DNA of 64,000 bases, taken from positions 1 to 64,000 of the forward strand of contig JALVFE010000038.1 of NCBI GenBank assembly GCA_027030245.1. Reading direction: 5' to 3'. A program made the translations under genes and the position numbers. Source of the stretch: Melioribacteraceae bacterium. Its GTDB lineage: Bacteria > Bacteroidota > Ignavibacteria > Ignavibacteriales > Melioribacteraceae. Under the pieces are notes generated by a model. It ran no database searches, was not told where the DNA came from, and saw nothing but the letters and a program-made list of their open reading frames with translations. Positions 1 through 64,000 of the stretch are shown here, piece after piece (position 1 is the first letter of the stretch; each line of letters starts with the position of its first letter).

Positions 1-188
1 AATGCACATTGATAAGATGTTAACGCAAATTGTTCGCCTTCGCTCTTTATACTTATTTCGAATTCGAATGTTGTTGAATTGATCTGAACGCCGTTCTTTG
101 CCGACATAGTATAAGTTGTTTGGGCATAAAATATATTTGAGGAAATTAAAACGATTAAAAATAGATTGAAAATTTTTCTGTACAACAT
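1..188 (-). CDS. Secreted protein, N-terminal fragment (cut by window edge)
   Basis: Reading the minus strand from the ATG at 188 gives 62 codons without a stop, running off the window. The start has a textbook signal peptide: a basic MLYRK, then a hydrophobic stretch of about 15 residues ending in a likely cleavage site after FYA, followed by QTTYTM. The mature part (SAKNGVQINSTTFEF) looks like the start of a beta-rich surface domain. The remainder lies outside the window, so no function can be given. The 297 bases between this start and the cytochrome gene at 486 hold its upstream region. Confidence 0.75.
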   Translation of the reverse strand, partial: MLYRKIFNLFLIVLISSNIFYAQTTYTMSAKNGVQINSTTFEFEISIKSEGEQFALTSYQCA

Positions 189-485
189 ACGCGCACCGTA
201 AATGAATATTGGGAATTTTTATTCCCTTTAATTCATCTTTGGTGCCACAAAATTGTATTTTGTGCTGTACATCACAAATTTTGCTTTTTTGAAACGTATT
301 GCTACAATTTATTCTTTAATGTTTAACTAATATAATTTTAAGTTAACAATCGGAAGGGTGAAATTTTTTTTGACAAGTATTTTTTGCGGGTAAATAAATT
401 ATTATAAAACAAAGATTTAGGCGGCGCCGAAAAAATTTAACATTGCAATTTTTTTTGCACCCGTTTTCAGCAGGAATCTTGCTTT
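189..485. other. Intergenic region, AT-rich, no gene seen
   Basis: About 300 bases between the leftmost gene (minus strand, start at 188) and the stop of the cytochrome gene at 486. It should contain the promoter of the left gene and the 3' end of the cytochrome transcript. A short CGGCGCCG palindrome (near 422-429) and a weak tgcaa/ttgca dyad around a T-run (near 444-460) could form small hairpins, but neither is a convincing terminator. No open frame of useful length is seen. Confidence 0.4.
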
Positions 486-884
486 TTATTTAGCCGGTAA
501 GGAAAGAATGTAATCGGCAATTTTGCCTAAAGCTTTTGTATCAACTTCTTCGTAAGAAGGCATAAACTCCTTGTACTGCTTTTTATATTCTTCGAACCTT
601 GCATCAGATGCGTAAGAAGTGGGGTTTCTGAGATAATTTATTAAAGCGTCTCGCGACCAATATTTCCGGATACCGACAAGAGAAGGACCTTTTTCCGTTC
701 CCGTTAATTTACTTCCGTGGCATTGAAAACATTTCTGGTTTTGCATTAAGGTAACTGCGTTTTCTTCGTAAGCGGAATAATTCATATTACCGCCTGATTC
801 TTCTTTCCTCGTAATCTTCAAAAGTACGAAAAGCAGAATAAACACGACCAAGAACAATGCAACCCATTTTTGAGCATTTGTCAT
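486..884 (-). CDS. Membrane-anchored mono-heme cytochrome c
   Basis: A 132-residue protein with one N-terminal membrane segment (about residues 8-23) that anchors a periplasmic c-type heme domain. The heme motif CFQCH is at residues 52-56 and a likely distal ligand Met is in EFMPSY (Met108). The size and shape fit small class I cytochromes that carry electrons to terminal oxidases or periplasmic reductases; the partner cannot be named from the sequence. A longer frame opens at 911, but the ATG at 884 has a GGAG seven bases upstream and gives a clean membrane anchor, so it is preferred. The gene follows the amidase gene closely and is probably cotranscribed with it. Confidence 0.85.
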   Translation of the reverse strand: MTNAQKWVALFLVVFILLFVLLKITRKEESGGNMNYSAYEENAVTLMQNQKCFQCHGSKLTGTEKGPSLVGIRKYWSRDALINYLRNPTSYASDARFEEYKKQYKEFMPSYEEVDTKALGKIADYILSLPAK

Positions 885-921
885 TTTAACTCCGGAAAAA
901 TTGTTTAACAAAGATAAACAA

Positions 922-2493
922 TTAACCCAACTCTTTTTTAACGGATTTTTCGTAATATTTTTTATATTTCAAAACAGCTTCGAAAATCGCTTCGGCTATT
1001 TTTTGTTGCCCCTTTTTGCTAGCCAAATATTTTTCATCTTTTCTGTTCGATAAAAATCCCGTTTCAATTAAAACTCCGGGCATCGACGCACCGACCAGCA
1101 CGTAAAATCCCGCTTGCTTTATTCCGCGGGAAGGTATGTCAACTTTATCCGTCCATTCATTGTTAAGATAATCCGAAAACGTTTCGGAAAATCTCATAAA
1201 CGACGAACGCGCCATACTGATTAAAATAAAATTTTCGTCGGTCAATTTTTTATATCTATCTAGATTATCTTCAAATTTTATAACGCTGTTTTCAAACTCA
1301 GCGATTTCTATTGCTTCTTTGGTTCTTCCCGGGCGCAGCAAATAAACCTCAAACCCTCTGGTCTTACTCGGCTTTTTACGCAATGAATTCGCGTGAATGG
1401 AGATGAATAATTTTCCGTTATTTTCATTTGCAATCTTTCCCCGTTTGTATAATTCAACGAAGCGGTCGGTTTTACGAGTATATACAACTTTTACGTCTTT
1501 CATATTCCGTTTAATTAATTCGCCTAACTTCAAAGCAATGGCAAGATTGATATCCTTTTCCCTTTTGCCAGTAACACCGATGGAGCCCGGATCTTTTCCG
1601 CCGTGACCCGGATCTATTACAACCACATCGAACTTCCACTTTTTCGCTACGGTGTTTTCAAAATCCGGATTTCTCAATATTTTATTGTGAATGGAAACGA
1701 GAACATCGTTGTTATCCACATCCGTTGAAACATCGAAAGAAGAGTATCCTTTGCGAAGCGATATAACTAACTGCGGATTTCCTTTTACACTTTTGAAACT
1801 TATCGATTTGATCAAATCGGATTTGAAATTTTTAAAGTCTATACCAGGATTAACCGAATACTTCGCAAAAAACAAATAGAGTTTACCGTTATCCAACGAG
1901 CCGCGCGGGAGTAAAATTTTTCTGCTTGTTTTCAATCTTAACAAAGTGCCGTTAACTTTATCTTCAACTTCAAATCCGTATATATCGTAATTGTAATTTA
2001 TTTCCCCGGTATTCCCGTTTCCGCGCAAAACGGCGTAAGTATTCACGGGGTTGTCCGTAAAAATTATCGATTTGTTCAATCTGTCGAAAATTATTTTTCT
2101 TTCCGCCGCAAGGGATAAATACTCCGCAGCATAATCAATTGGAATGAAAATTTTTCCGCCGACAAACAAGGTGGAAACCGGAAGTTGATAAACCAAAGTT
2201 TTACCGTCCGCTTTGGAAAATAAAATCACAAAATTATTCTTTGCGGTAAACTTTAAATTGAAATTTTTAAACTTTATTTCAGTCTTTTGCGTCTTTGTGT
2301 TGCGGAAATAATTAATAGACGTGCTTTTACAAAAATCGTCTGCGGAAATGTACGTTAACCCTTTTCTTTTAATCGAAGGAACATAAGATGTTTTTCCGTC
2401 TTTTGTTACGGAAACCTTCAATAAACGCTGCCCTTCAACGGGACGGAAAACTAACAGCAGCAATAAAAATATTATTAATTTGCGAATTGTCAT
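922..2493 (-). CDS. N-acetylmuramoyl-L-alanine amidase (Amidase_3, AmiC-like)
   Basis: A 523-residue exported murein hydrolase that cuts the bond between muramic acid and the stem peptide. A signal peptide (residues 1-21) is followed by a copper-amine-oxidase-N-like fold (about 22-150), a linker domain resembling AMIN (about 165-275), and the catalytic Amidase_3 domain (about 288-510). The zinc site is visible as DPGHGG near residue 293, the glutamate in REKDIN, the histidine in SIHANS, and the catalytic glutamate in LIETGFLSN. Its role would be cell separation or wall remodelling in the periplasm. It lies two bases after the methyltransferase gene and eleven bases before the cytochrome's upstream region, so the three form a likely operon. 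Confidence 0.93.
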   Translation of the reverse strand: MTIRKLIIFLLLLLVFRPVEGQRLLKVSVTKDGKTSYVPSIKRKGLTYISADDFCKSTSINYFRNTKTQKTEIKFKNFNLKFTAKNNFVILFSKADGKTLVYQLPVSTLFVGGKIFIPIDYAAEYLSLAAERKIIFDRLNKSIIFTDNPVNTYAVLRGNGNTGEINYNYDIYGFEVEDKVNGTLLRLKTSRKILLPRGSLDNGKLYLFFAKYSVNPGIDFKNFKSDLIKSISFKSVKGNPQLVISLRKGYSSFDVSTDVDNNDVLVSIHNKILRNPDFENTVAKKWKFDVVVIDPGHGGKDPGSIGVTGKREKDINLAIALKLGELIKRNMKDVKVVYTRKTDRFVELYKRGKIANENNGKLFISIHANSLRKKPSKTRGFEVYLLRPGRTKEAIEIAEFENSVIKFEDNLDRYKKLTDENFILISMARSSFMRFSETFSDYLNNEWTDKVDIPSRGIKQAGFYVLVGASMPGVLIETGFLSNRKDEKYLASKKGQQKIAEAIFEAVLKYKKYYEKSVKKELG

Positions 2494-2495
2494 AT

Positions 2496-3083
2496 CTATC
2501 CGATAAACGGAATCATAAACCCGGTTTTCTTTTTATAATTTTTAAATTCTTCTCCGAAATGCTTTTCCAACAATTTATCTTCGTAAACCGCACGTAAAAT
2601 AAACAGCGGTATTTCCACAAGAAGAATTACTGGAACCGCTACATACGCAAGCAAAGCAACGGCCGCTCCGAGATCGCTTAAAATTTGACTTAAATACTGC
2701 GGATGTCTGATTACTTTATACAATCCGTTTTTATGTAATTCGTGCTTTTTAAAAATTACGATATCTTGCGAATAACTTTCACCAAGCGATTTAAATGCAT
2801 AAACTTGAAGCCAAGAAAAAACTAAAAAAACAACTAATCCTATTACCCGCAGATTAAAATATTGTTCCTCGTATTCTGCCGGTAAAGTGAAAATTTTAAA
2901 AACTCCGAGAATAAGGAGTATTAAAACCACCGCCGCAATGTTCGGCGGTAATTTTTGCAAATATGTAACCGGTCTTTCTTTCGCACCGGTTAATTTTGTT
3001 TTAAGTCCCTTTTTAGCTGCGGTCAAATTCGCACTCATGGAAACAAATAAATTCAACCCGACCAAAAGATTAATAGGATCCAT
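2496..3083 (-). CDS. Isoprenylcysteine carboxyl methyltransferase-family membrane protein
   Basis: A 195-residue integral membrane protein with four to five hydrophobic segments. The C-terminal half carries the ICMT/PEMT signature: GLYKVIRHPQYLSQIL, then a hydrophobic span, then an acidic end near YEDKLLEKHFGEEFKNYKKK. Family members methylate lipids or prenyl-like substrates using S-adenosylmethionine; the bacterial substrate is usually unknown. A longer frame opens at 3113, but the ATG at 3083 has GGGGAG five bases upstream and is chosen. It is the first gene of the minus-strand group with the amidase and cytochrome, and is divergent from the fucose synthase gene. Confidence 0.8.
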   Translation of the reverse strand: MDPINLLVGLNLFVSMSANLTAAKKGLKTKLTGAKERPVTYLQKLPPNIAAVVLILLILGVFKIFTLPAEYEEQYFNLRVIGLVVFLVFSWLQVYAFKSLGESYSQDIVIFKKHELHKNGLYKVIRHPQYLSQILSDLGAAVALLAYVAVPVILLVEIPLFILRAVYEDKLLEKHFGEEFKNYKKKTGFMIPFIG

Positions 3084-3181
3084 TTCACTCCCCGTTGAAA
3101 AATAATTTGCCAAATATAATAACTTTAAAAATACTTTTGATTATTTTTATCACGTTACGCAAAACAATTAACCTCAGCAAA

Positions 3182-4132
3182 ATGAAAAAACTCTATATTG
3201 CCGGACATACGGGAATGGTTGGTTCCGCAACGTTAAAAAAATTCCGACAAAGCGATGAGTTTAATTTAATTTTGCGAACCAGGAAAGAACTCGACTTACT
3301 AAACCAAGCTGATGTTAATAATTTTTTTGAGAAGGAAAAACCCGATTACGTAATTCTTGCAGCGGCAAAAGTAGGCGGGATTCTTGCCAATAATACTTTT
3401 CGCGCCGATTTTATTTACGAAAATCTGACTATCGAGACAAACGTTATTCATTCTGCATTCAAAGCCGGGGCGGAAAAACTAATATTTCTGGGCAGTTCGT
3501 GTATTTACCCGAAACATGCCAAACAACCGATAAAAGAAGAATATCTGCTCGACGGTGAACTGGAAAAAACCAACGAACCCTACGCAATCGCCAAAATTGC
3601 GGGAATGAAATTATGCGAAAATTATTATCTCCAATACGGATGCAATTTTTATTCTTTAATGCCTACAAACCTATACGGACCAAACGATAATTTCGATTTG
3701 AAAACATCGCATGTTTTGCCTGCACTTATTAGAAAATTTCACGAAGCTAAAATATCGAACAATGATTACGTTGAAATTTGGGGTACGGGAAATCCGCGAA
3801 GGGAATTTTTATACGTGGAAGATTTAGCTGACGCTATTTATTTTTTTACAAAAAATATAAACGCAAAAGATATTTACGACCTCGGGATAACTCACATTAA
3901 CATTGGAACAGGGCAAGATATATCGATTAAAGAATTAGCAATGCTCGTAAAAGAAATCGTTGATTACAAAGGAGAAATGAAATTCGACACAACAAAACCG
4001 GATGGCACTCCGAGAAAACTATTGGATGTATCGAGATTACACAATTTCGGATGGAAACATAAAACCGGCTTGAGGGAAGGTATTGAAAAAACTTACCGTT
4101 GGTTTTTGGAAAATGTTAATTTAAAAGATTAA
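3182..4132 (+). CDS. fcl: GDP-L-fucose synthase
   Basis: A 316-residue short-chain dehydrogenase-type enzyme that turns GDP-4-keto-6-deoxymannose into GDP-L-fucose by epimerisation and NADPH reduction. The nucleotide-binding glycine motif GHTGMVGSA is at residues 8-16, the catalytic serine lies in GSSCIYP, and the Tyr-x3-Lys pair is in PYAIAK. The length matches the family (about 310-320). A longer frame opens at 3095, but its extra 29 residues are unlike any family member and the ATG at 3182 places the Rossmann strand at the N-terminus. It is followed 16 bases later by gmd, the enzyme for the preceding step, so the pair forms a small operon for surface sugar synthesis. Confidence 0.95.
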   Translation: MKKLYIAGHTGMVGSATLKKFRQSDEFNLILRTRKELDLLNQADVNNFFEKEKPDYVILAAAKVGGILANNTFRADFIYENLTIETNVIHSAFKAGAEKLIFLGSSCIYPKHAKQPIKEEYLLDGELEKTNEPYAIAKIAGMKLCENYYLQYGCNFYSLMPTNLYGPNDNFDLKTSHVLPALIRKFHEAKISNNDYVEIWGTGNPRREFLYVEDLADAIYFFTKNINAKDIYDLGITHINIGTGQDISIKELAMLVKEIVDYKGEMKFDTTKPDGTPRKLLDVSRLHNFGWKHKTGLREGIEKTYRWFLENVNLKD

Positions 4133-4148
4133 TTATTAAACAAATATT

Positions 4149-5249
4149 ATGTCAAAATCTAAAAAAGCTTTAATCACCGGAATAACGGGACAGGACGGCA
4201 GTTATTTAACAGAATTACTTCTGGAAAAAGGTTACGAAGTTCACGGAATAATTAGAAAAAGCAGTTCGTTTAACACCGGAAGGATTGATCATTTATACAA
4301 CAATCCGGAAATTTTAAATAAAAAGCTATTTTTGCACTACGGCGATTTGGTGGATGCCAGTAACTTGAACCGGTTACTTGAAAAAATACAACCCGATGAA
4401 ATTTATAATTTAGCCGCGCAAAGTCATGTGAAAGTTTCGTTTGAACTTCCGGATTACACGGCGCAAGTGGATGCCTTGGGAACTTTACGGCTATTGGACG
4501 CAATAAGGGAAACCGGAGTTAAAACAAAGTATTACCAAGCATCTACAAGCGAATTATTCGGTGCCGCAAAAGAATCTCCGCAAAACGAAAACACGCCTTT
4601 CTACCCGCGATCGCCTTATGGTGTGGCAAAACTATACGCTTATTGGATTACGGTGAATTACCGCGAAGCTTACGGATTGTTTGCAAGCAACGGAATATTG
4701 TTTAATCACGAGTCGCCCCGCAGAAGCGAAACGTTTGTAACAAAAAAAATTACCAGCGCAGCCGTTAGAATTGTATTAGGCAAACAAGATAAACTGTTGC
4801 TTGGTAATTTGGACGCAAAAAGGGATTGGGGTTATGCCAAAGAATATGCCGAAGGGATGTGGAGAATTTTGCAGCATTCCGAACCGGATGACTTTGTTCT
4901 TTCAACCGGAGAATCCCACTCTGTCCGGGAATTTACCGAACAGGCATTTACAGAACTGGGAATTAAAATAGGGTGGCGAAATCCGGGAAAGGACGAATAC
5001 GGATTTGTAGAAGAAATCGATTTTAATAACGAATATTTACAAAAATTAGGTAAATCCCGGTTGGGTGTTTCTGAAGGACAAAAATTGATTGAAATCTCAC
5101 CCAGATATTACCGACCGACGGAAGTTTATAATTTACTAGGCGATTCATCCAAAGCAAAAATATTACTTAATTGGGAAGCCGGAACGAAATTCAATGATTT
5201 GGTCAAGCTTATGGTTAAATCCGATTTTAAAAAATTTTCCAAGTTTTGA
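4149..5249 (+). CDS. gmd: GDP-mannose 4,6-dehydratase
   Basis: A 366-residue enzyme converting GDP-mannose to GDP-4-keto-6-deoxy-mannose, the substrate of the fucose synthase encoded just upstream. The NADP-binding motif [10 protein letters not shown] is near residues 10-19, and the catalytic Thr/Glu and Tyr-x3-Lys elements are visible in ASTSELFGA and [16 protein letters not shown] is a hallmark of Gmd. Length and motifs are typical. No mannose-1-phosphate guanylyltransferase is in the window, so GDP-mannose must come from elsewhere. The stop is followed by a 200-base AT-rich gap. Confidence 0.96.
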
Positions 5250-5452
5250 TTGAACACCTTGTGTTTTTTGTCAAAATTTAAGCACAAAACTGCTTCAAAA
5301 TAATACACTTTTTATACGGTTTTTACACTTTTACATGCAAATTTTACATTATTAAATCCATTCTATCTAAAGAAAACACTAAAAATAACGATTATTGTAA
5401 TGGCATTATAATTGTTTTTAAAATAATAAAAACTTCAAAATGAGAAAGCAAT
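5250..5452. promoter_or_regulatory. AT-rich upstream region of the pilin-like operon with repeated TTTTACA motifs
   Basis: About 200 bases between gmd and the pilin-like genes. Between about 5312 and 5351 the T-rich strand contains repeated ttttatac / ttttacac / ttttacat / ttttacat words, giving an irregular tandem pattern with 10-18 base spacing. Such phased motifs could be a regulator-binding array or simply AT-rich drift. The promoter of the three pilin-like genes should lie here. Confidence 0.35.
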
Positions 5453-5959
5453 ATGAATACAAGCCAAATGTTAATAACACTTGGAGCGCTAATACTCCTC
5501 AGTTTGGTTATTTTAAGGGTAAACCGGAGTTTCCTAACAACCGATTCCGTATTATTGGACAGCAAAATAGACGTTTTAGCTGTTTCAGCAGCAACTTCAG
5601 TATTGGAAGAAGCAAACGGTAAAGCCTTTGACGAAAATACCGATACGACGAGTATCAGCAATGTAAATTTACTTAGCAGCACACTCGGACCGGAACCCGG
5701 TGAAACTTATCCCAACTTTGATGATTTTGACGACTTTGACGGTCTGACAAAAATTGATTCGACAAACCCGATTGCAAAATTTATAATTACGTGCAAAGTC
5801 AATTACGTTCAGCCCCCAAATTTGGATGTAAATGTAACAACCAAAACTTGGCATAAAAAATTAACAGTGTATGTTACAAGTCCCTCTATGCTAGGACATG
5901 ACGACAAACAAGACACTCTAAAAATGTCCACAGTTTTCAGTTATTGGTATTTCAGATAA
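5453..5959 (+). CDS. Pilin-like single-pass membrane protein, first of three
   Basis: A 168-residue protein of unknown function. The first 20-odd residues are a hydrophobic helix (from MNTSQMLITLGALILLSL), followed by an amphipathic stretch, an acidic DDFDDFDGL-type segment, and a beta-rich C-terminal part. This architecture resembles type IV minor pilins or pseudopilins, but the usual prepilin peptidase site (Gly followed by Phe/Met and Glu at +5) is not obvious. It is the first of three same-strand genes (5453, 5972, 6611) with short gaps and good ribosome sites, and the other two resemble PilW and PilX in outline. The PilV-like role is inference from order and shape only. Confidence 0.7.
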   Translation: MNTSQMLITLGALILLSLVILRVNRSFLTTDSVLLDSKIDVLAVSAATSVLEEANGKAFDENTDTTSISNVNLLSSTLGPEPGETYPNFDDFDDFDGLTKIDSTNPIAKFIITCKVNYVQPPNLDVNVTTKTWHKKLTVYVTSPSMLGHDDKQDTLKMSTVFSYWYFR

Positions 5960-5971
5960 GGAGAATACAAA

Positions 5972-6598
5972 ATGGGATTTAGTACGATAATAGACATACT
6001 TGGCTCTACATTAATAGGCGGTATGCTCCTTTTAATTTTGCTCCGGTTAAACGATGCCGGGGTACAAAACACTTATACCTACGGTGGAGAATTGATAGTA
6101 CAACAAAATTTGGTTGACTTGGTAACATTATTGGAACATGATTTTAGAAAGATAGGTTTTTGCGCCGATTGGAAAAAACTTCCTGAACCAACTGAATTTA
6201 TTGTTGCTGCCGATGAATCCAGCATTACATTTTATACGGACGTTGATGCCGATGGAAACGTTGATACGCTTCAATATTATGCGGGCCCTACAAACGAATT
6301 AGTAAATACACCTAACCCGAGAGATCGATTACTGTACCGTGTCGTTAACTCACAAACTCCAAGGGGTTCAAATCTTGGCGTAACTGAATTTAAATTAGTT
6401 TATTACGATGAGTTGGGTAATAAATTAGCTACTCCTGTATTAAATACTTCAAAAATTAGAGTCATGGAAATTAACATAAAAGTCGAAGATGTTTACGGTT
6501 ACGATACATCAAATCCAGATAAAGACACAACGGACATGTATGCCTCGGCATTTTGGAAACAAATAAGATTGGTAGCAAGAAATTTGCAAAACAGATAG
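5972..6598 (+). CDS. PilW-like minor pilin-type membrane protein, second of three
   Basis: A 208-residue protein starting with a hydrophobic helix (about residues 5-26, TIIDILGSTLIGGMLLLI) and continuing with a polar helix containing LVTLLEHDFRKIGF. That segment recalls the 'LxxDLRxAGF' region of PilW/GspJ-like minor pilins. The rest is beta-rich with the aspartate-dense segment DVDADGNVD, which could bind calcium. The start has AAGGAG nine bases upstream. It sits 12 bases after the first pilin-like gene and 12 bases before the third. As with its neighbour, no canonical prepilin cleavage motif is seen. The call is structural and tentative. Confidence 0.68.
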   Translation: MGFSTIIDILGSTLIGGMLLLILLRLNDAGVQNTYTYGGELIVQQNLVDLVTLLEHDFRKIGFCADWKKLPEPTEFIVAADESSITFYTDVDADGNVDTLQYYAGPTNELVNTPNPRDRLLYRVVNSQTPRGSNLGVTEFKLVYYDELGNKLATPVLNTSKIRVMEINIKVEDVYGYDTSNPDKDTTDMYASAFWKQIRLVARNLQNR

Positions 6599-6610
6599 GA
6601 GAAATACATT

Positions 6611-8044
6611 ATGGGTGGAAAGGCTGCAATGTTGCTTGTGCTTGGTTTCAGTTTGATTTTTCTAGTATTCGGAAATAATTTTAACAGTTTAACAACGCGA
6701 GCAGTAGATAATAATTCAAGATATTACACCGAAACCATGGCACATAATATAGCTGTTGCGGGAGCTAATTTAGCTTCGAATGCCGTATTTATGAATAGAA
6801 GTTGGGATAGCGGCTATAAAGATTTGCATTATCAAGGGGGGATTTTAAATGTTTATATTACTAATCCTTCAGGATATAGCGGCTCTAAAGTAAAAGTTTG
6901 TCATAAACCCGGGACAAAGGCAGAACATACTATTAGTATAGCCTCGTCGGCTGTTCCTGCTCATCTTGCCCATGGGGATTACTTGGGTGAATGCGGGGGT
7001 TCTTCTTCTGGCGACTCTTTGGTTACAATATACTCAGAAGGAATTTTCCCTGATCCGGCTAACTGTCCACCTAACATTACACCGGATACATTTTCCGTTT
7101 ACGTGGAATTGCAACCTAGCAATTTTGCTAAATATGGTAACTATTACGAATCAATGTCTGCTATCCCGGCAACCGGCGATACTTTTAGCGGGCCGTTTCA
7201 TGTAAATTCAACACTTAAAACATGGGGTAGTCCCGTATTTTTAGGAAAAGTAACAAGTAAAGGCGGGTGGGAAAAAGTTATGTGGGGCCATCCGGTAGGC
7301 GATCCTGAATTCCAAGGCGGCTATCAATCCGGTGTTAAAGTAGAAAGGCCATGGGATACAACCCATTTTAGAACCAGAGCCATGATGGGTGGACATATAA
7401 TAAGGGATACCACTGGTAGCGGTAAGCGAGTGGATGTGGAGCTTGAATTTCTAAGTAACGGGAAAATAAAATACCGATATAAAATTTTCGACGGTTCCGC
7501 TACTTGGACTCCTTATGAAGTAAAAAATTTAACTACATTTGCACCAAATGGACTTATCTATATTGAAAAAGGTAATTTATATGTAAAAGGCACTTTAAAA
7601 GGAAAAGCCACCATTGTAGTTACGCAAAACGGAGTTAGTAATTGCGGAAACATATTTCAAACCGATGATTTAAAATATAAAAACGACCCTCGAGATGATC
7701 CCAATTCGGAAGATATGCTTGGATTAGTAGCTGAAAAAAATATTAGGCTCCAATATAATAACGATACTAAACATGAGGACATAATTACTCAAGCATCAAT
7801 GTACTCAAAAGATGGGAATGTTGGTCCAGATGATGCTTTAGTTAATAACGACGGATACTTAGCATCTTGGAAAATTTTAGGAGGAATTATAGCAAAAAAA
7901 ACCAGAGTAACCGCTCGCTACCATTCCACGGGTCCTTATAAAGGGTATAGATTTGTTCATGAATTTGATGAGAGATTTTATACTAAGGTACCACCTTATT
8001 TTCCACATGCAAAAAAGTACGAAGTGGTCTCTTGGTTTGAATAA
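6611..8044 (+). CDS. PilX-like large surface protein with inserted Cys/His module, third of three
   Basis: A 477-residue protein. A short polar start (MGGKA) precedes a hydrophobic helix (about residues 5-22, AMLLVLGFSLIFLVF). The helical segment that follows, with SRYYTETMAHNIAVAGANLA, resembles the PilX/PilV 'tagged through a bent helix' layout. Residues 94-128 form a compact module, VKVCHKPG...AHLAHGDYLGEC, with Cys97, His98, His106, His118, His121 and Cys128. It is flanked by small-residue linkers (PSGYSGS and GGSSSG), as if inserted in a loop. A large beta-rich region follows. GGAG stands ten bases before the ATG. It is probably the big, surface-exposed member of a pilus-like complex; no assembly ATPase or peptidase is nearby. 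Confidence 0.7.
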   Translation: MGGKAAMLLVLGFSLIFLVFGNNFNSLTTRAVDNNSRYYTETMAHNIAVAGANLASNAVFMNRSWDSGYKDLHYQGGILNVYITNPSGYSGSKVKVCHKPGTKAEHTISIASSAVPAHLAHGDYLGECGGSSSGDSLVTIYSEGIFPDPANCPPNITPDTFSVYVELQPSNFAKYGNYYESMSAIPATGDTFSGPFHVNSTLKTWGSPVFLGKVTSKGGWEKVMWGHPVGDPEFQGGYQSGVKVERPWDTTHFRTRAMMGGHIIRDTTGSGKRVDVELEFLSNGKIKYRYKIFDGSATWTPYEVKNLTTFAPNGLIYIEKGNLYVKGTLKGKATIVVTQNGVSNCGNIFQTDDLKYKNDPRDDPNSEDMLGLVAEKNIRLQYNNDTKHEDIITQASMYSKDGNVGPDDALVNNDGYLASWKILGGIIAKKTRVTARYHSTGPYKGYRFVHEFDERFYTKVPPYFPHAKKYEVVSWFE

Positions 8045-8062
8045 AATAAATCTCCCTTTATT

Positions 8063-8100
8063 AAAAGCATTGCGGAGTTTTCCGTAATGCTTTTTTATTT
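8063..8100. terminator. Bidirectional hairpin terminator between convergent genes
   Basis: AAAAGCATTGCGGA (8063-8076), a four-base loop, and TCCGTAATGCTTTT (8081-8094) pair over about 14 bp with one G-T wobble, followed by a T-run on the plus strand and preceded by an A-run that serves the minus strand. It sits directly between the third pilin-like gene and the stop codon of the convergent epimerase gene, so it likely ends both transcripts. Confidence 0.85.
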
Positions 8101-9003
8101 TAACAAATCGTATAAAGCATTCTCTACTTTCTCAAACCTAAACTTAAATCCGGCAGCTTGGGTCTTAACCGGTAAAACTTTGGAACCGTTTGTCAGATAC
8201 TCAGCTCCTTCGCCCAAAACCATTTTTAATAAAAAAGACGGGAAACGAAACAGAGCGGGTCTGCGCAACACTTTTCCCAAAGCCCCGGCAAATTCTTTCA
8301 TCCGCACGGGATTGGGCGCCGTTGCATTAAATGAACCTCTAACATTTTCATTATCCAATGCAAACAAAAACAAATTGACCAAATCATCGATATGTATCCA
8401 AGAAAACCATTGTTCACCGGTTCCTAGCGGTCCGCCTGCAAATAATTTAAATGGGATGAGCATTCTAGCCAACGCACCACCTTCCTTGGCAAGCACAATT
8501 CCTATTCTCAAGCTCACTCTTCTAATCCCCAAATATTCGGCATCGATTGCTTCCCTTTCCCATTTTTGTGTAAGGATTGCAAGGAAATCTTTTCCCGGCC
8601 CGGATTCTTCCGTAACAGTTGCATCGCCGGTAAACCCGTAATAACCTATTGCCGAAGCGGAAATAAACACAGACGGTCTTTCATTTACATGATGCATTGC
8701 ATTAACCAATGCGCGCGTCGTAATCAATCTGCTTTGAACTATTTGCTTTTTATGATTTTCATCCCATCTCTTCTTCATTATGTTTTCTCCGGCAAGATTA
8801 ATAATCGCATCTTTACCGTTGATATGCCCGATCCACGAAGAAATGTTCATCGGATTCCATTCAACAAACTCCGTTGCGGTTACTTTTCTTTTAGCCGATT
8901 CCGCATTTCTCGTAAAAACGGTTACGTCTTCTCCCCTTTCAAGCAACCGTAAAACAAGTTTGCTTCCGATTAATCCCGTTCCGCCGGTCACTATTATTTT
9001 CAT
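8095..9003 (-). CDS. TIGR01777-family NAD(P)-binding epimerase (YfcH-like)
   Basis: A 302-residue extended short-chain dehydrogenase. The N-terminus has the nucleotide-binding motif GGTGLIGSKL (residues 6-15), NLAGENI, and ISASAIGYYG, which are diagnostic of the TIGR01777/SulA-YfcH group. The C-terminal about 50 residues form the DUF1731-type cap (from RMKEFAGALGKVLRRP). The length is normal. The physiological substrate is not established for the group. It is a single gene, convergent with the pilin-like operon and divergent from the DUF5686 gene. Confidence 0.9.
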   Translation of the reverse strand: MKIIVTGGTGLIGSKLVLRLLERGEDVTVFTRNAESAKRKVTATEFVEWNPMNISSWIGHINGKDAIINLAGENIMKKRWDENHKKQIVQSRLITTRALVNAMHHVNERPSVFISASAIGYYGFTGDATVTEESGPGKDFLAILTQKWEREAIDAEYLGIRRVSLRIGIVLAKEGGALARMLIPFKLFAGGPLGTGEQWFSWIHIDDLVNLFLFALDNENVRGSFNATAPNPVRMKEFAGALGKVLRRPALFRFPSFLLKMVLGEGAEYLTNGSKVLPVKTQAAGFKFRFEKVENALYDLLK

Positions 9004-9082
9004 TTTTATCCAAAGTTTATTTTGATATTTTTAATAAGTCTTAAATAATTTATTAATTTTTTAACAAAATCATTTCCGTATA

Positions 9083-11473
9083 ATGAACTTAAGATTTTTG
9101 CTTTTCTTTTTTCTTTCCCTGCAACTTTCCGCACAACAATATTTTGTAAAGGGATTTGTATCCAATACACAAACAAAAGAAGAATTAAGTTTCGCAAATA
9201 TACGGGTGCTCGGCACAACGAAAGGCACTGCCGCAAATATTAACGGCGAATACGAATTAAAGCTAGAGAAAGGAGAATACACATTAATAGCTTCATACAT
9301 CGGTTTCAAATCCGATACGGTAAAAGTAAATTTGGTAAGTAACAAAACCGTAAACTTTTATCTTTTGCCGGCAAGTTTGGAACTGCCGGAAGTAACCGTT
9401 GTTCCGAAAGAAAATCCCGCTTTAAGAATTATCAAAAAAGCAATAGAAGCAAAGAATAAACGGAATGAGTATCTGAATTCGTATATCTTCCGTGCATACA
9501 CAAAAGGTTTGGCGAGAACAGACAAAGACTTTTCAGCTTCGGGAAATTCTGTAAGTGTATCCGCCGGAGAGAAGGATTCCACAAAAGAATTCCGTATCAT
9601 GGGAATAATCGAAAACGAGAGTATCGGATATTTCAAAAAACCGGATTTCTACAAAGATATAATAATTGCGCGCAAGCAGAGCAGTAACATGCCTTCAACA
9701 ATTAACGTTATTACCGGCGGAAGATTAATACAAAATTTCTATAACGACGAATTAAGATACTTCAACAGACCAATCCCGGGTCCCGTATCCCAAAACGCTA
9801 TTGAGTATTATTATTACTATTTGGAAGACAGTCTTGCACAAGATGACAATAAAGTTTATAAAATATACTTTGCTCCCTCCGACGCTTCCGATCCGGGGTT
9901 TTACGGAAAGATATACATTGCCGACAGTTCGTATGCATTGTTGAAAGTGGACGTAGCGCTGAACGAAGCGGCAAATCCCGGAAAAGTTTTTTCGAAGATT
10001 CACATATTCCAACAGTTTCTGCCTTTTGCGGAAAACATCTACATGCCGGTTGATTACAGAATGTTTGTTGCGGGAAATTATCTCGGTCTGATTAAATTCG
10101 GTTTCGAGCTTAATTCCATTATGTATGATTATAAAATCAATCCGGAAATTAACAACGACTTTTTCGATATGGCGGTGGTTACCGTTTTACCCGATGCCGA
10201 CGATAAAGATTCGACTTATTGGAACGGTATTCAAAAAATTCCGAACACACTCGAAGAAATTGAAGCTTACAGAAGAATCGACAGCTTGGAATCGGTTGAA
10301 AAATCATTTTGGGACAGATTTTCTTTCTTCTCACAAAAAATTCATTGGAGCGAACATTTCAGCACGAGCGGAACCCGGGATATTTATTCTTTCAACAAAA
10401 TTGAAGGACATAAACTTAAATTCGGAGTTTCCGGAACCGATTTTTTCCGCAGCCGTTTTAACTTTAACGCGAAAGCAGGTTACGGTTTTGCCGATAAAAG
10501 ATTTAAATATCTTTTTGATGCCGAACTTAAGCTGGGGAAATACCGGACCACAAAAATCAACGCATCGGCGTTTAATAATTTGCATAGACTTTTCGCTGAA
10601 TCAGACCAATACCGGACTTTTACCTCAACTTTATTAAGCCTTTTAACCCATTACGATTTCAGAGATTATTATTATTCGAAAGGATTTAAAATTGAAATTT
10701 CATCGGAAGTTTTACCGTTCCTCGGTTTGAATGCCGGATTCAACAAACGAACCGACGAAAGCGCCGTAAATAACACAGAGTTTTCGTTTTTTTGGAAAGA
10801 CAGAAAATACAGAACCAACCGGCAAATTTTCGATACCGATATCAACGAAATAAACTTCGGGTTTAAACTTGATTTCAGAAAATATATCGAAAACGGTTTA
10901 ACGCGAAGCCGTTTGAAAAGCAATTCATACATAATTTTCGAAGGGAATGCGAGAAAAGAATTATCGGATTTGAAATACCAAATTTTCAATTTCGATTTTT
11001 ACGGTTCGATAAGAACATTTAAATCCGCCAATTTGGATTTTTTCGCCGACACCTATTATTCCGACGGTCCCGTTCCCTTTCAAATGCAAATTGCCCTGCC
11101 CGGTAACATAAACGGAATTGGTAAAAATTATTCTTTCAGAACCCTCGGCATCGGAGAAGTTTTCGGCGATCGAATAACGGCGGTTTACCTCACACACAAC
11201 TTTAACGATGAAATATTTAAGTTGTTGAAAATTCCGTATGTAAAAGATTGGCAATTATCACTGAGTGTTTTCTTAAATGCCGCTTTCTCTTCGATTTCGG
11301 ATAGGAGCAAAAGTATTTTGTTCGAACCGTTCCGGGAATTCAAAAAACCGTTCGTCGAGTTGGGATTCGGAATTGGTCATGTTTTATTCCCTCTTAAATT
11401 GGAATTTACGTGGAAATTGACACACCGGGGAAAAAATAATTTTGTCTTCGGGATAAACGCATTTATGTTTTAG
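9083..11473 (+). CDS. DUF5686 / carboxypeptidase-regulatory-like outer-membrane protein
   Basis: A 796-residue protein with a signal peptide (residues 1-17, ending QLSA). A carboxypeptidase-regulatory-like beta-sandwich follows (about 20-97, with the INGEYELKLEKGEYTLIASYIGFKS-type pattern), then a long DUF5686 region. The C-terminal half is rich in alternating aromatic strands and ends in phenylalanine after a short strand (FGINAFMF), as expected for an outer-membrane beta-barrel. Such proteins are widespread in Bacteroidetes; their function is not firmly known. It is a single gene ending ten bases from the convergent transporter stop, with no clear terminator in between. Confidence 0.88.
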   Translation: MNLRFLLFFFLSLQLSAQQYFVKGFVSNTQTKEELSFANIRVLGTTKGTAANINGEYELKLEKGEYTLIASYIGFKSDTVKVNLVSNKTVNFYLLPASLELPEVTVVPKENPALRIIKKAIEAKNKRNEYLNSYIFRAYTKGLARTDKDFSASGNSVSVSAGEKDSTKEFRIMGIIENESIGYFKKPDFYKDIIIARKQSSNMPSTINVITGGRLIQNFYNDELRYFNRPIPGPVSQNAIEYYYYYLEDSLAQDDNKVYKIYFAPSDASDPGFYGKIYIADSSYALLKVDVALNEAANPGKVFSKIHIFQQFLPFAENIYMPVDYRMFVAGNYLGLIKFGFELNSIMYDYKINPEINNDFFDMAVVTVLPDADDKDSTYWNGIQKIPNTLEEIEAYRRIDSLESVEKSFWDRFSFFSQKIHWSEHFSTSGTRDIYSFNKIEGHKLKFGVSGTDFFRSRFNFNAKAGYGFADKRFKYLFDAELKLGKYRTTKINASAFNNLHRLFAESDQYRTFTSTLLSLLTHYDFRDYYYSKGFKIEISSEVLPFLGLNAGFNKRTDESAVNNTEFSFFWKDRKYRTNRQIFDTDINEINFGFKLDFRKYIENGLTRSRLKSNSYIIFEGNARKELSDLKYQIFNFDFYGSIRTFKSANLDFFADTYYSDGPVPFQMQIALPGNINGIGKNYSFRTLGIGEVFGDRITAVYLTHNFNDEIFKLLKIPYVKDWQLSLSVFLNAAFSSISDRSKSILFEPFREFKKPFVELGFGIGHVLFPLKLEFTWKLTHRGKNNFVFGINAFMF

Positions 11474-11483
11474 GAAGTCTAAT

Positions 11484-13568
11484 TTATTTTACGAATTTCT
11501 GTTCCAATTCTCTAAGGCATTTCGGATCGCCCAAAACCGTAATTCTGTCATTTTCTTTAAGAACCGTTTCCCCTTTCGGTATAATCAATTTGTTGTTACG
11601 GTTAATCATTGCAATTAAACAACCTTCCGGAATTACAATTTCTTTTAACGGGCGGTTTATCATCTCCTTCGATTTTTCGTTTGCTTTCAGGGTAATTGAT
11701 AGAAACCTGTCGTCGTGCAATAAAGCTTCTTTTAATTCTTGTTCATTCCCTGCCGATTTCCAGAGCTGCATAAAATCGTCGTCTTCCACTCTTCCGGCAA
11801 TTTGCGCTAAAATTCTTAAATGCTGGGACGGATTGTCTTCCGGACTAACCAAAAAGAAAAGCGCATGCACAATTTGTTCTTCTTCCTCTTCGTGTGTAAG
11901 GGGATCGATTAATGTAATTCTTACTCCGGGTAACGATCTTACCAATACCAAATCGGTTTGCGAAACTTTGTCCAACCTGAAGTGTGGCAATGCAATTCCC
12001 CGCATAACCGGCGTGGCGCCTACGCGCGTTCCTTCCAGGAATTGTCCTTTAATTTCCCCGGGACTAAGCGGAATTAGAGTAGAAAGCCATTCGGAAACAG
12101 GATTAAGCACTTCGTCAAAATCCATTTCGGTTTGTAAATCGAAGACTTTTGCCCGGGTTACAATTTGATCGAAAGGATCGTCTTTTCTTAATCCTTTTTC
12201 TTTTAAAATTCCCCTTAGTTCCGAATCGAGCCCTTCGTATCTTTGTCTTCCCAACCTCTCGAAAACGTGATAAATCGCTCCTGTTCTTATCACCCGCTTT
12301 CTTGCGTAATACCAATACCAAATTACACTCACAACAATCAATCCAACGGAAAAAATTATCGGAAGAAAACCCATTTCTATAATCAAATAAAAAGCCGAAA
12401 TTATACCGAACAGATGAAGCCACGGATAAAACGGCGATTTGTATCCGGGATCGTAAGAATCGAGCTTGCTTTCCCTCATAATAATTACCGCAAGGCAAAC
12501 CAAAGCAAACATAAATAATTGGAAAGCGCTCGCCAATTTTGCTATTCCAGTAGGATCCAACAAAAGCAAAATTAAAACTATAGTTAAAACCGTTACGAGA
12601 ATTGCATAAACGGGCGTTCCTTTTTTATTTAATTTTCTGAAAAAGTCCTGAATTATATGATCCCTGCTCATTGCCAGCGGGTAACGGGATGCGCTTAACG
12701 TTCCGGCATTTGCTACTGAGATAAAAGCAAAAAGCGCCGCAATTGATAACAATATTTCTCCCCACTTACCGAAAATTTTAAGCGCCGCTGTTGCAACGGG
12801 AGTTAAATCCCCTTTCAAAACGTTTAACGGAACCACACCGACTATAACATACATTCCAAGTCCGTAAATTACTATTGCCGTTCCGAGTGCAAGGAAAATT
12901 CCGAGTGGTAAATTTTTTTCCGGATCTTTTACTTCTTCTGCGAGACTTGCAATTTTGGTTACCCCGACATAACTGATATAAACCATTCCGGCGGTAGAAA
13001 CAATTCCACCGAAACCGGAAGCCCAGAAATTCTTAAAATGTGACGGTTCGATAGAATTAAACCCGCCGAAAATAAACATACCGAGCAAAGTTAAGAGTCC
13101 AACAACCAACAATATTTGCAGATTTCCGCTTTTCTTTGTACCGGAAAAATTAAGCAATCCCAATAAAACCGCAATAACAATAGCCGTTGGAACAATCGGC
13201 ACCGAAGGAAAAAATATCTCGATGTAAGCGCCCATTCCAATTAAAGCGAAAGTAACCTTTAACACTAGAGCGAGCCAAGTTCCAATTCCGCCGATTGTGC
13301 CGAAAAACGGTCCGAGCGAACGGTCCAAGAAATAATAAACACCTCCCGCCCTTGGCATTGCGGTTGCAAGTTCAACTATACTGAACATTGCGGGAATTAA
13401 CGGAACCGCTGCGAGCAAATACGAGATTATTATTGCCGGACCTGCTTCCACGGCGGCTAAGCCGGGTAGCAAAAAAAATCCGGCGCTCAAAGTTGTTCCC
13501 GTTGCAATTGCGTAAACGTCTATTAAGCCTAATTCTTTCTTTAATCTTTTGGTTTTCTTTAAGTGCAT
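11484..13568 (-). CDS. APC-family transporter fused to PTS EIIA-like and TrkA-C domains
   Basis: A 694-residue protein. Residues about 10-425 form a 12-helix amino acid/polyamine/organocation permease (GLIDVYAIATGTTLSAGFFLLPG at the start of helix 1, read in two parts). A soluble region then holds a PTS EIIA type 2-like domain (about 455-605) with the phospho-acceptor histidine context GIALPHFRLD, and a TrkA-C ligand domain (about 620-690). The substrate is probably an amino acid or K+-coupled organic cation; the cytosolic part suggests gating by phosphorylation and a nucleotide. The start is uncertain: ATG at 13568 has GGGAG only two bases upstream, while an in-frame TTG at 13583 has no ribosome site. 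No other PTS genes are in the window. Confidence 0.87.
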   Translation of the reverse strand: MHLKKTKRLKKELGLIDVYAIATGTTLSAGFFLLPGLAAVEAGPAIIISYLLAAVPLIPAMFSIVELATAMPRAGGVYYFLDRSLGPFFGTIGGIGTWLALVLKVTFALIGMGAYIEIFFPSVPIVPTAIVIAVLLGLLNFSGTKKSGNLQILLVVGLLTLLGMFIFGGFNSIEPSHFKNFWASGFGGIVSTAGMVYISYVGVTKIASLAEEVKDPEKNLPLGIFLALGTAIVIYGLGMYVIVGVVPLNVLKGDLTPVATAALKIFGKWGEILLSIAALFAFISVANAGTLSASRYPLAMSRDHIIQDFFRKLNKKGTPVYAILVTVLTIVLILLLLDPTGIAKLASAFQLFMFALVCLAVIIMRESKLDSYDPGYKSPFYPWLHLFGIISAFYLIIEMGFLPIIFSVGLIVVSVIWYWYYARKRVIRTGAIYHVFERLGRQRYEGLDSELRGILKEKGLRKDDPFDQIVTRAKVFDLQTEMDFDEVLNPVSEWLSTLIPLSPGEIKGQFLEGTRVGATPVMRGIALPHFRLDKVSQTDLVLVRSLPGVRITLIDPLTHEEEEEQIVHALFFLVSPEDNPSQHLRILAQIAGRVEDDDFMQLWKSAGNEQELKEALLHDDRFLSITLKANEKSKEMINRPLKEIVIPEGCLIAMINRNNKLIIPKGETVLKENDRITVLGDPKCLRELEQKFVK

Positions 13569-13583
13569 ATCTCCCAAATTCAA

Positions 13584-14677
13584 TTTAAGGCAAATAATTC
13601 CCGGAAGGAAAAAATTTAGATTCTTACTTATTGCTTATAAATATAACAATTCCCTATTACAATTGATGCTGGAATAAATATAAAGAAAAATCTTTTTACT
13701 GCTACCGGCGGACTAAACGACAAACAAGAAATTCCAAATAACAAATCCCAAATGCCAAACGTGAAACGTGAAACGCAAGACGTAAAACGTGAGACGTGAG
13801 AAGCATACATTTTGTGTCCCGAGAATTATTTTTTATTTGCGAATTAGCGGCAATTCGATTGTTCTTTATAGATCCCGAAACAAGTTCGGGATGACAAGTT
13901 CTATTCTGTGTCATGCTGCCCCGAAACATTTAAATTACGTGTCATGCTGAATTTATTTCAGCATCTAATTCAACTTCACTGCTACCACCGTCTAAACGGT
14001 TGTAGTATTAAATTATTTTTTATTCGTGAATTCGTGGCTATTTTTCAAACATCAAAGAACAACCGAACCCCGTAGGGGTTCAATATTTATAATAACAATC
14101 ATAATCCCATTTAACGTTAAAACCCCAGCGGGGTGACACCTTAAATTTGTGTTGTATTTTTGTGCCACTCCGATGAAGTTTTGATTTTATGATTAGAATG
14201 ATTGTTCTGTAAATGTTTCACGCCTACGGCGTTTGCGGTAAGAAATGGAGAGTCCCTTTTAGATCCCGAAACAATCCGCCGTGGCGGACGGGATGACAAG
14301 TTCTATTCTGTGAAAATCTGTGTTTAATCTGTGGGAATCCGTGGTTTATCTTTTAACCACAAAGCACACAAAGTAAAAATCACAAAGAACTCAAAGGAAA
14401 GAATAAGCTTGATACGAAAGACGTAAAACGGGAGACGTAGGGGACGCAAACCTTGTGGCTCCAAAATAATTTTTCATTCGTGAATTCGTGACTATTTTAA
14501 TTGTTCATTTTAGATTCCGAAACAAGTTCGGAATGACATAGTAATAAGCAATCCGCCATTGGCGGATGGAGTGACGAGATTTTCTAGTTGTCATGCTGTT
14601 CGCTGCAAGCGGATTGGTTAGGCATCTGATTGTTCATTTTAGATCCCGAAACGATTCGTTTTAATCTTGGTAATGTT
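13584..14677. repeat. Non-coding repeat cluster with REP-like palindromes
   Basis: About 1.1 kb with no credible gene. It contains four copies of a module reading roughly ATTGTTCATTTTAGAT then CCCGAAACAAGTTCGGG then ATGACA: 13857-13910, 14257-14312, 14499-14538, and a truncated copy at 14628-14659. It also holds two GTCATGCTG...GCATCT modules (13941-13966, 14590-14628), two ATTCGTGAATTCGTG segments (14021-14036, 14476-14491), two runs of acgtaaaacg/gagacgt words (13758-13799, 14411-14440), paired accccgtaggggtt and aaccccagcggggt palindromes (14066-14135), and a CACAAAG-rich stretch (14356-14400). The pieces are degenerate and interleaved, as in sites where short interspersed repeats accumulate. 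Confidence 0.8.
14257..14312. repeat. REP-like palindrome copy carrying a nested GC-rich palindrome
   Basis: This copy shares its ends with the copy at 13866-13910 (TTTTAGATCCCGAAACAA on the left; CGGGATGACAAG and TTCTATTCTGTG on the right). Its centre, however, contains TCCGCCGTGGCGGA, itself a hairpin, in place of the short GTT loop. A related TCCGCCATTGGCGGA palindrome stands alone at 14552-14566. The arrangement suggests one palindrome replaced or inserted into the loop of another. Confidence 0.7.
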
Positions 14678-15394
14678 TTATGAAGAAAGCAATCTTACCA
14701 ATTTCCTTTTCGCCACGGGTAAAATCGTTTCGATAAACGGGAATTCCAAATCGGTTTCTATGCTGTAAACCGACGGTGTGGGCAATTCGGGGAATCTTTC
14801 GATTAACTCCAATTTAATGTCTTCTAAAGATTTTCTCTCCAATTCTTCTTTATTGATAACATCTATAAGCGTGGTTTTCAATGTTCTCAAAGGAGAAGAC
14901 GAAGTAGAGAAAAGCGTCATATCAAAATGATACACGTGCACAACGTTCGAAATGTTATCGGGAATGAAAAAATAACCTTCGTTTCTGTAAAGCGGAATTA
15001 CGCCTACTTCTTTTATCTTTATGTTTTCGGTCACGAAATCGTAAATTGCAATTCCTTCGTCTATTGCTTCGTCTATTGCGGGCATTGCCCAATTTATAAA
15101 TCTGAAAACAACGTCTAAATCGTTACGGTTAAACAACTCCTTACCGAACTCTATGGTGTTTAAATTTTCGTCGAAATCCTCTACATTCATTATGTAATTT
15201 TCATCGAAGAATGAAAGCTGATCTAACAAGAAATGAAGCTCGTTTCCCAATTCGATTAAATCGGCAAATGCGGGATAAAGCTTGTTTTTATGAAGCTCAT
15301 CCGTATATTTTTTTAGAAAAGCTAAAACTCGGTATTGACTTAATTCCGGATCGTCTGCCGCACGTATAAAAGTATCGATATTTAAGCCGTCCAT
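14678..15394 (-). CDS. Conserved-looking hypothetical protein, cytoplasmic
   Basis: A 238-residue acidic, mixed alpha/beta protein with no signal peptide or membrane span. The N-terminal half is helical (for example RAADDPELSQYRVLAFLKKY, and LIELGNELHFLLDQL); the C-terminal half is more beta-like. I do not recognise a family. The ATG at 15394 has GTGGA seven bases upstream and is preferred to an in-frame GTG at 15406, which has no ribosome site. Codon use is like that of its neighbours, so it is a real gene rather than a shadow. Its 3' end abuts the repeat cluster, with a truncated repeat copy ending about 20 bases past the stop. It is divergent from the PPK2 gene. Confidence 0.72.
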   Translation of the reverse strand: MDGLNIDTFIRAADDPELSQYRVLAFLKKYTDELHKNKLYPAFADLIELGNELHFLLDQLSFFDENYIMNVEDFDENLNTIEFGKELFNRNDLDVVFRFINWAMPAIDEAIDEGIAIYDFVTENIKIKEVGVIPLYRNEGYFFIPDNISNVVHVYHFDMTLFSTSSSPLRTLKTTLIDVINKEELERKSLEDIKLELIERFPELPTPSVYSIETDLEFPFIETILPVAKRKLVRLLSS

Positions 15395-15580
15395 AGAAAA
15401 TTCCACTTATTTTATTGGTATTATCGAACAAATATCAGACCAATTTATACCTCCGCACTTATTTTTAACGATAAATGTGATTTTACGGGAAAATTAAGAT
15501 TGAAAGTGTCTTAATTTGGAATCGTTTGTCCAGAATGTTATATTTTTATTCAATCAAATGATAAAAATTGCGGAGTTGTT

Positions 15581-16438
15581 ATGAATCTATCGGAATTTCG
15601 GGTTACATCGGGTAAAAATTTCAAGCTTTCAAAGTATAAAACGGATTACACCGGTGATTTCGACAAAGAAAGCGCGAAAAAACAGCTGAAGAAAAACAAA
15701 AAGAAAATGTTTGAGCTTCAAAATTTATTGTATGCACACGATCGTTACAGCGTTCTGATTATTTTTCAAGCAATGGATGCGGCAGGGAAAGACAGCGCAA
15801 TTAAACACGTGATGAGCGGATTAAATCCTCAGGGAACGCAAGTTTTCAGTTTCAAGCAGCCTTCCAAAGAAGAACTTGACCACGATTATCTATGGAGAAC
15901 CAACAAAGCATTGCCCGAACGGGGAAGAATCGGGATTTTCAACCGTTCTTATTATGAAGAAGTTTTGGTCGTTAAACTTCATAACTTGATTAAATATCAA
16001 AAAATTCCCGAAGAATTTATAACCGAAGATATTTGGGAAAGAAGATATAAACACATCCGGGATTTTGAAAAATACGCTTACGAAAACGGAATTGTGATAA
16101 TCAAATTTTTCCTTCACCTTTCTAAAGAAACACAGAAAAAAAGATTTCTGGAAAGATTGAACAATCCGGCAAAAAATTGGAAGTTTTCCTCGGCGGATTT
16201 GAAAGAACGTGAATATTGGGATGATTACCAAAAATGTTACGAAGATGCAATTGCGAAAACAAGCGCCAAACATGCGCCGTGGTATGTTGTTCCTGCCGAT
16301 AAAAAATGGTTTACGCGGCTCGTAATTTCCGAAGTGATTGTGGATACGTTGAAAAAATTGAAAATGGAATATCCCAAACTAAGCGACGAAGAACTCGAGA
16401 AAATAGACATCTACAAAAAGAAATTGGAAAACGATTAA
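15581..16438 (+). CDS. ppk2: Polyphosphate kinase 2 family, class III-like
   Basis: A 285-residue phosphotransferase that moves phosphate between polyphosphate and nucleotides. The Walker A motif is in FQAMDAAGKDSA (residues 62-73) and the Walker B-like FNRSYYEEV at 120-128. The lid region has the arginine-rich KKRFLERLNNP. Within the family, QAMDAAGKDS and the short N-terminal tail match members that act on AMP/ADP (class III), whereas the second PPK2 in this window (56789-57625) looks like class I. The division by class is from motif wording and is not certain. The TGC GGAG TTGTT stretch upstream gives a good ribosome site. It is monocistronic as far as can be seen, with the cation-chloride cotransporter gene 150 bases downstream. 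Confidence 0.92.
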   Translation: MNLSEFRVTSGKNFKLSKYKTDYTGDFDKESAKKQLKKNKKKMFELQNLLYAHDRYSVLIIFQAMDAAGKDSAIKHVMSGLNPQGTQVFSFKQPSKEELDHDYLWRTNKALPERGRIGIFNRSYYEEVLVVKLHNLIKYQKIPEEFITEDIWERRYKHIRDFEKYAYENGIVIIKFFLHLSKETQKKRFLERLNNPAKNWKFSSADLKEREYWDDYQKCYEDAIAKTSAKHAPWYVVPADKKWFTRLVISEVIVDTLKKLKMEYPKLSDEELEKIDIYKKKLEND

Positions 16439-16592
16439 CGGAAATAATAACCGGATTTTTATTACAATAAAATTTTTAAGCCTAACCGTCGAATTTCGGG
16501 ATTTTGGCTCTCCCATAACTTTTCGCAAAAATAATTGAAATAAATACTTAAATTAGACCAAAGTGTGATTTGATAATTGGCAGAATGGAATT

Positions 16593-18734
16593 TTGAATTC
16601 TCTTATAAGCAAAATTAAAAGTTCGTTCAGGTTAACCAAGCTCGGCACATTCGGCGGAGTTTTCGTTCCGGACGTTCTTACGATCCTCGGCGTAATAATG
16701 TATTTGCGTCTCGGCTGGGTCGTTGGCAATGCGGGACTGTTAGGCGCAATTCTAATTATTTCACTCGCTAAAATAATAACGCTGAGCACCGGACTTTCAA
16801 TGGCGTCGATTACCACAAACATTAAAATCGGCGCGGGCGGCGCTTATTCCATTATTTCAAAATCGTTAGGACTCGAAGCAGGCGGCAGCGTAGGTTTACC
16901 GTTTTACATTTCCCAAACCCTTTCGGCGTCTTTATACATCATCGGTTTTACTGAAGGATGGATAAGGATTTTTCCTCATCATCCTTACACTATTGTAGCC
17001 GTTACGGCTTGGGCTGTTTTGTTGATTATTTCTTATTTGAGCACTGTCTTTGCCATTCGCGTGCAATATATCATTCTCGCAATTATAGGTTTGTCGATTA
17101 TATCATTTCTTTTAACCCCGAACGAACCGCGGCAAGATATAATTATGTTCGGCAATTTTGAAGACGCTTCGTTTTGGGGTGTGTTTGCAGTTTTCTTCCC
17201 CGCCGTAACGGGAATAATGGCCGGAGCGAATCTTTCGGGCGATTTGAAAGATCCGAGAAAATCCATTCCCGTGGGCACCTTAAGCGCAATCGGGGTCACT
17301 TATGTTATTTATATCGGCTTGGCAATTGCCGCGGCTTATTACATTTCACCAGAAGAATTAAGATCGAACGAGATGGCGCTGGTAGATAATGCTTTATTCG
17401 GCTCTGTTGTTTTGGCAGGAATACTTGCCGCAACATTTTCTTCGGCTCTCGGCACAATGATAGGCGCGCCGCGAATTTTACAAGCGTTGGCGGAACAAAG
17501 AACAATTCCGCTTCATAAATTCTTTGCGAAGAAAACCATACACAACGAACCCCGGAACGCAATAATCATCACCGGCGCAATAATCATTACCGCTTTGCTT
17601 TTGGGAAACCTAAACGCCCTGGCTTCGTTAATCACAATGTTTTTCTTGATCACCTACGGAATGCTGAATCTTGTCGTTTTCATTCAACAAAGCATGAAAA
17701 TAATCAGCTTCCGTCCGACATTTAAAATTCCCCGCATTGTTCCTTTCACGGGCGCTTTCGGCAGCTTTGCCATAATGTTTTTAATCGATCCTATATTTAG
17801 TTTTGTTTCAATAATTGTTGTTATTGCCATATATGTTTGGCTTACAAAAAAGGGACTTTCTGCGGAATGGGGGGATTTGCGCGGCGGCATGTTTCTGCTG
17901 CTCGCCGAACAAGCATCGCGTATAGCGGCAAAATTTCCGCGCCATAACGTTGCATGGAAACCCGACCTCTTAATTCCAATCGAAAACCCAAAGCTCTGGG
18001 CGGGCTCGCTTTTGTTCATCCGGGATATCACTTATCCGGCGGGAAGTATTTATGCTTTTACGGTAAAAGACCACGATGTGAATTCAACCAAAAAGGAATT
18101 GGAAGAAGTTATTCAACCTCTTAAGGAAGAAAAGCTTTTGGTAAACAGCACGGTAATTGAAGACAGCAATTTTATTCACGGCGCCAAACTTGTAATACAA
18201 ACTCTTCAAGGCATGGTTTTCCGGCCGAACGCATTGTTTTTAACTTTGGGAAATAACTCGGAAAAAGACAAAATCATACAAGAACTTGTGAACAATGCCC
18301 AAGCACATAATTTGGGAGTTTTAATTTTAAAACATCATCCGAGAATGGCTTTCGGTCTGCAGAAAGATATCAATCTTTGGTTGAGAGACAAGAGTCCCAA
18401 CTGGCACCTTGCAATTCTGATTACCTTACAGCTCCAACTTAATTGGGAAGGCAAAATCAATTTGGTTACCGTGGCGGAAGACCAAAAATCGGTAAAAAAA
18501 ATGTTCGGGTTTTTACAAAACCTAAGCGAGCAAACGCGTTTGCCGTCTTTAACCGAATTCAACGTGATTACGGGAAATTTCCACGATGCAATTTCAAAAG
18601 CGCCGAGAGCCGATATTAATATTTTCGGATTGGGTGAACAACTCCCGTTCGATTTTATGCGTAAATCGATTGAGATGACAAAATCAACCTGCCTCTTTGT
18701 GCGCGATTCGGGATTGGAAAGCGCAATAGTTTAA
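16593..18734 (+). CDS. Cation-chloride cotransporter-like APC permease (SLC12 type)
   Basis: A 713-residue membrane protein. Residues about 10-420 form a 12-helix APC fold starting with KLGTFGGVFVPDVLTILG and MYLRLGWVVGNAG, the wording typical of Na-K-Cl and K-Cl cotransporters. A soluble C-terminal region of nearly 290 residues follows (about 425-713), as in prokaryotic and eukaryotic SLC12 relatives. The ion specificity cannot be read from sequence alone. The start is TTG at 16593 with GGAA five bases upstream; an ATG eight bases earlier is out of frame and stops at once. Its stop overlaps by four bases the end of a small minus-strand gene. Confidence 0.87.
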   Translation: MNSLISKIKSSFRLTKLGTFGGVFVPDVLTILGVIMYLRLGWVVGNAGLLGAILIISLAKIITLSTGLSMASITTNIKIGAGGAYSIISKSLGLEAGGSVGLPFYISQTLSASLYIIGFTEGWIRIFPHHPYTIVAVTAWAVLLIISYLSTVFAIRVQYIILAIIGLSIISFLLTPNEPRQDIIMFGNFEDASFWGVFAVFFPAVTGIMAGANLSGDLKDPRKSIPVGTLSAIGVTYVIYIGLAIAAAYYISPEELRSNEMALVDNALFGSVVLAGILAATFSSALGTMIGAPRILQALAEQRTIPLHKFFAKKTIHNEPRNAIIITGAIIITALLLGNLNALASLITMFFLITYGMLNLVVFIQQSMKIISFRPTFKIPRIVPFTGAFGSFAIMFLIDPIFSFVSIIVVIAIYVWLTKKGLSAEWGDLRGGMFLLLAEQASRIAAKFPRHNVAWKPDLLIPIENPKLWAGSLLFIRDITYPAGSIYAFTVKDHDVNSTKKELEEVIQPLKEEKLLVNSTVIEDSNFIHGAKLVIQTLQGMVFRPNALFLTLGNNSEKDKIIQELVNNAQAHNLGVLILKHHPRMAFGLQKDINLWLRDKSPNWHLAILITLQLQLNWEGKINLVTVAEDQKSVKKMFGFLQNLSEQTRLPSLTEFNVITGNFHDAISKAPRADINIFGLGEQLPFDFMRKSIEMTKSTCLFVRDSGLESAIV

Positions 18735-18994
18735 AATCTGTAATACGAATCGATTAAATCCTTCCAAAAAGACGGATCCAAATTATGACGGAAATTGATT
18801 GGATTATAATACTCGCTTTTCGATTTGAACAAGAGCGAATAAAAATAACTTTCGAACTGAGCGGAATGTATTACTTCCGAATGAAGCAGTTTGGTCGAAA
18901 AAACCTGCAGCGGGTTTGTATTTGCAGCATGTCCGTTATTCTGTATCATGTTTTCTTCCTTAGGTAAAACGCCGTTAATTTCTTTTTTGCTCAT
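18731..18994 (-). CDS. Small hypothetical protein, aromatic-rich
   Basis: An 87-residue protein without signal peptide or membrane span. The N-terminus is polar (MSKKEINGVLPKEENMIQNN). The C-terminal half is rich in tyrosine, phenylalanine and serine (FESYFYSLLFKSKSEYYNP). The ATG at 18994 has GGGAA six bases upstream, better placed than for the in-frame ATG at 19000. It converges on the cotransporter gene and overlaps its stop codon by four bases, and it is divergent from the editing-domain gene. No family is recognised. The ribosome site and non-random composition make it a fair candidate for a real gene. Confidence 0.55.
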   Translation of the reverse strand: MSKKEINGVLPKEENMIQNNGHAANTNPLQVFSTKLLHSEVIHSAQFESYFYSLLFKSKSEYYNPINFRHNLDPSFWKDLIDSYYRF

Positions 18995-19047
18995 TTTCAT
19001 TTCCCGATTGTTTTATATTAAATTTACTGGAACGTTTTAAGTTTATT

Positions 19048-19500
19048 GTGACGCACGTCATCACGCAAACAAAAAAAGGAGAACAAGTCATCAAATTATT
19101 AATGATTTACGCGGACGTTTTCGGATATAAAACAAGCAAAAAGGGATTGGAAACCGCTGAAGATATAAACGAAGAGAAAACTTATGAAAATATTTTGGTC
19201 GGTTTCATTCAAGTGGAAGAAAAAGACGAAGAAAACGCCGCATACGTTGAAACCAAATTGGTGAAAAATTTGAAATGGGCTGCAAGGAAAAACGAAACAG
19301 ATAAAATTTTGCTCCATTCTTTTAATCATCTATCGGAAAGCAAAGCGGAACCCGGATTTTCGAAAGGGTTGTTCGACAGAGCCGAAGAGCGATTGAAAAA
19401 CGCGGGTTACGAAACAGCTCAAACTCCGTTCGGTTATTTTTTGGATTTAAACTTAAAAGCTCCTGGTTATCCGTTGGCAAGACTTTTCAAGGATATTTGA
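19048..19500 (+). CDS. Stand-alone threonyl-tRNA synthetase-type editing domain (D-aminoacyl-tRNA deacylase-like)
   Basis: About 137-150 residues matching the N-terminal editing domain of archaeal threonyl-tRNA synthetases, a relative of D-Tyr-tRNA deacylase. Visible signs are the first strand IKLLMIYADVF, the central KILLHSFNHLSES, and the end TPFGYFLDLNLKAPGYPLARL. Such free-standing domains probably hydrolyse mischarged tRNA. The start is a puzzle: the listed GTG at 19048 has no ribosome site; ATG at 19102 would cut off the first strand; the codon at the position where relatives begin (19090) is ATC, and it has a perfect AGGAG eight bases upstream. The stop overlaps the sirtuin ATG, so the two are translationally coupled. 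Confidence 0.8.
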   Translation: MTHVITQTKKGEQVIKLLMIYADVFGYKTSKKGLETAEDINEEKTYENILVGFIQVEEKDEENAAYVETKLVKNLKWAARKNETDKILLHSFNHLSESKAEPGFSKGLFDRAEERLKNAGYETAQTPFGYFLDLNLKAPGYPLARLFKDI

Positions 19501-20246
19501 TGAAACCGGAAATACAAAAAGCGGCCGAGTTAATTAAAGCATCGGATAAAGTAGTGGCATTTACCGGAGCCGGAATTTCGGTGGAGAGCGGAATACCGCC
19601 GTTCCGCGGGGAAAACGGATTGTGGAGTAAATACGATCCCATGGTTTTGGATATTAATTATTTTCATTCGCACCCGCTTGAATCATGGAAAGTAATTAAA
19701 GAAATTTTCTACGATTTCTTCGGAAAAGCAAAACCGAACATTGCGCATTTGGTTTTAAGCAAAATGGAAGCAAACAATTTATTACAAGCTATCATCACGC
19801 AGAACATAGATAACTTACACTTCGAAGCCGGAAATAAAACGGTCTATGAATTTCACGGAAACTCCCGCGATTTGGTTTGCACCGGATGCGGCAAAAAATT
19901 TGAAGCAACAAAAGTAAGTTTGGAAAATTTACCGCCGGTATGCGACAATTGCGGTAAAGTTTTAAAACCCGATTTTATTTTCTTCGGAGAAGCGATACCC
20001 GAACCGGCAAGAACACTTTCTTTTCAAGCGGCGGAATCGGCAGACACATTAATCGTTATAGGAACTACCGGCGAAATAATGCCCGCCTCATTGATACCTC
20101 TGCAAGCAAAAGAAAGCGGCGCGAAAATAATAGAAATAAATCCCGGCAAATCTTCTTACACGGATAAAATTACGGACGTTTATATAAATGCGGCTGCAAC
20201 GCAAGCGCTTTCCGCTTTGGGAAAAGAGCTCGGTCTGGAATTTTAA
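19500..20246 (+). CDS. Sirtuin, NAD-dependent protein deacylase
   Basis: A 248-residue Sir2-family enzyme that removes acyl groups from lysine with NAD, releasing nicotinamide and O-acyl-ADP-ribose. It has the NAD motif GAGIS (residues 23-27), FRGENGLW, QNIDNLH (101-107), the catalytic His119 in YEFHGN, and a four-cysteine zinc knot (Cys127, 130, 148, 151). It ends with the usual GTTGEIMPAS and EINP segments. The ATG at 19500 overlaps the TGA of the editing-domain gene. Downstream on the same strand lie pncB and a nicotinamidase, which could recycle the released nicotinamide; a kinase gene stands between them. Confidence 0.95.
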   Translation: MKPEIQKAAELIKASDKVVAFTGAGISVESGIPPFRGENGLWSKYDPMVLDINYFHSHPLESWKVIKEIFYDFFGKAKPNIAHLVLSKMEANNLLQAIITQNIDNLHFEAGNKTVYEFHGNSRDLVCTGCGKKFEATKVSLENLPPVCDNCGKVLKPDFIFFGEAIPEPARTLSFQAAESADTLIVIGTTGEIMPASLIPLQAKESGAKIIEINPGKSSYTDKITDVYINAAATQALSALGKELGLEF

Positions 20247-20328
20247 TCACGCTGAAAAATTATACAAATAAATATCAAATGATTTTAATAAATTATTGTT
20301 TGCATTCAAAAAATTCTCGGCAAACTTA

Positions 20329-23300
20329 ATGAAAAATTTTTACCGTAAATTTTATCCTTTGTTGTTTATTATTGCGGTTATCATTTTCCGCCCGGCCTAT
20401 AACGGTTTTGCCCAGAATAATTTCCGGTTCGATCATCTCACGATAGACGACGGGCTTTCCCATGCAGTTATTCTCGATATTTTTCAAGATAAAAACGGTT
20501 TCCTTTGGTTCGGAACGCAAGACGGTCTTAATAAATACGACGGATACAAATTTTACGTTTATAAAAACGATCCTCACGATTCCACCTCGATTAAAGACAA
20601 TTGGATTCAAGTCATCGAAGAAGACAGCTCGGGAAACTTATGGATCGGAACTTCGAGAAACGGAGTTTTCATTTTCGACCCCGATGCGGAAGTTTTTACA
20701 AACCTAAAAAACGAACCTAAAAATCCGAACTCGCTTTTAAGCAACAGAATATGGTCAATTTTTATCGAAGATACCGCTACGGTATGGATCGGAACTTCGA
20801 AGGGACTTGATAAATACGATATTACCAAAAAAGAATTTACTCATTACGTTAACGTGGAAAACGATTCACTTACCATTTCCAAAGGCGGTGTGAACGAAAT
20901 TTGTAAAGACCTAAAAGGTAATTTGTGGATCGGGGTTTGGCACGGCGGACTGAATAAATTCGACAAAATAACCAAAGAGTTTACAAGATATTATATCTCA
21001 ACGGGGAATTCCTCCGACATAAGAAAAAACAAAGTTAAATCAGTTAAAAATTTAAGTGATAACTATTTGCTGGTTGGAACCAACCAAGGTTTACTGAAAT
21101 TCAATAAAGAAAAAGAAATCTTCGAACCGTTTACCGACTCGAGCATGCAAGTTCTGAACACCGTTTCCGTTCAATCCATTTTGTTGGAAGATAACGGGAA
21201 AGTTTGGGTAGGCACACATCATAATGGTTTGTTTTACATTAATCTTCTCGAGAATACACTTACGCAAATGTTGTATAGTCCGACGAACCCCGACGGGATA
21301 TCGGATAATTGGATTCACTCTATCGTTAAAGACCGCACAGGAAACATCTGGATCGGTTCGGGAAAAGGCATAAATAAATTCTCGCCTTTCAAACAAAACT
21401 TTATAAACATAAAGCATAATCCGTATAATCCTTCCGGAAGTTTAGCCGAAGGCGAAGTACTTTCCGTGATTGAAGACACTAATAATGTTTTGTGGATAGG
21501 AACATGGAACGGGGGTTTGGATAAATACGATAGAAAAACCGGAACGTTTACTCATTACATTCATAATCCGGACGACGAAAAATCGCTTCCCAACAATATC
21601 GTTTGGACTATCTTTATCGACAGCAACAAAGACCTTTGGGTTGGCACATACGACGGACTTGCAAAGTTCGACAGGGAAAAAGAATCTTTCGAAGTTTTCA
21701 AACACGATTACAACGATCCTTCCACAATCAGTTACAACAATATTTCATGTATTTACGAAGACAGTAGAAATAACCTGTGGATAGGCACTTGGGGCGGCGG
21801 TTTGAATTTACTCAACAGAGACAGTTTGAAATTCAAACGTTTTTTGCACAGTCCGGAACATCCCAACACCATTAGCGAAAACGTCATTTCCGTTATTTAC
21901 GAAGACAGCAGAAAAAATTTATGGATCGGAACCAACAGCGGCGGGCTGAATTTATACAATTACAATAAAAATGACTTCACCCATTTTCTACATGACGAAA
22001 AAAATAAATTTTCACTTAGCAACAATGCCATCAAATCGATTCTCGAAGACAAATTCGGAAATTTGTGGATAGGAACGATCGGCGGCGGGCTGAACAAATT
22101 CGTTTACGATAATAACAATTTTTATTCGTTTACGGAAACCGAAGGTCTCGCAAACAATTCCGTTCAAAAAATTATAGACGACAACTACAATCATTTGTGG
22201 ATAAGCACGAACAAAGGACTTAGCCGGCTTGAATTAAACACTTTGGAATTTAACAATTATTACGAAAGCGACGGATTAGTCACCAGTCAACTAAGTTCCG
22301 CCGGACAAAGATTAAAAGACGGATCAATTGTTATCGGCGGACTTGACGGTCTTACGTTTTTTGATCCGGAAAAAATAACAATTAACAAACTAATTCCGCT
22401 GGTAGCTATTACTTCCATCAGAAAGTTTAACGAAGAAGTTAAGTTCAAAGAAGAAATTAAAAAATTCGGAAAGGTAAAATTAAATTATAACGAAAATACT
22501 TTTGCAATTGAATTTGCCGCTTTGGATTATTCCAATCCGCAAAAGAACCAATACGCATACAGGCTTGAAGGATTTAACGATTCGTGGATTTATAACGGGA
22601 ACAAGCGGGTAGCGTATTACACAAACATCGATCCGGGTATTTATACTTTCCACGTTAAAGCATCGAATAACGACGGCGTGTGGAATGAAGCCGGTGCTTC
22701 GGTTGTTATAGAAATAGTTCCGCCGTTCTGGCTTACCTTGTGGTTCAGGGCTCTCGTTATCCTTTTGGTTACCGGATTGATTTTTTGGGTATTCAGAATA
22801 AGAATTAAATCTGTAGAACGGCAAAACATAAAGCTCGAAAAACTTGTAAAACGCAGAACGCTGGAATTGGAAAACGAAATAAACGCACGTAAAAAAACGG
22901 AAGCCGCTTTAAGAAAATCGGAAAAAGAATTAAGGATTTCAAATAAAAACAAAGATAAATTTTTCTCGATTATAGCTCACGATTTGAAGAGCCCGTTTTC
23001 TTCGTTGCTCGGTTATTCCGAATGGTTGCAAAACGAACTTAAAAATCTTTCGAAAGAAGAAATTCAAAATGCTTTTGAAAACATGAACCGTTCGATCCGG
23101 AAAGTTTACGAGCTGATTCAAAATTTACTTGAGTGGGCGCGAATCCAAAACGGGAAAATCGAGTTTAATCCTTCAAGTTTCGATATTAAAAAATTAATTG
23201 ATAATACAATCGGATTCATCGAATTTAAAGCGATGAACAAAGACATAAAAATTGAAAACCGCGTAAGGGAAAATCTTTTTGTTTATGCCGATCAGAACAT

Positions 23301-23655
23301 GCTTACTTCCGTTTTGCAAAATCTGTTAACCAACGCGCTTAAGTTTAACTATCCCGGCGGGAAAGTAACCATATCCGCACGAATTTCAAACGGGTTTGTG
23401 GAAGTAAGCATTCACGACACCGGAGTGGGAATAAGCCAGGAAAACCTTGACAAGCTTTTCAGAATTGATGTTCATCATACTACCGTGGGAACAAGCGAAG
23501 AACGGGGAACGGGATTGGGATTAATCTTGTGTAAAGAACTGATTGAACGAAATCACGGTAAAATTTGGTGCGAAAGCAAAAAAGGCGAAGGTTCTACTTT
23601 CACTTTTACGGTTCCTTTAACTTCCGCCATTTATAAAATTAAAAAGAATAATTAA
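20329..23655 (+). CDS. Beta-propeller sensor histidine kinase (two-component regulator propeller + Y_Y_Y)
   Basis: A 1108-residue transmembrane kinase. A signal peptide (residues 1-29, ending NGFA) is followed by about 14 'regulator propeller' repeats, each with a LWIGTxxGGL-type strand, making two periplasmic propellers (about 30-720). Next come a Y_Y_Y domain (about 725-790), one membrane helix (about 800-824), a coiled coil, a HisKA domain with the phospho-accepting His884 in FSIIAHDLKSP, and a HATPase domain (NLLTNALKF, GVGIS, GTGLGL). Unlike many relatives it has no receiver or AraC-type domain, and no response regulator lies nearby. The ATG at 20329 gives the signal peptide; a longer TTG-led frame is rejected. 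Confidence 0.93.
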   Translation: MKNFYRKFYPLLFIIAVIIFRPAYNGFAQNNFRFDHLTIDDGLSHAVILDIFQDKNGFLWFGTQDGLNKYDGYKFYVYKNDPHDSTSIKDNWIQVIEEDSSGNLWIGTSRNGVFIFDPDAEVFTNLKNEPKNPNSLLSNRIWSIFIEDTATVWIGTSKGLDKYDITKKEFTHYVNVENDSLTISKGGVNEICKDLKGNLWIGVWHGGLNKFDKITKEFTRYYISTGNSSDIRKNKVKSVKNLSDNYLLVGTNQGLLKFNKEKEIFEPFTDSSMQVLNTVSVQSILLEDNGKVWVGTHHNGLFYINLLENTLTQMLYSPTNPDGISDNWIHSIVKDRTGNIWIGSGKGINKFSPFKQNFINIKHNPYNPSGSLAEGEVLSVIEDTNNVLWIGTWNGGLDKYDRKTGTFTHYIHNPDDEKSLPNNIVWTIFIDSNKDLWVGTYDGLAKFDREKESFEVFKHDYNDPSTISYNNISCIYEDSRNNLWIGTWGGGLNLLNRDSLKFKRFLHSPEHPNTISENVISVIYEDSRKNLWIGTNSGGLNLYNYNKNDFTHFLHDEKNKFSLSNNAIKSILEDKFGNLWIGTIGGGLNKFVYDNNNFYSFTETEGLANNSVQKIIDDNYNHLWISTNKGLSRLELNTLEFNNYYESDGLVTSQLSSAGQRLKDGSIVIGGLDGLTFFDPEKITINKLIPLVAITSIRKFNEEVKFKEEIKKFGKVKLNYNENTFAIEFAALDYSNPQKNQYAYRLEGFNDSWIYNGNKRVAYYTNIDPGIYTFHVKASNNDGVWNEAGASVVIEIVPPFWLTLWFRALVILLVTGLIFWVFRIRIKSVERQNIKLEKLVKRRTLELENEINARKKTEAALRKSEKELRISNKNKDKFFSIIAHDLKSPFSSLLGYSEWLQNELKNLSKEEIQNAFENMNRSIRKVYELIQNLLEWARIQNGKIEFNPSSFDIKKLIDNTIGFIEFKAMNKDIKIENRVRENLFVYADQNMLTSVLQNLLTNALKFNYPGGKVTISARISNGFVEVSIHDTGVGISQENLDKLFRIDVHHTTVGTSEERGTGLGLILCKELIERNHGKIWCESKKGEGSTFTFTVPLTSAIYKIKKNN

Positions 23656-23672
23656 TTTCTTCCGGTTGAAAT

Positions 23673-25058
23673 ATGAACGTTTTTGATTCTAACAGCGCGC
23701 TGTTGGTTGATCTGTACGAATTAACCATGTCTGCAGGATACTTCCGCCACAAATATAATCCAACGGTTACATTTGAATTGTTTGCGAGATATTTGCCTGA
23801 AAACCGGAATTACTTAATTGCCGCCGGTATCGAAGATGCTATCAATTATGTAATCAATCTGCGGTTTAACGACGAAGAAATCGCCTACCTTAAATCGTTG
23901 AAACAATTCAAAAACGTTGACGGAGAGTTTTTCGAATATTTGCGGAAGTTTAAATTTTCCGGCAACATTTACGCTGTAAAAGAAGGTGAAATAGTTTTTT
24001 CAAACGAACCGATATTACAAATAGAAGCGCCTTTGATGGAAGCCCAAATTTTAGAAACTTATCTTCTAACAGCCGTAAACTTTCAAACATCCGTGGCTTC
24101 CAAAGCTTCCCGGATTGTTCAAGCCGCTTGCGGCGATGGAAAATTCAGGGGAATAATGGAATTCGGAAGCCGGCGGGCACACGGACCTCAAGCGGGAGTT
24201 TTAGCCGCGCGCGCTTCTTACATTGCAGGATGCATTGGTACATCTAACGTTTACGCTGGTTACAAATATGGTATTCCCGTTTACGGAACCGCCGCTCATT
24301 CGTGGACGCTTGCCTTCGAGACGGAACTCGAAGCATTCAAAAAATATTCCGAAGTTTTTCCAACCGGCTCGATTTATTTAATTGATACATACAATACAAT
24401 TGAAGGTGCTAAAAACGCAACACGCACGGGATATAAATTTGCGGGCGTCCGGATTGACAGCGGAGACCTTCTACAGAACAGTAAAAAAGTCCGGGAGATT
24501 TTAGACGGCAACGGATTTGAATCGGCAAAAATAATTGCAAGCGGAGACCTGAACGAATACAAAATCGAAAATCTCGTGAAAAACAAAGCGCCTATCGATT
24601 CGTTCGGCGTAGGGACGCAGCTTTCCACTTCCGCGGATGCCCCGAGTATTACGGTTGTTTATAAGCTCGTCGAAGTTTCGGAAAACAATCATAAAATCTT
24701 CAAAGCAAAGTTCAGTCCGGAAAAACAAACATATCCCGGCAGAAAACAAATTTACCGAATTGAAGAGAACGGATTTTTCAAAAAAGATTTTATCGATTTG
24801 GCAAACGGGGAAAGCAAAACGGACGGAAACAAACTTTTAATTCAATGGGTAAAAAACGGTGAACAGGTTGCCGGTTTTCCGGATTTGGAGAAAACAAAAA
24901 TTTATGCCCGAGAAAATCTGAAAAAACTACCCGGAAAATATTTCGATCTTTACAAAAAAGTAAACTACCCTGTAGAGTTTTCGGAAAACCTTAAGCAAAT
25001 ATTGGAGAAAGTAAAAGCCAAATATTTCAACGTAAACAAAAGGGGGGAAAAAAAATGA
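23673..25058 (+). CDS. pncB: Nicotinate phosphoribosyltransferase
   Basis: A 461-residue enzyme that joins nicotinate to PRPP to give nicotinate mononucleotide, the salvage entry to NAD. The family features are DLYELTMSAGYFRH at the start, MEFGSRRAHGPQAG in the middle, GTAAHSW, and the phosphate-binding RIDSGDL and ASGDLNEY. The length fits the longer bacterial group (about 450-490). It starts 18 bases after the kinase gene and overlaps the nicotinamidase start by four bases (ATGA), so it is cotranscribed and coupled with the next gene. Confidence 0.95.
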   Translation: MNVFDSNSALLVDLYELTMSAGYFRHKYNPTVTFELFARYLPENRNYLIAAGIEDAINYVINLRFNDEEIAYLKSLKQFKNVDGEFFEYLRKFKFSGNIYAVKEGEIVFSNEPILQIEAPLMEAQILETYLLTAVNFQTSVASKASRIVQAACGDGKFRGIMEFGSRRAHGPQAGVLAARASYIAGCIGTSNVYAGYKYGIPVYGTAAHSWTLAFETELEAFKKYSEVFPTGSIYLIDTYNTIEGAKNATRTGYKFAGVRIDSGDLLQNSKKVREILDGNGFESAKIIASGDLNEYKIENLVKNKAPIDSFGVGTQLSTSADAPSITVVYKLVEVSENNHKIFKAKFSPEKQTYPGRKQIYRIEENGFFKKDFIDLANGESKTDGNKLLIQWVKNGEQVAGFPDLEKTKIYARENLKKLPGKYFDLYKKVNYPVEFSENLKQILEKVKAKYFNVNKRGEKK

Positions 25059-25675
25059 AAAAGAACGATTTACTTTTTTTCGATATCGATACACAATACG
25101 ATTTTATTATGCCCGGCGGAAAACTTTATGTTAAAGGCGCTGAAGAGATTATTCCGAATTTGGAACGGCTTACAAATTTTGCGATAGAAAACAACATTCC
25201 GGTATTTGCCTCAGCCGATTCGCATCCCGAAGACGATCTGGAATTCAAACAATTTCCACCGCATTGCTTAACGGGTTCCGCGGGAAACAGAAAAATTAAA
25301 GAAACATACTTACCGAACGCCGTTGTGTTGAGATATTTCGAGGAGAAAACCGGTTTCGATCCCGATGAACTAAACGGTGTAATCTTTACAAAGAACACTT
25401 TCGACGTTTTTTCAAATCCGCACGTGGAAGAATTACTGAAGGAAATTAACCCGAGAAAAATAATTTTATACGGAGTTGCAACGGATTACTGCGTAAAAGC
25501 CGCTGCGGAAAGCTTGCTGGAAAGGGGTTATAATGTTTCGATAGTGGAAGATGCGATTAAAGCGGTTGACGAGGAACAAGGTAAAACAGTCCTGGAAAAT
25601 TTACAAAAAGCTGGTGCTTCTATCATTAAAACTCAGGATGTTCTGCAAATAAAAACCGAGCGCGCGGAGGTTTAG
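25055..25675 (+). CDS. pncA: Nicotinamidase (isochorismatase-like cysteine hydrolase)
   Basis: A 206-residue hydrolase converting nicotinamide to nicotinate. The catalytic triad is visible: Asp12 in DIDTQYDF, Lys113 in FTKNTFD, and Cys146 in GVATDYCVKAA. The likely metal ligands are Asp55, His57 and His70 (ASADSHPED and FPPHC). The four-base overlap with pncB, whose enzyme takes the product, supports nicotinamidase over other isochorismatase-type hydrolases. A good GGGG-rich ribosome site lies at the end of pncB. The stop is two bases from the convergent outer-membrane gene. Confidence 0.92.
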   Translation: MKKNDLLFFDIDTQYDFIMPGGKLYVKGAEEIIPNLERLTNFAIENNIPVFASADSHPEDDLEFKQFPPHCLTGSAGNRKIKETYLPNAVVLRYFEEKTGFDPDELNGVIFTKNTFDVFSNPHVEELLKEINPRKIILYGVATDYCVKAAAESLLERGYNVSIVEDAIKAVDEEQGKTVLENLQKAGASIIKTQDVLQIKTERAEV

Positions 25676-25676
25676 C

Positions 25677-26543
25677 TTAAAAATTATATACCAAACCAAG
25701 CCAAGGTATAAGCGGAAAACCGGAATGCGAATACGACTCTGAACCAACCGGGTAATAAAATCCGAACTCACCGGAAAGACTCTTACCGAACGCCCTTACT
25801 CCGAAAGACATAATACCGGAGTCGGCGGATGTAAGATAAATCAATTCCGAAATAAATTTTGTATGCCTGGAAGCCCTGTATTCTCCACCAATCATTATTA
25901 TTGCGAGATTCAAGTATTCGTCTTCAATAATCGGGCTGCCTATTCCAAAAGTTAACGACGCCCGCTTATAATCGAATGTGCCGGAACCGTAAACGAACGT
26001 TCCAAACGATTCGGATGGAACTCCCAAAAACAAAACTCCCGCCGACCCGCTAAATCCGCCTAATCTGGCGAACGTGAGTTTAGGTGAAAAGAATACGAGT
26101 TGAGACTTTCCGCCGGGTATTAACGAAACCCCTCCGGAAACTGAGAACCAATCGTTTATACCGAAGCCGACAAAAGGAAAAAACAATTCATAAACCGCAA
26201 TATATACTTGTTTGGCTTTAAGATTTTTTCCAGTCGGTGAAATAAACAAACGGTGACCGTTTAAGTCTTCGTTCCATAAGTTTTCAATTGCCTTTTCGGG
26301 ATAATCCGCGCGCTCGGCAATTTTTTCTTTCGGCACATTAATCTCCAAACCTTCTTCCGTAACTATTCTAATCGATTTTTCCGTTTCTTCCGAAACCGCG
26401 CCGTTTACAACCGTGCCGTCTTCTAATTTGAGTCTGATTGTATGCGTGCGGGTTGAATCGCTGTGGGCATATGCTTGATGATAAAAGATAAGCGAAAAAA
26501 ATATTGATACCAGCAAGATATTAAACGGCCGTTGCATAGACAT
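25677..26543 (-). CDS. Outer-membrane beta-barrel-like protein of unknown function
   Basis: A 288-residue protein with a signal peptide (about residues 1-26, ending AYAHSD). A small beta domain follows (about 30-75, with RLKLEDGTVVNGAV and NVPKEKIAE), like those that bind a surface partner or the peptidoglycan. The rest is a run of amphipathic strands ending GLVYNF, with the C-terminal aromatic expected of an outer-membrane barrel. The function is unknown. A second ATG at 26537 could be used instead; neither has a strong ribosome site. It converges on pncA with one base between the stops. Confidence 0.72.
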   Translation of the reverse strand: MSMQRPFNILLVSIFFSLIFYHQAYAHSDSTRTHTIRLKLEDGTVVNGAVSEETEKSIRIVTEEGLEINVPKEKIAERADYPEKAIENLWNEDLNGHRLFISPTGKNLKAKQVYIAVYELFFPFVGFGINDWFSVSGGVSLIPGGKSQLVFFSPKLTFARLGGFSGSAGVLFLGVPSESFGTFVYGSGTFDYKRASLTFGIGSPIIEDEYLNLAIIMIGGEYRASRHTKFISELIYLTSADSGIMSFGVRAFGKSLSGEFGFYYPVGSESYSHSGFPLIPWLGLVYNF

Positions 26544-27159
26544 CCAGGAATTTTATTAACAAAAATACAAATAATTAACAAAGGGACAAGGAATTCTTTG
26601 TCATCGAGTGTGTTTATTCAATACTATTCACTGTTGCCAGGATCGATACTTCAGCATTATGAATAGACGGTAATAGTTCACTATCGATTTCTTTAAACCC
26701 ACCCCTTCCCTCCCTTTGCAAAAGGGAGGGGGTTAGCTCCTCCCCTTTGAGAAAGGGGAGGTCGGGAGGGGTTTGAAATTCTTTAGTGAATTAAAATTAT
26801 TTCATTGTTGCCGGGGTTCTTACAAAGGGATTGTCTGAACATGATTAAATCTTTAACTTTTTCTTATTGAAGATTGAACCCCGCGACTTCAGTCGCGGGC
26901 TAAGAAATGCAAACCGAAGAGCAAGAAACCGTTTCATCGGTTTCCACAGCCAAAACCATGTTTTAGTTAAAGAATGCGAGATTTCTTTTTGTGATATAAA
27001 AACCGTTGAAACGGTTGGGGTTTATCTTTTTATGCTTATTCACTGGCTCACGGGGTTATCGCTTTTCCCACGGATAAATCCGTGGGGTTAGCGTGTGTTG
27101 AGAAGTAAGAAATGTAGGGACAAGGCATGCCTTGTCCCTACAAATTTGGTCATTCGATA
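26544..27159. repeat. Second non-coding repeat cluster: purine-rich and GC palindromes
   Basis: About 600 bases without a gene. From left to right: twin palindromes CCCTCCCTTTGCAAAAGGGAGGG (two arms around a short loop, 26708-26730) and CCTCCCCTTT...AAAGGGGAGG (26739-26761), followed by GGGAGGGGTTT; then four short palindromes CCGCGACTTCAGTCGCGG (26881-26898), AACCGTTTCATCGGTTT (26927-26943), AACCGTTGAAACGGTT (27001-27016) and CCCACGGATAAATCCGTGGG (27067-27086), spaced 30-70 bases apart; and finally a perfect 30-bp palindrome at 27113-27142. The same CCTCCCC/GGGGAGG unit recurs inside the next gene. Confidence 0.8.
27113..27142. repeat. Perfect 30-bp palindrome
   Basis: The 30 bases are identical to their reverse complement; the left half reads TGTAGGGACAAGGCA. 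It lies 17 bases after the stop of the minus-strand sorting-tail protein gene. It can form a hairpin with almost no loop, or extrude as a cruciform. There is no T-run, so it is not a standard terminator; it belongs with the other palindromic repeats nearby. Confidence 0.9.
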
Positions 27160-28272
27160 CTATTTCATCAAAATCATTTTCTTCGTTTGGGAAAATCCCC
27201 CGGCGGTAAGTTTGTAGAAATATAAACCGCTCGGGAGATTAACGGCATTAAAGTTAACGGAATAATAGCCCGGCGATTTTGCTTCGTTCACAAGTGTTGC
27301 AACTTCCCTTCCAAGAACATCGTAAATTTTAAGAGTCACGAACCCCTCCTCGGTCCTCCCCTTTGCCAAAGGGGAGGAAGTTGGGATTGAATATTTAATT
27401 GTTGTTGTGGGATTAAACGGGTTCGGGTAATTCTGACTCAATTCAAATTTATCCGGTGCGCCTACAAATACTTCCACAACCGGGGAATATTCGAACGAGC
27501 CGTCAACATCGACTTGTTTCAACCTGTAAAAATAATTTCCGTTATTTGCCGTATTATCAACAAAGGTGTAATTTTGAGGTGAGTTGCTGTTTCCGTGCCC
27601 TTTTACAAATCCCAACGTTTGCCAGTGGGTATTTTGCGATTTGTTAATTCTTTCTACGTAAAAACCGTAGTTGTTTACTTCCGTTGCAGTTTGCCATTTT
27701 AATTTCACGGTATTATTAAAAATTGTAGCCGAAAATGATATAAGTTCAACAGGAAGTCCAGCATCTATATTTATTGTGGCAACATAATTTTGACTGTTGT
27801 TGCTATCATAAACTCGATCATTATTATCAGTATCATCTACATAAAACCATACATGCAAATAATATGTTTGGCCCGCTTGAAGAACATTGGGATCAATTAC
27901 TTCAACCAAATTGTTCATTTCCTGCCATTTATCATTATTGCCGACAAGTTCTAAAAATGGCAGATTAATTGTTCCTGAGGAATATACTGTTCCCGTAGAT
28001 GCATCAGTTGTATTTTTAATTGCCCATTCTAAAGTTGCCTCATCACCGCTGTGATCGTAAGATTGCAGCTCCCCGCCTAATTTCAAACTGGTTACGTTGT
28101 TGAATACATGACCATTAAAATCGTTAGATTGAGCCGTTGCGCTACCGTTATACCAAGTTACTCCAGAATTATTTTGATTAACGACAATATATGAATCACC
28201 GCACCAACTCAGTTGTGCAATTGAAATGTTAGCAGTAATAAGCAAAAGTAAAAAAGTAAAAATTTTTCTCAT
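27160..28272 (-). CDS. Secreted protein with C-terminal type IX-type sorting tail
   Basis: A 370-residue exported protein. A signal peptide (residues 1-19, ending SIA) is followed by an unrecognised beta-rich domain (about 20-185) containing WYNGSATAQSNDF. Next is a fibronectin-like segment (about 190-265, ELISFSATIFNNTVKLKW and NYGFYVERI), then the sorting tail with SQNYPNPFNPTTTIKYS, LKIYDVLGREVATLVNE, SGLYFYKLTAGGF and final KKMILMK. The tail directs export and attachment by the type IX pathway. Residues about 298-311 (SSPLAKGRTEEG) are encoded by a palindromic repeat (27341-27381) also found between genes nearby. The ATG at 28272 has GGGAG five bases upstream and is preferred to 28302. 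Confidence 0.88.
   Translation of the reverse strand: MRKIFTFLLLLITANISIAQLSWCGDSYIVVNQNNSGVTWYNGSATAQSNDFNGHVFNNVTSLKLGGELQSYDHSGDEATLEWAIKNTTDASTGTVYSSGTINLPFLELVGNNDKWQEMNNLVEVIDPNVLQAGQTYYLHVWFYVDDTDNNDRVYDSNNSQNYVATINIDAGLPVELISFSATIFNNTVKLKWQTATEVNNYGFYVERINKSQNTHWQTLGFVKGHGNSNSPQNYTFVDNTANNGNYFYRLKQVDVDGSFEYSPVVEVFVGAPDKFELSQNYPNPFNPTTTIKYSIPTSSPLAKGRTEEGFVTLKIYDVLGREVATLVNEAKSPGYYSVNFNAVNLPSGLYFYKLTAGGFSQTKKMILMK
27341..27381. repeat. Palindromic repeat inside a coding sequence
   Basis: The plus strand reads aacccctcctcggt, then cctcccctttg, then ccaaaggggagg. It matches the intergenic copy at 26739-26774 in inverse orientation (CTCCCCTTT paired with AAAGGGGAG, followed by a GAGGGGTT flank). 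Here it is read in frame and adds about 14 residues between the conserved KYSIP and VTLKIYD of the sorting tail, a place where relatives vary in length. Confidence 0.8.
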
Positions 28273-28363
28273 ATTGACTCCCGGTTTGTTATAGATTTTC
28301 AATCGGCTGAATAAATTAATATTTAGTAGTAGAGAAAATCAATAAGACTTTTTAAAATTTCGA

Positions 28364-29599
28364 TTAGCGATTGGATAAAATGATAACTGTAACTTCCGGA
28401 GTTGAATTATAACGCAAAGGTGCGATGGACATACCGAGTCCGCGCGTAACAATCATCAACATTTTGCCGAACTTAAAATTTCCCCGCATGTACGGGGTTT
28501 CAACTTGGGTTGGAGAAATATTCCCGGTTGGAAATAGAAATGTCATTTGTCCGCCGTGGGTATGACCGCATAAATACAAATCGTATCCGTGTTCCTTTGC
28601 CGCATCAATTAAATATTGGCGCGGTTGGTGCGTGAGAAATATTTTTAAATCGTGTTTGGAAGAATCCGCAACCAATTTTGATAAAATCTCCGGCATAATT
28701 CTTTGTACGTACGTGTTTGTAACAAAGGTTATTCCGATTTTCGCAGTATCAACGTTTAACGTTAGCCGGTCGTTATCCAGCATTAAAACGTTATGCTTTG
28801 CCAGTGCGGTTTCAACTTCGTGCAGACTCCGTTCGTTGTCGAATCTGTAAGCCCAATTGTCGTGGTCGCCCACGCAACTGTAAATTCCGTATTTGGAATG
28901 CACTTTCCCGAGATGTTCCGCACTTGTTTTTATAAAATCCGGAGTGTTGGTTATCATATCGCCGGCAATTAAAACCAAATCGGGATTAGTTGCGTTTACG
29001 GAATCGATGAATTTATTTAACCGTTTATCGTCAGTGTATCTGTCGGCTTGAATATCCGAAATGAAGGTAATTTTAAATCCATTTAAAACTTCCGGCAAAT
29101 CCGGTTTAACATATTTGATTGTTCTTACTTCAACCGTATTGTAATCGTAAATTACACGCGCAGGCACGTAAATCAAAAATATCAACAAAAGCGAAATAAA
29201 TGTAATGGATTCCGTTTTATCAATCTTATCACTGTTTTTACCGGAACGGCGAATCACAAAAAATATAATCTTAAATAAAATAAATATTAAGGTTGTTTGA
29301 ACAACAACGAGCATCCCGATCCAGAACGGATATTGAACCAGATAATCGTAAAGAACATTTGCGGGAAGTAAAAACTCGCGCGAGCCTTTAAGAACGGCAT
29401 ATAAAATAAGAATCAGAGCCGATACCGGAAAAGCGTTTAGTATAACAAGAATTATTCTTTTCCCGGTTCGCAAAAGTTTTTCGTCGGTTCCGGGAAATAA
29501 TTGTTTTATTGATTTTACGGTTTTCTTTACGAAATAATATTCGGCAAATCCCGCAAGTAAAAGAACAAGAAAAACTTTTATGGCGAATGATACAGACAT
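28364..29599 (-). CDS. Membrane-anchored metallophosphoesterase (YkuE-like)
   Basis: A 411-residue protein with four N-terminal membrane helices (about residues 3-150), followed by a calcineurin-like phosphoesterase domain. The dinuclear metal site is visible as FISDIQADR, VLIAGDMITNTPD, VGDHDNW, FLTHQPRQY and LCGHTHGGQ. Relatives hydrolyse lipid-linked or other phosphoesters at the membrane surface; the substrate is unknown here. The ATG at 29599 has AAGGA seven bases upstream; an upstream in-frame start at 29638 is rejected. It lies 75 bases downstream of the Mut7-C gene and may be part of the same run. Confidence 0.9.
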   Translation of the reverse strand: MSVSFAIKVFLVLLLAGFAEYYFVKKTVKSIKQLFPGTDEKLLRTGKRIILVILNAFPVSALILILYAVLKGSREFLLPANVLYDYLVQYPFWIGMLVVVQTTLIFILFKIIFFVIRRSGKNSDKIDKTESITFISLLLIFLIYVPARVIYDYNTVEVRTIKYVKPDLPEVLNGFKITFISDIQADRYTDDKRLNKFIDSVNATNPDLVLIAGDMITNTPDFIKTSAEHLGKVHSKYGIYSCVGDHDNWAYRFDNERSLHEVETALAKHNVLMLDNDRLTLNVDTAKIGITFVTNTYVQRIMPEILSKLVADSSKHDLKIFLTHQPRQYLIDAAKEHGYDLYLCGHTHGGQMTFLFPTGNISPTQVETPYMRGNFKFGKMLMIVTRGLGMSIAPLRYNSTPEVTVIILSNR

Positions 29600-29673
29600 T
29601 AAAATTCCTTGGAAATTAAAAGTTACAATATTAGACAAACGAAGGTAAGAAAAGTTCGGATAAATGACGAATT

Positions 29674-30417
29674 TTATCCGGTGTGCAAGTAAGGGTTTAA
29701 TATTTTAAACATTTTATCGTAATGGGTTCCTTTCCAATAAATTTTATTGCATTGTTTACAAATTGAAAACTCGTTTTGTCTTTCTTTTACTTTCGGCGGT
29801 ATACGGTTGATAATTTTTTCTTTCTCAATTTTTTCGAGCGTTGAATTGCAAATTAAACATCTGGTAAAAGGTTTAATGCTTTTTTCAAGATGAAAACGTT
29901 CGATTACTTCTTCCAATTGTTTTTCCGCTTTAATGTTTCTTACGAAATAACCATGCGTAATTTCCTTTCTTTTCAATAATCCGGTGTCTCTTGTTAATAT
30001 CGTTCTTTTTTCGGTTATCGAAATTCTGGTTATGCTTTCGTCGTCGTATTTGTTATTGTAACTTGTATCGAAACCCGCAATTCTCATTAACTTTGCCAGT
30101 TTGCCGAGATGAATATCCAGCACGAATTTCGGTTGGCGCAGCGGTTCCGGACGAAGATGCTGAATTCCGGAAATATCCATCGATTCGAAAACGGGGTAAA
30201 CACTGATCCGGTCTTCGTCCTGAACGATATAATTGAAATCAACCGAAACGCCGTTGGCTAAAATCAAATCTATTTCCGTATGCGGCACTCCGAGCGATTC
30301 AATCATGTCTTTAACCGAAGCGCGATCCGTGAACGTATGCGTAAATGTTGTCTTTCTTTTTTTCCGGGGCAGAAAATCGTTCAGTTCTTCGTAAAATCTG
30401 AAGTATGCTTTTTTCAT
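29674..30417 (-). CDS. Mut7-C RNase-domain protein with N-terminal ubiquitin-like domain
   Basis: A 247-residue protein. The N-terminal part (about 1-85) is the Mut7-C ubiquitin-like fold (AYFRFYEELNDFLP, PHTEIDLILANG, and EDRISVYPVFE). The rest is a PIN-like Mut7-C RNase domain with acidic residues (FVLDIHLGKLAKLMRIAGFD, YDDESI, TRDTGLL) and a C-terminal zinc ribbon (RCLICN and CKQCNKIYW). Relatives are predicted RNases or toxins-like nucleases without a fixed role. The ATG at 30417 is one base after the stop of the DUF1853 gene, so the two are tightly coupled; the longer frame from 30462 is rejected. Confidence 0.87.
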   Translation of the reverse strand: MKKAYFRFYEELNDFLPRKKRKTTFTHTFTDRASVKDMIESLGVPHTEIDLILANGVSVDFNYIVQDEDRISVYPVFESMDISGIQHLRPEPLRQPKFVLDIHLGKLAKLMRIAGFDTSYNNKYDDESITRISITEKRTILTRDTGLLKRKEITHGYFVRNIKAEKQLEEVIERFHLEKSIKPFTRCLICNSTLEKIEKEKIINRIPPKVKERQNEFSICKQCNKIYWKGTHYDKMFKILNPYLHTG

Positions 30418-30418
30418 G

Positions 30419-31372
30419 TTAAGTCTGTGATAAATCGTTTGGCCAATTGTTTGACACAACAAAACCGCGTGAAGTTTCGAACGGAATGTTTTCTTTTGTG
30501 TTCACTTCGGAAATAAGAACAGGATAATAATTCGATTTGAAGTAATGTTTTAATTTACCGTACAAAGTCCCGGAATCCATTATTTCATGCGGGTTAGGAT
30601 TGTAAACGCGCGATACCCAATTTTTCCTTTCCACAACAATCCATTTAGAATTCCGGGATTCTAAAAATTTTTCGATGCCGGAAAAACGAACCCACCATCC
30701 GGTTAAATGGTTAACGTGCGAATTTTTAACGGGCACAAAATTACCGGCAAAATAATTTCCGGCGAGATAAAAGAAATATCCTTTCAGCAAAATTATTTTT
30801 TCCAATTTTCCGTTTATGCCCAACCCATTAAGAATTTCTACGGATTCAGGTTTTTCTGAAAGTAACATTTGTTCTTCCAGCAGTTTTCTCAATTTCACGT
30901 CAAGATTATCGATTCCGTTCGGTCCGAATAAATCAATCCATTCTCCCGAATTGTGTAACGCCAAATAAAATTTACCGGCAACTTCCAGGTGAATGAATTT
31001 CCCGTTTGTTTTATCCTGTAAAATAAAATCGAACTCACCGCGGGTTTTACCGCCGGAATTTATTTGAAGGTTGGAAACAATTAATTTGTAAGGGTGAATT
31101 CCGTTTTGTAACCAAAATTTCACTAAGTTTTCGAAATATTTACCGATCAGTCTTGAGTTTTCTTCGGAAATAAATTTGGTTAGAACGGTTGGGTTGTCGT
31201 CCAGATTTTTCAGATAAATGCCGGTATCATTTTTTGTGCGTAATAGAAATGAACCGTTGTCAAAATGTATATTGTTTCGTGAAGGTATGTTCATCAAAAC
31301 CGGGGAATGAATTACCCAAGCCAAATCCCGCACAATCTGATTACGGAATTTATAGAGACCTTCGGGATTCAT
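30419..31372 (-). CDS. DUF1853 family protein
   Basis: A 317-residue cytoplasmic protein. The first 110 residues match the DUF1853 pattern: KFRNQIVRDLAWVIHSPVLM, then ENSRLIGKYFENLVKFWL, and TRGEFDFILQD followed by HLEVAGKFYL. The GEFDFIL...HLEVAGKFYL arrangement (acidic residue, then E-x-A-x-K) is reminiscent of PD-(D/E)xK nucleases, an inference from pattern only. Function is unknown. It lies two bases after the enoyl-CoA hydratase and one base before the Mut7-C gene. Confidence 0.85.
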   Translation of the reverse strand: MNPEGLYKFRNQIVRDLAWVIHSPVLMNIPSRNNIHFDNGSFLLRTKNDTGIYLKNLDDNPTVLTKFISEENSRLIGKYFENLVKFWLQNGIHPYKLIVSNLQINSGGKTRGEFDFILQDKTNGKFIHLEVAGKFYLALHNSGEWIDLFGPNGIDNLDVKLRKLLEEQMLLSEKPESVEILNGLGINGKLEKIILLKGYFFYLAGNYFAGNFVPVKNSHVNHLTGWWVRFSGIEKFLESRNSKWIVVERKNWVSRVYNPNPHEIMDSGTLYGKLKHYFKSNYYPVLISEVNTKENIPFETSRGFVVSNNWPNDLSQT

Positions 31373-31374
31373 TA

Positions 31375-32142
31375 TTATTTTTTCTTTTTATTTTTGAAAT
31401 CTTCCAGAAATTTTCTGGTAAAATCGGAAAGCACGAGCCGCCCGCTGTTTTCGGCGCGTTGTTCCAAAAGTTCGTCCCAATGTTCCGTGTTTTCCCAAAA
31501 GATTTTCTTTAATGATTCAAGGGCTTCGGGACTTCTTCCGGCAAGGTTGGCGGCTAGATCATTCACAGCTTTGTCCAATTCTTCTTCGGTTGAAAATACA
31601 TCGTGATAGAATCCGCTTTCTTTTGCCCATTCGGCAGATCTCCATTCGCAATCGAGCGCCATGGTTTCGAATTTCTCCACACCTATTTTTCTTTCGATGG
31701 GCGGACCGACAACAAACGGACCGAGTCCCAAAGCAAGTTCGCTGAGCCGTAAAGACGCTTTTGTTGTAGCAAGGGCATAATCGGTGGAAGCAACCAGCCC
31801 TACGCCGCCGCCTACCACTTTATTGTGAATTCTTCCGATAATAATTTTTTTACACTTGCGCATTGAATTTATTAAACGCGCAAAACCCATAAAAAATTCT
31901 TTCCCTTGTTCGAAATTTTCGATACGCAAAAGTTCGTCGAAAGAAGCCCCGGCGCAAAAAGCTTTATCGCCCGAGCTTTTCAAAACAATTACGTTTACAT
32001 CCGGATTTCCGGAAAACTTGTTGAATGCTTCGGTCATTTCTTTTAACATGTAAGACGGCAGCGAATTGCTTTTCGGGTGATAAAATTCAATTGTGGCAAT
32101 TTTGTTTTGCACTGTAATTTCTATTTTTCCCAAATCGCTCAT
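31375..32142 (-). CDS. Enoyl-CoA hydratase/isomerase family protein
   Basis: A 255-residue crotonase-fold protein. The oxyanion-hole segments are visible as AFCAGASFDELLR and IHNKVVGGGVGLVASTDYAL. In the usual hydratase the second region carries a catalytic glutamate; here the segment RLSELALGLGPFVVGPPI has a glutamate at the expected helix start. A single catalytic acid suggests a different acyl-CoA reaction, such as methylglutaconyl-CoA hydration, but this is not certain. It is joined by one- to two-base gaps to the HAD phosphatase upstream and DUF1853 downstream. Confidence 0.88.
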   Translation of the reverse strand: MSDLGKIEITVQNKIATIEFYHPKSNSLPSYMLKEMTEAFNKFSGNPDVNVIVLKSSGDKAFCAGASFDELLRIENFEQGKEFFMGFARLINSMRKCKKIIIGRIHNKVVGGGVGLVASTDYALATTKASLRLSELALGLGPFVVGPPIERKIGVEKFETMALDCEWRSAEWAKESGFYHDVFSTEEELDKAVNDLAANLAGRSPEALESLKKIFWENTEHWDELLEQRAENSGRLVLSDFTRKFLEDFKNKKKK

Positions 32143-32143
32143 T

Positions 32144-32803
32144 TTAATTCCGTTGTAATTGTTGTAAAATTTCTTTCAGTTCGGGAAGTTTGTCGATTAT
32201 AAAATCAGGCTCTTCCGCTTTTATTTGTTCCGGTGTTCTGTAACCGAAAGTAACTCCGCAGGTTAAAGCTCCGACGTTTTTCCCGCATTGTATGTCCAAC
32301 TCGGAATCACCTACCATCAAAGTGTTTTCCGGATTTACCGATAACTCATTACAAATAAAATTGTAAGGTTCCGGCGAAGGTTTAATGGCAATTCCCGGGC
32401 GTCTTCCCAAAATCATATCGAAATAATCCGTGTATCGAAAATGTTCCAGAATCTTTTCCGCTTGATCTTGACCTTTCGTAGTAAGAAGTGCGGTTTTTAT
32501 TCCGCTGCTTTTGAGAAAGTTTAAAACTTCTTCAACGCCTTCGTACGGTTTCGAGTAATTAATAAAATCAAAGTATAAATTTTTGAATATGTAAATAAAT
32601 TCTTCGATGTCGTTCACTTCGATGTTTAGCGATTCGAACATATCTTTGAAATGATGACCGAGCAGCGCATAAAATTTTTGTTCGGGAATTACAACGTTAC
32701 GCCCGAGTTTTTTAAATGTTTTGATAACCGCATAATAAATATTGGCATGCGAGCTTATTAACGTTCCGTCCAAATCGAATATTACGGCATCTATTTTTTT
32801 CAA
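32144..32803 (-). CDS. HAD-superfamily phosphatase (phosphoglycolate phosphatase-like)
   Basis: A 219-residue haloacid dehalogenase-type hydrolase. Motif I is FDLDGTLISS near residue 9, motif II is LLTTKGQ, motif III is the lysine in AIKPSPEPYNF, and motif IV is VGDSELDIQCG. A helical cap lies between motifs I and II, as in phosphoglycolate phosphatase and similar housecleaning enzymes. The start is a TTG at 32803 with GGGAA upstream, and the Rossmann strand begins immediately after it. It heads the minus-strand run to enoyl-CoA hydratase, DUF1853 and Mut7-C. Confidence 0.9.
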   Translation of the reverse strand: MKKIDAVIFDLDGTLISSHANIYYAVIKTFKKLGRNVVIPEQKFYALLGHHFKDMFESLNIEVNDIEEFIYIFKNLYFDFINYSKPYEGVEEVLNFLKSSGIKTALLTTKGQDQAEKILEHFRYTDYFDMILGRRPGIAIKPSPEPYNFICNELSVNPENTLMVGDSELDIQCGKNVGALTCGVTFGYRTPEQIKAEEPDFIIDKLPELKEILQQLQRN

Positions 32804-32944
32804 TTTTGTTTCCCGGAATTAGTTTTGTTCAAACAATCGTGTAAAGATAAATAAATTTTACTCTTTTTGATTTTTTCTAAATGAGTAATTGGTTATTTTA
32901 ACTTATGAATTTTTGAAATTCTTTCACCAAAAAGAGGTTAAACG

Positions 32945-33991
32945 ATGATTGACAAAATTAGAGAATATCTCGGCAGTGACGCAGATGATCTGCTTACTTA
33001 CAAAGCAAAATTTCCGAAAGAGCAGCTTGTACTTCCGGGTCCGGATTTTGTTGACCGGGTATTTGCGCAAACCGACAGAAACATCAACGTATTAAAAAAT
33101 TTACAATGGATATTTAATACCGGTCGCCTTGCCGGAACGGGTTATTTATCTATTCTTCCGGTTGATCAAGGGATTGAGCATACAGCCGGCGCTTCTTTTG
33201 CTCCCAATCCGGCTTATTTCGATCCGGAAAATATTGTTAAGCTAGCAATAGAAGGCGGATGCAATGCGGTTGCTTCCACGCTGGGCGTTCTAGGAATGAC
33301 TGCAAGAAAGTATGCGCACAAAATTCCTTTCCTTGTAAAATTAAACCATAACGAACTGCTGACTTATCCGAATAAATACGATCAGATAATGTTTGCCGGG
33401 GTCGAACAAGCTTTCGATATGGGCGCCGCGGCTGTCGGAGCTACGATTTATTTCGGTTCGAAAGAAAGCAACAGACAAATCGTTGAAGTAAGCGAAGCAT
33501 TTCAATATGCGCACGAGCTCGGCATGGCTACGGTTTTATGGTGTTACTTAAGAAACTCCGATTTTAAAGCCGATAAAGATTATCATGTTGCCGCCGATTT
33601 AACTGGTCAAGCCAATCATCTTGGCGTTACAATTGAAGCCGACATTGTAAAACAAAAACTTCCGCAAAACAACGGCGGATTTAAAGCTTTGAAATTCGGC
33701 AAAACCCATCCGAAAATGTACGAAGATTTGGTAACCGATCATCCGATTGATTTAACGAGATATCAAGTAATTAACGATTACATGGGAAGAGCGGGATTGA
33801 TAAACAGCGGAGGTCCTTCGGGCGAAAACGATTTTGCCGATGCCACCAGAACAGCCGTAATTAACAAACGTGCCGGCGGTATGGGATTGATTTCGGGCAG
33901 AAAAGCATTCCAGAGACCGATGGAAGAAGGAATCAAATTACTGAATACGATTCAAGATGTTTATTTGTGCGATGAAGTAACTGTCGCTTAA
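32945..33991 (+). CDS. fbaB: Fructose-bisphosphate aldolase, class I (DhnA type)
   Basis: A 348-residue Schiff-base aldolase cleaving fructose 1,6-bisphosphate in glycolysis or forming it in gluconeogenesis. The DhnA-type wording is clear: [43 protein letters not shown] and [18 protein letters not shown]-like GAGGT stands about eight bases before the ATG. It is a single gene with a strong terminator at its end and a convergent lipoprotein gene. Confidence 0.95.
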
Positions 33992-34011
33992 TCGGAATAA
34001 TGGAATAATTT

Positions 34012-34061
34012 AAGGCTGTCTCTAAATTTTCGGAATAAATTTTTAAGAGACAGCCTTTTTT
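34012..34061. terminator. Terminator after the aldolase gene, shared with convergent gene
   Basis: AAGGCTGTCTCT (34012-34023) and AGAGACAGCCTT (34046-34057) form a perfect 12-bp stem around a 22-base loop, followed by a T-run. The plus-strand T-run and the minus-strand A/T flank both suit termination, and it lies between the aldolase stop and the stop of the lipocalin-like gene. Confidence 0.88.
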
Positions 34062-34062
34062 A

Positions 34063-34560
34063 TTAATAAAAATTAAGCGAAATTCTGGTGATTAACCCGA
34101 AGTTTCTTTTTCCCGGGGAAGTCGCCTTTCGAAATTCTAAAATCGCTGGAACGGTATAACCTTCGAAATCTATTGTCCAATTGAGCGAAGCCACATTTCC
34201 GTTTATGGTGTATTCACCTTTCTGCTCTGTTCCGTCGTCGAATTTCAAAGTTAGGGTATTGTTTGAGGCGCTCCATTTGCCTTTATCGACTTCGGTTCCG
34301 GAGGAATCAATCGTTGTCGCTTCGAACGAACCGTCGGCACGGAATACCATCGTAATTTGAACATTTGCTTCCTGTGCAGAAAGGGTGGTGTCGAGTAGAG
34401 GAACCGTAATTGTTGTGAGTTCCCAAGTTCCTACGAGCGCGTTATCAATTGTCGGTTTGGGTTCGGTTGGTCCTTCTTCTGTTTTTTTGCAACCAAAGGA
34501 AATCAACAAAATTAAAACGAGTGCAAACGGAAGTTTTTTAAAAATGTTTCGGGGTGTCAT
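34063..34560 (-). CDS. Lipocalin-like lipoprotein
   Basis: A 165-residue exported lipoprotein. The signal peptide ends in a lipobox LISFGC with the acylated Cys24. The mature protein opens with a proline- and glutamate-rich linker (KKTEEGPTEPKPT), then a lipocalin-like beta-barrel starting ALVGTWELTTI and containing FRADGSFEATTIDSSG and GKWSASNNTLTLKF. The ligand is unknown. The ATG at 34560 has GGAGAT four bases upstream and is preferred to the one at 34572. Confidence 0.85.
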   Translation of the reverse strand: MTPRNIFKKLPFALVLILLISFGCKKTEEGPTEPKPTIDNALVGTWELTTITVPLLDTTLSAQEANVQITMVFRADGSFEATTIDSSGTEVDKGKWSASNNTLTLKFDDGTEQKGEYTINGNVASLNWTIDFEGYTVPAILEFRKATSPGKRNFGLITRISLNFY

Positions 34561-34683
34561 TTTTATCTCCAATTAATTTTGGAATGCTCAATTCAAAATA
34601 AATCACTTCGGAGTATTTGTCAAGTTTAACCAATAAAATTACCGTCTTTTAATTTCTCGGATTGACCGGTAAATAATTTCCCC

Positions 34684-34712
34684 TTGATTCCCAAAAGTTA
34701 ATTATTTAATTT
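34684..34712 (+). promoter_or_regulatory. Possible promoter of the Rrf2 gene
   Basis: TTGATT (34684-34689) and TAATTT (34707-34712) stand 17 bases apart, 24 bases before the ATG. Both match sigma-70-type elements only partly, in a region of high AT content, so the call is tentative. Confidence 0.35.
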
Positions 34713-34735
34713 TAATCGGAAATTTTAATCTGATT

Positions 34736-35167
34736 ATGACTGTAATTTTTTCAAAAAAATGCGAAATCGGACTCCAATCCGTTCTTTTTCTTTCCACGTT
34801 AGAAGAAAATGAAACGGTCAACGCTCAAATCATTTCGAAAAGAGTAAAACAACCGAAAGAATTTGTTTCGAAAGTCTTACAGATTCTTACCAAAAGCGGA
34901 ATCGTTGGTTCGCAAAAAGGGAAAAACGGCGGTTTCTTCCTTGCTAAATCTCCCGACAAAATAAGGTTAATTGAAATTGTGCTTGCAATAGACGGAAATG
35001 AAATTTTCAACAGTTGTGTTCTCGGTTTCCCGGGATGCTCCGACGATCATCCGTGTCCGGTGCATAACACTTGGGGGAAATTGCGCGACAGCGCTTATCA
35101 AATGTTGAGTTCACAAACTTTAAGCGAATTAAAAGACGCTACAAAAGAAAAATTAACATCTCTTTAA
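34736..35167 (+). CDS. Rrf2-family transcriptional regulator with three-cysteine cluster site
   Basis: A 143-residue winged-helix regulator. The helix-turn-helix covers about residues 10-65 (VNAQIISKRVKQPKEFVSKV), with the wing KGKNGGFFLAK, as in IscR and NsrR. Cys94, Cys101 and Cys107 (SCVLGFPGCSDDHPC) are placed to bind an iron-sulphur cluster, which would sense iron-sulphur status or nitric oxide. The target is likely the downstream NapH-like gene, 98 bases away, and its own promoter. No strong ribosome site is seen. Confidence 0.9.
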   Translation: MTVIFSKKCEIGLQSVLFLSTLEENETVNAQIISKRVKQPKEFVSKVLQILTKSGIVGSQKGKNGGFFLAKSPDKIRLIEIVLAIDGNEIFNSCVLGFPGCSDDHPCPVHNTWGKLRDSAYQMLSSQTLSELKDATKEKLTSL

Positions 35168-35264
35168 TTTTCCTAATTATCTTCGTTCGATAGTTTTTTG
35201 ATTTTACGCGGTAAAAAGATATTTTTAATTAGAGAAAAATGTCTTGTTTTATGGTATAAATTAT

Positions 35265-36302
35265 ATGCCTGGAAAGATAATTAAAAATAAAGAAAAACCG
35301 GTTCAAAGCCACAGATTTGCCGTACAAATATTGTTCGTAATTTTTACGGTATGGATCGGAATACAATTTCATTTTTTTGTGAAGTGGTTTGAATCGGGCG
35401 GAACAGCAGGATTTGTGGAAAGACCCCCGGGAGTGGAAGCTTTTCTGCCAATCAGTTCGCTAATGAGTTTATATTATTTTATTCAAACCGGGGAAATTCA
35501 CCATGTGCATCCCGCGGGCTTGTTCATATTTGTCGCTATTATTTCCGTTTCCTTTATTTTCGGTAAATCTTTTTGCAGTTGGATATGCCCGGTAGGGTTT
35601 ATTTCGGAATATATCGGAGAATTCGGAGAGAAAATCCAAAAAAAATTTCTCGGTAAAAAATTAACAATCCCGAAACTTTTAGATTATCCGTTGCGAAGTT
35701 TGAAATACTTGATTCTGGGATTTTTTGCCTATTCTATTTTTACAATGACGGCTGCGGAACTTAACCGCTTTTTGAACAGCTCATACAATATTGTAGCGGA
35801 TATAAAATTGTATTACTTTTTTGCACACATCACAAAATTTTCATTGACGGTTATACTCGTCTTATTTGTTTTGTCGATTCTAATCAGAAATTTTTGGTGC
35901 AGATATCTTTGTCCCTACGGGGCATTACTGGGAATTTTTTCTTTAATAAGTCCGTTCAAAATCAAAAGGAAAGAAGAAACATGTATAGATTGCGGACTTT
36001 GCGCCGAAGCGTGTCCTTCGGGCATTAAGGTCGATAAAGTTAAAACCGTAATTTCCGATGAATGTACTTCATGCATGCAATGCGTGGATGTTTGTCCCGT
36101 TGCCGATACTCTGGTTATCGAGCCGTTAATTCCAAAGAAGAAAAAGTTCGACAAAAAACTGGTAACTTATTTAATTCTCGGAATTTATTTTTTCATCACT
36201 TCGGTGGCATATTTGTCGGGCTATTGGCAAAATGATATTTCTCCCGATATATACCTGCAGCTAAGTAAAAAATTGGATTCCATAGAGCACTCCACTGAAT
36301 AA
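35265..36302 (+). CDS. NapH/NosR-like membrane ferredoxin protein
   Basis: A 345-residue integral membrane protein with five to six helices and a cytoplasmic ferredoxin region. The two membrane-edge motifs are CSWICP (Cys104, 108) and CRYLCP (Cys212, 216). Two 4Fe-4S motifs follow, CIDCGLCAEACP (Cys240, 243, 246, 250) and CTSCMQCVDVCP (Cys267, 270, 273, 277). This fits NapH/CcoG/NosR-type electron carriers between quinol or ferredoxin and a periplasmic oxidoreductase. No nitrate or nitrous-oxide reductase lies here, so the partner is open. The ATG at 35265 is chosen over an in-frame TTG at 35244. A redox-sensing Rrf2 gene is directly upstream. Confidence 0.88.
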   Translation: MPGKIIKNKEKPVQSHRFAVQILFVIFTVWIGIQFHFFVKWFESGGTAGFVERPPGVEAFLPISSLMSLYYFIQTGEIHHVHPAGLFIFVAIISVSFIFGKSFCSWICPVGFISEYIGEFGEKIQKKFLGKKLTIPKLLDYPLRSLKYLILGFFAYSIFTMTAAELNRFLNSSYNIVADIKLYYFFAHITKFSLTVILVLFVLSILIRNFWCRYLCPYGALLGIFSLISPFKIKRKEETCIDCGLCAEACPSGIKVDKVKTVISDECTSCMQCVDVCPVADTLVIEPLIPKKKKFDKKLVTYLILGIYFFITSVAYLSGYWQNDISPDIYLQLSKKLDSIEHSTE

Positions 36303-36550
36303 TTTCAAAACATACTAATTATAATTTCCAATCATACGCCCTTCCGGAGCGGCATTTCAAAAAATTGGCAAAAAAACGAAGGAACCAAAATTAATTTTGG
36401 TGGTAATAAAAACCGCAAATAGCGGTAACCTGTTGAAAAGAAAGGAATTAAGGCGGAAATACAATTTAATCGTGAAAAAGGGGGAATTTTTTATTATATT
36501 TATCTCAGTTTGAGAAAATGTAATTATACAATAAAAAAATGGAAGATGTA
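36303..36550. promoter_or_regulatory. Intergenic region upstream of RNase P RNA
   Basis: About 250 bases. The stretch has a palindromic ACCAAAATTAATTTTGGT (36386-36403) and ACCGCAAATAGCGGT (36410-36424), which could be regulatory hairpins or a terminator of the NapH-like gene. Closer to the RNA are AT-rich stretches including TTATACAAT (36523-36531), a plausible -10 element. No gene is seen. Confidence 0.45.
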
Positions 36551-36988
36551 TTAATGACTCAAGTTGGGCAATTGCTACTCAAGGGGATTAAACTTGAGTA
36601 GAGGAAAGTCCGAACACCGCAGAACAGGGTGCCGGGTAACGCCCGGGGGTTGGCAACGCAAGTTGTCAACTACGGAAAGTGCCACAGAAAATATACCGCC
36701 CCGATTTTGTCGGGGTAAGGGTGAAAAGGCAGGGTAAGAGCCTACCGCTCCGGTAGTAATACCGGAGGTCCCTTTTGGGAGTCCCGGGTTTCCCGGGATC
36801 ACGGCAAACCCCACCCGGTGCAAGGTCAAGCAGAAGAGGTTCCGGTTTTTACCGGAAGAAAGTTGTTCGCTTTCAATCTCTTCGGGTAGACCGCTAAATT
36901 CCGACAGTAATGTCGGAATAAGATAAATAATTGCCGTCCCGGTCTTTTCCGGGATTACAGAATTCGGCTTACAGACTTGAGTCATTAA
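36551..36988 (+). ncRNA. rnpB: RNase P RNA
   Basis: This is the catalytic RNA that trims the 5' leader from tRNA precursors. The diagnostic core GAGGAAAGTCCGAACACC (from 36600) and the 3' core ACAGAATTCGGCTTACAG (36957-36974) are both present. The ends pair perfectly: TTAATGACTCAAG (36551-36563) with CTTGAGTCATTAA (36976-36988), a 13-bp helix P1. Several extra hairpins between the cores (for example CCGGTAGTAATACCGG and TCCCGGGTTTCCCGGGA) show a type A RNA with elaborate peripheral helices. At about 438 nt it is longer than the 350-400 nt that is usual. A long open frame on the opposite strand is spurious. Confidence 0.95.
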
Positions 36989-37011
36989 TCGGTCTTCCGG
37001 CGTGGAAGATA

Positions 37012-38718
37012 ATGATACAAAAACGTTGGACTCTTCAAGAACCTGCTGAGCAAAAATCCGTTTTGGCTCTGGCAGACAGCCTCAATATTTCAAACGTTTT
37101 AGCGGATCTGCTAATTAAACGCGGCGTTACAAACTTTTTCGAAGCTAAAAAATATTTCCGCCCTTCCTTGGAATCTTTACACGATCCGTTTTTGATGAAT
37201 GACATGGAAAAAGCCTCCACACGGGTTATTCAAGCTGTTACCAATAACGAGAAAATCTGCGTTTACGGCGATTACGATGTCGACGGTACCTGTTCGGCGG
37301 CTTTGATGTATATGTTCCTCAAAGAATTGAATGCCCAAGTGGAAATTTACATCCCTAACAGAATCGAAGAAGGATACGGAATTTCCAAGGAAAGTGTCAG
37401 GAAATTAAAAGAAAAAAATACCGACTTGATTATTTCCGTCGATTGCGGAATCACCGCAGTTGAAGAAGTGGAATTAGCTAACGAGCTTGGGATGGAAACG
37501 ATTATTTGCGACCATCATCAGCCGAAGGAAACACTGCCTCCGGCTTTTGCAATACTAGATCCGCTTAAACCGGGCGATGATTATCCATTTAAGTATTTAT
37601 CCGGAGCCGGAATTGCATTCAAATTAGCCCGGGCAATAGCCGATCGAATTGGAAAAAAAGATATGGTTTTAGATTATTTGGATTTGGTCGCTTTAGCCGG
37701 AGCCGCCGATATCGTTCCGCTTGTAGACGAAAACCGTGTTTTGGTTAAAGCAGGCATAGAGAAAATTAATACCAATCCGCGTCCGGGAATATTGGCTTTA
37801 ATTAAAAGTGCCCGTATGGAACCCGGGAATCTTTCGGCAGGACAAATAGTTTTTACCATAGCTCCGCGGATTAATGCGGTCGGAAGATTGGGAGACGCAA
37901 ATAGGGCCGTTGAACTCTTTATCACCGATGATTATGATAAAGCCGTCGAGTTGGCTAAGGTGCTCGAAGGAGAAAATTTTGAACGGCGGAAAATCGATGA
38001 AGTTACTTTTGCGCACGCCGTACAACTTGCAAGCGAAGAGCTCGAGGAAAATTTGGGAATTGTTTTACACGACGATAATTGGCATCCCGGTGTAATCGGA
38101 ATTGTTGCTTCCCGTCTGGTAGAAAAATATTACAGACCTTCGATTATGTTAACCACAATAGACGGAGTTGCCAAAGGTTCTGCGAGGAGTATTGCGGGAT
38201 TTAATATTTACGAGGCTTTGCAAGAATGCCAGGATTTACTGATTCAATTCGGCGGACATAAAGCGGCAGCCGGTTTGGAGCTGAAAAAAGAGAATATTAT
38301 ACCTTTCAAAAACAGATTCAACGAAATTTTAAAACGTTCGCTGACACATGAAAAAATTCAACCCGAAATCATAATCGATGCGAAAATTTCTTTAAATGAG
38401 ATAACGCCTAAATTTGTTAGAATTCTGGACCAGTTCGCTCCTTTTGGCCCGGGAAATATGCGACCTATTTTCCTTGCCGAAAATGTACTGATAAAAAGCG
38501 CTCCGCGGATAGTGGGAACAAACCATTTGATAACTACGTTCAGTCAGAACGGCACAGACAGGATATACGATGCAATCGGGTTTAATTTGGCGGGTTACGC
38601 AAAAGAAATTAACAACAGCAACATGGTAGCGGATATTGTTTTTACAATCGAAAAAATTACACGGAACGACAGAACTTTTCCGCAACTTAGATTGAAAGAT
38701 TTACGAATAAAACATTAA
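37012..38718 (+). CDS. recJ: Single-stranded-DNA-specific exonuclease RecJ
   Basis: A 568-residue 5'-3' exonuclease acting in recombination and repair. The DHH motifs are visible: VYGDYDVDGTCSA, SVDCGITAVEE, ICDHHQP and LSGAGIAFKLARA, followed by the DHHA1 region FGGHKAAAGLELK. The length is usual for the family (about 560-580). The ATG at 37012 has GGAAG three to seven bases upstream and starts only 24 bases after the RNase P RNA. Upstream in-frame ATG codons overlap the RNA and are rejected. It is followed by yebC, ruvC and ruvA, a DNA repair group. Confidence 0.95.
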   Translation: MIQKRWTLQEPAEQKSVLALADSLNISNVLADLLIKRGVTNFFEAKKYFRPSLESLHDPFLMNDMEKASTRVIQAVTNNEKICVYGDYDVDGTCSAALMYMFLKELNAQVEIYIPNRIEEGYGISKESVRKLKEKNTDLIISVDCGITAVEEVELANELGMETIICDHHQPKETLPPAFAILDPLKPGDDYPFKYLSGAGIAFKLARAIADRIGKKDMVLDYLDLVALAGAADIVPLVDENRVLVKAGIEKINTNPRPGILALIKSARMEPGNLSAGQIVFTIAPRINAVGRLGDANRAVELFITDDYDKAVELAKVLEGENFERRKIDEVTFAHAVQLASEELEENLGIVLHDDNWHPGVIGIVASRLVEKYYRPSIMLTTIDGVAKGSARSIAGFNIYEALQECQDLLIQFGGHKAAAGLELKKENIIPFKNRFNEILKRSLTHEKIQPEIIIDAKISLNEITPKFVRILDQFAPFGPGNMRPIFLAENVLIKSAPRIVGTNHLITTFSQNGTDRIYDAIGFNLAGYAKEINNSNMVADIVFTIEKITRNDRTFPQLRLKDLRIKH

Positions 38719-38748
38719 ATTTCAGAAAAAGATTTTAGGAGTTTAATT

Positions 38749-39480
38749 ATGTCGGGTCATTCAAAATGGTCAACCATAAAAAGAAAGAAAGCCGCTCAAG
38801 ATGCAAAGCGCGGGAAAATATTTACTAAATTGATTAAAGAAATAACAATAGCTACGCGTCAAGGCGGTGCGGATCCCGCTGCTAATCCCCGTTTACGCTT
38901 GGCAATAGATAATGCGAAATCGGCTAATATGCCGATGGATAACATTAAAAGGGCAATTAAAAAAGCAAGCGGAGAATCCGGCGGCGATAATTATATGGAA
39001 ATTACTTACGAAGGTTACGGACCCGGCGGAATTGCGATTTTAATTGAAAGCGTTACCGATAATAAAAACAGAACGGTTGCGGAAGTTAGACATTTGCTGA
39101 ACAAACACGGGGGAAGTCTGGGCGAGTCCGGTTCCGTGGCATGGATGTTCGACAGAAAAGGAATAATTACAATTTCCAAACAAGATAAAACCGAAGACGA
39201 AGTTTTGGAAGTTGTTCTGGATGCCGGAGCCGAAGATTTACAAACGGAAGAAGATTTTTTTGAAGTGACAACAGCCGTTGAAGATTTCGAAAATGTTCGT
39301 AGAGCCGTTCAAGATGCAAACCTCGAAATCGAAAATGCTTCTTTGCAATGGATTGCTAAAAATTCCGTTTCCGTAAGCGGGGAAACTGCGGAAAAAGCAA
39401 TGAAATTAATTGATGCGTTGGAAGATAACGACGACGTCCAAAACGTTTATACTAACGCCGACTTCGTTGACGAAGAATAA
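38749..39480 (+). CDS. yebC: YebC/PmpR family protein
   Basis: A 243-residue three-domain protein. The N-terminal MSGHSKWSTIKRKKAAQDA is diagnostic. The family has been described as a DNA-binding regulator and, more recently, as a translation factor that helps ribosomes past difficult sequences. It has a TTTTAGGAG ribosome site. In many genomes yebC stands next to ruvCAB, as here. Confidence 0.96.
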   Translation: MSGHSKWSTIKRKKAAQDAKRGKIFTKLIKEITIATRQGGADPAANPRLRLAIDNAKSANMPMDNIKRAIKKASGESGGDNYMEITYEGYGPGGIAILIESVTDNKNRTVAEVRHLLNKHGGSLGESGSVAWMFDRKGIITISKQDKTEDEVLEVVLDAGAEDLQTEEDFFEVTTAVEDFENVRRAVQDANLEIENASLQWIAKNSVSVSGETAEKAMKLIDALEDNDDVQNVYTNADFVDEE

Positions 39481-39504
39481 ATTTATTAAACTTATCCTAA
39501 ACTT

Positions 39505-40041
39505 ATGACTATTTTAGGAATTGATCCCGGTACCAGATTAACCGGCTATGGAATAGTAGCTTATGATAATAACGAGCTTACATATATCGATTCCGGTATA
39601 ATTCAACCTCCACCAACGGCATCACTTGCCGAAAAACTTGAAAAAATTTACGACGAAATAGAAAAATTAATTAAAAAATATCATCCCACGGAATTTTCTC
39701 TGGAAACCGCATTTTACGGTAAGAATGTTCAATCCGTAATGAAAATAGGATACGTAAGGGGAATTTCGCTGCTGGTTTCTGCACATAACGGTCTGGATCC
39801 GGCGCAATATTCGCCCCGGGAAATTAAAAAAGCTGTTGTGGGAACCGGAGCCGCTACAAAAGAACAAGTCCAATTTATGATAAAAAAACTTCTCGGTTTG
39901 AAAAAAGGGAAAATGAAAACCGATGAGTCGGATGCGCTTGCCACTGCAATTTGTCATGCTTTTAAAAAAGGTATGCCTGTTAAAAAATCAAGCACATGGG
40001 CAAATTTCGTTAAAGACAATCCGGATATGGTAATAGAATAA
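39505..40041 (+). CDS. ruvC: Holliday junction resolvase RuvC
   Basis: A 178-residue endonuclease that cuts Holliday junctions. The catalytic acids are in ILGIDPGTRLTGYG (Asp7), LETAFYG (Glu67), and KTDESDALATAICHA (two aspartates). The length fits. It is 24 bases after yebC and is followed five bases later by ruvA. No ruvB is seen in the window, so the branch-migration motor is encoded elsewhere. Confidence 0.96.
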   Translation: MTILGIDPGTRLTGYGIVAYDNNELTYIDSGIIQPPPTASLAEKLEKIYDEIEKLIKKYHPTEFSLETAFYGKNVQSVMKIGYVRGISLLVSAHNGLDPAQYSPREIKKAVVGTGAATKEQVQFMIKKLLGLKKGKMKTDESDALATAICHAFKKGMPVKKSSTWANFVKDNPDMVIE

Positions 40042-40046
40042 TATTT

Positions 40047-40637
40047 ATGATAGCAAAACTTAGCGGAAAAATAATCGAGAAAAAACCTACCGAAATTATT
40101 ATTGACGTAAACGGTGTGGGTTATCAAGTATTTATTTCATTTAACACTTTCGAAGATATTCCGGAACTCAACGAAAACACGGAAATTTTCACTTATCTAA
40201 GCGTAAGGGAAAATTCGCTTACTTTGTTCGGGTTTTCCACAATTTCCGAAAAAAATCTTTTTGAAAGATTGATTTCCGTTAGCGGTGTGGGACCTAAACT
40301 TGCCCAAAGCATTCTATCGGGAATACAAACAAATGAATTGATTGATGCTATTGCATCCGGCGATAAATCGAGATTAGTGGCAATTCCCGGTGTTGGAAGA
40401 AAAACAGCCGAGCGTTTGGTGATAGAACTTAAAGATAAAATGGATTCGGTGGAAACAGAGACGGAACATGTACACGAAGGTGCGGCTTTAATTAAAAACG
40501 ATGCGGTAAATGCCTTAATTGCTCTCGGGTATAATAAAAAAACCGCCGAACTAACCGTGAGAAAAATTCTTGATTTACAACCTGATATTTCACTTGAAGA
40601 GCTTATTAAAACTTCGTTGGGGAATTTAACCAAATAA
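40047..40637 (+). CDS. ruvA: Holliday junction branch-migration protein RuvA
   Basis: A 196-residue junction-binding protein. The OB-fold (about 1-62) is followed by helix-hairpin-helix motifs (SVSGVGPKLAQSILSG and AIPGVGRKTAERLVIELK) and the C-terminal domain III that contacts RuvB (ALIALGYNKKTAELTVRKI). It lies five bases after ruvC. A weak hairpin follows the stop. Confidence 0.96.
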   Translation: MIAKLSGKIIEKKPTEIIIDVNGVGYQVFISFNTFEDIPELNENTEIFTYLSVRENSLTLFGFSTISEKNLFERLISVSGVGPKLAQSILSGIQTNELIDAIASGDKSRLVAIPGVGRKTAERLVIELKDKMDSVETETEHVHEGAALIKNDAVNALIALGYNKKTAELTVRKILDLQPDISLEELIKTSLGNLTK

Positions 40638-40657
40638 ATTCCGTTTTAGAGGTAATC

Positions 40658-40678
40658 GAAAGTAAAACTTTCCCTTTT
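40658..40678 (+). terminator. Weak hairpin after ruvA
   Basis: GAAAGT and ACTTTC (40658-40663 and 40667-40672) form a six-pair stem with a three-base loop, followed by CCTTTTTGGG. It is short and the T-run is interrupted, so termination would be partial. Confidence 0.35.
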
Positions 40679-40713
40679 TGGGTTATTTCAGAAAACAATA
40701 ATAGGACAAAATG

Positions 40714-40742
40714 TTGTAAATAATTCATAAAAAAACTATATT
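40714..40742 (+). promoter_or_regulatory. Promoter-like element upstream of the Nif3-like gene
   Basis: TTGTAA (40714-40719) and TATATT (40737-40742) lie 17 bases apart, a good match to a sigma-70-type promoter. The -10 box is inside an AT palindrome (AACTATAT T ATATAGTT, 40734-40750). Transcription would start near 40750, just before a small open frame at 40758. Confidence 0.5.
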
Positions 40743-40757
40743 ATATAGTTCAAAAAT

Positions 40758-40844
40758 ATGAAATTATTAAACTTTTACACGAACGATAAGAAAATACCAG
40801 AATATTCCGAAAAAAAGGGAATTTATATCAAAATGCACTCCTAA
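40758..40844 (+). CDS. Candidate small leader ORF (28 codons)
   Basis: An ATG at 40758 opens a 28-codon frame that begins MKLLNFYTNDKKIPEY, ends in KMHS, and stops with TAA at 40842-40844. The stop lies in the loop of a hairpin at 40830-40860. There is no ribosome site, but the predicted transcript start is only about eight bases upstream. A short frame ending inside a hairpin looks like an attenuation leader; it could also be chance. Confidence 0.3.
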   Translation: MKLLNFYTNDKKIPEYSEKKGIYIKMHS

Positions 40845-40864
40845 CAAAAGGGTGCATTTTTTTT
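40830..40864 (+). terminator. Terminator-like hairpin touching the Nif3-like start codon
   Basis: AAAATGCACTCC (40830-40841) and GGGTGCATTTT (40850-40860) form an 11-bp stem with an eight-base loop, followed by a T-run of eight ending exactly at the ATG of the next gene (40865). This is a normal terminator shape in an abnormal place, and leaves the gene without a ribosome site. Confidence 0.7.
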
Positions 40865-42001
40865 ATGACTGCGAGAGAAATTATTACATATTTGGAAAAT
40901 TGGGCTCCGCCGGGAGCCGCATGGGAAAGGGACAACGTCGGACTTCAAGTCGGTTCGGCGGATAGAAAGGTAAATAAAATTTTTCTGTGTCTCGAACTTA
41001 CCGAAAATGCACTAAACTCGGCAATTGCAAATAAGTGCAATTTTATTTTCACACACCACCCGTTAATTTTTCATCCCGTTTACAAATTCGATACAGATAA
41101 AAATCCTAAAGCAAAACTTATTCAACAGATTTTGAAAAACGATATAACCGTTTACTCGGCGCATACAAATTTGGATTTTACAAAGAACGGTGTGAGTTTC
41201 GAGCTTGCAAAATCTTTGAGCTTAAAAAATATCCGGTTTCTCAAAAATTTAGACAATACACTAAGCAAATTAACCGTTTTTGTTCCCGAAGAAGCGCTCG
41301 AAAAAGTATCCGGTGCAATTTTTTCTTCGGGCGGCGGGGTAATCGGAGAATATAAGAAATGCAGTTATCTTGTAAACGGAACGGGAACTTTCGAGGGTTC
41401 CGATGAAACGAATCCCGCTGTAGGTACCAAAGGACAATTCGAAAAGGTTCCGGAAATAAGACTGGAGGTTTTAATAAGTAATTGGAATTTACCGGCTGCA
41501 ATTCGTTCAATGATAAAAGCCCATCCATACGAAGAGCCGGCATTTGATATTTATCCGTTAAAAAACACAAATCCGAATTTTGGAATGGGCGCCGTTGGAG
41601 AGTTGGAAAAACCGTTGACAGAAGACGAATTCTTAAATCATGTTTGTAACTCTCTCAAAATTAATAACCTGCGTTATACCTCAGGAAAAAGGAAAAAGAT
41701 TAAAACCGTTGCGGTTTGCGGCGGAAGTTGCAGCGATTTATTGAACGAAGCAATTGGCAGTGGTGCCGATGCGTTTGTTACCGCAGATATTAAATACCAT
41801 ACTTTTCAAGATGCGGAAAACCGTATTCTTTTCATAGATGCGGGACATTATGAAACCGAAATTCTTTCGCTTAATGCGGTTAAACATAAACTCGAAAAAT
41901 TTATTAGCGAAAAGAAGGAAAACATTAAAATATTGAAATATAAAGGGTCTACGAACCCTGTAAAATTTTATAATAAAAAAGGAGAAAACCAAATTGCATA
42001 A
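40865..42001 (+). CDS. Nif3-like dinuclear metal centre protein
   Basis: A 378-residue protein of the NIF3/DUF34 family. The metal site is visible in FIFTHHPLIFHP, VYSAHTNLDFTKNG and, near the C-terminus, FIDAGHYETE. The insert between the two halves (about 130-240) is the PII-like domain of longer members. The family is linked to hydrolase or cofactor-repair roles that are not settled. The start fits relatives (MTAREIITYLENWAP), but it follows a T-run and hairpin with no ribosome site. It overlaps the next gene's start. Confidence 0.92.
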   Translation: MTAREIITYLENWAPPGAAWERDNVGLQVGSADRKVNKIFLCLELTENALNSAIANKCNFIFTHHPLIFHPVYKFDTDKNPKAKLIQQILKNDITVYSAHTNLDFTKNGVSFELAKSLSLKNIRFLKNLDNTLSKLTVFVPEEALEKVSGAIFSSGGGVIGEYKKCSYLVNGTGTFEGSDETNPAVGTKGQFEKVPEIRLEVLISNWNLPAAIRSMIKAHPYEEPAFDIYPLKNTNPNFGMGAVGELEKPLTEDEFLNHVCNSLKINNLRYTSGKRKKIKTVAVCGGSCSDLLNEAIGSGADAFVTADIKYHTFQDAENRILFIDAGHYETEILSLNAVKHKLEKFISEKKENIKILKYKGSTNPVKFYNKKGENQIA

Positions 42002-42731
42002 TCGATTATCAATCTTATACGAATTGCAGTTAATTGACGACCAACTCGATGAACTTGAGGAGTTGCGTGGCGATCTTCCTTTGGCGGTAAACGAATTAAA
42101 AAGCCGTATTTCGTCAATCCAATCCAATATTAAAGAAAAGGAAGACTTAAAAGAAGAACTCCTCGAAAAACGTAAAAACAACGATGAAGAAATCGAAAGG
42201 TTGAACGAAAATTTGAAGAAATTCAAATCGCAGTTATATCAAGTGAGAAACAATAAAGAATACGATGCGCTCACAAAAGAAATCGATCACACCGAAGAAA
42301 AAATCGTTCAGCTGGAAGATGAGAATAAAGAAGCCGAAAATATGATCGATAAATTAAAGTTGGAAATAGAAGAGCTTTTGCCTCAAGTAGAAGAACTGGA
42401 AGCTGAGATTAAGGTAAAAGAGGAAGAATTAAGCAAAATTATAAAAGCCAACGAACGTGAAGAAATAAAATTGCATAAAGAGCGGGAAAAAGTTGCATCG
42501 CAAATAAGAAAATCCGATTACAATACGTATATGCGTGTCAGAAAAGCTTTAAGAGGCAAAGCAATTGCCACTATTTCCCGCGGGGCATGCACAGGCTGCC
42601 ATAATGTAGTGCCGCCTCAAAGACAAATAGAAATTAAAGCGAACAAAAGACTCTATACTTGCGAATCTTGCGGGAGACTTTTGGTATCGCCGGAAATTGC
42701 CGAAGAGGTTGAAAAGAAATTACAGCTATAA
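41994..42731 (+). CDS. Coiled-coil protein with C4 zinc ribbon
   Basis: A 245-residue protein. About residues 5-175 are a long coiled coil (heavily charged, e.g. KSRISSIQSNIKEKEDLKEE). A C-terminal zinc ribbon (CTGCHNVVPP and YTCESCGRLL) binds one zinc. It belongs to the zf-RING_7/CdsZ group that is usually next to nif3-like genes; proposed roles concern RNA or ribosome binding. The start is TTG at 41994 with AGGAG nine bases upstream, overlapping the Nif3-like stop by eight bases. Confidence 0.9.
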   Translation: MHNRLSILYELQLIDDQLDELEELRGDLPLAVNELKSRISSIQSNIKEKEDLKEELLEKRKNNDEEIERLNENLKKFKSQLYQVRNNKEYDALTKEIDHTEEKIVQLEDENKEAENMIDKLKLEIEELLPQVEELEAEIKVKEEELSKIIKANEREEIKLHKEREKVASQIRKSDYNTYMRVRKALRGKAIATISRGACTGCHNVVPPQRQIEIKANKRLYTCESCGRLLVSPEIAEEVEKKLQL

Positions 42732-42752
42732 TCATCTAAATTAATCTGGTGT

Positions 42753-44861
42753 TTAAGGAACGGCAGAGCTTTTGTTTCTGTTGTTCCATGTATTGTTGCG
42801 GTCGCCTGCATCAACTACTCCGCTCAGGTTAACATCGCTCGTTTCGTAACCGGATTTATTTCTATTGTTCCAAGTGGAATTTCTGTCGGCAGCATCGACA
42901 ACGCCGGAACCGTCGGCATCGCCGCTCCACATTCCCCAAATTCCGTTTTCCAGTTGTACGGATCCGCCGCTACCGTAAAATTGGGACTCGCTTGTGGTAA
43001 AATCACAAAGGGTTGAAGTTGTACCGTTCAGTGCAATAGCGGTTGCGCTCATGACCGCAAGATGATTGCGGTGTTTTATAACTATAAAATAATTTTCTTC
43101 GTCGGCATTCATTATAATTTCTTCCGTTGTTCCGTCATCGTCAACTATCTTCCCGTCGTTTCTTAAAAATGCGCTTTTGGAAACAATATTTGCACCATTG
43201 GCTGCAGTTCTCAGACTTACCAAAACCCAATCGACAATGGTAGAAGGAATTTGGCTTACGGTTCTCGGGTCTTCGGAATAAGGCGAAGTATTCGGAATGA
43301 GGGAATTGATTTGTGTAGTCATCATATCCGTATTGGAATCGTAAGGTCCTTCCAAATAAATTTTAACCGAAACTTTTACGGTGGACGTTGTTTCATATCC
43401 GCCCAAATCCACTCTGCCGTTTTGAATTCGGGGGTTGCCGTCCAAATCGTAATTTCCTATATCCGCCAAATTATTCCCGATGTCTATTGCAGGCGAATTG
43501 TTTTGGAGATGGAAATCAGAATTGTTTTCGTCGGCGAAAAGGGGATTGTTGAAAATTGAGTTCGGATCGTTTCCCGTCCCGTTGCGGTAAGCGGAAAAGC
43601 CGGTATAACTAACTGTTTTCCATTGCCACTCGCTGTTGTTTTCACCGAGTGGAGAAAAATAGAGATTATAATCGATTGTAATATTACTGCCTTTTGTGAA
43701 AGGATATGATATTAGTAAACCTTGATTATTCGCATCGAATATATTGTTTTCGATTATGGTGTTGTTAACGTCATAACGTATCCAAAGCTCGCCGTTGCCG
43801 TCGAATTGAACATCGTTTTGATACAATGTGTTGTTTAATATTTTGCAATTATCCGTACTTCCGCGCTGTGTATCGTATCCGCCAATCGCAATTCCCGCAA
43901 TGTTGTTGTTATACAAAAGATTATTTCTCAAAATTATTCCGCTTGTCGATTTTCCGTTGTTTTCGCTTGCAAGCTCAACTCCTATGTCTGAATTATGAAC
44001 TATATTTCTTTCGATTGTAATATCCTTTCCGCCGTCCGCATAAATTCCCCCGGCGGCATATTCGTTTCCGTAGGCGGGATTTCCGTACGACGAAATATTG
44101 TAAACAACGTTTCCCGAAACCGTTCCGTTCCGGGCTTGATCGAAAGTTTCGTCCGGGCAAGTTCGTTCGAAGCCGATAAAATCGATACCGATGTTATCCG
44201 CATCGTGAACGGTATTGTTTGTTACTTGAAAATTGCTAACGTTGCCGTTTAGTACTAAGGCTTCGCTTGAACCAAGTGTAAGGTTGTATAATTCATTGTC
44301 ATCGATAATTACACTGTTTATCGAATCGATCGGATTTGTTCCGTAAACTGCAATTCCGTGAGCGTCTCTTCCGGGCGGATTTGCAGTATGCGAAATATCG
44401 TGAATTTTATTTCCCCTTATTTCCAAATGATTTGACGAGCCGGTGATAAAAATTCCGGAAGGAACTATGAATTGTGTTGACGAAGTGAAGTTCCTAATTT
44501 CGAAACCGATAATTTTAATATAATTTTTGTCTTCAATCCTAAAAAGCCCCGTATCTTCCGACAAAGACAATCCTGTTCCGTCTACAACAGGGGATTCTCC
44601 GGGATAATTTATAAATGTAATGTACCCGCCGGCTTGTGAACCGGAAACATTGAGGGTTACAGTTTCATTGTAAGTGCCGTTTCTTACAAAAACCGTATCT
44701 CCTGCCGATACAGTATTTGCCGCATGTTGCAGTGTGCGCCATGGTTGACTAAGTGTTCCCGGGTTCGAGTCGTTTCCCGAAGGTGAAACGTAATAATTTG
44801 TTTGTGCCGGAACATCAACGAATAACGAAGTGAAAAACAAAAATGAAATTATTCTGAACAT
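42753..44861 (-). CDS. Secreted right-handed beta-helix protein with dockerin-like tail
   Basis: A 702-residue exported protein. A signal peptide (residues 1-19) is followed by a DUF1565-like start (NYYVSPSGNDSNPGTLSQPW) and a long parallel beta-helix (about 25-490) with many N-rich NxTxxNN-type rungs, as in polysaccharide lyases. A second beta domain follows. Residues 646-702 hold two aspartate-rich calcium-loop repeats, DADGSGVVDAADRN and DVNLSGVVDAGDRN, each ending in TWNNRNKS, a dockerin-like arrangement. There is no type IX sorting tail. It lies 11 bases after radA and probably shares its transcript. The substrate is unknown. Confidence 0.85.
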   Translation of the reverse strand: MFRIISFLFFTSLFVDVPAQTNYYVSPSGNDSNPGTLSQPWRTLQHAANTVSAGDTVFVRNGTYNETVTLNVSGSQAGGYITFINYPGESPVVDGTGLSLSEDTGLFRIEDKNYIKIIGFEIRNFTSSTQFIVPSGIFITGSSNHLEIRGNKIHDISHTANPPGRDAHGIAVYGTNPIDSINSVIIDDNELYNLTLGSSEALVLNGNVSNFQVTNNTVHDADNIGIDFIGFERTCPDETFDQARNGTVSGNVVYNISSYGNPAYGNEYAAGGIYADGGKDITIERNIVHNSDIGVELASENNGKSTSGIILRNNLLYNNNIAGIAIGGYDTQRGSTDNCKILNNTLYQNDVQFDGNGELWIRYDVNNTIIENNIFDANNQGLLISYPFTKGSNITIDYNLYFSPLGENNSEWQWKTVSYTGFSAYRNGTGNDPNSIFNNPLFADENNSDFHLQNNSPAIDIGNNLADIGNYDLDGNPRIQNGRVDLGGYETTSTVKVSVKIYLEGPYDSNTDMMTTQINSLIPNTSPYSEDPRTVSQIPSTIVDWVLVSLRTAANGANIVSKSAFLRNDGKIVDDDGTTEEIIMNADEENYFIVIKHRNHLAVMSATAIALNGTTSTLCDFTTSESQFYGSGGSVQLENGIWGMWSGDADGSGVVDAADRNSTWNNRNKSGYETSDVNLSGVVDAGDRNNTWNNRNKSSAVP

Positions 44862-44872
44862 GTCGTTATTTA

Positions 44873-46234
44873 TTAACTTGATTGTATTTCAAAAATTTTT
44901 TCTATTGCGGAAGAGATATTTTCTACGGGGATTAAGTTGATGGAAAATTTTCCGTTAGTCAAGTTTAAATTGCTTTTCGGCAATACAATATTTTTGAATC
45001 CCAATTTTTCCGCTTCCTGAATTCTCTTTTCGACATTGCTTACGCTTCTTATTTCCCCGCCCAGACCTACTTCGCCGATAACCACAAGACTTTCGCGCGC
45101 CGGAGTGTTAGAAATACTTGAAGTTATTGCCGCGCAAACGGCTAAATCCACAGCGGGTTCGAAAATTCTTATTCCACCGGCCATATTCAAAAATACATTG
45201 TGTGAAGAAAGTCTGAATCCGGCTCTTTTTTCCAATACGGCAAGCAGAATTGAAAGTCTTCTGTAATCGAAGCCGGTTGCTACTCTTTGCGGATTTCCGA
45301 AGTTCGAGGGAGTAACAAGCGCTTGAACTTCGAAAAGAACGGGGCGTGTTCCTTCCATGCTCGATGTTACAATTGAACCGGTAGTTTTCACATGTCTTTC
45401 ACTAAGAAACAATTCGCTGGGATTATTTACTTCGCTCAGACCATCGTCGTGCATCTCGAAAATTCCTATCTCGTTTGTGTTGCCGTAGCGGTTTTTCAGC
45501 GCCCTTAAAATCCGGTATGTGTTGTTTTTGTCCCCTTCGAATTGAATCACCGCATCCACGATATGTTCGAGAACCTTGGGTCCGGCAATAAATCCTTCCT
45601 TGGTTACATGCCCGACCAACACTATTGCGAAATTTTTTTCTTTTGCCAAATTCATTAAAGACAAAGTACACTCGCGTATTTGCGTAACCGTGCCGGGACC
45701 GTTATCGAATTCGGGATTGAATATCGTTTGAATCGAATCGATTATTACAACGTCCGGAGCGGTATTTTCGATTGCGTTTTTTATTCCTTCAAGATTTGTT
45801 TCGGCGAGGATAAGCAGAGAATCGTTGTTTACTTTTAATCTTTCCGCGCGCACTTTAATTTGCTTTGTTGATTCTTCGCCAGTTACGTAAAGCGTTTTGC
45901 CTTTAATGTTTGCCGCCGCTTGCATTACCAAAGTAGATTTACCGATTCCGGGATCGCCTGCAATCAATATTGCCGAACCGTAAATTAATCCGCCGCCCAA
46001 AACCCTGTCAAATTCGCCTATACCGGTTTTTATTCTTATTTCTTTTTCGATTGTCAAATCGTTAAGCGAAAACACTTCGCTTTTAATTTCCGGTTTCTTT
46101 TTGGCGCTTTTCTTTGTTTCTCTTATTTCTTCGGAAAATGTATTCCACGAATCGCATGAGGGACATTTCCCTAACCATTTAACGGATTCGTATCCACAGT
46201 TGGTGCAGACATAAACGGTTCTTGTTTTACTCAT
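44873..46234 (-). CDS. radA: DNA repair protein RadA
   Basis: A 453-residue RecA-like ATPase that promotes branch migration in recombination. The N-terminal zinc finger is CTNCG...CPSC (Cys10, 13, 24, 27). The Walker A motif GDPGIGKST is near residues 97-105. The RadA-specific KNRYG motif is present, and the C-terminal third is the Lon-protease-like domain. The length is typical (about 450). Its ATG overlaps the stop of the MlaF-like gene (TAATG), so translation is coupled. Confidence 0.96.
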   Translation of the reverse strand: MSKTRTVYVCTNCGYESVKWLGKCPSCDSWNTFSEEIRETKKSAKKKPEIKSEVFSLNDLTIEKEIRIKTGIGEFDRVLGGGLIYGSAILIAGDPGIGKSTLVMQAAANIKGKTLYVTGEESTKQIKVRAERLKVNNDSLLILAETNLEGIKNAIENTAPDVVIIDSIQTIFNPEFDNGPGTVTQIRECTLSLMNLAKEKNFAIVLVGHVTKEGFIAGPKVLEHIVDAVIQFEGDKNNTYRILRALKNRYGNTNEIGIFEMHDDGLSEVNNPSELFLSERHVKTTGSIVTSSMEGTRPVLFEVQALVTPSNFGNPQRVATGFDYRRLSILLAVLEKRAGFRLSSHNVFLNMAGGIRIFEPAVDLAVCAAITSSISNTPARESLVVIGEVGLGGEIRSVSNVEKRIQEAEKLGFKNIVLPKSNLNLTNGKFSINLIPVENISSAIEKIFEIQSS

Positions 46235-46965
46235 TAAAATCCCGTTCGTTTAATAAATTCGTTAATAACTTTATCATCGGAGTTCAATATTTCTTCGGGC
46301 GTACCCACAAAATAAATTTTGCCTTCGTGCAGCATTGCTATTCGGTCGGAAACATTTTTCACACTGAACATATCGTGTGTTACAACAATTGACGTAACGT
46401 TTAGTTTATCCGCAAGGTTTTTAATTAATTCATCAATGGAATCCGACATTATCGGATCGAGACCGGTTGTAGGCTCGTCGTATAAAATATAACGTGGTTC
46501 CGTAACCAAAGCTCTTGCGAGTCCCACCCGCTTTTTCATTCCACCGGAAAGCTCAGCCGGTTTCATGTTTTCCGTTCCGGGCAATCCTACAAGTTCCAGT
46601 TTTTCTCGTATTCTTTTATTTATTTCGTTTTCGGAAAGATTGTAATCGTTCTCTACCAAGGGCAGCGCAATGTTTTCGCCGACCGTCATGGAATCGAATA
46701 AAGCGGCGCTTTGAAATAAATAACCGAATTTACGACGAATTTTATAAAGTTTGTTTTTGTCAGCCGGATCGATTTTTTCGTTTTCGACAACTACGTAGCC
46801 TTCGTCGGGAAACAAAAGTCCTACTATATGTTTCAGCAAAACGCTTTTGCCGCTTCCGCTTTTGCCAATAATTGCAAGGGTTTCTCCTTCGTTTATCAAG
46901 AGATTAACGCCGTTCAGCACTTTATTGGAGTTGAAGGCTTTATGTAAATTTACAATTTCAATCAT
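46234..46965 (-). CDS. ABC transporter ATP-binding protein, MlaF-like
   Basis: A 243-residue ATPase. Walker A is GKSGSGKS (residues 34-41), the signature is LSGGMKKRVGLARAL, and Walker B is YILYDEPTTGLDP. The closest family is MlaF, which powers phospholipid transport between membranes. No MlaE permease or MlaD lipoprotein gene is adjacent: upstream is a divergent peptidase gene and downstream is radA. The ATG at 46965 has AGGA upstream. Confidence 0.9.
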   Translation of the reverse strand: MIEIVNLHKAFNSNKVLNGVNLLINEGETLAIIGKSGSGKSVLLKHIVGLLFPDEGYVVVENEKIDPADKNKLYKIRRKFGYLFQSAALFDSMTVGENIALPLVENDYNLSENEINKRIREKLELVGLPGTENMKPAELSGGMKKRVGLARALVTEPRYILYDEPTTGLDPIMSDSIDELIKNLADKLNVTSIVVTHDMFSVKNVSDRIAMLHEGKIYFVGTPEEILNSDDKVINEFIKRTGF

Positions 46966-47116
46966 TTTTCCTGAGTTTTGCGATTATGTTAAACTTAAAT
47001 ATATAAAAGTCTGTTGTCAGTCGCTGTATATAACGTGATTATTGTGATTCCAAACAAAAAGAAAATTTCCTTTTTTATTTTTTTTAGTAGTTAATACTTT
47101 TCACTAAATTACACAG

Positions 47117-47144
47117 TTGATTTTTTCAACGGCGGATTTATACT
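47117..47144 (+). promoter_or_regulatory. Promoter-like element of the M1 peptidase gene
   Basis: TTGATT (47117-47122) and TATACT (47139-47144) are 16 bases apart, 50 bases before the ATG at 47194. Spacing and sequence fit a sigma-70-type promoter. Confidence 0.5.
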
Positions 47145-47193
47145 AAAAAGGTTTTAGTTTATTACCGTGTTTTCAAGTTTTAAGGAGATTAAA

Positions 47194-49107
47194 ATGAAAA
47201 AAGTGAGGGATAAGTTATTTTTTCTAACGTTATCTTTTTTTGCCATAATACAAGTTGTCGCGGCACAAAACAAAAGTGAAATTTACATACCCAAAAATGT
47301 CAAGGCATCATATGAAGCCGGCATAAGAGGATACGACGGTTCGCCGGGTGCCAAGTATTGGCAAAATCATTCCGATTATAAAATAAATGTAGAAGTATTT
47401 CCGGACAGCAGTAAAGTTGGCGGTGACGAAGTGATTATTTATCATAACGACAGTCCCGACTCCCTTTCCAGAATTGTAATACGGCTATACCAAGATATAA
47501 TGACGAGAGACGCTTTAAGGGATTTTCCCATAAATTTCGGAATGTTCACTGATGGTGTTAAAATAGATTATCTGATAATTAATTCCGATACTTTAGATAT
47601 TTCCCCGAAAAGCAAAACGGTAAGACGCAATTCCACAAATATGATTGTTAGATTACCCGAAAAATTAGCGCCCGGGCAATCGCTCGAGGTGCGAACAAAA
47701 TGGAGTTTCAAAATTCCGGAAAACGGCGGAATAAGAATGGGTAACTACGGCGACGGCGATTTTTTCATTGCTTATTGGTATCCGCAAATTGCTGTTTTCG
47801 ACGATATCGACGGTTGGGATATGGTTAGATATCAGGGAATGGTTGAATTTTATAATGATTTCTCAAATTTTGATGTTAACATTACAGTTCCCGGAAAATA
47901 CACCGTATGGGCAACGGGCGAACTTCAGAATGCACGGGAAGTTTATAAGCCTGCAATTGTTGAAAGATACCGCCAAGCTCAAAATTCTGATTCAACAGTT
48001 CATATTATAACGGCGGCGGACAGAAAAAATAACAACGTTACTGCCGATAATGAAAAAAACGTTTGGCATTTCACCGCTAAAAACGTAACCGATTTTTCGT
48101 TTGCAATCAGTAAACATTATTCGTGGGATGCCGCAAGTATTGAAGTGGATAAAAGTACTGGTCGGCGGGTTTTAACCGAAGCCGTTGGAAGCGAAGATTA
48201 TAAATTTTTCAAAGATGCTGCGCAGATTGCCCGCAAAACAATTGAATACATGTCGTTTGAATTGCCGGGCTATCCGTATCCGTATTCGCATACTACAACA
48301 TTCTTTAACAAAAAAAGAGGCGGGGGAATGGAAACGCCTATGATGGCTAACGACGGTCAACCTACAATCCGCCCGAGATTTATCGGATTGGTTTTCCACG
48401 AAATTGCGCATACTTATTTCCCGTTTTTTATGGGAATAAACGAGCGGAAATATGCATGGATGGACGAAGGTTGGGCAAGTTTCTTTCCCCAAGAAACGGT
48501 CGATGAATTGGTACCCGAATACGATTATCTTGCCGGCAACGTTCGAAGTTATGAATATGCCGCCGGTATGGAAACGGAATTGCCCCCGATTGTAGTTTCT
48601 TATTCGAATAAAACAAGATATATGAGAATAGCATTTTATAACAGACCGGCAAATGCGTATCGCGAATTAATGCATTTGTTGGGGCGGGATTTATTTAGAA
48701 AAGCTCTTAGAGAGTACATTACGCGCTGGAACGGCAAACATCCGCTTCCGTACGATTTCTTTTTCACTTTCAACGATGTAGCGGGTGAAGATTTAAGCTG
48801 GTTCTGGAAACCGTGGTTTATGGAATTCGGGTATCCCGATTTGGGAATAAAAAATGTGGAAATTAACGGAAATACAATCGAAGCGGCGATAGAAAAAATA
48901 GGCAATGTGCCCACACGTGTTGAAGTTACGTTTGAATTTACGGACGGGACGAAAGACGTTACACAACTTTCCGCACGAACTTGGAAAAACAGCTCGGGCG
49001 TTGTTAGAATAAAATATCAAACAAAAAAGAAACTGAAAAAAATAATTTTGGGAAACAAACATATTCCCGATGCCAACAGAAGCAATAATGTTTACATAGT
49101 AAAATAA
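47194..49107 (+). CDS. M1-family metallopeptidase
   Basis: A 637-residue exported aminopeptidase. A signal peptide (residues 1-25, ending VAA) precedes a beta domain (about 30-230) and the gluzincin catalytic domain. The zinc motif HEIAH is at residues 402-406, and the third ligand Glu425 is in WMDEG, 18 residues later, as in M1. The GxMEN-type exopeptidase motif is replaced by GGGMETPMMAN. It probably trims peptides in the periplasm or outside. AAGGAG stands eight bases before the ATG at 47194; the longer frame from 47167 is rejected. Confidence 0.93.
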   Translation: MKKVRDKLFFLTLSFFAIIQVVAAQNKSEIYIPKNVKASYEAGIRGYDGSPGAKYWQNHSDYKINVEVFPDSSKVGGDEVIIYHNDSPDSLSRIVIRLYQDIMTRDALRDFPINFGMFTDGVKIDYLIINSDTLDISPKSKTVRRNSTNMIVRLPEKLAPGQSLEVRTKWSFKIPENGGIRMGNYGDGDFFIAYWYPQIAVFDDIDGWDMVRYQGMVEFYNDFSNFDVNITVPGKYTVWATGELQNAREVYKPAIVERYRQAQNSDSTVHIITAADRKNNNVTADNEKNVWHFTAKNVTDFSFAISKHYSWDAASIEVDKSTGRRVLTEAVGSEDYKFFKDAAQIARKTIEYMSFELPGYPYPYSHTTTFFNKKRGGGMETPMMANDGQPTIRPRFIGLVFHEIAHTYFPFFMGINERKYAWMDEGWASFFPQETVDELVPEYDYLAGNVRSYEYAAGMETELPPIVVSYSNKTRYMRIAFYNRPANAYRELMHLLGRDLFRKALREYITRWNGKHPLPYDFFFTFNDVAGEDLSWFWKPWFMEFGYPDLGIKNVEINGNTIEAAIEKIGNVPTRVEVTFEFTDGTKDVTQLSARTWKNSSGVVRIKYQTKKKLKKIILGNKHIPDANRSNNVYIVK

Positions 49108-49190
49108 TTCACCGGATTTTGAAAAATGTAAAATCCTGAATTAACAAAGGGCCGGCAGATTGGAATTATGAATTTCCGTACGACTGAAAT

Positions 49191-50339
49191 ATGAACAAGC
49201 AAAAATTTCAAACCGGAAAGGTAATTACCGTAGCGCTTGCCCATTCGCTTCATGATGTTTACTCTTCTTTTCTTGCGCCAATTTTACCGTTACTAATTGA
49301 TAAACTTGGCATTTCTCTTTCTACTGCTGGCTTTCTTTCGATGATCGGAAGAATTCCCGCATTGTTGAACCCATTGGTAGGTTTGGCTGCCGATAAATTA
49401 CGCGTCCGTTATCTTTTGATTTTAGCTCCTTCCGTTACTGCAACAAGTATGAGTTTACTTGGCGTTGCTCCATCGGTTACGGTTATAATTATTTTGCTTT
49501 TTGTTATGGGAATCGGCGCATCGATGTTCCACGTTCCCGCACCCGTAATTATGAAGCAGGTTTCCGGGAACAGAGTGGGGAAAGGAATGAGCTTTTTCAT
49601 GCTCGGCGGCGAAATTGCAAGAGGATTAAGTCCATTGGTAATTCTCGGCGCGGTTTCGTTGTGGGGATTGGAAGGCACTTATAAGTTAATACCGTTCGGA
49701 TTGTTTGCATCCGCAATTCTCTACTTTAAACTTAAAGATATTGAAATTAAACAAAATGATAAGGATTCCGGAAAGCAAGAGGGCGTAAAACAAACACTAA
49801 AAGAAATAACTCCGTTATTTATATCGATTATCGGAGCCACGTTTTTTATTGCGCTTCTGCGAGGTTCGCTGACTGCTTTTTTACCGACATATATCACGAT
49901 GAAAGGCAAATCGCTTTGGTCGGGCGGTATTGCACTCTCTGCGTTACAAATTTCGGGCGCTTTGGGTACTTACTTATCGGGAACTTTATCGGATAAATTC
50001 GGAAGAAGAAAAACATTACTGATAGTGGGCATTGTTTCATCTTTACTAATGTGGTTGTTTATTATAAGCGATGATTTTTGGTCAATCCCCATTCTGATTT
50101 TACTCGGTTTGTTCGTTTTCGGAACAACGCCCGTGATGCTTGCAATAGTAAACGATAATACTTCAAGCCGGCCGTCTTTCATTAACGGTATTTACATCAC
50201 AATTAATTTTGTAATCGGCGGCGGTTCCGTTCTGCTTGTGGGATTGCTCGGTGATTTATACGGATTGGAAACAACTTATAAAATAACGGCCACGCTTGCT
50301 CTTTTGTCCGTTCCTTTTATTTTGAAAATTGAAAAGTAA
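49191..50339 (+). CDS. Major facilitator superfamily transporter
   Basis: A 382-residue 12-helix permease. The motif A loop reads GLAADKLRVRYLL after helix 2, and the second half repeats it as GTLSDKFGRRKTLL. The closest style is the fosmidomycin-resistance or sugar-phosphate-like group (FQTGKVITVALAHSLHDVYSSF). The substrate cannot be told. It is a single gene 83 bases after the M1 peptidase, with little ribosome site. Confidence 0.88.
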   Translation: MNKQKFQTGKVITVALAHSLHDVYSSFLAPILPLLIDKLGISLSTAGFLSMIGRIPALLNPLVGLAADKLRVRYLLILAPSVTATSMSLLGVAPSVTVIIILLFVMGIGASMFHVPAPVIMKQVSGNRVGKGMSFFMLGGEIARGLSPLVILGAVSLWGLEGTYKLIPFGLFASAILYFKLKDIEIKQNDKDSGKQEGVKQTLKEITPLFISIIGATFFIALLRGSLTAFLPTYITMKGKSLWSGGIALSALQISGALGTYLSGTLSDKFGRRKTLLIVGIVSSLLMWLFIISDDFWSIPILILLGLFVFGTTPVMLAIVNDNTSSRPSFINGIYITINFVIGGGSVLLVGLLGDLYGLETTYKITATLALLSVPFILKIEK

Positions 50340-50397
50340 ATTCTTTACTGTTAAGTGTTTGGGATTTTGTAATTTTGTAAAAAATACGGGAATGATT

Positions 50398-51867
50398 ATG
50401 AAAACATTTTATACACTGATGTTAATTTTTACCGCTACTGTTTTTTCTTTCGCTCAAAATAATAATAGATTCGATGAGTATTTCCTTAACCGTACAATGC
50501 GGATAGATTATTTTCACACCGGGGATTCCAAAACAGACATTGTGACGATTGATAAAATTTACGTTTACGGTATTTGGGCGGGAAGTACGGTGAACTTAAT
50601 CGATAAATTTAATAACGGAAAATACTATGCTAAAATTTACGATGCGCAAAATGATGAATTAATCTTTTCTAAAGGATTCGACAGTTATTTCTTTGAATAT
50701 CAAACGAGCGGAAAAGCAAAAAAGGGAATTAAGAAAACTTTTGCCGAATCGGTTTTAATCCCGTTGCCGAAACGTAAAATTAAATTCGTGTTGCTTAAAC
50801 GCGACGAGAAAAATAAACTCAATAAAATTTTCGGGGCAATAATAAATCCGGAAAGTGTGGATATTATTAGGGAAAAGCCGGATAGCTCACTTAAAATTAT
50901 TGAAGCGGAAATAAACGGCAACCCACACAATAAAGTTGATGTTGTAATTCTGAGCGAAGGATATTCCCAAAACGAATATTCAAAATTTGAAAAAGATATT
51001 AAAAAGTTCACTGAGATATTTTTTTCCCAAGAGCCGTATAAATCTTTACGTGATAAATTCAATATTCGCGGGGTTTTCAAAACTTCGCAAGAAAGCGGAA
51101 CGGATGAACCGCGAGCGGGAATTTATAAAAACACCAATTTGAATTGTACCTTTAATTCATTGGGTTCGGCAAGATATCTTTTAACCGAAGACAATAAAGC
51201 GATGCGCGATATGGCTTCTGCGGTTCCCTACGATGCTGTTTACATTATGGTTAATCACGAAAGATACGGCGGGGGCGGAATCTATAATCAGTTTTGTACT
51301 TTCACCAGTGATAATAAATGGAGCGGATATGTTTTTCTGCACGAGTTCGGACATTCCTTTGCCGGTTTAGCCGATGAATATTATACTTCGTCCGTTGCGT
51401 ACAGCGATTTTTATCCAGAAGATGTGGAACCGGTCGAGCCGAACATTACGGCATTATTAAATCCCCCGCATGTTAAATGGGATAGTTTGGTTTCTCCGGG
51501 AATAGAAATTCCAACGCCGTGGCGCAAAAGCGAATTCGATTCGTTGGATACGGCATGGCAAAAGGAAAGGAGAAAAATAAATTCGGAAATAGCAAAATTG
51601 AAACGGGAAGGTGCGGAAAAAGAAAAAATAGATTCTTTAATACAAAAAGCCGAAACGATAAAGGAACGGCACACAAAAAGGGTTGAAGAGTTTTTACGTA
51701 ATAGTAAATACTGGGGAAAAGTTGGGGCTTTTGAAGGAGCGGGTTATGCTTCAAAAGGATTATACAGACCAATGTTGGATTGTATCATGTTTTCAATCGG
51801 CAAGAAACCGTTTTGTAAAGTTTGCGAAAAGGCAATAGAATCGGTAATAAAATATTATACCGACTAA
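50398..51867 (+). CDS. M64-family (IgA-type) metallopeptidase
   Basis: A 489-residue exported peptidase. A signal peptide (residues 1-17, ending SFA) leads to a beta domain (about 20-180) and the catalytic domain with HEFGHSFAGLADEYY from His315. The C-terminal region carries a coiled-coil-like charged insertion (about residues 380-435) between conserved parts, then the conserved MLDCIMFS and the CKVCEKA cysteine pair. M64 members cleave proteins; the host-related names do not imply a host here. The ATG at 50398 has GGGAA about six bases upstream. The first frame start at 50329 is rejected. Confidence 0.9.
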   Translation: MKTFYTLMLIFTATVFSFAQNNNRFDEYFLNRTMRIDYFHTGDSKTDIVTIDKIYVYGIWAGSTVNLIDKFNNGKYYAKIYDAQNDELIFSKGFDSYFFEYQTSGKAKKGIKKTFAESVLIPLPKRKIKFVLLKRDEKNKLNKIFGAIINPESVDIIREKPDSSLKIIEAEINGNPHNKVDVVILSEGYSQNEYSKFEKDIKKFTEIFFSQEPYKSLRDKFNIRGVFKTSQESGTDEPRAGIYKNTNLNCTFNSLGSARYLLTEDNKAMRDMASAVPYDAVYIMVNHERYGGGGIYNQFCTFTSDNKWSGYVFLHEFGHSFAGLADEYYTSSVAYSDFYPEDVEPVEPNITALLNPPHVKWDSLVSPGIEIPTPWRKSEFDSLDTAWQKERRKINSEIAKLKREGAEKEKIDSLIQKAETIKERHTKRVEEFLRNSKYWGKVGAFEGAGYASKGLYRPMLDCIMFSIGKKPFCKVCEKAIESVIKYYTD

Positions 51868-51943
51868 AAATAATTTTTTCAATCGGTTCATTTTCAGTAA
51901 ATTTCAAATTCAGCTCGACTATTTTTATTAATTCGGAATCAGT

Positions 51944-54016
51944 TTGGAGATTATTTCGTTAAATAAAGCTTTCAAAGACCTTTCCCGCAAAACGGCGGAC
52001 CTGCTGGAAAGAGCAAAGCTCACCGAACATACTTTTATGATAATCGTTGCGATTATCATTGGCATTCTGGCCGGATTTTCTGCAATCGGTATCAGGGCAA
52101 TGATAGAATTTTTCTCCGACTTATCATTTCCCGGCGAAGGTAACTTGCTCGAAAACATAATGAATTCGCCATGGTATGTTATTATTCTTGCGCCGATTAT
52201 CGGCGGATTAATAGTCGGACCGCTAATTTACTTTTTCGCTCCCGAAGCCAAAGGGCATGGTGTTCCCGAAGTAATGCAGGCAATTTTACTGAAAGGTGGA
52301 AATATTCGCCCGCGCGTTGCAATTATCAAAGCTTTGGCAAGCGCAATATCTATCGGTACCGGAGGGTCTGTAGGCCGCGAAGGTCCGATAATTCAAATCG
52401 GTTCGAGTTTGGGTTCTACTGTCGGGCAGTTTTTCCGCGTACCGTCTAAACGCCTGAAAACTTTGGTAGGATGCGGAGCGGCAGCGGGAATTGCCGCGGC
52501 TTTCAATGCGCCGATAGCCGGAGCGTTATTCGCCGTGGAAATAATTTTAATGGATTTTGCCGTTGCTCAATTTTCGCCTATTGTAATTTCTTCGGTAATG
52601 GCGACCGTAATTTCACATCACTTCGAGGGTGATTTTGCCGCCTTTCAAGTTCCGCCTTATGAAATGGGAAGCACAATTGAAATAGGATTTTATTTTTTGC
52701 TCGGAGCGGTAACGGGTTTGGCTTCGTATCTCTTTATAAAAATTCTTTACTATTCGGAAGATTTTTTTGAAAACAGAATTAATTTTCCGGAATATTTCAA
52801 ACCTGTTATAGGCGGATTGGTTATCGGAATAATAGGTTTGTTTTATCCGCACGTAATGGGCGTCGGTTACGATACTATTAATATTGCACTTCACGGCAAT
52901 ATGCTTTGGAAGCTTGCAATCCTGTTGCTCTTCGTTAAAATTTTTGCTACTTCGGTCACTTTGGGAAGCGGCGGCTCGGGCGGTATTTTTGCTCCTTCGC
53001 TTTTTATGGGCGCAATGGTTGGAGCGTTTTTCGGAACCATTGTTCATAATCTTTTTCCGGATATTACAGCCGGACCCGGCGCATACGCTTTGGTTGCTAT
53101 GGGCGGATTGGTTGCCGGTACAACAAGAGCTCCGATTACCGCGATTATTATTGTTTTCGAATTGACCAACGATTACCATATTATTCTTCCGTTAATGATT
53201 ACTTGCATTATCAGCATGATCCTTTCGTCAAAACTTTCGCGCGAGTCTATTTACACTTTGAAATTAGTGATGAGAGGCATTCAGATTAAGGAAGGAACGG
53301 AAATAAATATAATGGAATCGATTTTTGTAAAAGACGTTTATTCCGAAAAGTTCGATTATATAAACATTTCTGATAATTTTAGTCAGGTCGTAAACAAAAT
53401 TATTCAAGGAAGAGGAAGACATTTTCCCGTTTTGGATTCTGCCGGTAACATTAGAGGAATAATCTTGGTCGATACAATTAAAGATTATTTGTTTGAAAAA
53501 GACTCTTTGCAAAATTTATTAATTGCCGAAGATATAATGTCCACTAATTTTGATACGGTTAGTTTGGAGGATAATTGTCAGACCGCACTCGATAAAATGA
53601 GTAAGTTTAATTTCGATAATCTGCCGGTTGTTGCATCTCCCGACTCGAAAAAAATTATCGGGGTAATTTGGCGGAACGATATTCAAGATGCATATAACGA
53701 AGAAGTGGAAAGGCGCGAAATTTCTTCAACACTTGCAAGCAGTATCAGTATGAAAGAACCCGAGACGAACGTAACTTTTCTGGAAGGTTATTCCATATCG
53801 GAAATAAAAGCTCCGAAATCTTTTGTAAATAAATCTATTCGGGAACTTAATATCCGCGCAAAATTCGGTGTGGATGTTTTATCGATAAAAACAAAAGAAA
53901 AACGGGGAGAAAGAATTAAAGCTATTCCAAGTCCCGATTACGTAATCAAAGAAACCGACAGATTGGTAATTGCAGGCGAAGTGAAAAACATCAACCTTCT
54001 GAAAAACCTTGACTAA
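51944..54016 (+). CDS. ClC chloride channel/transporter with CBS and TrkA-C domains
   Basis: A 690-residue membrane protein. The ClC core (about 30-440) has GHGVPE, GREGP with the gating Glu146, and GSGGSGGIFAPSLFMGA. Two CBS domains follow (about 450-585) and a TrkA-C domain (about 605-690), both sites for nucleotide-type regulation. At the inner proton-glutamate position of exchangers (IAGALFAVE then IIL) the residue after the conserved Glu199 is isoleucine rather than glutamate. The start is a TTG at 51944; no better start is seen before the first helix. It is followed by rsmE. Confidence 0.9.
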   Translation: MEIISLNKAFKDLSRKTADLLERAKLTEHTFMIIVAIIIGILAGFSAIGIRAMIEFFSDLSFPGEGNLLENIMNSPWYVIILAPIIGGLIVGPLIYFFAPEAKGHGVPEVMQAILLKGGNIRPRVAIIKALASAISIGTGGSVGREGPIIQIGSSLGSTVGQFFRVPSKRLKTLVGCGAAAGIAAAFNAPIAGALFAVEIILMDFAVAQFSPIVISSVMATVISHHFEGDFAAFQVPPYEMGSTIEIGFYFLLGAVTGLASYLFIKILYYSEDFFENRINFPEYFKPVIGGLVIGIIGLFYPHVMGVGYDTINIALHGNMLWKLAILLLFVKIFATSVTLGSGGSGGIFAPSLFMGAMVGAFFGTIVHNLFPDITAGPGAYALVAMGGLVAGTTRAPITAIIIVFELTNDYHIILPLMITCIISMILSSKLSRESIYTLKLVMRGIQIKEGTEINIMESIFVKDVYSEKFDYINISDNFSQVVNKIIQGRGRHFPVLDSAGNIRGIILVDTIKDYLFEKDSLQNLLIAEDIMSTNFDTVSLEDNCQTALDKMSKFNFDNLPVVASPDSKKIIGVIWRNDIQDAYNEEVERREISSTLASSISMKEPETNVTFLEGYSISEIKAPKSFVNKSIRELNIRAKFGVDVLSIKTKEKRGERIKAIPSPDYVIKETDRLVIAGEVKNINLLKNLD

Positions 54017-54025
54017 AATTTTCCT

Positions 54026-54772
54026 ATGAATATTATTTTACTTTCCAGAAAAGATAAAACTGCGGAAAACGTTTATTCCGTAAGCGACGAAAGGGCAATA
54101 CACATCATTAAAGTATTAAAAGCCGGAAAAGGAGATACGGTGGAAATAGGCTTTTACAACGGCGTTTTGGGTAAAGCCGAAATTGCCGGTATAAGCGGAA
54201 AGCAAGTGACTTTAAAAGTTATAAACACTTTTCCCGCCGTAACCAATAAACCTTCCGTTCATCTTATTTGTGCTTTACCGAGACCACAAACATTGAAGAA
54301 GATATTGTTTCATACTGCATCGATGGGTGTAGGGCGTATTGATTTTATTAAGTCGCAACGGGTTGAAAAAAGTTATTATCAATCGCATTTGTTGAAAGAG
54401 GAATATTTTGAAAAGATTATAAAGTTGGGAATGAGCCAAGGTAAACAAACCATGGCGCCTCAAATTCATTTCCATAAAAAATTCAAGGCATATTTCGAAG
54501 ATTTGTTCCCACAAATTGAAAGGGGAAACAGTCTGAAACTTCTCGCCGAAAGCTCTGCAGGGCAAACATTATTTGATATTTACAAAAAGCCTGTTGATTA
54601 TGTTACGGTTGCAATCGGTCCCGAAGGCGGTTGGATTCCCTACGAGATTGATTTTATGAAAAAACTGGGATTCGTTCCTTTTACGATAAGCAAATGGACT
54701 TTAAGAGTGGAAGCGGCCGTTATTTCAAGTCTTTCGCAAATTGAACTTTTAAGTAACAGAATCTTAAAATAA
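54026..54772 (+). CDS. rsmE: 16S rRNA (uracil1498-N3)-methyltransferase RsmE
   Basis: A 248-residue SPOUT-family enzyme methylating U1498 in 16S rRNA. The N-terminal PUA-like half is about 1-70. The knotted half contains ALPRPQTLKKILF, MSQGKQTMAP, and the methyl-donor loop AIGPEGGWIPYE and LRVEAAVIS. It begins ten bases after the ClC gene. Its stop converges on the DUF4139 gene with a 20-base gap. Confidence 0.95.
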   Translation: MNIILLSRKDKTAENVYSVSDERAIHIIKVLKAGKGDTVEIGFYNGVLGKAEIAGISGKQVTLKVINTFPAVTNKPSVHLICALPRPQTLKKILFHTASMGVGRIDFIKSQRVEKSYYQSHLLKEEYFEKIIKLGMSQGKQTMAPQIHFHKKFKAYFEDLFPQIERGNSLKLLAESSAGQTLFDIYKKPVDYVTVAIGPEGGWIPYEIDFMKKLGFVPFTISKWTLRVEAAVISSLSQIELLSNRILK

Positions 54773-54791
54773 CAACCGCTTACCGTTTTGA

Positions 54792-56165
54792 TTAATAAAC
54801 GTATCGGACTTTAAACGTCAATTTTGTTTTGTCGTTTTCTTTAACCGGTACTTGGAATACTATGCGGCTTACGTCTTTCTTTTCGTAAGGGAGGGATGAT
54901 TTTAATATTTCCCAATTATATCCTAACCATCGTTCAACTTCTACGGTCACGTCTTCCTTCTTTCTATTGGTAATTGTAATTTCGTAGCTTTCCTCGAAAA
55001 CTTTATCGGTTATTTTTTTGTGCTCCGTTTGTTTTTCTTCGGCAAGAATATCGAAAGCGTCGCCGAGTTTTAACTTTACTTGTTCGTTGCGCGGCGTATG
55101 ATCGATAAGGTCTTCTCCGATAAATTCGAGCGTTTCACCGTCGGATTTAAACATTCTTATTTTTCCTTTCGGCATAGGAACGCCCAATCCGTTGGATTTT
55201 TTATTCTTGAATTCAACTATTACGGCAACTTTCCCTTTTTTATTCCCGCCGTATCCGTAATATCCTCCGCTGCGGTAAAAATATTTTTTGACTGCGCTTA
55301 TTCCGGTACCTTCGAAAAGGGATATTTGTTTCGTCTCGTTGTTTGCCAAAGTTGTGGGGCGTTGCAAATTGTAAATATGATATTCGAAAAATTCTTTTTC
55401 TTGGAATTGAGGCTGGGCTGTTTTTGCCCGTACGCTCATAAATTGTTCTGCGTCCCTGTACCGGTCGCGTGCTTTAACTAAATTAACATCACCTGCAACA
55501 AGTTTAAGTTTTGCGTTTTTGTATGTGGTACCGGAATTGTTTTCAACGCTAACCCAAGCATTCAGGTCAAGTTTAGTATCATCTTCGTTCAAAACGGCAA
55601 CATATTCCGCATGCCAATTCATTCCTTTTGTTTGATAGGATATTTCAACATCTTGCTTTCCGGAAGAGTTGGAATTTACGAGCCAGACCAAAGTAGGTTT
55701 TGTTATTAAACCTTCGGGTAGCGAATTAACGTTAAAACGGAACTTTGAAACGTTCGGCAGCATAATCAATCCGCCGTCTTTTTTTCTAAGAACAACTTGC
55801 CCGCCGTAGTTTGACAGGAGCGTTCCTTCGATAAATTCGTCTTTCTCCCCGATAAGTTGGATTTCCTTATCAATGTATTTTTTCAAAATCTTATCGAGGG
55901 AAACCAAATCGTATTGATAATTTTGTTCGATCACTTCACCGTCCAGATTTATGTGAACGCTTGTCGGATCAATTTGTTGCGCAACATCCGTAATTGAAAT
56001 TTGAGATTTTCCTTCCGGTATTGAAATGCTTCTGACGTCTTTTATTACACCCAAATTAGCGTTATAGACCGTCACCGCAATTGATTTTTGTTCGTAGTTT
56101 TGCGAAGTGATGACTCCCGCTCCCAGACCCATCAAAAACAAGGTGAGTAATAAATTGCTTTGCAT
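54792..56165 (-). CDS. DUF4139 domain-containing exported protein
   Basis: A 457-residue protein. A signal peptide (about residues 1-20) precedes an N-terminal DUF4140-like strand region (SIAVTVYNANLGVI, VRSISIPEGKSQISI). The larger part is the DUF4139 beta-sandwich (e.g. VEISYQTKGMNWHAEYVAVL and LNAWVSVENNSGTTY). It ends with TFKVRYVY. The function of this domain is not known; other members occur in mucoidy- or surface-related proteins. GGAG stands seven bases before the ATG. Confidence 0.85.
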   Translation of the reverse strand: MQSNLLLTLFLMGLGAGVITSQNYEQKSIAVTVYNANLGVIKDVRSISIPEGKSQISITDVAQQIDPTSVHINLDGEVIEQNYQYDLVSLDKILKKYIDKEIQLIGEKDEFIEGTLLSNYGGQVVLRKKDGGLIMLPNVSKFRFNVNSLPEGLITKPTLVWLVNSNSSGKQDVEISYQTKGMNWHAEYVAVLNEDDTKLDLNAWVSVENNSGTTYKNAKLKLVAGDVNLVKARDRYRDAEQFMSVRAKTAQPQFQEKEFFEYHIYNLQRPTTLANNETKQISLFEGTGISAVKKYFYRSGGYYGYGGNKKGKVAVIVEFKNKKSNGLGVPMPKGKIRMFKSDGETLEFIGEDLIDHTPRNEQVKLKLGDAFDILAEEKQTEHKKITDKVFEESYEITITNRKKEDVTVEVERWLGYNWEILKSSLPYEKKDVSRIVFQVPVKENDKTKLTFKVRYVY

Positions 56166-56365
56166 AATATTTCTCCGGTAATGTTAATTGATAAAAAATC
56201 GAAAAACAGTAAGGGATGAATTTTTCGAATTGGAAGGTTTTTTACTTCCATGCTTTTTATATCCGAAAATTTAATCAAAAGTTCCATTAATCAGAAATAT
56301 GTTGAGCGTATTAAAATAAAGTTAAAATATTGTTATATTTGTATTAAGTTAAAAACGGGAGAAAG

Positions 56366-56779
56366 ATGGGCGATTCATTCAAAGTATCGGTAACTTTACC
56401 GGCAACACCTAAAGAAATTTACAATGCGTGGTTAGACAGTACAAAGCATTCGGAATTTACGGAAAGCAAAGCCGAAATTGAAAAGAAAGTAGGCAGCGAA
56501 TTTACCGCAGGCGACGGTTATATAAAAGGTAAAAATTTATTGCTTCACATGAACAAACGCATTCACCAATCGTGGCGCACGACCGATTTTCCCGAAGACG
56601 CACCGGATTCCAAAATCGAAATTTCTCTCGAACCGGTTGATAAAGGAACAAAGCTTACCATAGTTCACTCGAACCTGCCGGAAGGTGATGGGAAAAAATA
56701 TAAAAAGGGCTGGAAAGACCATTACTTCGCTCCTATGAAAAAATACTTCGGCAATAATGAAGCCGAAAAAGAATCTTAA
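56366..56779 (+). CDS. SRPBCC / AHSA1-like domain protein
   Basis: A 137-residue soluble protein of the helix-grip fold. The N-terminal strand and first helix are KVSVTLPATPKEIYNAWLDS, and the rest matches the activator of Hsp90 ATPase homologue 1-like group (HQSWRTTDFPEDAPDSKI and GTKLTIVHSNLP). The ligand is unknown. CGGGAGAAAG stands directly before the ATG. It is divergent from DUF4139 and convergent with PPK2. Confidence 0.88.
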   Translation: MGDSFKVSVTLPATPKEIYNAWLDSTKHSEFTESKAEIEKKVGSEFTAGDGYIKGKNLLLHMNKRIHQSWRTTDFPEDAPDSKIEISLEPVDKGTKLTIVHSNLPEGDGKKYKKGWKDHYFAPMKKYFGNNEAEKES

Positions 56780-56788
56780 TCCCGAACC

Positions 56789-57625
56789 TCAGTAAACTTC
56801 CGGTACGAAAGTTTGATCTGTTATAGGCGGGCGAATATAACCCTTGTTTTTTTGCCTCGGCGGTAATTTAATTGGCGGAGGGGTTAAATCTTCGTACGGA
56901 ATTAAACTTAGCAAGTGATGTATTGTATTCAACCGTGCCCTTTTTTTATCGTCGGCGTTAACAACGTACCACGGAGCTTGTTTTATATCGGTGTGAGCAA
57001 ACATTTCGTCTTTGGCTTTCGAATATTCCACCCAACGTTTTCTTGATTCCAAATCCATGGGACTTAATTTCCACCGTTTTGTTCTATCGTGTATTCTCGC
57101 TTGAAAACGTCTTTCTTGTTCTTCGTCGCTTACCGAAAAATAATATTTAATCAATATGATACCGGATCTCACAAGCATTCGTTCAAATTCCGGGCAAGAA
57201 CGAAGAAATTCTTTGTACTCTTCTTCCGTGCAAAAACCCATAACCCTTTCCACGCCTGCGCGGTTGTACCAACTTCTGTCGAACAAAACCATTTCGCCTG
57301 CTGCGGGTAAATGCTGGACGTATCTCTGAAAGTACCATTGGGTTTTCTCCTTTTCGGTGGGAGTGCCCAACGCTACTACTCTGCAAATTCTGGGATTGAG
57401 GGTTTGCGTGATTCTTTTAATCACTCCTCCTTTTCCTGCTGCATCCCGTCCTTCGAAAATTACAACCACTTTCAGACCTTTATGTTTTATCCATTCTTGC
57501 AGTTTTACCAGTTCTACTTGGAGTTTCCGTAACTCTTTCTCGTAAAATTTCCGTTTTAATTTTTTTTGATTTTTTTGACTTTTCTTTTCCGGATCGGTTT
57601 TGGATTCGTTTTTTTTCTTGCCCAC
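56789..57625 (-). CDS. ppk2: Polyphosphate kinase 2 family, class I-like
   Basis: A 278-residue single-domain PPK2. A lysine-rich tail (residues 1-30) precedes the Walker A motif FEGRDAAGKGGVI (57-69) and Walker B-like FDRSWYNRAGVERVMGF (115-131). The FDRSWYNRAGVE wording is that of class I members, which mainly make NTP from polyphosphate and NDP. The other PPK2 in this window reads FNRSYYEEV. The start is GTG at 57625 with GGAGG six bases upstream. An FNR/Crp-like half-site pair stands about 120 bases upstream. Confidence 0.92.
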   Translation of the reverse strand: MGKKKNESKTDPEKKSQKNQKKLKRKFYEKELRKLQVELVKLQEWIKHKGLKVVVIFEGRDAAGKGGVIKRITQTLNPRICRVVALGTPTEKEKTQWYFQRYVQHLPAAGEMVLFDRSWYNRAGVERVMGFCTEEEYKEFLRSCPEFERMLVRSGIILIKYYFSVSDEEQERRFQARIHDRTKRWKLSPMDLESRKRWVEYSKAKDEMFAHTDIKQAPWYVVNADDKKRARLNTIHHLLSLIPYEDLTPPPIKLPPRQKNKGYIRPPITDQTFVPEVY

Positions 57626-57744
57626 TTTTTGCCTCCGGCAATTTATTCGGTTAACTATTGAAATAATCGATACAAAGTGGATAAAAGTAAAATTTGTTAA
57701 ATAATTTAACGATTCTTCCGATAATAATCGAATGTTCTGTGATT

Positions 57745-57758
57745 TTGATGTAAATCAC
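57745..57758. promoter_or_regulatory. Possible Crp/Fnr-family binding site
   Basis: TTGAT, four bases, ATCAC: one mismatch from the Fnr/Crp-family consensus TTGAT-N4-ATCAA. A wider near-dyad TGTGATTTTGATGTAAATCACA is seen around it. It is about 120 bases upstream of ppk2 and 140-150 bases upstream of the sigA promoter. Confidence 0.4.
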
Positions 57759-57899
57759 ATTTTATAAAATTAATTAACGAAAACCGGAATCTTTAATAAA
57801 ATCAAGGCATCAAATAAATTTATAAAAGCGGAATTTAATTTCGGGAACTATTTTGTATTAATATTGTACATAAAAAACAAAAAAAGTTATAGAAAAGTA

Positions 57900-57928
57900 T
57901 TGATTTTCACAAAATAGTTCATTATCTT
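57900..57928 (+). promoter_or_regulatory. Promoter-like element of sigA
   Basis: TTGATT (57900-57905) and TATCTT (57923-57928) are 17 bases apart, about 90 bases before the start codon of sigA. They fit a sigma-70-type promoter. Confidence 0.5.
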
Positions 57929-58016
57929 ATGTAGATTGCAAAATTTAGCACTTTGTTTTTTTAACATATTAAACCGGTTATCTTACCAATAACATTCAAA
58001 TAAGGAGCCATCAGCT

Positions 58017-58877
58017 TTGAAAATCACCAAACAAATAACAAATCGCGAGAGTCAATCTCTCGACAAATATTTCCAGGAAATCGGGAAGGTTGATTTAATT
58101 ACCCCCGAAGAGGAAATAGAATTAGCTAAAAGAATAAGAAAGGGCGACAAAGCAGCCCTTGACAAATTAACTAAGGCAAATTTAAGATTTGTCGTGAGTG
58201 TTGCAAAGCAATACCAACACCAAGGTTTGCCGTTGAGCGACCTTATAAACGAAGGAAATTTAGGCTTAATTAAAGCCGCGAAAAAATTCGATGAAACCCG
58301 TGGTTTCAAATTTATTTCCTATGCTGTTTGGTGGATTAGGCAATCAATTATGCAAGCGATTGCCGATCAATCGAGAATGGTTAGATTACCGTTAAACCGT
58401 GTTGGCGAACTTTCCAAAATATCCAAGGTTGCCAGCAGTTTGGAACAAGAGCTCGAAAGAAAACCGAGCGTTGAAGAGATTGCCAACGAATTGGATATGA
58501 GCGAAGAGGAAGTAGCTTATACTTTAAGGCATTCGGGCAGACAAGTTTCCGTGGATGCTCCGTTTTCGCAAAGCGAAGACAGCAAGAGCAGCCTTTTGGA
58601 TGTTATGCCGAATACCGAACAACCTTCGCCCGATACCAATTTGATGAACGAATCTCTTCGAAAGGAAATCGAGAGAGTTCTTTCCACACTATCGGAAAAG
58701 GAAGCTACGGTAATCAAACTTTACTTTGGTTTTAATACGGAGTACACTGCTACACTGGAAGAAATCGGCGAAATTCTTAACCTGACTCGGGAAAGAGTAA
58801 GACAAATAAAAGAACAAGCATTAAGAAAATTACGCCATGCTTCCAGAAGTAAAAGGTTGAAAGTATATTTGGGTTAA
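58017..58877 (+). CDS. sigA: Primary-type RNA polymerase sigma factor (RpoD/SigA)
   Basis: A 286-residue sigma-70 factor. Region 1.2 is [16 protein letters not shown], region 2 holds [13 protein letters not shown] and the promoter-melting [17 protein letters not shown], region 3 is [12 protein letters not shown], and region 4 carries [21 protein letters not shown]. There is no region 1.1, as usual for the short primary sigma factors of Bacteroidetes and relatives. The start is TTG at 58017 with AAGGAG nine bases upstream. A strong terminator follows. Confidence 0.95.
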
Positions 58878-58901
58878 ATTGTAATTAACCTGTAATTTTA
58901 T

Positions 58902-58937
58902 AAAATGCGACTCCAAAATTCCGGGGTCGCATTTTTA
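58902..58937 (+). terminator. Terminator after sigA
   Basis: AAAATGCGACTCC (58902-58914) and GGGGTCGCATTTTT (58923-58936) pair over about 12-13 bp around an eight-base loop, followed by T residues. The minus-strand small lipoprotein gene ends a few bases later and may share it. Confidence 0.88.
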
Positions 58938-58940
58938 TTT

Positions 58941-59153
58941 TTAAATCGAATCGCCCGCCGATTCCATACTGTCTTTTTTAGCTTTAAGTTTTTTTATTTC
59001 TTCTTTTAATTTCTCAAGCTCTTTTTGTTTTTCGGTTTTCTTTTTTTGCAGTTCCAAGAACTCTTTGCTTTGGGGTTGCTCGCTCTCTTTGTTTTGGTTG
59101 CAAGAAAAAAGTAAAATTATTGCAATTGCGGAAAATATCTTTAAAAACTTCAT
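58941..59153 (-). CDS. Small coiled-coil lipoprotein
   Basis: A 70-residue exported lipoprotein. The signal peptide ends in the lipobox LLFSC with acylated Cys18. The mature part is almost entirely lysine- and glutamate-rich coiled coil (LELQKKKTEKQKELEKLKEE). The design recalls Lpp-like spacer lipoproteins, but the family is not recognised. It converges on sigA and may share its terminator. Confidence 0.8.
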   Translation of the reverse strand: MKFLKIFSAIAIILLFSCNQNKESEQPQSKEFLELQKKKTEKQKELEKLKEEIKKLKAKKDSMESAGDSI

Positions 59154-59393
59154 TTGGTTGTTCCTTTAAGTAAAATAAAAATTCACCGTACCGGCGCTCC
59201 GTTTTTGTTTGAACAAACGTATTCCGATTTAAATTGTATTTGGTACATTTGATTTAACAAATATATTTATTAAATTTTATATTGAGTAGTAAATCTTTAT
59301 TCGAAATTGTATTTCTACAATCTTCCGCAGTTTCCAATCTTGATTAATACTCACTTAAGTAACAATTTTTATTAGTAGTTAATGGTATTTTCA

Positions 59394-59609
59394 ATGGCAG
59401 AACGTGAAACAGGAACCGTAAAATGGTTCAACGGCACGAAAGGCTACGGCTTTATTGAAAGAGAAGGCGGTGCCGACGTATTTGTTCACTATTCATCAAT
59501 TCTTTCCGATGGTTATAAAACCTTGGAAGAAGGTCAAAAAGTTCAATTTATTGTTGAACAAGGTCCGAAGGGTGAACAAGCACAAGAAGTTCAAGTTATA
59601 GAAAACTAA
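59394..59609 (+). CDS. cspA: Cold-shock domain protein
   Basis: A 71-residue single-domain nucleic-acid chaperone. It begins [13 protein letters not shown], with RNA-binding motifs KGYGFIE (RNP1) and VFVHYS (RNP2). The ATG at 59394 fits the usual family start; an in-frame ATG at 59382 is also possible and neither has a strong ribosome site. The 5' leader is long (about 230 bases from the divergent gene), as often in cold-shock genes. Confidence 0.93.
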
Positions 59610-59620
59610 ACTTTTTAAAT

Positions 59621-59645
59621 GGAGCGGCTTATTTGCCGCTCCGGT
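59621..59645 (+). terminator. Hairpin after the cold-shock gene
   Basis: GGAGCGGC (59621-59628) and GCCGCTCC (59635-59642) form a perfect eight-pair, GC-rich stem with a six-base loop. The following GGTTCTCT is only partly T-rich. Confidence 0.6.
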
Positions 59646-59749
59646 TCTCTAATAAATCTTCTTTCTTTTTCCGGTGTAATTTTTTAAGCCGTCCCCAAAT
59701 TACAACCTTTGCTGAATGGTAAGGCTTGTTTTAATTTTTACCGAGTAAA

Positions 59750-61198
59750 TTAATACATTTCTTTTTTTATTTCAGTAAGAGTTTTTTGAATTAATTCCCA
59801 AGTATCCAGCATGTCTTTTTCGTTTGTATGAATTCCCGAAACGGCTAATCTTAAAACGTAGTTTCCGTTAAGTTTGGTATGAGAAAGATATGCTTTTCCG
59901 GTTTTGTTGACTTTCTTCATCAGCTTTTCATTTAGTTTGTTTATTTTTCCCGTTTCGGTAATGCCGTTTATTTTTGCCCGGAAGCAAACCAAGCTGAAAG
60001 GATTCGGCGCCATTTTTTCAAAATCGGGATGCGCTTCAATAAAACCGGCAAACTTTCTGCTTATTCTGATGTGTTCTCTCAAAATTTTGATAATTCCTTC
60101 TTTTCCGAAATAACGGATTACAAACCATAGTTTTAATGCGCGGAATCTTCTTCCCAATTGAATTCCGTAATCCATTAAGTTTACAACTTCGCTGTCTTTT
60201 TCCGTCTTAAGATATTCGTGAACCAAACTGAAAGTTTTTTTCAACAAGCGGGGTTCGGTTATGTAAAATGCGCTTAAATCTATTGGGGTAAACATCCATT
60301 TATGTGGATTGACTACGAAAGAATCAGCCGATTCACAGCCTTCCAAAACATTTCTCATTTCGGGAACAATAGCTGCGGTTCCGCCGTATGCGGCATCCAC
60401 GTGAAGCCAAAGGTTTTTGTCTTTGCATATTTTTACAATTTCTTTTACGGGATCAATGCTTGTGGTGGAAGTTGTACCAACGGTTGCAATCACGCAAAAA
60501 GGAATGAGTCCTTCCGAAATATCGTTTTCGATGGCTTCGTTTAATTTTTGTGGAATCATCTTGAAATTTTCATCAACCGGGATTTTGCGGATATTTTTAA
60601 TCTCTATAAACCTTATGGCTTTTTCCACGGATGAATGGGCATGTTCGGAGAAGTAAATGCTGAGGCGGGAAAGATCGAACTTGTCCTTCAATTTTTCTTC
60701 GGTTAATGTTTTTGCCGCCGCAATTGCATGTAGCGTACTGATTGAAGCGGTATCGTAAATTATACCCCAAAATTTTTCAGGAAGATTTAACATTTGTCTC
60801 AGCCAATCAAGCACGACTTGTTCCAATTCGGTTGCTGCGGGTGAAGTTTGCCAAATCATTCCGTTGACGTTAAGCGCAGCGGAAAGCAATTCACCTAAAA
60901 TTCCGGGTCCGCTTGAAGTGGAATTGAAATACGCCATAAATTTAGGGTGGTTCCAATGCGTAATCCCCGGTAAAATGATTTTTTCTATGTCGCCGAAAAT
61001 ATCATCAAAACTTTCACCTTGCGCCGGCGGAGACTGCGGTAGTTGTTTTTTTATTTCGCCGGGTTCAATTTGTGATAGAACGGGATAATTTTCTACGTTC
61101 TCCATGTAATTAGCTATCCAGTCGATTAACTTGTGACCGAATTGCTTGAATTCGTCCGGACTCATATCGAAACGGGTGGGATTGTTTTCTTTTGACAT
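59750..61198 (-). CDS. Pyridoxal-phosphate group II amino acid decarboxylase
   Basis: A 482-residue enzyme of the aromatic-L-amino-acid/glutamate decarboxylase group. The PLP lysine is in NPHKWMFTPIDLSAF, the cofactor-stacking and aspartate region in WLHVDAAYGGTA, and the N-terminal half holds GITHWNHPKFMAYF, wording of tryptophan/tyrosine decarboxylases. The true substrate cannot be read off. The ATG at 61198 has AGGA seven bases upstream; the frame from 61228 is rejected. It is divergent from proS. Confidence 0.9.
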   Translation of the reverse strand: MSKENNPTRFDMSPDEFKQFGHKLIDWIANYMENVENYPVLSQIEPGEIKKQLPQSPPAQGESFDDIFGDIEKIILPGITHWNHPKFMAYFNSTSSGPGILGELLSAALNVNGMIWQTSPAATELEQVVLDWLRQMLNLPEKFWGIIYDTASISTLHAIAAAKTLTEEKLKDKFDLSRLSIYFSEHAHSSVEKAIRFIEIKNIRKIPVDENFKMIPQKLNEAIENDISEGLIPFCVIATVGTTSTTSIDPVKEIVKICKDKNLWLHVDAAYGGTAAIVPEMRNVLEGCESADSFVVNPHKWMFTPIDLSAFYITEPRLLKKTFSLVHEYLKTEKDSEVVNLMDYGIQLGRRFRALKLWFVIRYFGKEGIIKILREHIRISRKFAGFIEAHPDFEKMAPNPFSLVCFRAKINGITETGKINKLNEKLMKKVNKTGKAYLSHTKLNGNYVLRLAVSGIHTNEKDMLDTWELIQKTLTEIKKEMY

Positions 61199-61373
61199 TT
61201 GTTTTCCTGAATAAAAATTATCGGGCAAATAAAATGTAAAAACCTTCGATGATGTGCAAGCGGAAAATTCTGCGTAAAGTTTACAACAAAATGCCGTAAG
61301 GGAATGAATTATTTAATATTGTTAACCAAATTTCTTATTTTTGCAACTTACGAAAATTAAAATTTGGATTAAG

Positions 61374-63059
61374 ATGAGATTTAGTAAAGCATTTATCCCT
61401 ACATTGAAAGAAGACCCTGCCGATTCGGTAATTCCGAGTCACAAATTAATGGTGCGCAGCGGAATGATACGTATGCTTTCGGCGGGAATTTACTCGTTTT
61501 TACCGCTCGGTTACAAAGTATTGAAAAAAATTATTGAAATTATACGCGAAGAGATGGACGCTATTGGCGGACAAGAATTTCATCTGCCGGCGTTAAACCC
61601 CAAGGAAATTTGGGAAAAAACCGGTAGAGTGGAAGCTTTCGGCGATACGATGTTTCATGTAAAAAACAGAGATTATGTTTTAGCTCCGACACACGAAGAA
61701 ATAATGACTTTCCACGCGCGCGGAGTTCTCAAATCGTATAAAGAAATGCCGCAAATTTGGTATCAAATACAAACTAAATTCAGAAACGAACCGAGACCGA
61801 GAAGCGGAGTTATTCGCGGAAGACAATTTTTAATGAAAGACGCTTACTCTTTCGATTCTTCGTGGGAAGGTTTGGATAAATCTTACGAATTACACGATAA
61901 AGCTTACCGGAAAATATTCGACAGATGCGGAATAAAATATTTTGTCGTCGGCGCTTCAAGCGGAGCAATGGGCGGAAGCCAGTCGGAAGAATTTATGGTG
62001 AAATCCGATGCCGGCGAAGATACCGTTGCTTACTGCGAAAGCTGCGGATATGCCGCAAACGTTGAAGTTGCTCAATCTAAAATTCCAGCCGTAAAACGTC
62101 ACGAAGTTTCAAAAAAGGTTTACGAAATTCACACACCGAACGTAAAATCCATCGACGAGCTTTGCGAATTTTTGGGAATTGACGAACGCGAAACCGCGAA
62201 ATCGAGAATTTATATTTTTAACGACGAACCGGTGCTGGTTTTGATGTCGGGTAACGATGAAGTCAACGAAACAAAATTGGAATCCGCGCTCGGCGGCGCT
62301 GTCCGTCCCGCTCATCCGGATGAGTTGAAAGAAATTACAGGAGCAGATGCGGGTTCGATTGGTCCGATTGGAATTAAATTTAGAATTATAGCCGATCTCA
62401 GATTGAAAGACGGAAACAATCTTTACAGCGGAGCCAATAAAAACGATTACCACATCGGCGGAATTGATTTGAAACGGGACGTACCGAACATTGAGTATTT
62501 CGATTTGAGAACAGTACAAACCGGCGAAGAGTGTATTAAATGCGGAAGTAAATTGGAAGTATTCAAAGCCATTGAGCTCGGACATATTTTCAAACTCGGC
62601 ACAAAATATTCCGAAGCGCTCGGTGCAATGTTTCTGGATGAAAACGGCAAAGAAAATCCGATAATTATGGGAAGTTACGGAATCGGAGTGGAAAGGGTTT
62701 TAGCTTGTTACATCGAACAGAATTATGACGACCGTGGAATCATTTGGGATAAAACCCTTGCGCCTTATCAAATTAGTTTGCTCGGTTTGAATATGAAAAA
62801 AGAACCGGTTGTTTCCGCTTGCGAAAAAATTTACGGTGAACTTACGCAAAAAGGATTTGAAGTTTTATACGACGACCGGAAGGACGTTCAAGCCGGCGTA
62901 AAATTCGCCGACGCCGATCTGATTGGATTACCGTTGCAAATAATCGTTGGTGAAAGGGGTTTGAAGGAAGACTTGATTGAAATAAAAATCCGCCGCACCG
63001 GTGAAAGATTAAAAGTAAAAACCGCGGAAATAATCGACAAAGTACAAGCTTTGATTTAA
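61374..63059 (+). CDS. proS: Prolyl-tRNA synthetase, bacterial type
   Basis: A 561-residue class II synthetase. Motif 1 is around IPSHKLMVRSGMIRMLSAG, motif 2 RNEPRPRSGVIRGRQFLMKD, and motif 3 IMGSYGIGVERVLA. An editing (YbaK-like) insertion lies between motifs 2 and 3 (about 230-385), followed by the anticodon-binding C-terminus. The ATG at 61374 has GGAT seven bases upstream and starts MRFSKAFIPTLKEDP, matching relatives; the longer frame from 61341 is rejected. It is 39 bases before rsmI. Confidence 0.96.
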   Translation: MRFSKAFIPTLKEDPADSVIPSHKLMVRSGMIRMLSAGIYSFLPLGYKVLKKIIEIIREEMDAIGGQEFHLPALNPKEIWEKTGRVEAFGDTMFHVKNRDYVLAPTHEEIMTFHARGVLKSYKEMPQIWYQIQTKFRNEPRPRSGVIRGRQFLMKDAYSFDSSWEGLDKSYELHDKAYRKIFDRCGIKYFVVGASSGAMGGSQSEEFMVKSDAGEDTVAYCESCGYAANVEVAQSKIPAVKRHEVSKKVYEIHTPNVKSIDELCEFLGIDERETAKSRIYIFNDEPVLVLMSGNDEVNETKLESALGGAVRPAHPDELKEITGADAGSIGPIGIKFRIIADLRLKDGNNLYSGANKNDYHIGGIDLKRDVPNIEYFDLRTVQTGEECIKCGSKLEVFKAIELGHIFKLGTKYSEALGAMFLDENGKENPIIMGSYGIGVERVLACYIEQNYDDRGIIWDKTLAPYQISLLGLNMKKEPVVSACEKIYGELTQKGFEVLYDDRKDVQAGVKFADADLIGLPLQIIVGERGLKEDLIEIKIRRTGERLKVKTAEIIDKVQALI

Positions 63060-63098
63060 CGGGCTTGATTTTCCCGGAACCGCTGGGAAGCGATAAAA

Positions 63099-63776
63099 AT
63101 GAAAAGCTCGCTTTATATAACTCCAACGCCCATTGGCAATTTCGAAGATATTACACTTCGTGCTCTGCGGATTTTAAAAGAAGTCGATTTTATTATTTGC
63201 GAAGAACTTAAACCCGCAAGGAGACTCCTTTCTCATTTCGGAATCGATAAAGAAACAGTTCTTCTTAACGAACATAACGAAAAAGAAATAACCCCCGAAA
63301 TTGTTGAGGAATTGAGCAAAGGGAAATCCGCCGCATTAATCTCGGATGCCGGAACCCCTTTGTTTTCCGATCCCGGACATTTTCTGGTAGAGCAATGCCT
63401 TGCGAAAAAAATAAATATAATTCCGCTGCCGGGCGCGAATTCGTTGATTCCTTCTTTAATTGCTTCAGGATTAAATATTGAAAAATTTTATTATTACGGT
63501 TGGCTCTCGCCGAAAAAAGAAATCCGCAAGCAAGAATTAAATAAACTTAAATCCGTTAAAGAACTGATTGTTTTGATGGAAACGCCATACAGATTAAAGC
63601 GGATTTTGGAAGATGTTAAAAAAACTTTCGGTAAAAACGTTTATATTGTTTTGGCATATAAATTAACTATGCCCGGAGAAAAGATTTTACGGGGGAAAGT
63701 GGGAACAATTTTGGAAACGGTAGAAAAAGAAAAATTAAAAGGGGAATTTGTTCTTCTAATAAACAACAGAAATTGA
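63099..63776 (+). CDS. rsmI: 16S rRNA (cytidine1402-2'-O)-methyltransferase RsmI
   Basis: A 225-residue tetrapyrrole-methylase-fold enzyme. It begins with LYITPTPIGNFEDITLRALR, has EELKPARRLLSHFGI, ALISDAGTPLFSDPG and PLPGANSLIPSLIASG. The C-terminal tail is shorter than in E. coli RsmI (about 286 residues), as in several Bacteroidetes-group members. GGGAAG lies before the ATG. It probably shares a transcript with proS. Confidence 0.92.
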   Translation: MKSSLYITPTPIGNFEDITLRALRILKEVDFIICEELKPARRLLSHFGIDKETVLLNEHNEKEITPEIVEELSKGKSAALISDAGTPLFSDPGHFLVEQCLAKKINIIPLPGANSLIPSLIASGLNIEKFYYYGWLSPKKEIRKQELNKLKSVKELIVLMETPYRLKRILEDVKKTFGKNVYIVLAYKLTMPGEKILRGKVGTILETVEKEKLKGEFVLLINNRN

Positions 63777-63785
63777 GGCGGAAAG

Positions 63786-64000
63786 ATGAGCGAAGGTAAA
63801 AAAGTTGTTTTCGAAACCGAGGTTTATACTTACCAAATCGATTATGTCGGTCACGTTAGCAATATTGTTTATATTCAATGGATGGAAATCGGAAGATTGA
63901 AACTTCTCGATGCAATCGGTTTGCCTATTAAAAAATTGGAAGAATCCGGAATTGCGCCGGTATTGGTTGAAACAAACATCAAATATAAAAAATCGCTTTA
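63786..64000 (+). CDS. 4HBT-type hot-dog thioesterase, N-terminal fragment (cut by window edge)
   Basis: Seventy-one codons read from the ATG at 63786 to the window end without a stop. The sequence matches the 4-hydroxybenzoyl-CoA thioesterase group: VYTYQIDYVGHVSNIVYIQW is the first strand with the aspartate/glycine region, and MEIGRLKLLDAIGLP the hot-dog helix. The aspartate in QIDYVGHV is the usual catalytic position. GCGGAAAG stands upstream. It starts nine bases after rsmI. Confidence 0.88.
   Translation, partial: MSEGKKVVFETEVYTYQIDYVGHVSNIVYIQWMEIGRLKLLDAIGLPIKKLEESGIAPVLVETNIKYKKSL

Follow-up and report, generated by a model that had tools for sequence, protein, structure and literature searches.

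Tryptophan is the signal sensed by TnaC, which works on Rho termination; leader attenuators of the trp and his type combine a promoter, a leader peptide, an intrinsic terminator and a structural gene. The attenuator of E. coli ampC carries only a minimal start-stop frame, and Jaurin and colleagues are said to have thought in 1981 that it is blocked by an adjacent ribosome, linking expression to growth rate. For TnaC, the relevant portions of PMC8429421 and PMC3902921 describe a short leader peptide and a ribosome that, when held at the stop, alters termination. In E. coli pyrBI, as portrayed in sections of PMC4824070 and PMC5021804, a leader frame and an intrinsic terminator lie just before the operon and there is no alternative hairpin: a closely trailing ribosome prevents the terminator. 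The pyrBI frame measures 135 bp and overlaps the terminator, and pausing is UTP-dependent (PMC4824070, same section). That section also gives two distances: in E. coli, the ribosome represses a terminator 5–8 bp after a stop almost completely, its activity returning by about 30 bp, and in amino-acid attenuators more than 20 bp separate stop and terminator.

Here we describe a leader unit at the start of nif3 in a Melioribacteraceae bacterium; from its sequence and that of its orthologues, we consider it somewhat probable that this unit is a ribosome-controlled transcription attenuator of nif3. Like pyrBI, it joins a leader frame to an intrinsic terminator just before the gene; it has a predicted promoter of its own, no antiterminator is needed, and by geometry a closely trailing ribosome could prevent the terminator in 115 of 134 leaders. 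It departs from pyrBI in that the frame, with a median of 23 codons, mostly ends where the stem lies, and in its target, a DUF34/NIF3 protein. With TnaC it shares a short leader peptide, predicted here; in contrast, tryptophan is almost absent here (0.10 of the shuffled rate) and the terminator is intrinsic. The order of elements is that of the trp/his type, but there is neither a regulatory codon run nor an antiterminator, and stop and terminator are separated by at most 20 nt instead of the more than 20 given in the pertinent section of PMC4824070. Whereas the ampC frame is minimal, nif3 leaders have 10–33 codons.

In the window (the whole stretch of DNA that was analysed, 64,000 nucleotides) the features are as follows:

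Ends at 40637: ruvA, the upstream neighbour of the leader unit
40714..40716, + strand: TTG element (-33 type) of the predicted leader promoter; matches a pattern common in orthologous leaders
40737..40744, + strand: TATATTAT, -7 type promoter element; from the sequence and orthologous leaders
40758..40844, + strand: predicted leader frame of 28 codons with a TAA stop (MKLLNFYTNDKKIPEYSEKKGIYIKMHS); comparable frames in 115 of 134 leaders
40830..40860, + strand: terminator hairpin with TGCAC..GTGCA core and the leader stop at its apex; from fold, orthologues and covariation
40857..40864, + strand: T8 tract of the terminator, reaching the nif3 start codon; from the sequence and the spacing in orthologues
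40865..42001, + strand: nif3 (DUF34/NIF3, with insert domain), the presumed regulated gene; PF01784 E 3.5e-78, TIGR00486 E 4.1e-57
41994..42731, + strand: gene for a C4-type zinc-ribbon protein (Zn_ribbon_9); profile match (scanned from 42012)

A sequence-only reading of this DNA had pointed out a promoter-like pair, a 28-codon frame near the predicted start, a stop inside a hairpin loop and a T-run that meets the ATG of a Nif3-like gene with no ribosome site before it; this anatomy is borne out. The pair consists of TTGTAA (40714–40719) and TATATT (40737–40742) with a spacer of 17, the leader ATG lies 15 nt 3' of the -10 hexamer, and the predicted transcript start falls a few nt 5' of that ATG. 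The leader stop, TAA at 40842–40844, lies at the hairpin apex, and the T8 tract abuts the nif3 ATG at 40865, 5' of which no Shine-Dalgarno-like stretch was seen. The nif3 product matches PF01784 at 263.2 bits (cut-off 23.4) and is therefore a member of DUF34/NIF3. The start of the zinc-ribbon gene overlaps the end of nif3 (41994 versus 42001), and the two genes likely belong to the same operon.

Folding the 126-nt region gives -19.3 kcal/mol and a z of -2.58; 3 of 200 shuffles fold at least as well. A simple terminator scan of the region found none; our guess is that its loop limit of 8 made it miss the hairpin. Promoter-like pairs are at chance level in the single sequence (3 seen, 2.9 expected), as is the promoter pattern with one mismatch across the window (16 matches, 13.9 expected), so that this motif is informative only when leaders are compared.

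Leaders for comparison came from two sources. Of 58 relatives searched by protein, 56 gave a nif3 match, and 55 upstream regions were used, with G057 (start missing) and a second partial copy in G004 left out; adding 86 pattern loci with nif3 and subtracting 6 duplicates gave 135 leaders, 134 of which were scored (L204 is too short). Thus 55 of the 134 were obtained through the protein search and about 79 were selected by the GCAC/GTGC motif. Close relatives were counted separately, there being 105 distinct stem-arm pairs among the 134 leaders, and the named relatives are labelled Melioribacteraceae, Ignavibacteriales and similar.

The promoter-like pair, at chance level alone, yet matches as TTG-N20-TATATT a promoter found across these orthologues: 112 of 131 leaders carry TTG-N18-20-TAT[AT]TT no more than 150 nt from the stem (shuffles: mean 3.4, largest 9, 100 runs), and the spacing is 20 in 108 promoter matches. 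This promoter resembles the -33/-7 type of Bacteroidota, a reading that would place the transcript start only a few nt before the leader ATG and so make the leader mRNA nearly leaderless; Shine-Dalgarno-like 4-mers 5' of the leader ATG are present in 3 of 129 leaders. The distance from T-run to nif3 ATG is 0–10 nt in 132 of the 134 leaders, and 14 and 33 nt in the remaining two. Column counts of orthologous leaders reveal no TA-type promoter element between the hairpin and this ATG, and a separate nif3 promoter within the hairpin was rejected on that ground. Because the terminator is so close to the ATG and no promoter-like composition intervenes, nif3 transcripts must cross the terminator, whether they begin at this promoter or at a gene farther upstream.

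The same two observations lead us to favour an attenuator over a free-standing small RNA. The sequence-only reading had left the choice between these two and had added that leader translation could decide read-through; it is supported in that hairpin, frame geometry and promoter are all kept far above shuffles. A regulatory RNA of ~110 nt that ends at the terminator and acts elsewhere, its frame being incidental, would have a promoter and a terminator of its own, as here, and within the genus the leader is indeed more conserved than nif3: relative to the window, the sister genome G003 (nif3 protein 79% identical) is 78, 88 and 97% identical, ungapped, in three 60-nt bins before the ATG, and 76% identical in nif3 DNA. 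It keeps the 28-codon frame, the stop and the hairpin, a conservation in sister strains on which the sequence-only reading had hinged. Across genera, however, the hairpin is the only well-conserved part of the RNA in the listed leaders (judged partly by eye), the frame geometry is far above shuffles, and neither an Rfam family at cut-off nor the 6S model gives a match; we regard such an RNA as highly unlikely. The 8 weak Rfam matches to region 40600–40900 are all below the gathering score, 6S RNA was rejected as its model has no match in the organism's own genome, and the only Rfam match above cut-off in the window is RNase P. The RNase P RNA lies at 36556–36987, before recJ, and it follows nif3 in three relatives (L083, L089, L090); rnpB has thus moved relative to the nif3 operon.

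Comparison of orthologous upstream regions, which the sequence-only reading had proposed as a check, finds GCAC..GTGC at the nif3 start in 54 of 55 orthologues, and in the 55th (G005) ACACTTCC..GGAAGTGT occupies the same position with a compensated G-C to A-T exchange. A DNA search with the window leader independently gave matches before nif3 in many relatives, mostly to the hairpin alone. Among 164 genomes from the order, 127 contain the strict pattern TGCACN{4,22}GTGCATTTTTT, mostly as a single copy (reversed control: 2). The order motif also has second copies: at 14 of the 100 loci inspected, tblastn detected no nif3. In the organism's own genome a similar hairpin pattern has one match, and a repeat family was rejected for this single copy.

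Above the core, the first pair (+1) is T-A in 80 leaders, C-G in 33, T-G in 21 and anything else in 0 of the 134, and from +1 to +4 the stem is paired in 436 of 536 cells (3' letters re-dealt: mean 347, largest 367). This covariation of stem pairs indicates that the hairpin is under selection as RNA. The ratio of T-G to C-A in the 134 stems is 21:0 at +1, 23:6 at +2 and 3:8 at +3; the excess of T-G supports pairing in the + strand RNA at two positions only, +1 and +2, where it also disfavours a palindromic DNA operator, +3 being opposite. While these outer pairs covary, the GCAC/GTGC core is nearly invariant in the order, also in the 54 of 55 leaders that were not motif-selected, and pairing or structure alone does not account for the invariant TGCAC core. 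Among the 134 leaders, about 79 of them core-selected, a core that stays fixed as its outer pairs covary gives the impression of being recognised by its sequence, which would fit a protein or small molecule that decides read-through, either an RNA-binding antiterminator or a riboswitch recognising the TGCAC stem. We think this quite improbable: other families have entirely different sequences in place of the core (GTGTCCCGCC, TCCTG and GTGTTCC, for example), and the leaders contain no competing structure.

Another observation to emerge from the comparison concerns the leader frame. By our rule (at least 12 codons, ATG within 30 nt of the box, stop -14 to +20 nt relative to the stem core), a frame with its stop at the hairpin is present in 115 of the 134 leaders, far above shuffles (mean 6.0, largest 11) and above shuffles that retain the ATG (mean 15.2, largest 24, 200 runs); in the subset not chosen by motif the rule holds for 46 of 55. 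Some of the 19 leaders without a frame by this rule (G009, L246, L247) have one that runs through the hairpin. The frames usually end at the stem, and terminators at the ends of ordinary genes here have a median distance of 23 nt from the stop, only 10 having been found; the comparison of the two (p 1e-5) is biased, since 120 frames were preselected at 20 nt or less, and only its medians are usable.

Regarding the codons, whose conservation the sequence-only reading had proposed to examine, the frame and the position of its stop are kept, but most of the peptide drifts. In 23 close pairs pN/pS is 0.59, compared with 1.23 when the frame is shifted by one and 0.60 when it is shifted by two; the latter is about that of the true frame, so these values are no proof of coding. 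The corresponding figures are 0.68 (shifted 0.87 and 0.68) for family f10 and 0.72 (shifted 0.78 and 0.71) for family f15. We also observed KFL at residues 12–14 in all 12 scored f10 leaders, with synonymous AAA/AAG, TTT/TTC and TTA/TTG exchanges at the three codons, and [KR][FYL][LIF] within residues 4–14 in 28 of the 74 peptides that represent the order (1000 permutations gave a mean of 9.9 and at most 22) or, before thinning, in 49 of 120 peptides, a motif that was picked after the peptides had been seen. A short peptide core may thus be kept as the remainder drifts.

These features are also what a free-standing micro-gene might display: a functional peptide of ~23 residues, served by a promoter and a terminator of its own, nif3 being expressed by low, constant leakage. 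A terminator after a short gene is expected of an ordinary small gene too, and, besides the KFL core with its synonymous changes and the post hoc motif, the peptides are basic (mean net charge +4.45). Yet pN/pS falls only slightly short of 1 and a shifted frame does as well, the amino-acid make-up approximates that of dinucleotide shuffles (K+R 0.266 versus 0.251), and a separate gene would not require a terminator tied to the nif3 start; a micro-gene is therefore, in our judgement, unlikely. Tryptophan, as noted above, and histidine are scarce in the leader peptides, and no regulatory codon is enriched in them, the largest ratio to shuffles being 1.24 (Ala); amino-acid sensing was rejected for want of such enrichment.

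Returning to the attenuator, we asked which structure might compete with the terminator. In 132 leaders no segment outdoes shuffles in pairing with the 5' arm (mean z +0.32), and the terminator averages -15.1 kcal/mol versus -4.4 for the best competing duplex. A classical antiterminator hairpin was rejected, its complementarity not exceeding shuffles; with no segment competing for the 5' arm, the leader is unlikely to form an alternative RNA hairpin, which leaves direct blocking by the ribosome. From the elements, their spacing and conservation and the selection on the stem as RNA, we infer the following course of transcription, translation and termination. RNA polymerase would start ~110 nt before nif3 at the conserved promoter and make a short leader, whose frame begins a few nt from the predicted 5' end. 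Without a ribosome close behind, the GC hairpin and U-tract would form and transcription would stop before the nif3 ATG, releasing a ~110-nt RNA; if a ribosome stands at the leader stop, inside the stem or a few nt before it, it would cover the 5' arm and block the hairpin, and the polymerase would continue through nif3 and the zinc-ribbon gene. By default, transcription would end at the terminator, and read-through would have to be triggered. The input might be general coupling of transcription to translation, as in pyrBI, or a stall of the nascent peptide at the stop, as in TnaC; the recurring K-F-L core would suit the latter.

We also followed the unit beyond the order, among 245 genomes of the class, 233 of which gave a nif3 match. 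Among 73 near-full-length orthologues outside the order (60 + 13 examined; short or partial matches of other families excluded), 64 have a terminator within 75 nt of the nif3 start (55 of 60 and 9 of 13); in the window, 4 of 50 stretches of 80 nt upstream of ORFs of at least 150 aa score in this way, nif3 among them. The terminator is missing from all six f12 genomes and G319; G242 has a stem without a T-run, and in L392 the terminator is farther upstream. Stem sequences outside the order are family-specific (GTGTCCCGCC, TCCTG, GTGTCCG, GTGTTCC). A leader frame is found in 42 of the 64 hairpin-bearing loci: 33 of 55, where shuffles average 10.3 and reach 19 at most, and 9 of 9; it is scarce in f7 (1 of 5) and f20 (2 of 7).

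Further loci come from family f15, in 11 of which (L270–L274, L276–L280, L292) promoter, frame and hairpin precede a gene for the NIF3 insert domain only, spanning NIF3 residues from about 117–135 on; the stop lies 0–7 nt before the stem in 9 of these 11. The insert domain has weak CutA1 and P-II scores, below cut-off. In the same genomes a second, near-identical TGTCCCGTAATTTT[GA]CGGGACA hairpin is found without nif3 (L290, L291, L293–L295). In other classes of the phylum, such a hairpin is present in 5 of the 11 loci seen. Two are from f38, with a frame that reads through the hairpin, and three from f30 (L376, L382, L385), in which a TGCACG..CGTGCA terminator comes directly after a tRNA-Leu (CAG) gene and precedes nif3, so that a like-placed terminator needs no leader frame before it there.

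The f30 loci bear on a further explanation, namely that the hairpin is the ordinary terminator of an upstream operon, that of ruvA here, and precedes nif3 by chance. Their like-placed terminator stands behind a tRNA-Leu gene, and nif3 is on the same strand as its upstream neighbour. Nevertheless, the unit is constant while the upstream gene changes: that gene is ruvA in 5 of 55 regions and a MacB-like permease in L089; it is ispG in both of the ispG-sized ORFs tested (L064, L083), and an ORF of such size is seen in 9 of 10 loci. (IspG is an Fe-S enzyme.) Moreover, a conserved, separate promoter stands between, and the stem sequence is kept order-wide, yet has a single copy in the organism's own genome. 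We rate this explanation as most improbable.

That the unit accompanies nif3 despite its changing neighbours, and at 11 f15 loci an insert domain that stands by itself, speaks for the attenuator. A broader proposal, which we regard as less likely than not, is a class-wide cis-regulator of NIF3, in which a nearly leaderless micro-frame would encode a peptide with a K-F-L core that would hold or release the ribosome at a stop beside the terminator, the ribosome itself being the antiterminator. Counting against the attenuator are the 19 of 134 leaders without a frame by our rule, the weak coding constraint, the patchiness of the frame outside the order, the f30 terminator behind tRNA-Leu, the likeness to an ordinary small gene with its terminator, and the invariant TGCAC core.

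In the open-access literature we found no paper that joins leader peptide, attenuation and Ignavibacteria, and, among the matches listed, no description of a nif3 leader unit; within the literature searched, this probable attenuator of nif3 is therefore new. According to the relevant part of PMC8469502, DUF34/NIF3 is ubiquitous and of unsettled function, a metal chaperone or insertase having been proposed, and its most frequent operon partner is the zinc-ribbon family COG1579, found beside it in the window too. If the attenuator reading is true, the unit would be a phylum-level example of attenuation without antiterminator or regulatory codons, of a kind missed by screens that use those marks, and the absence of these marks may explain the missing Rfam entry. 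Since the unit is kept before nif3 across the order and much of the class, the signal for read-through would point to the process that NIF3 serves. If the class-wide regulator is real, it follows the NIF3 insert (PII/CutA-like) domain even when this is a separate gene, and its trigger would report on the function of NIF3.
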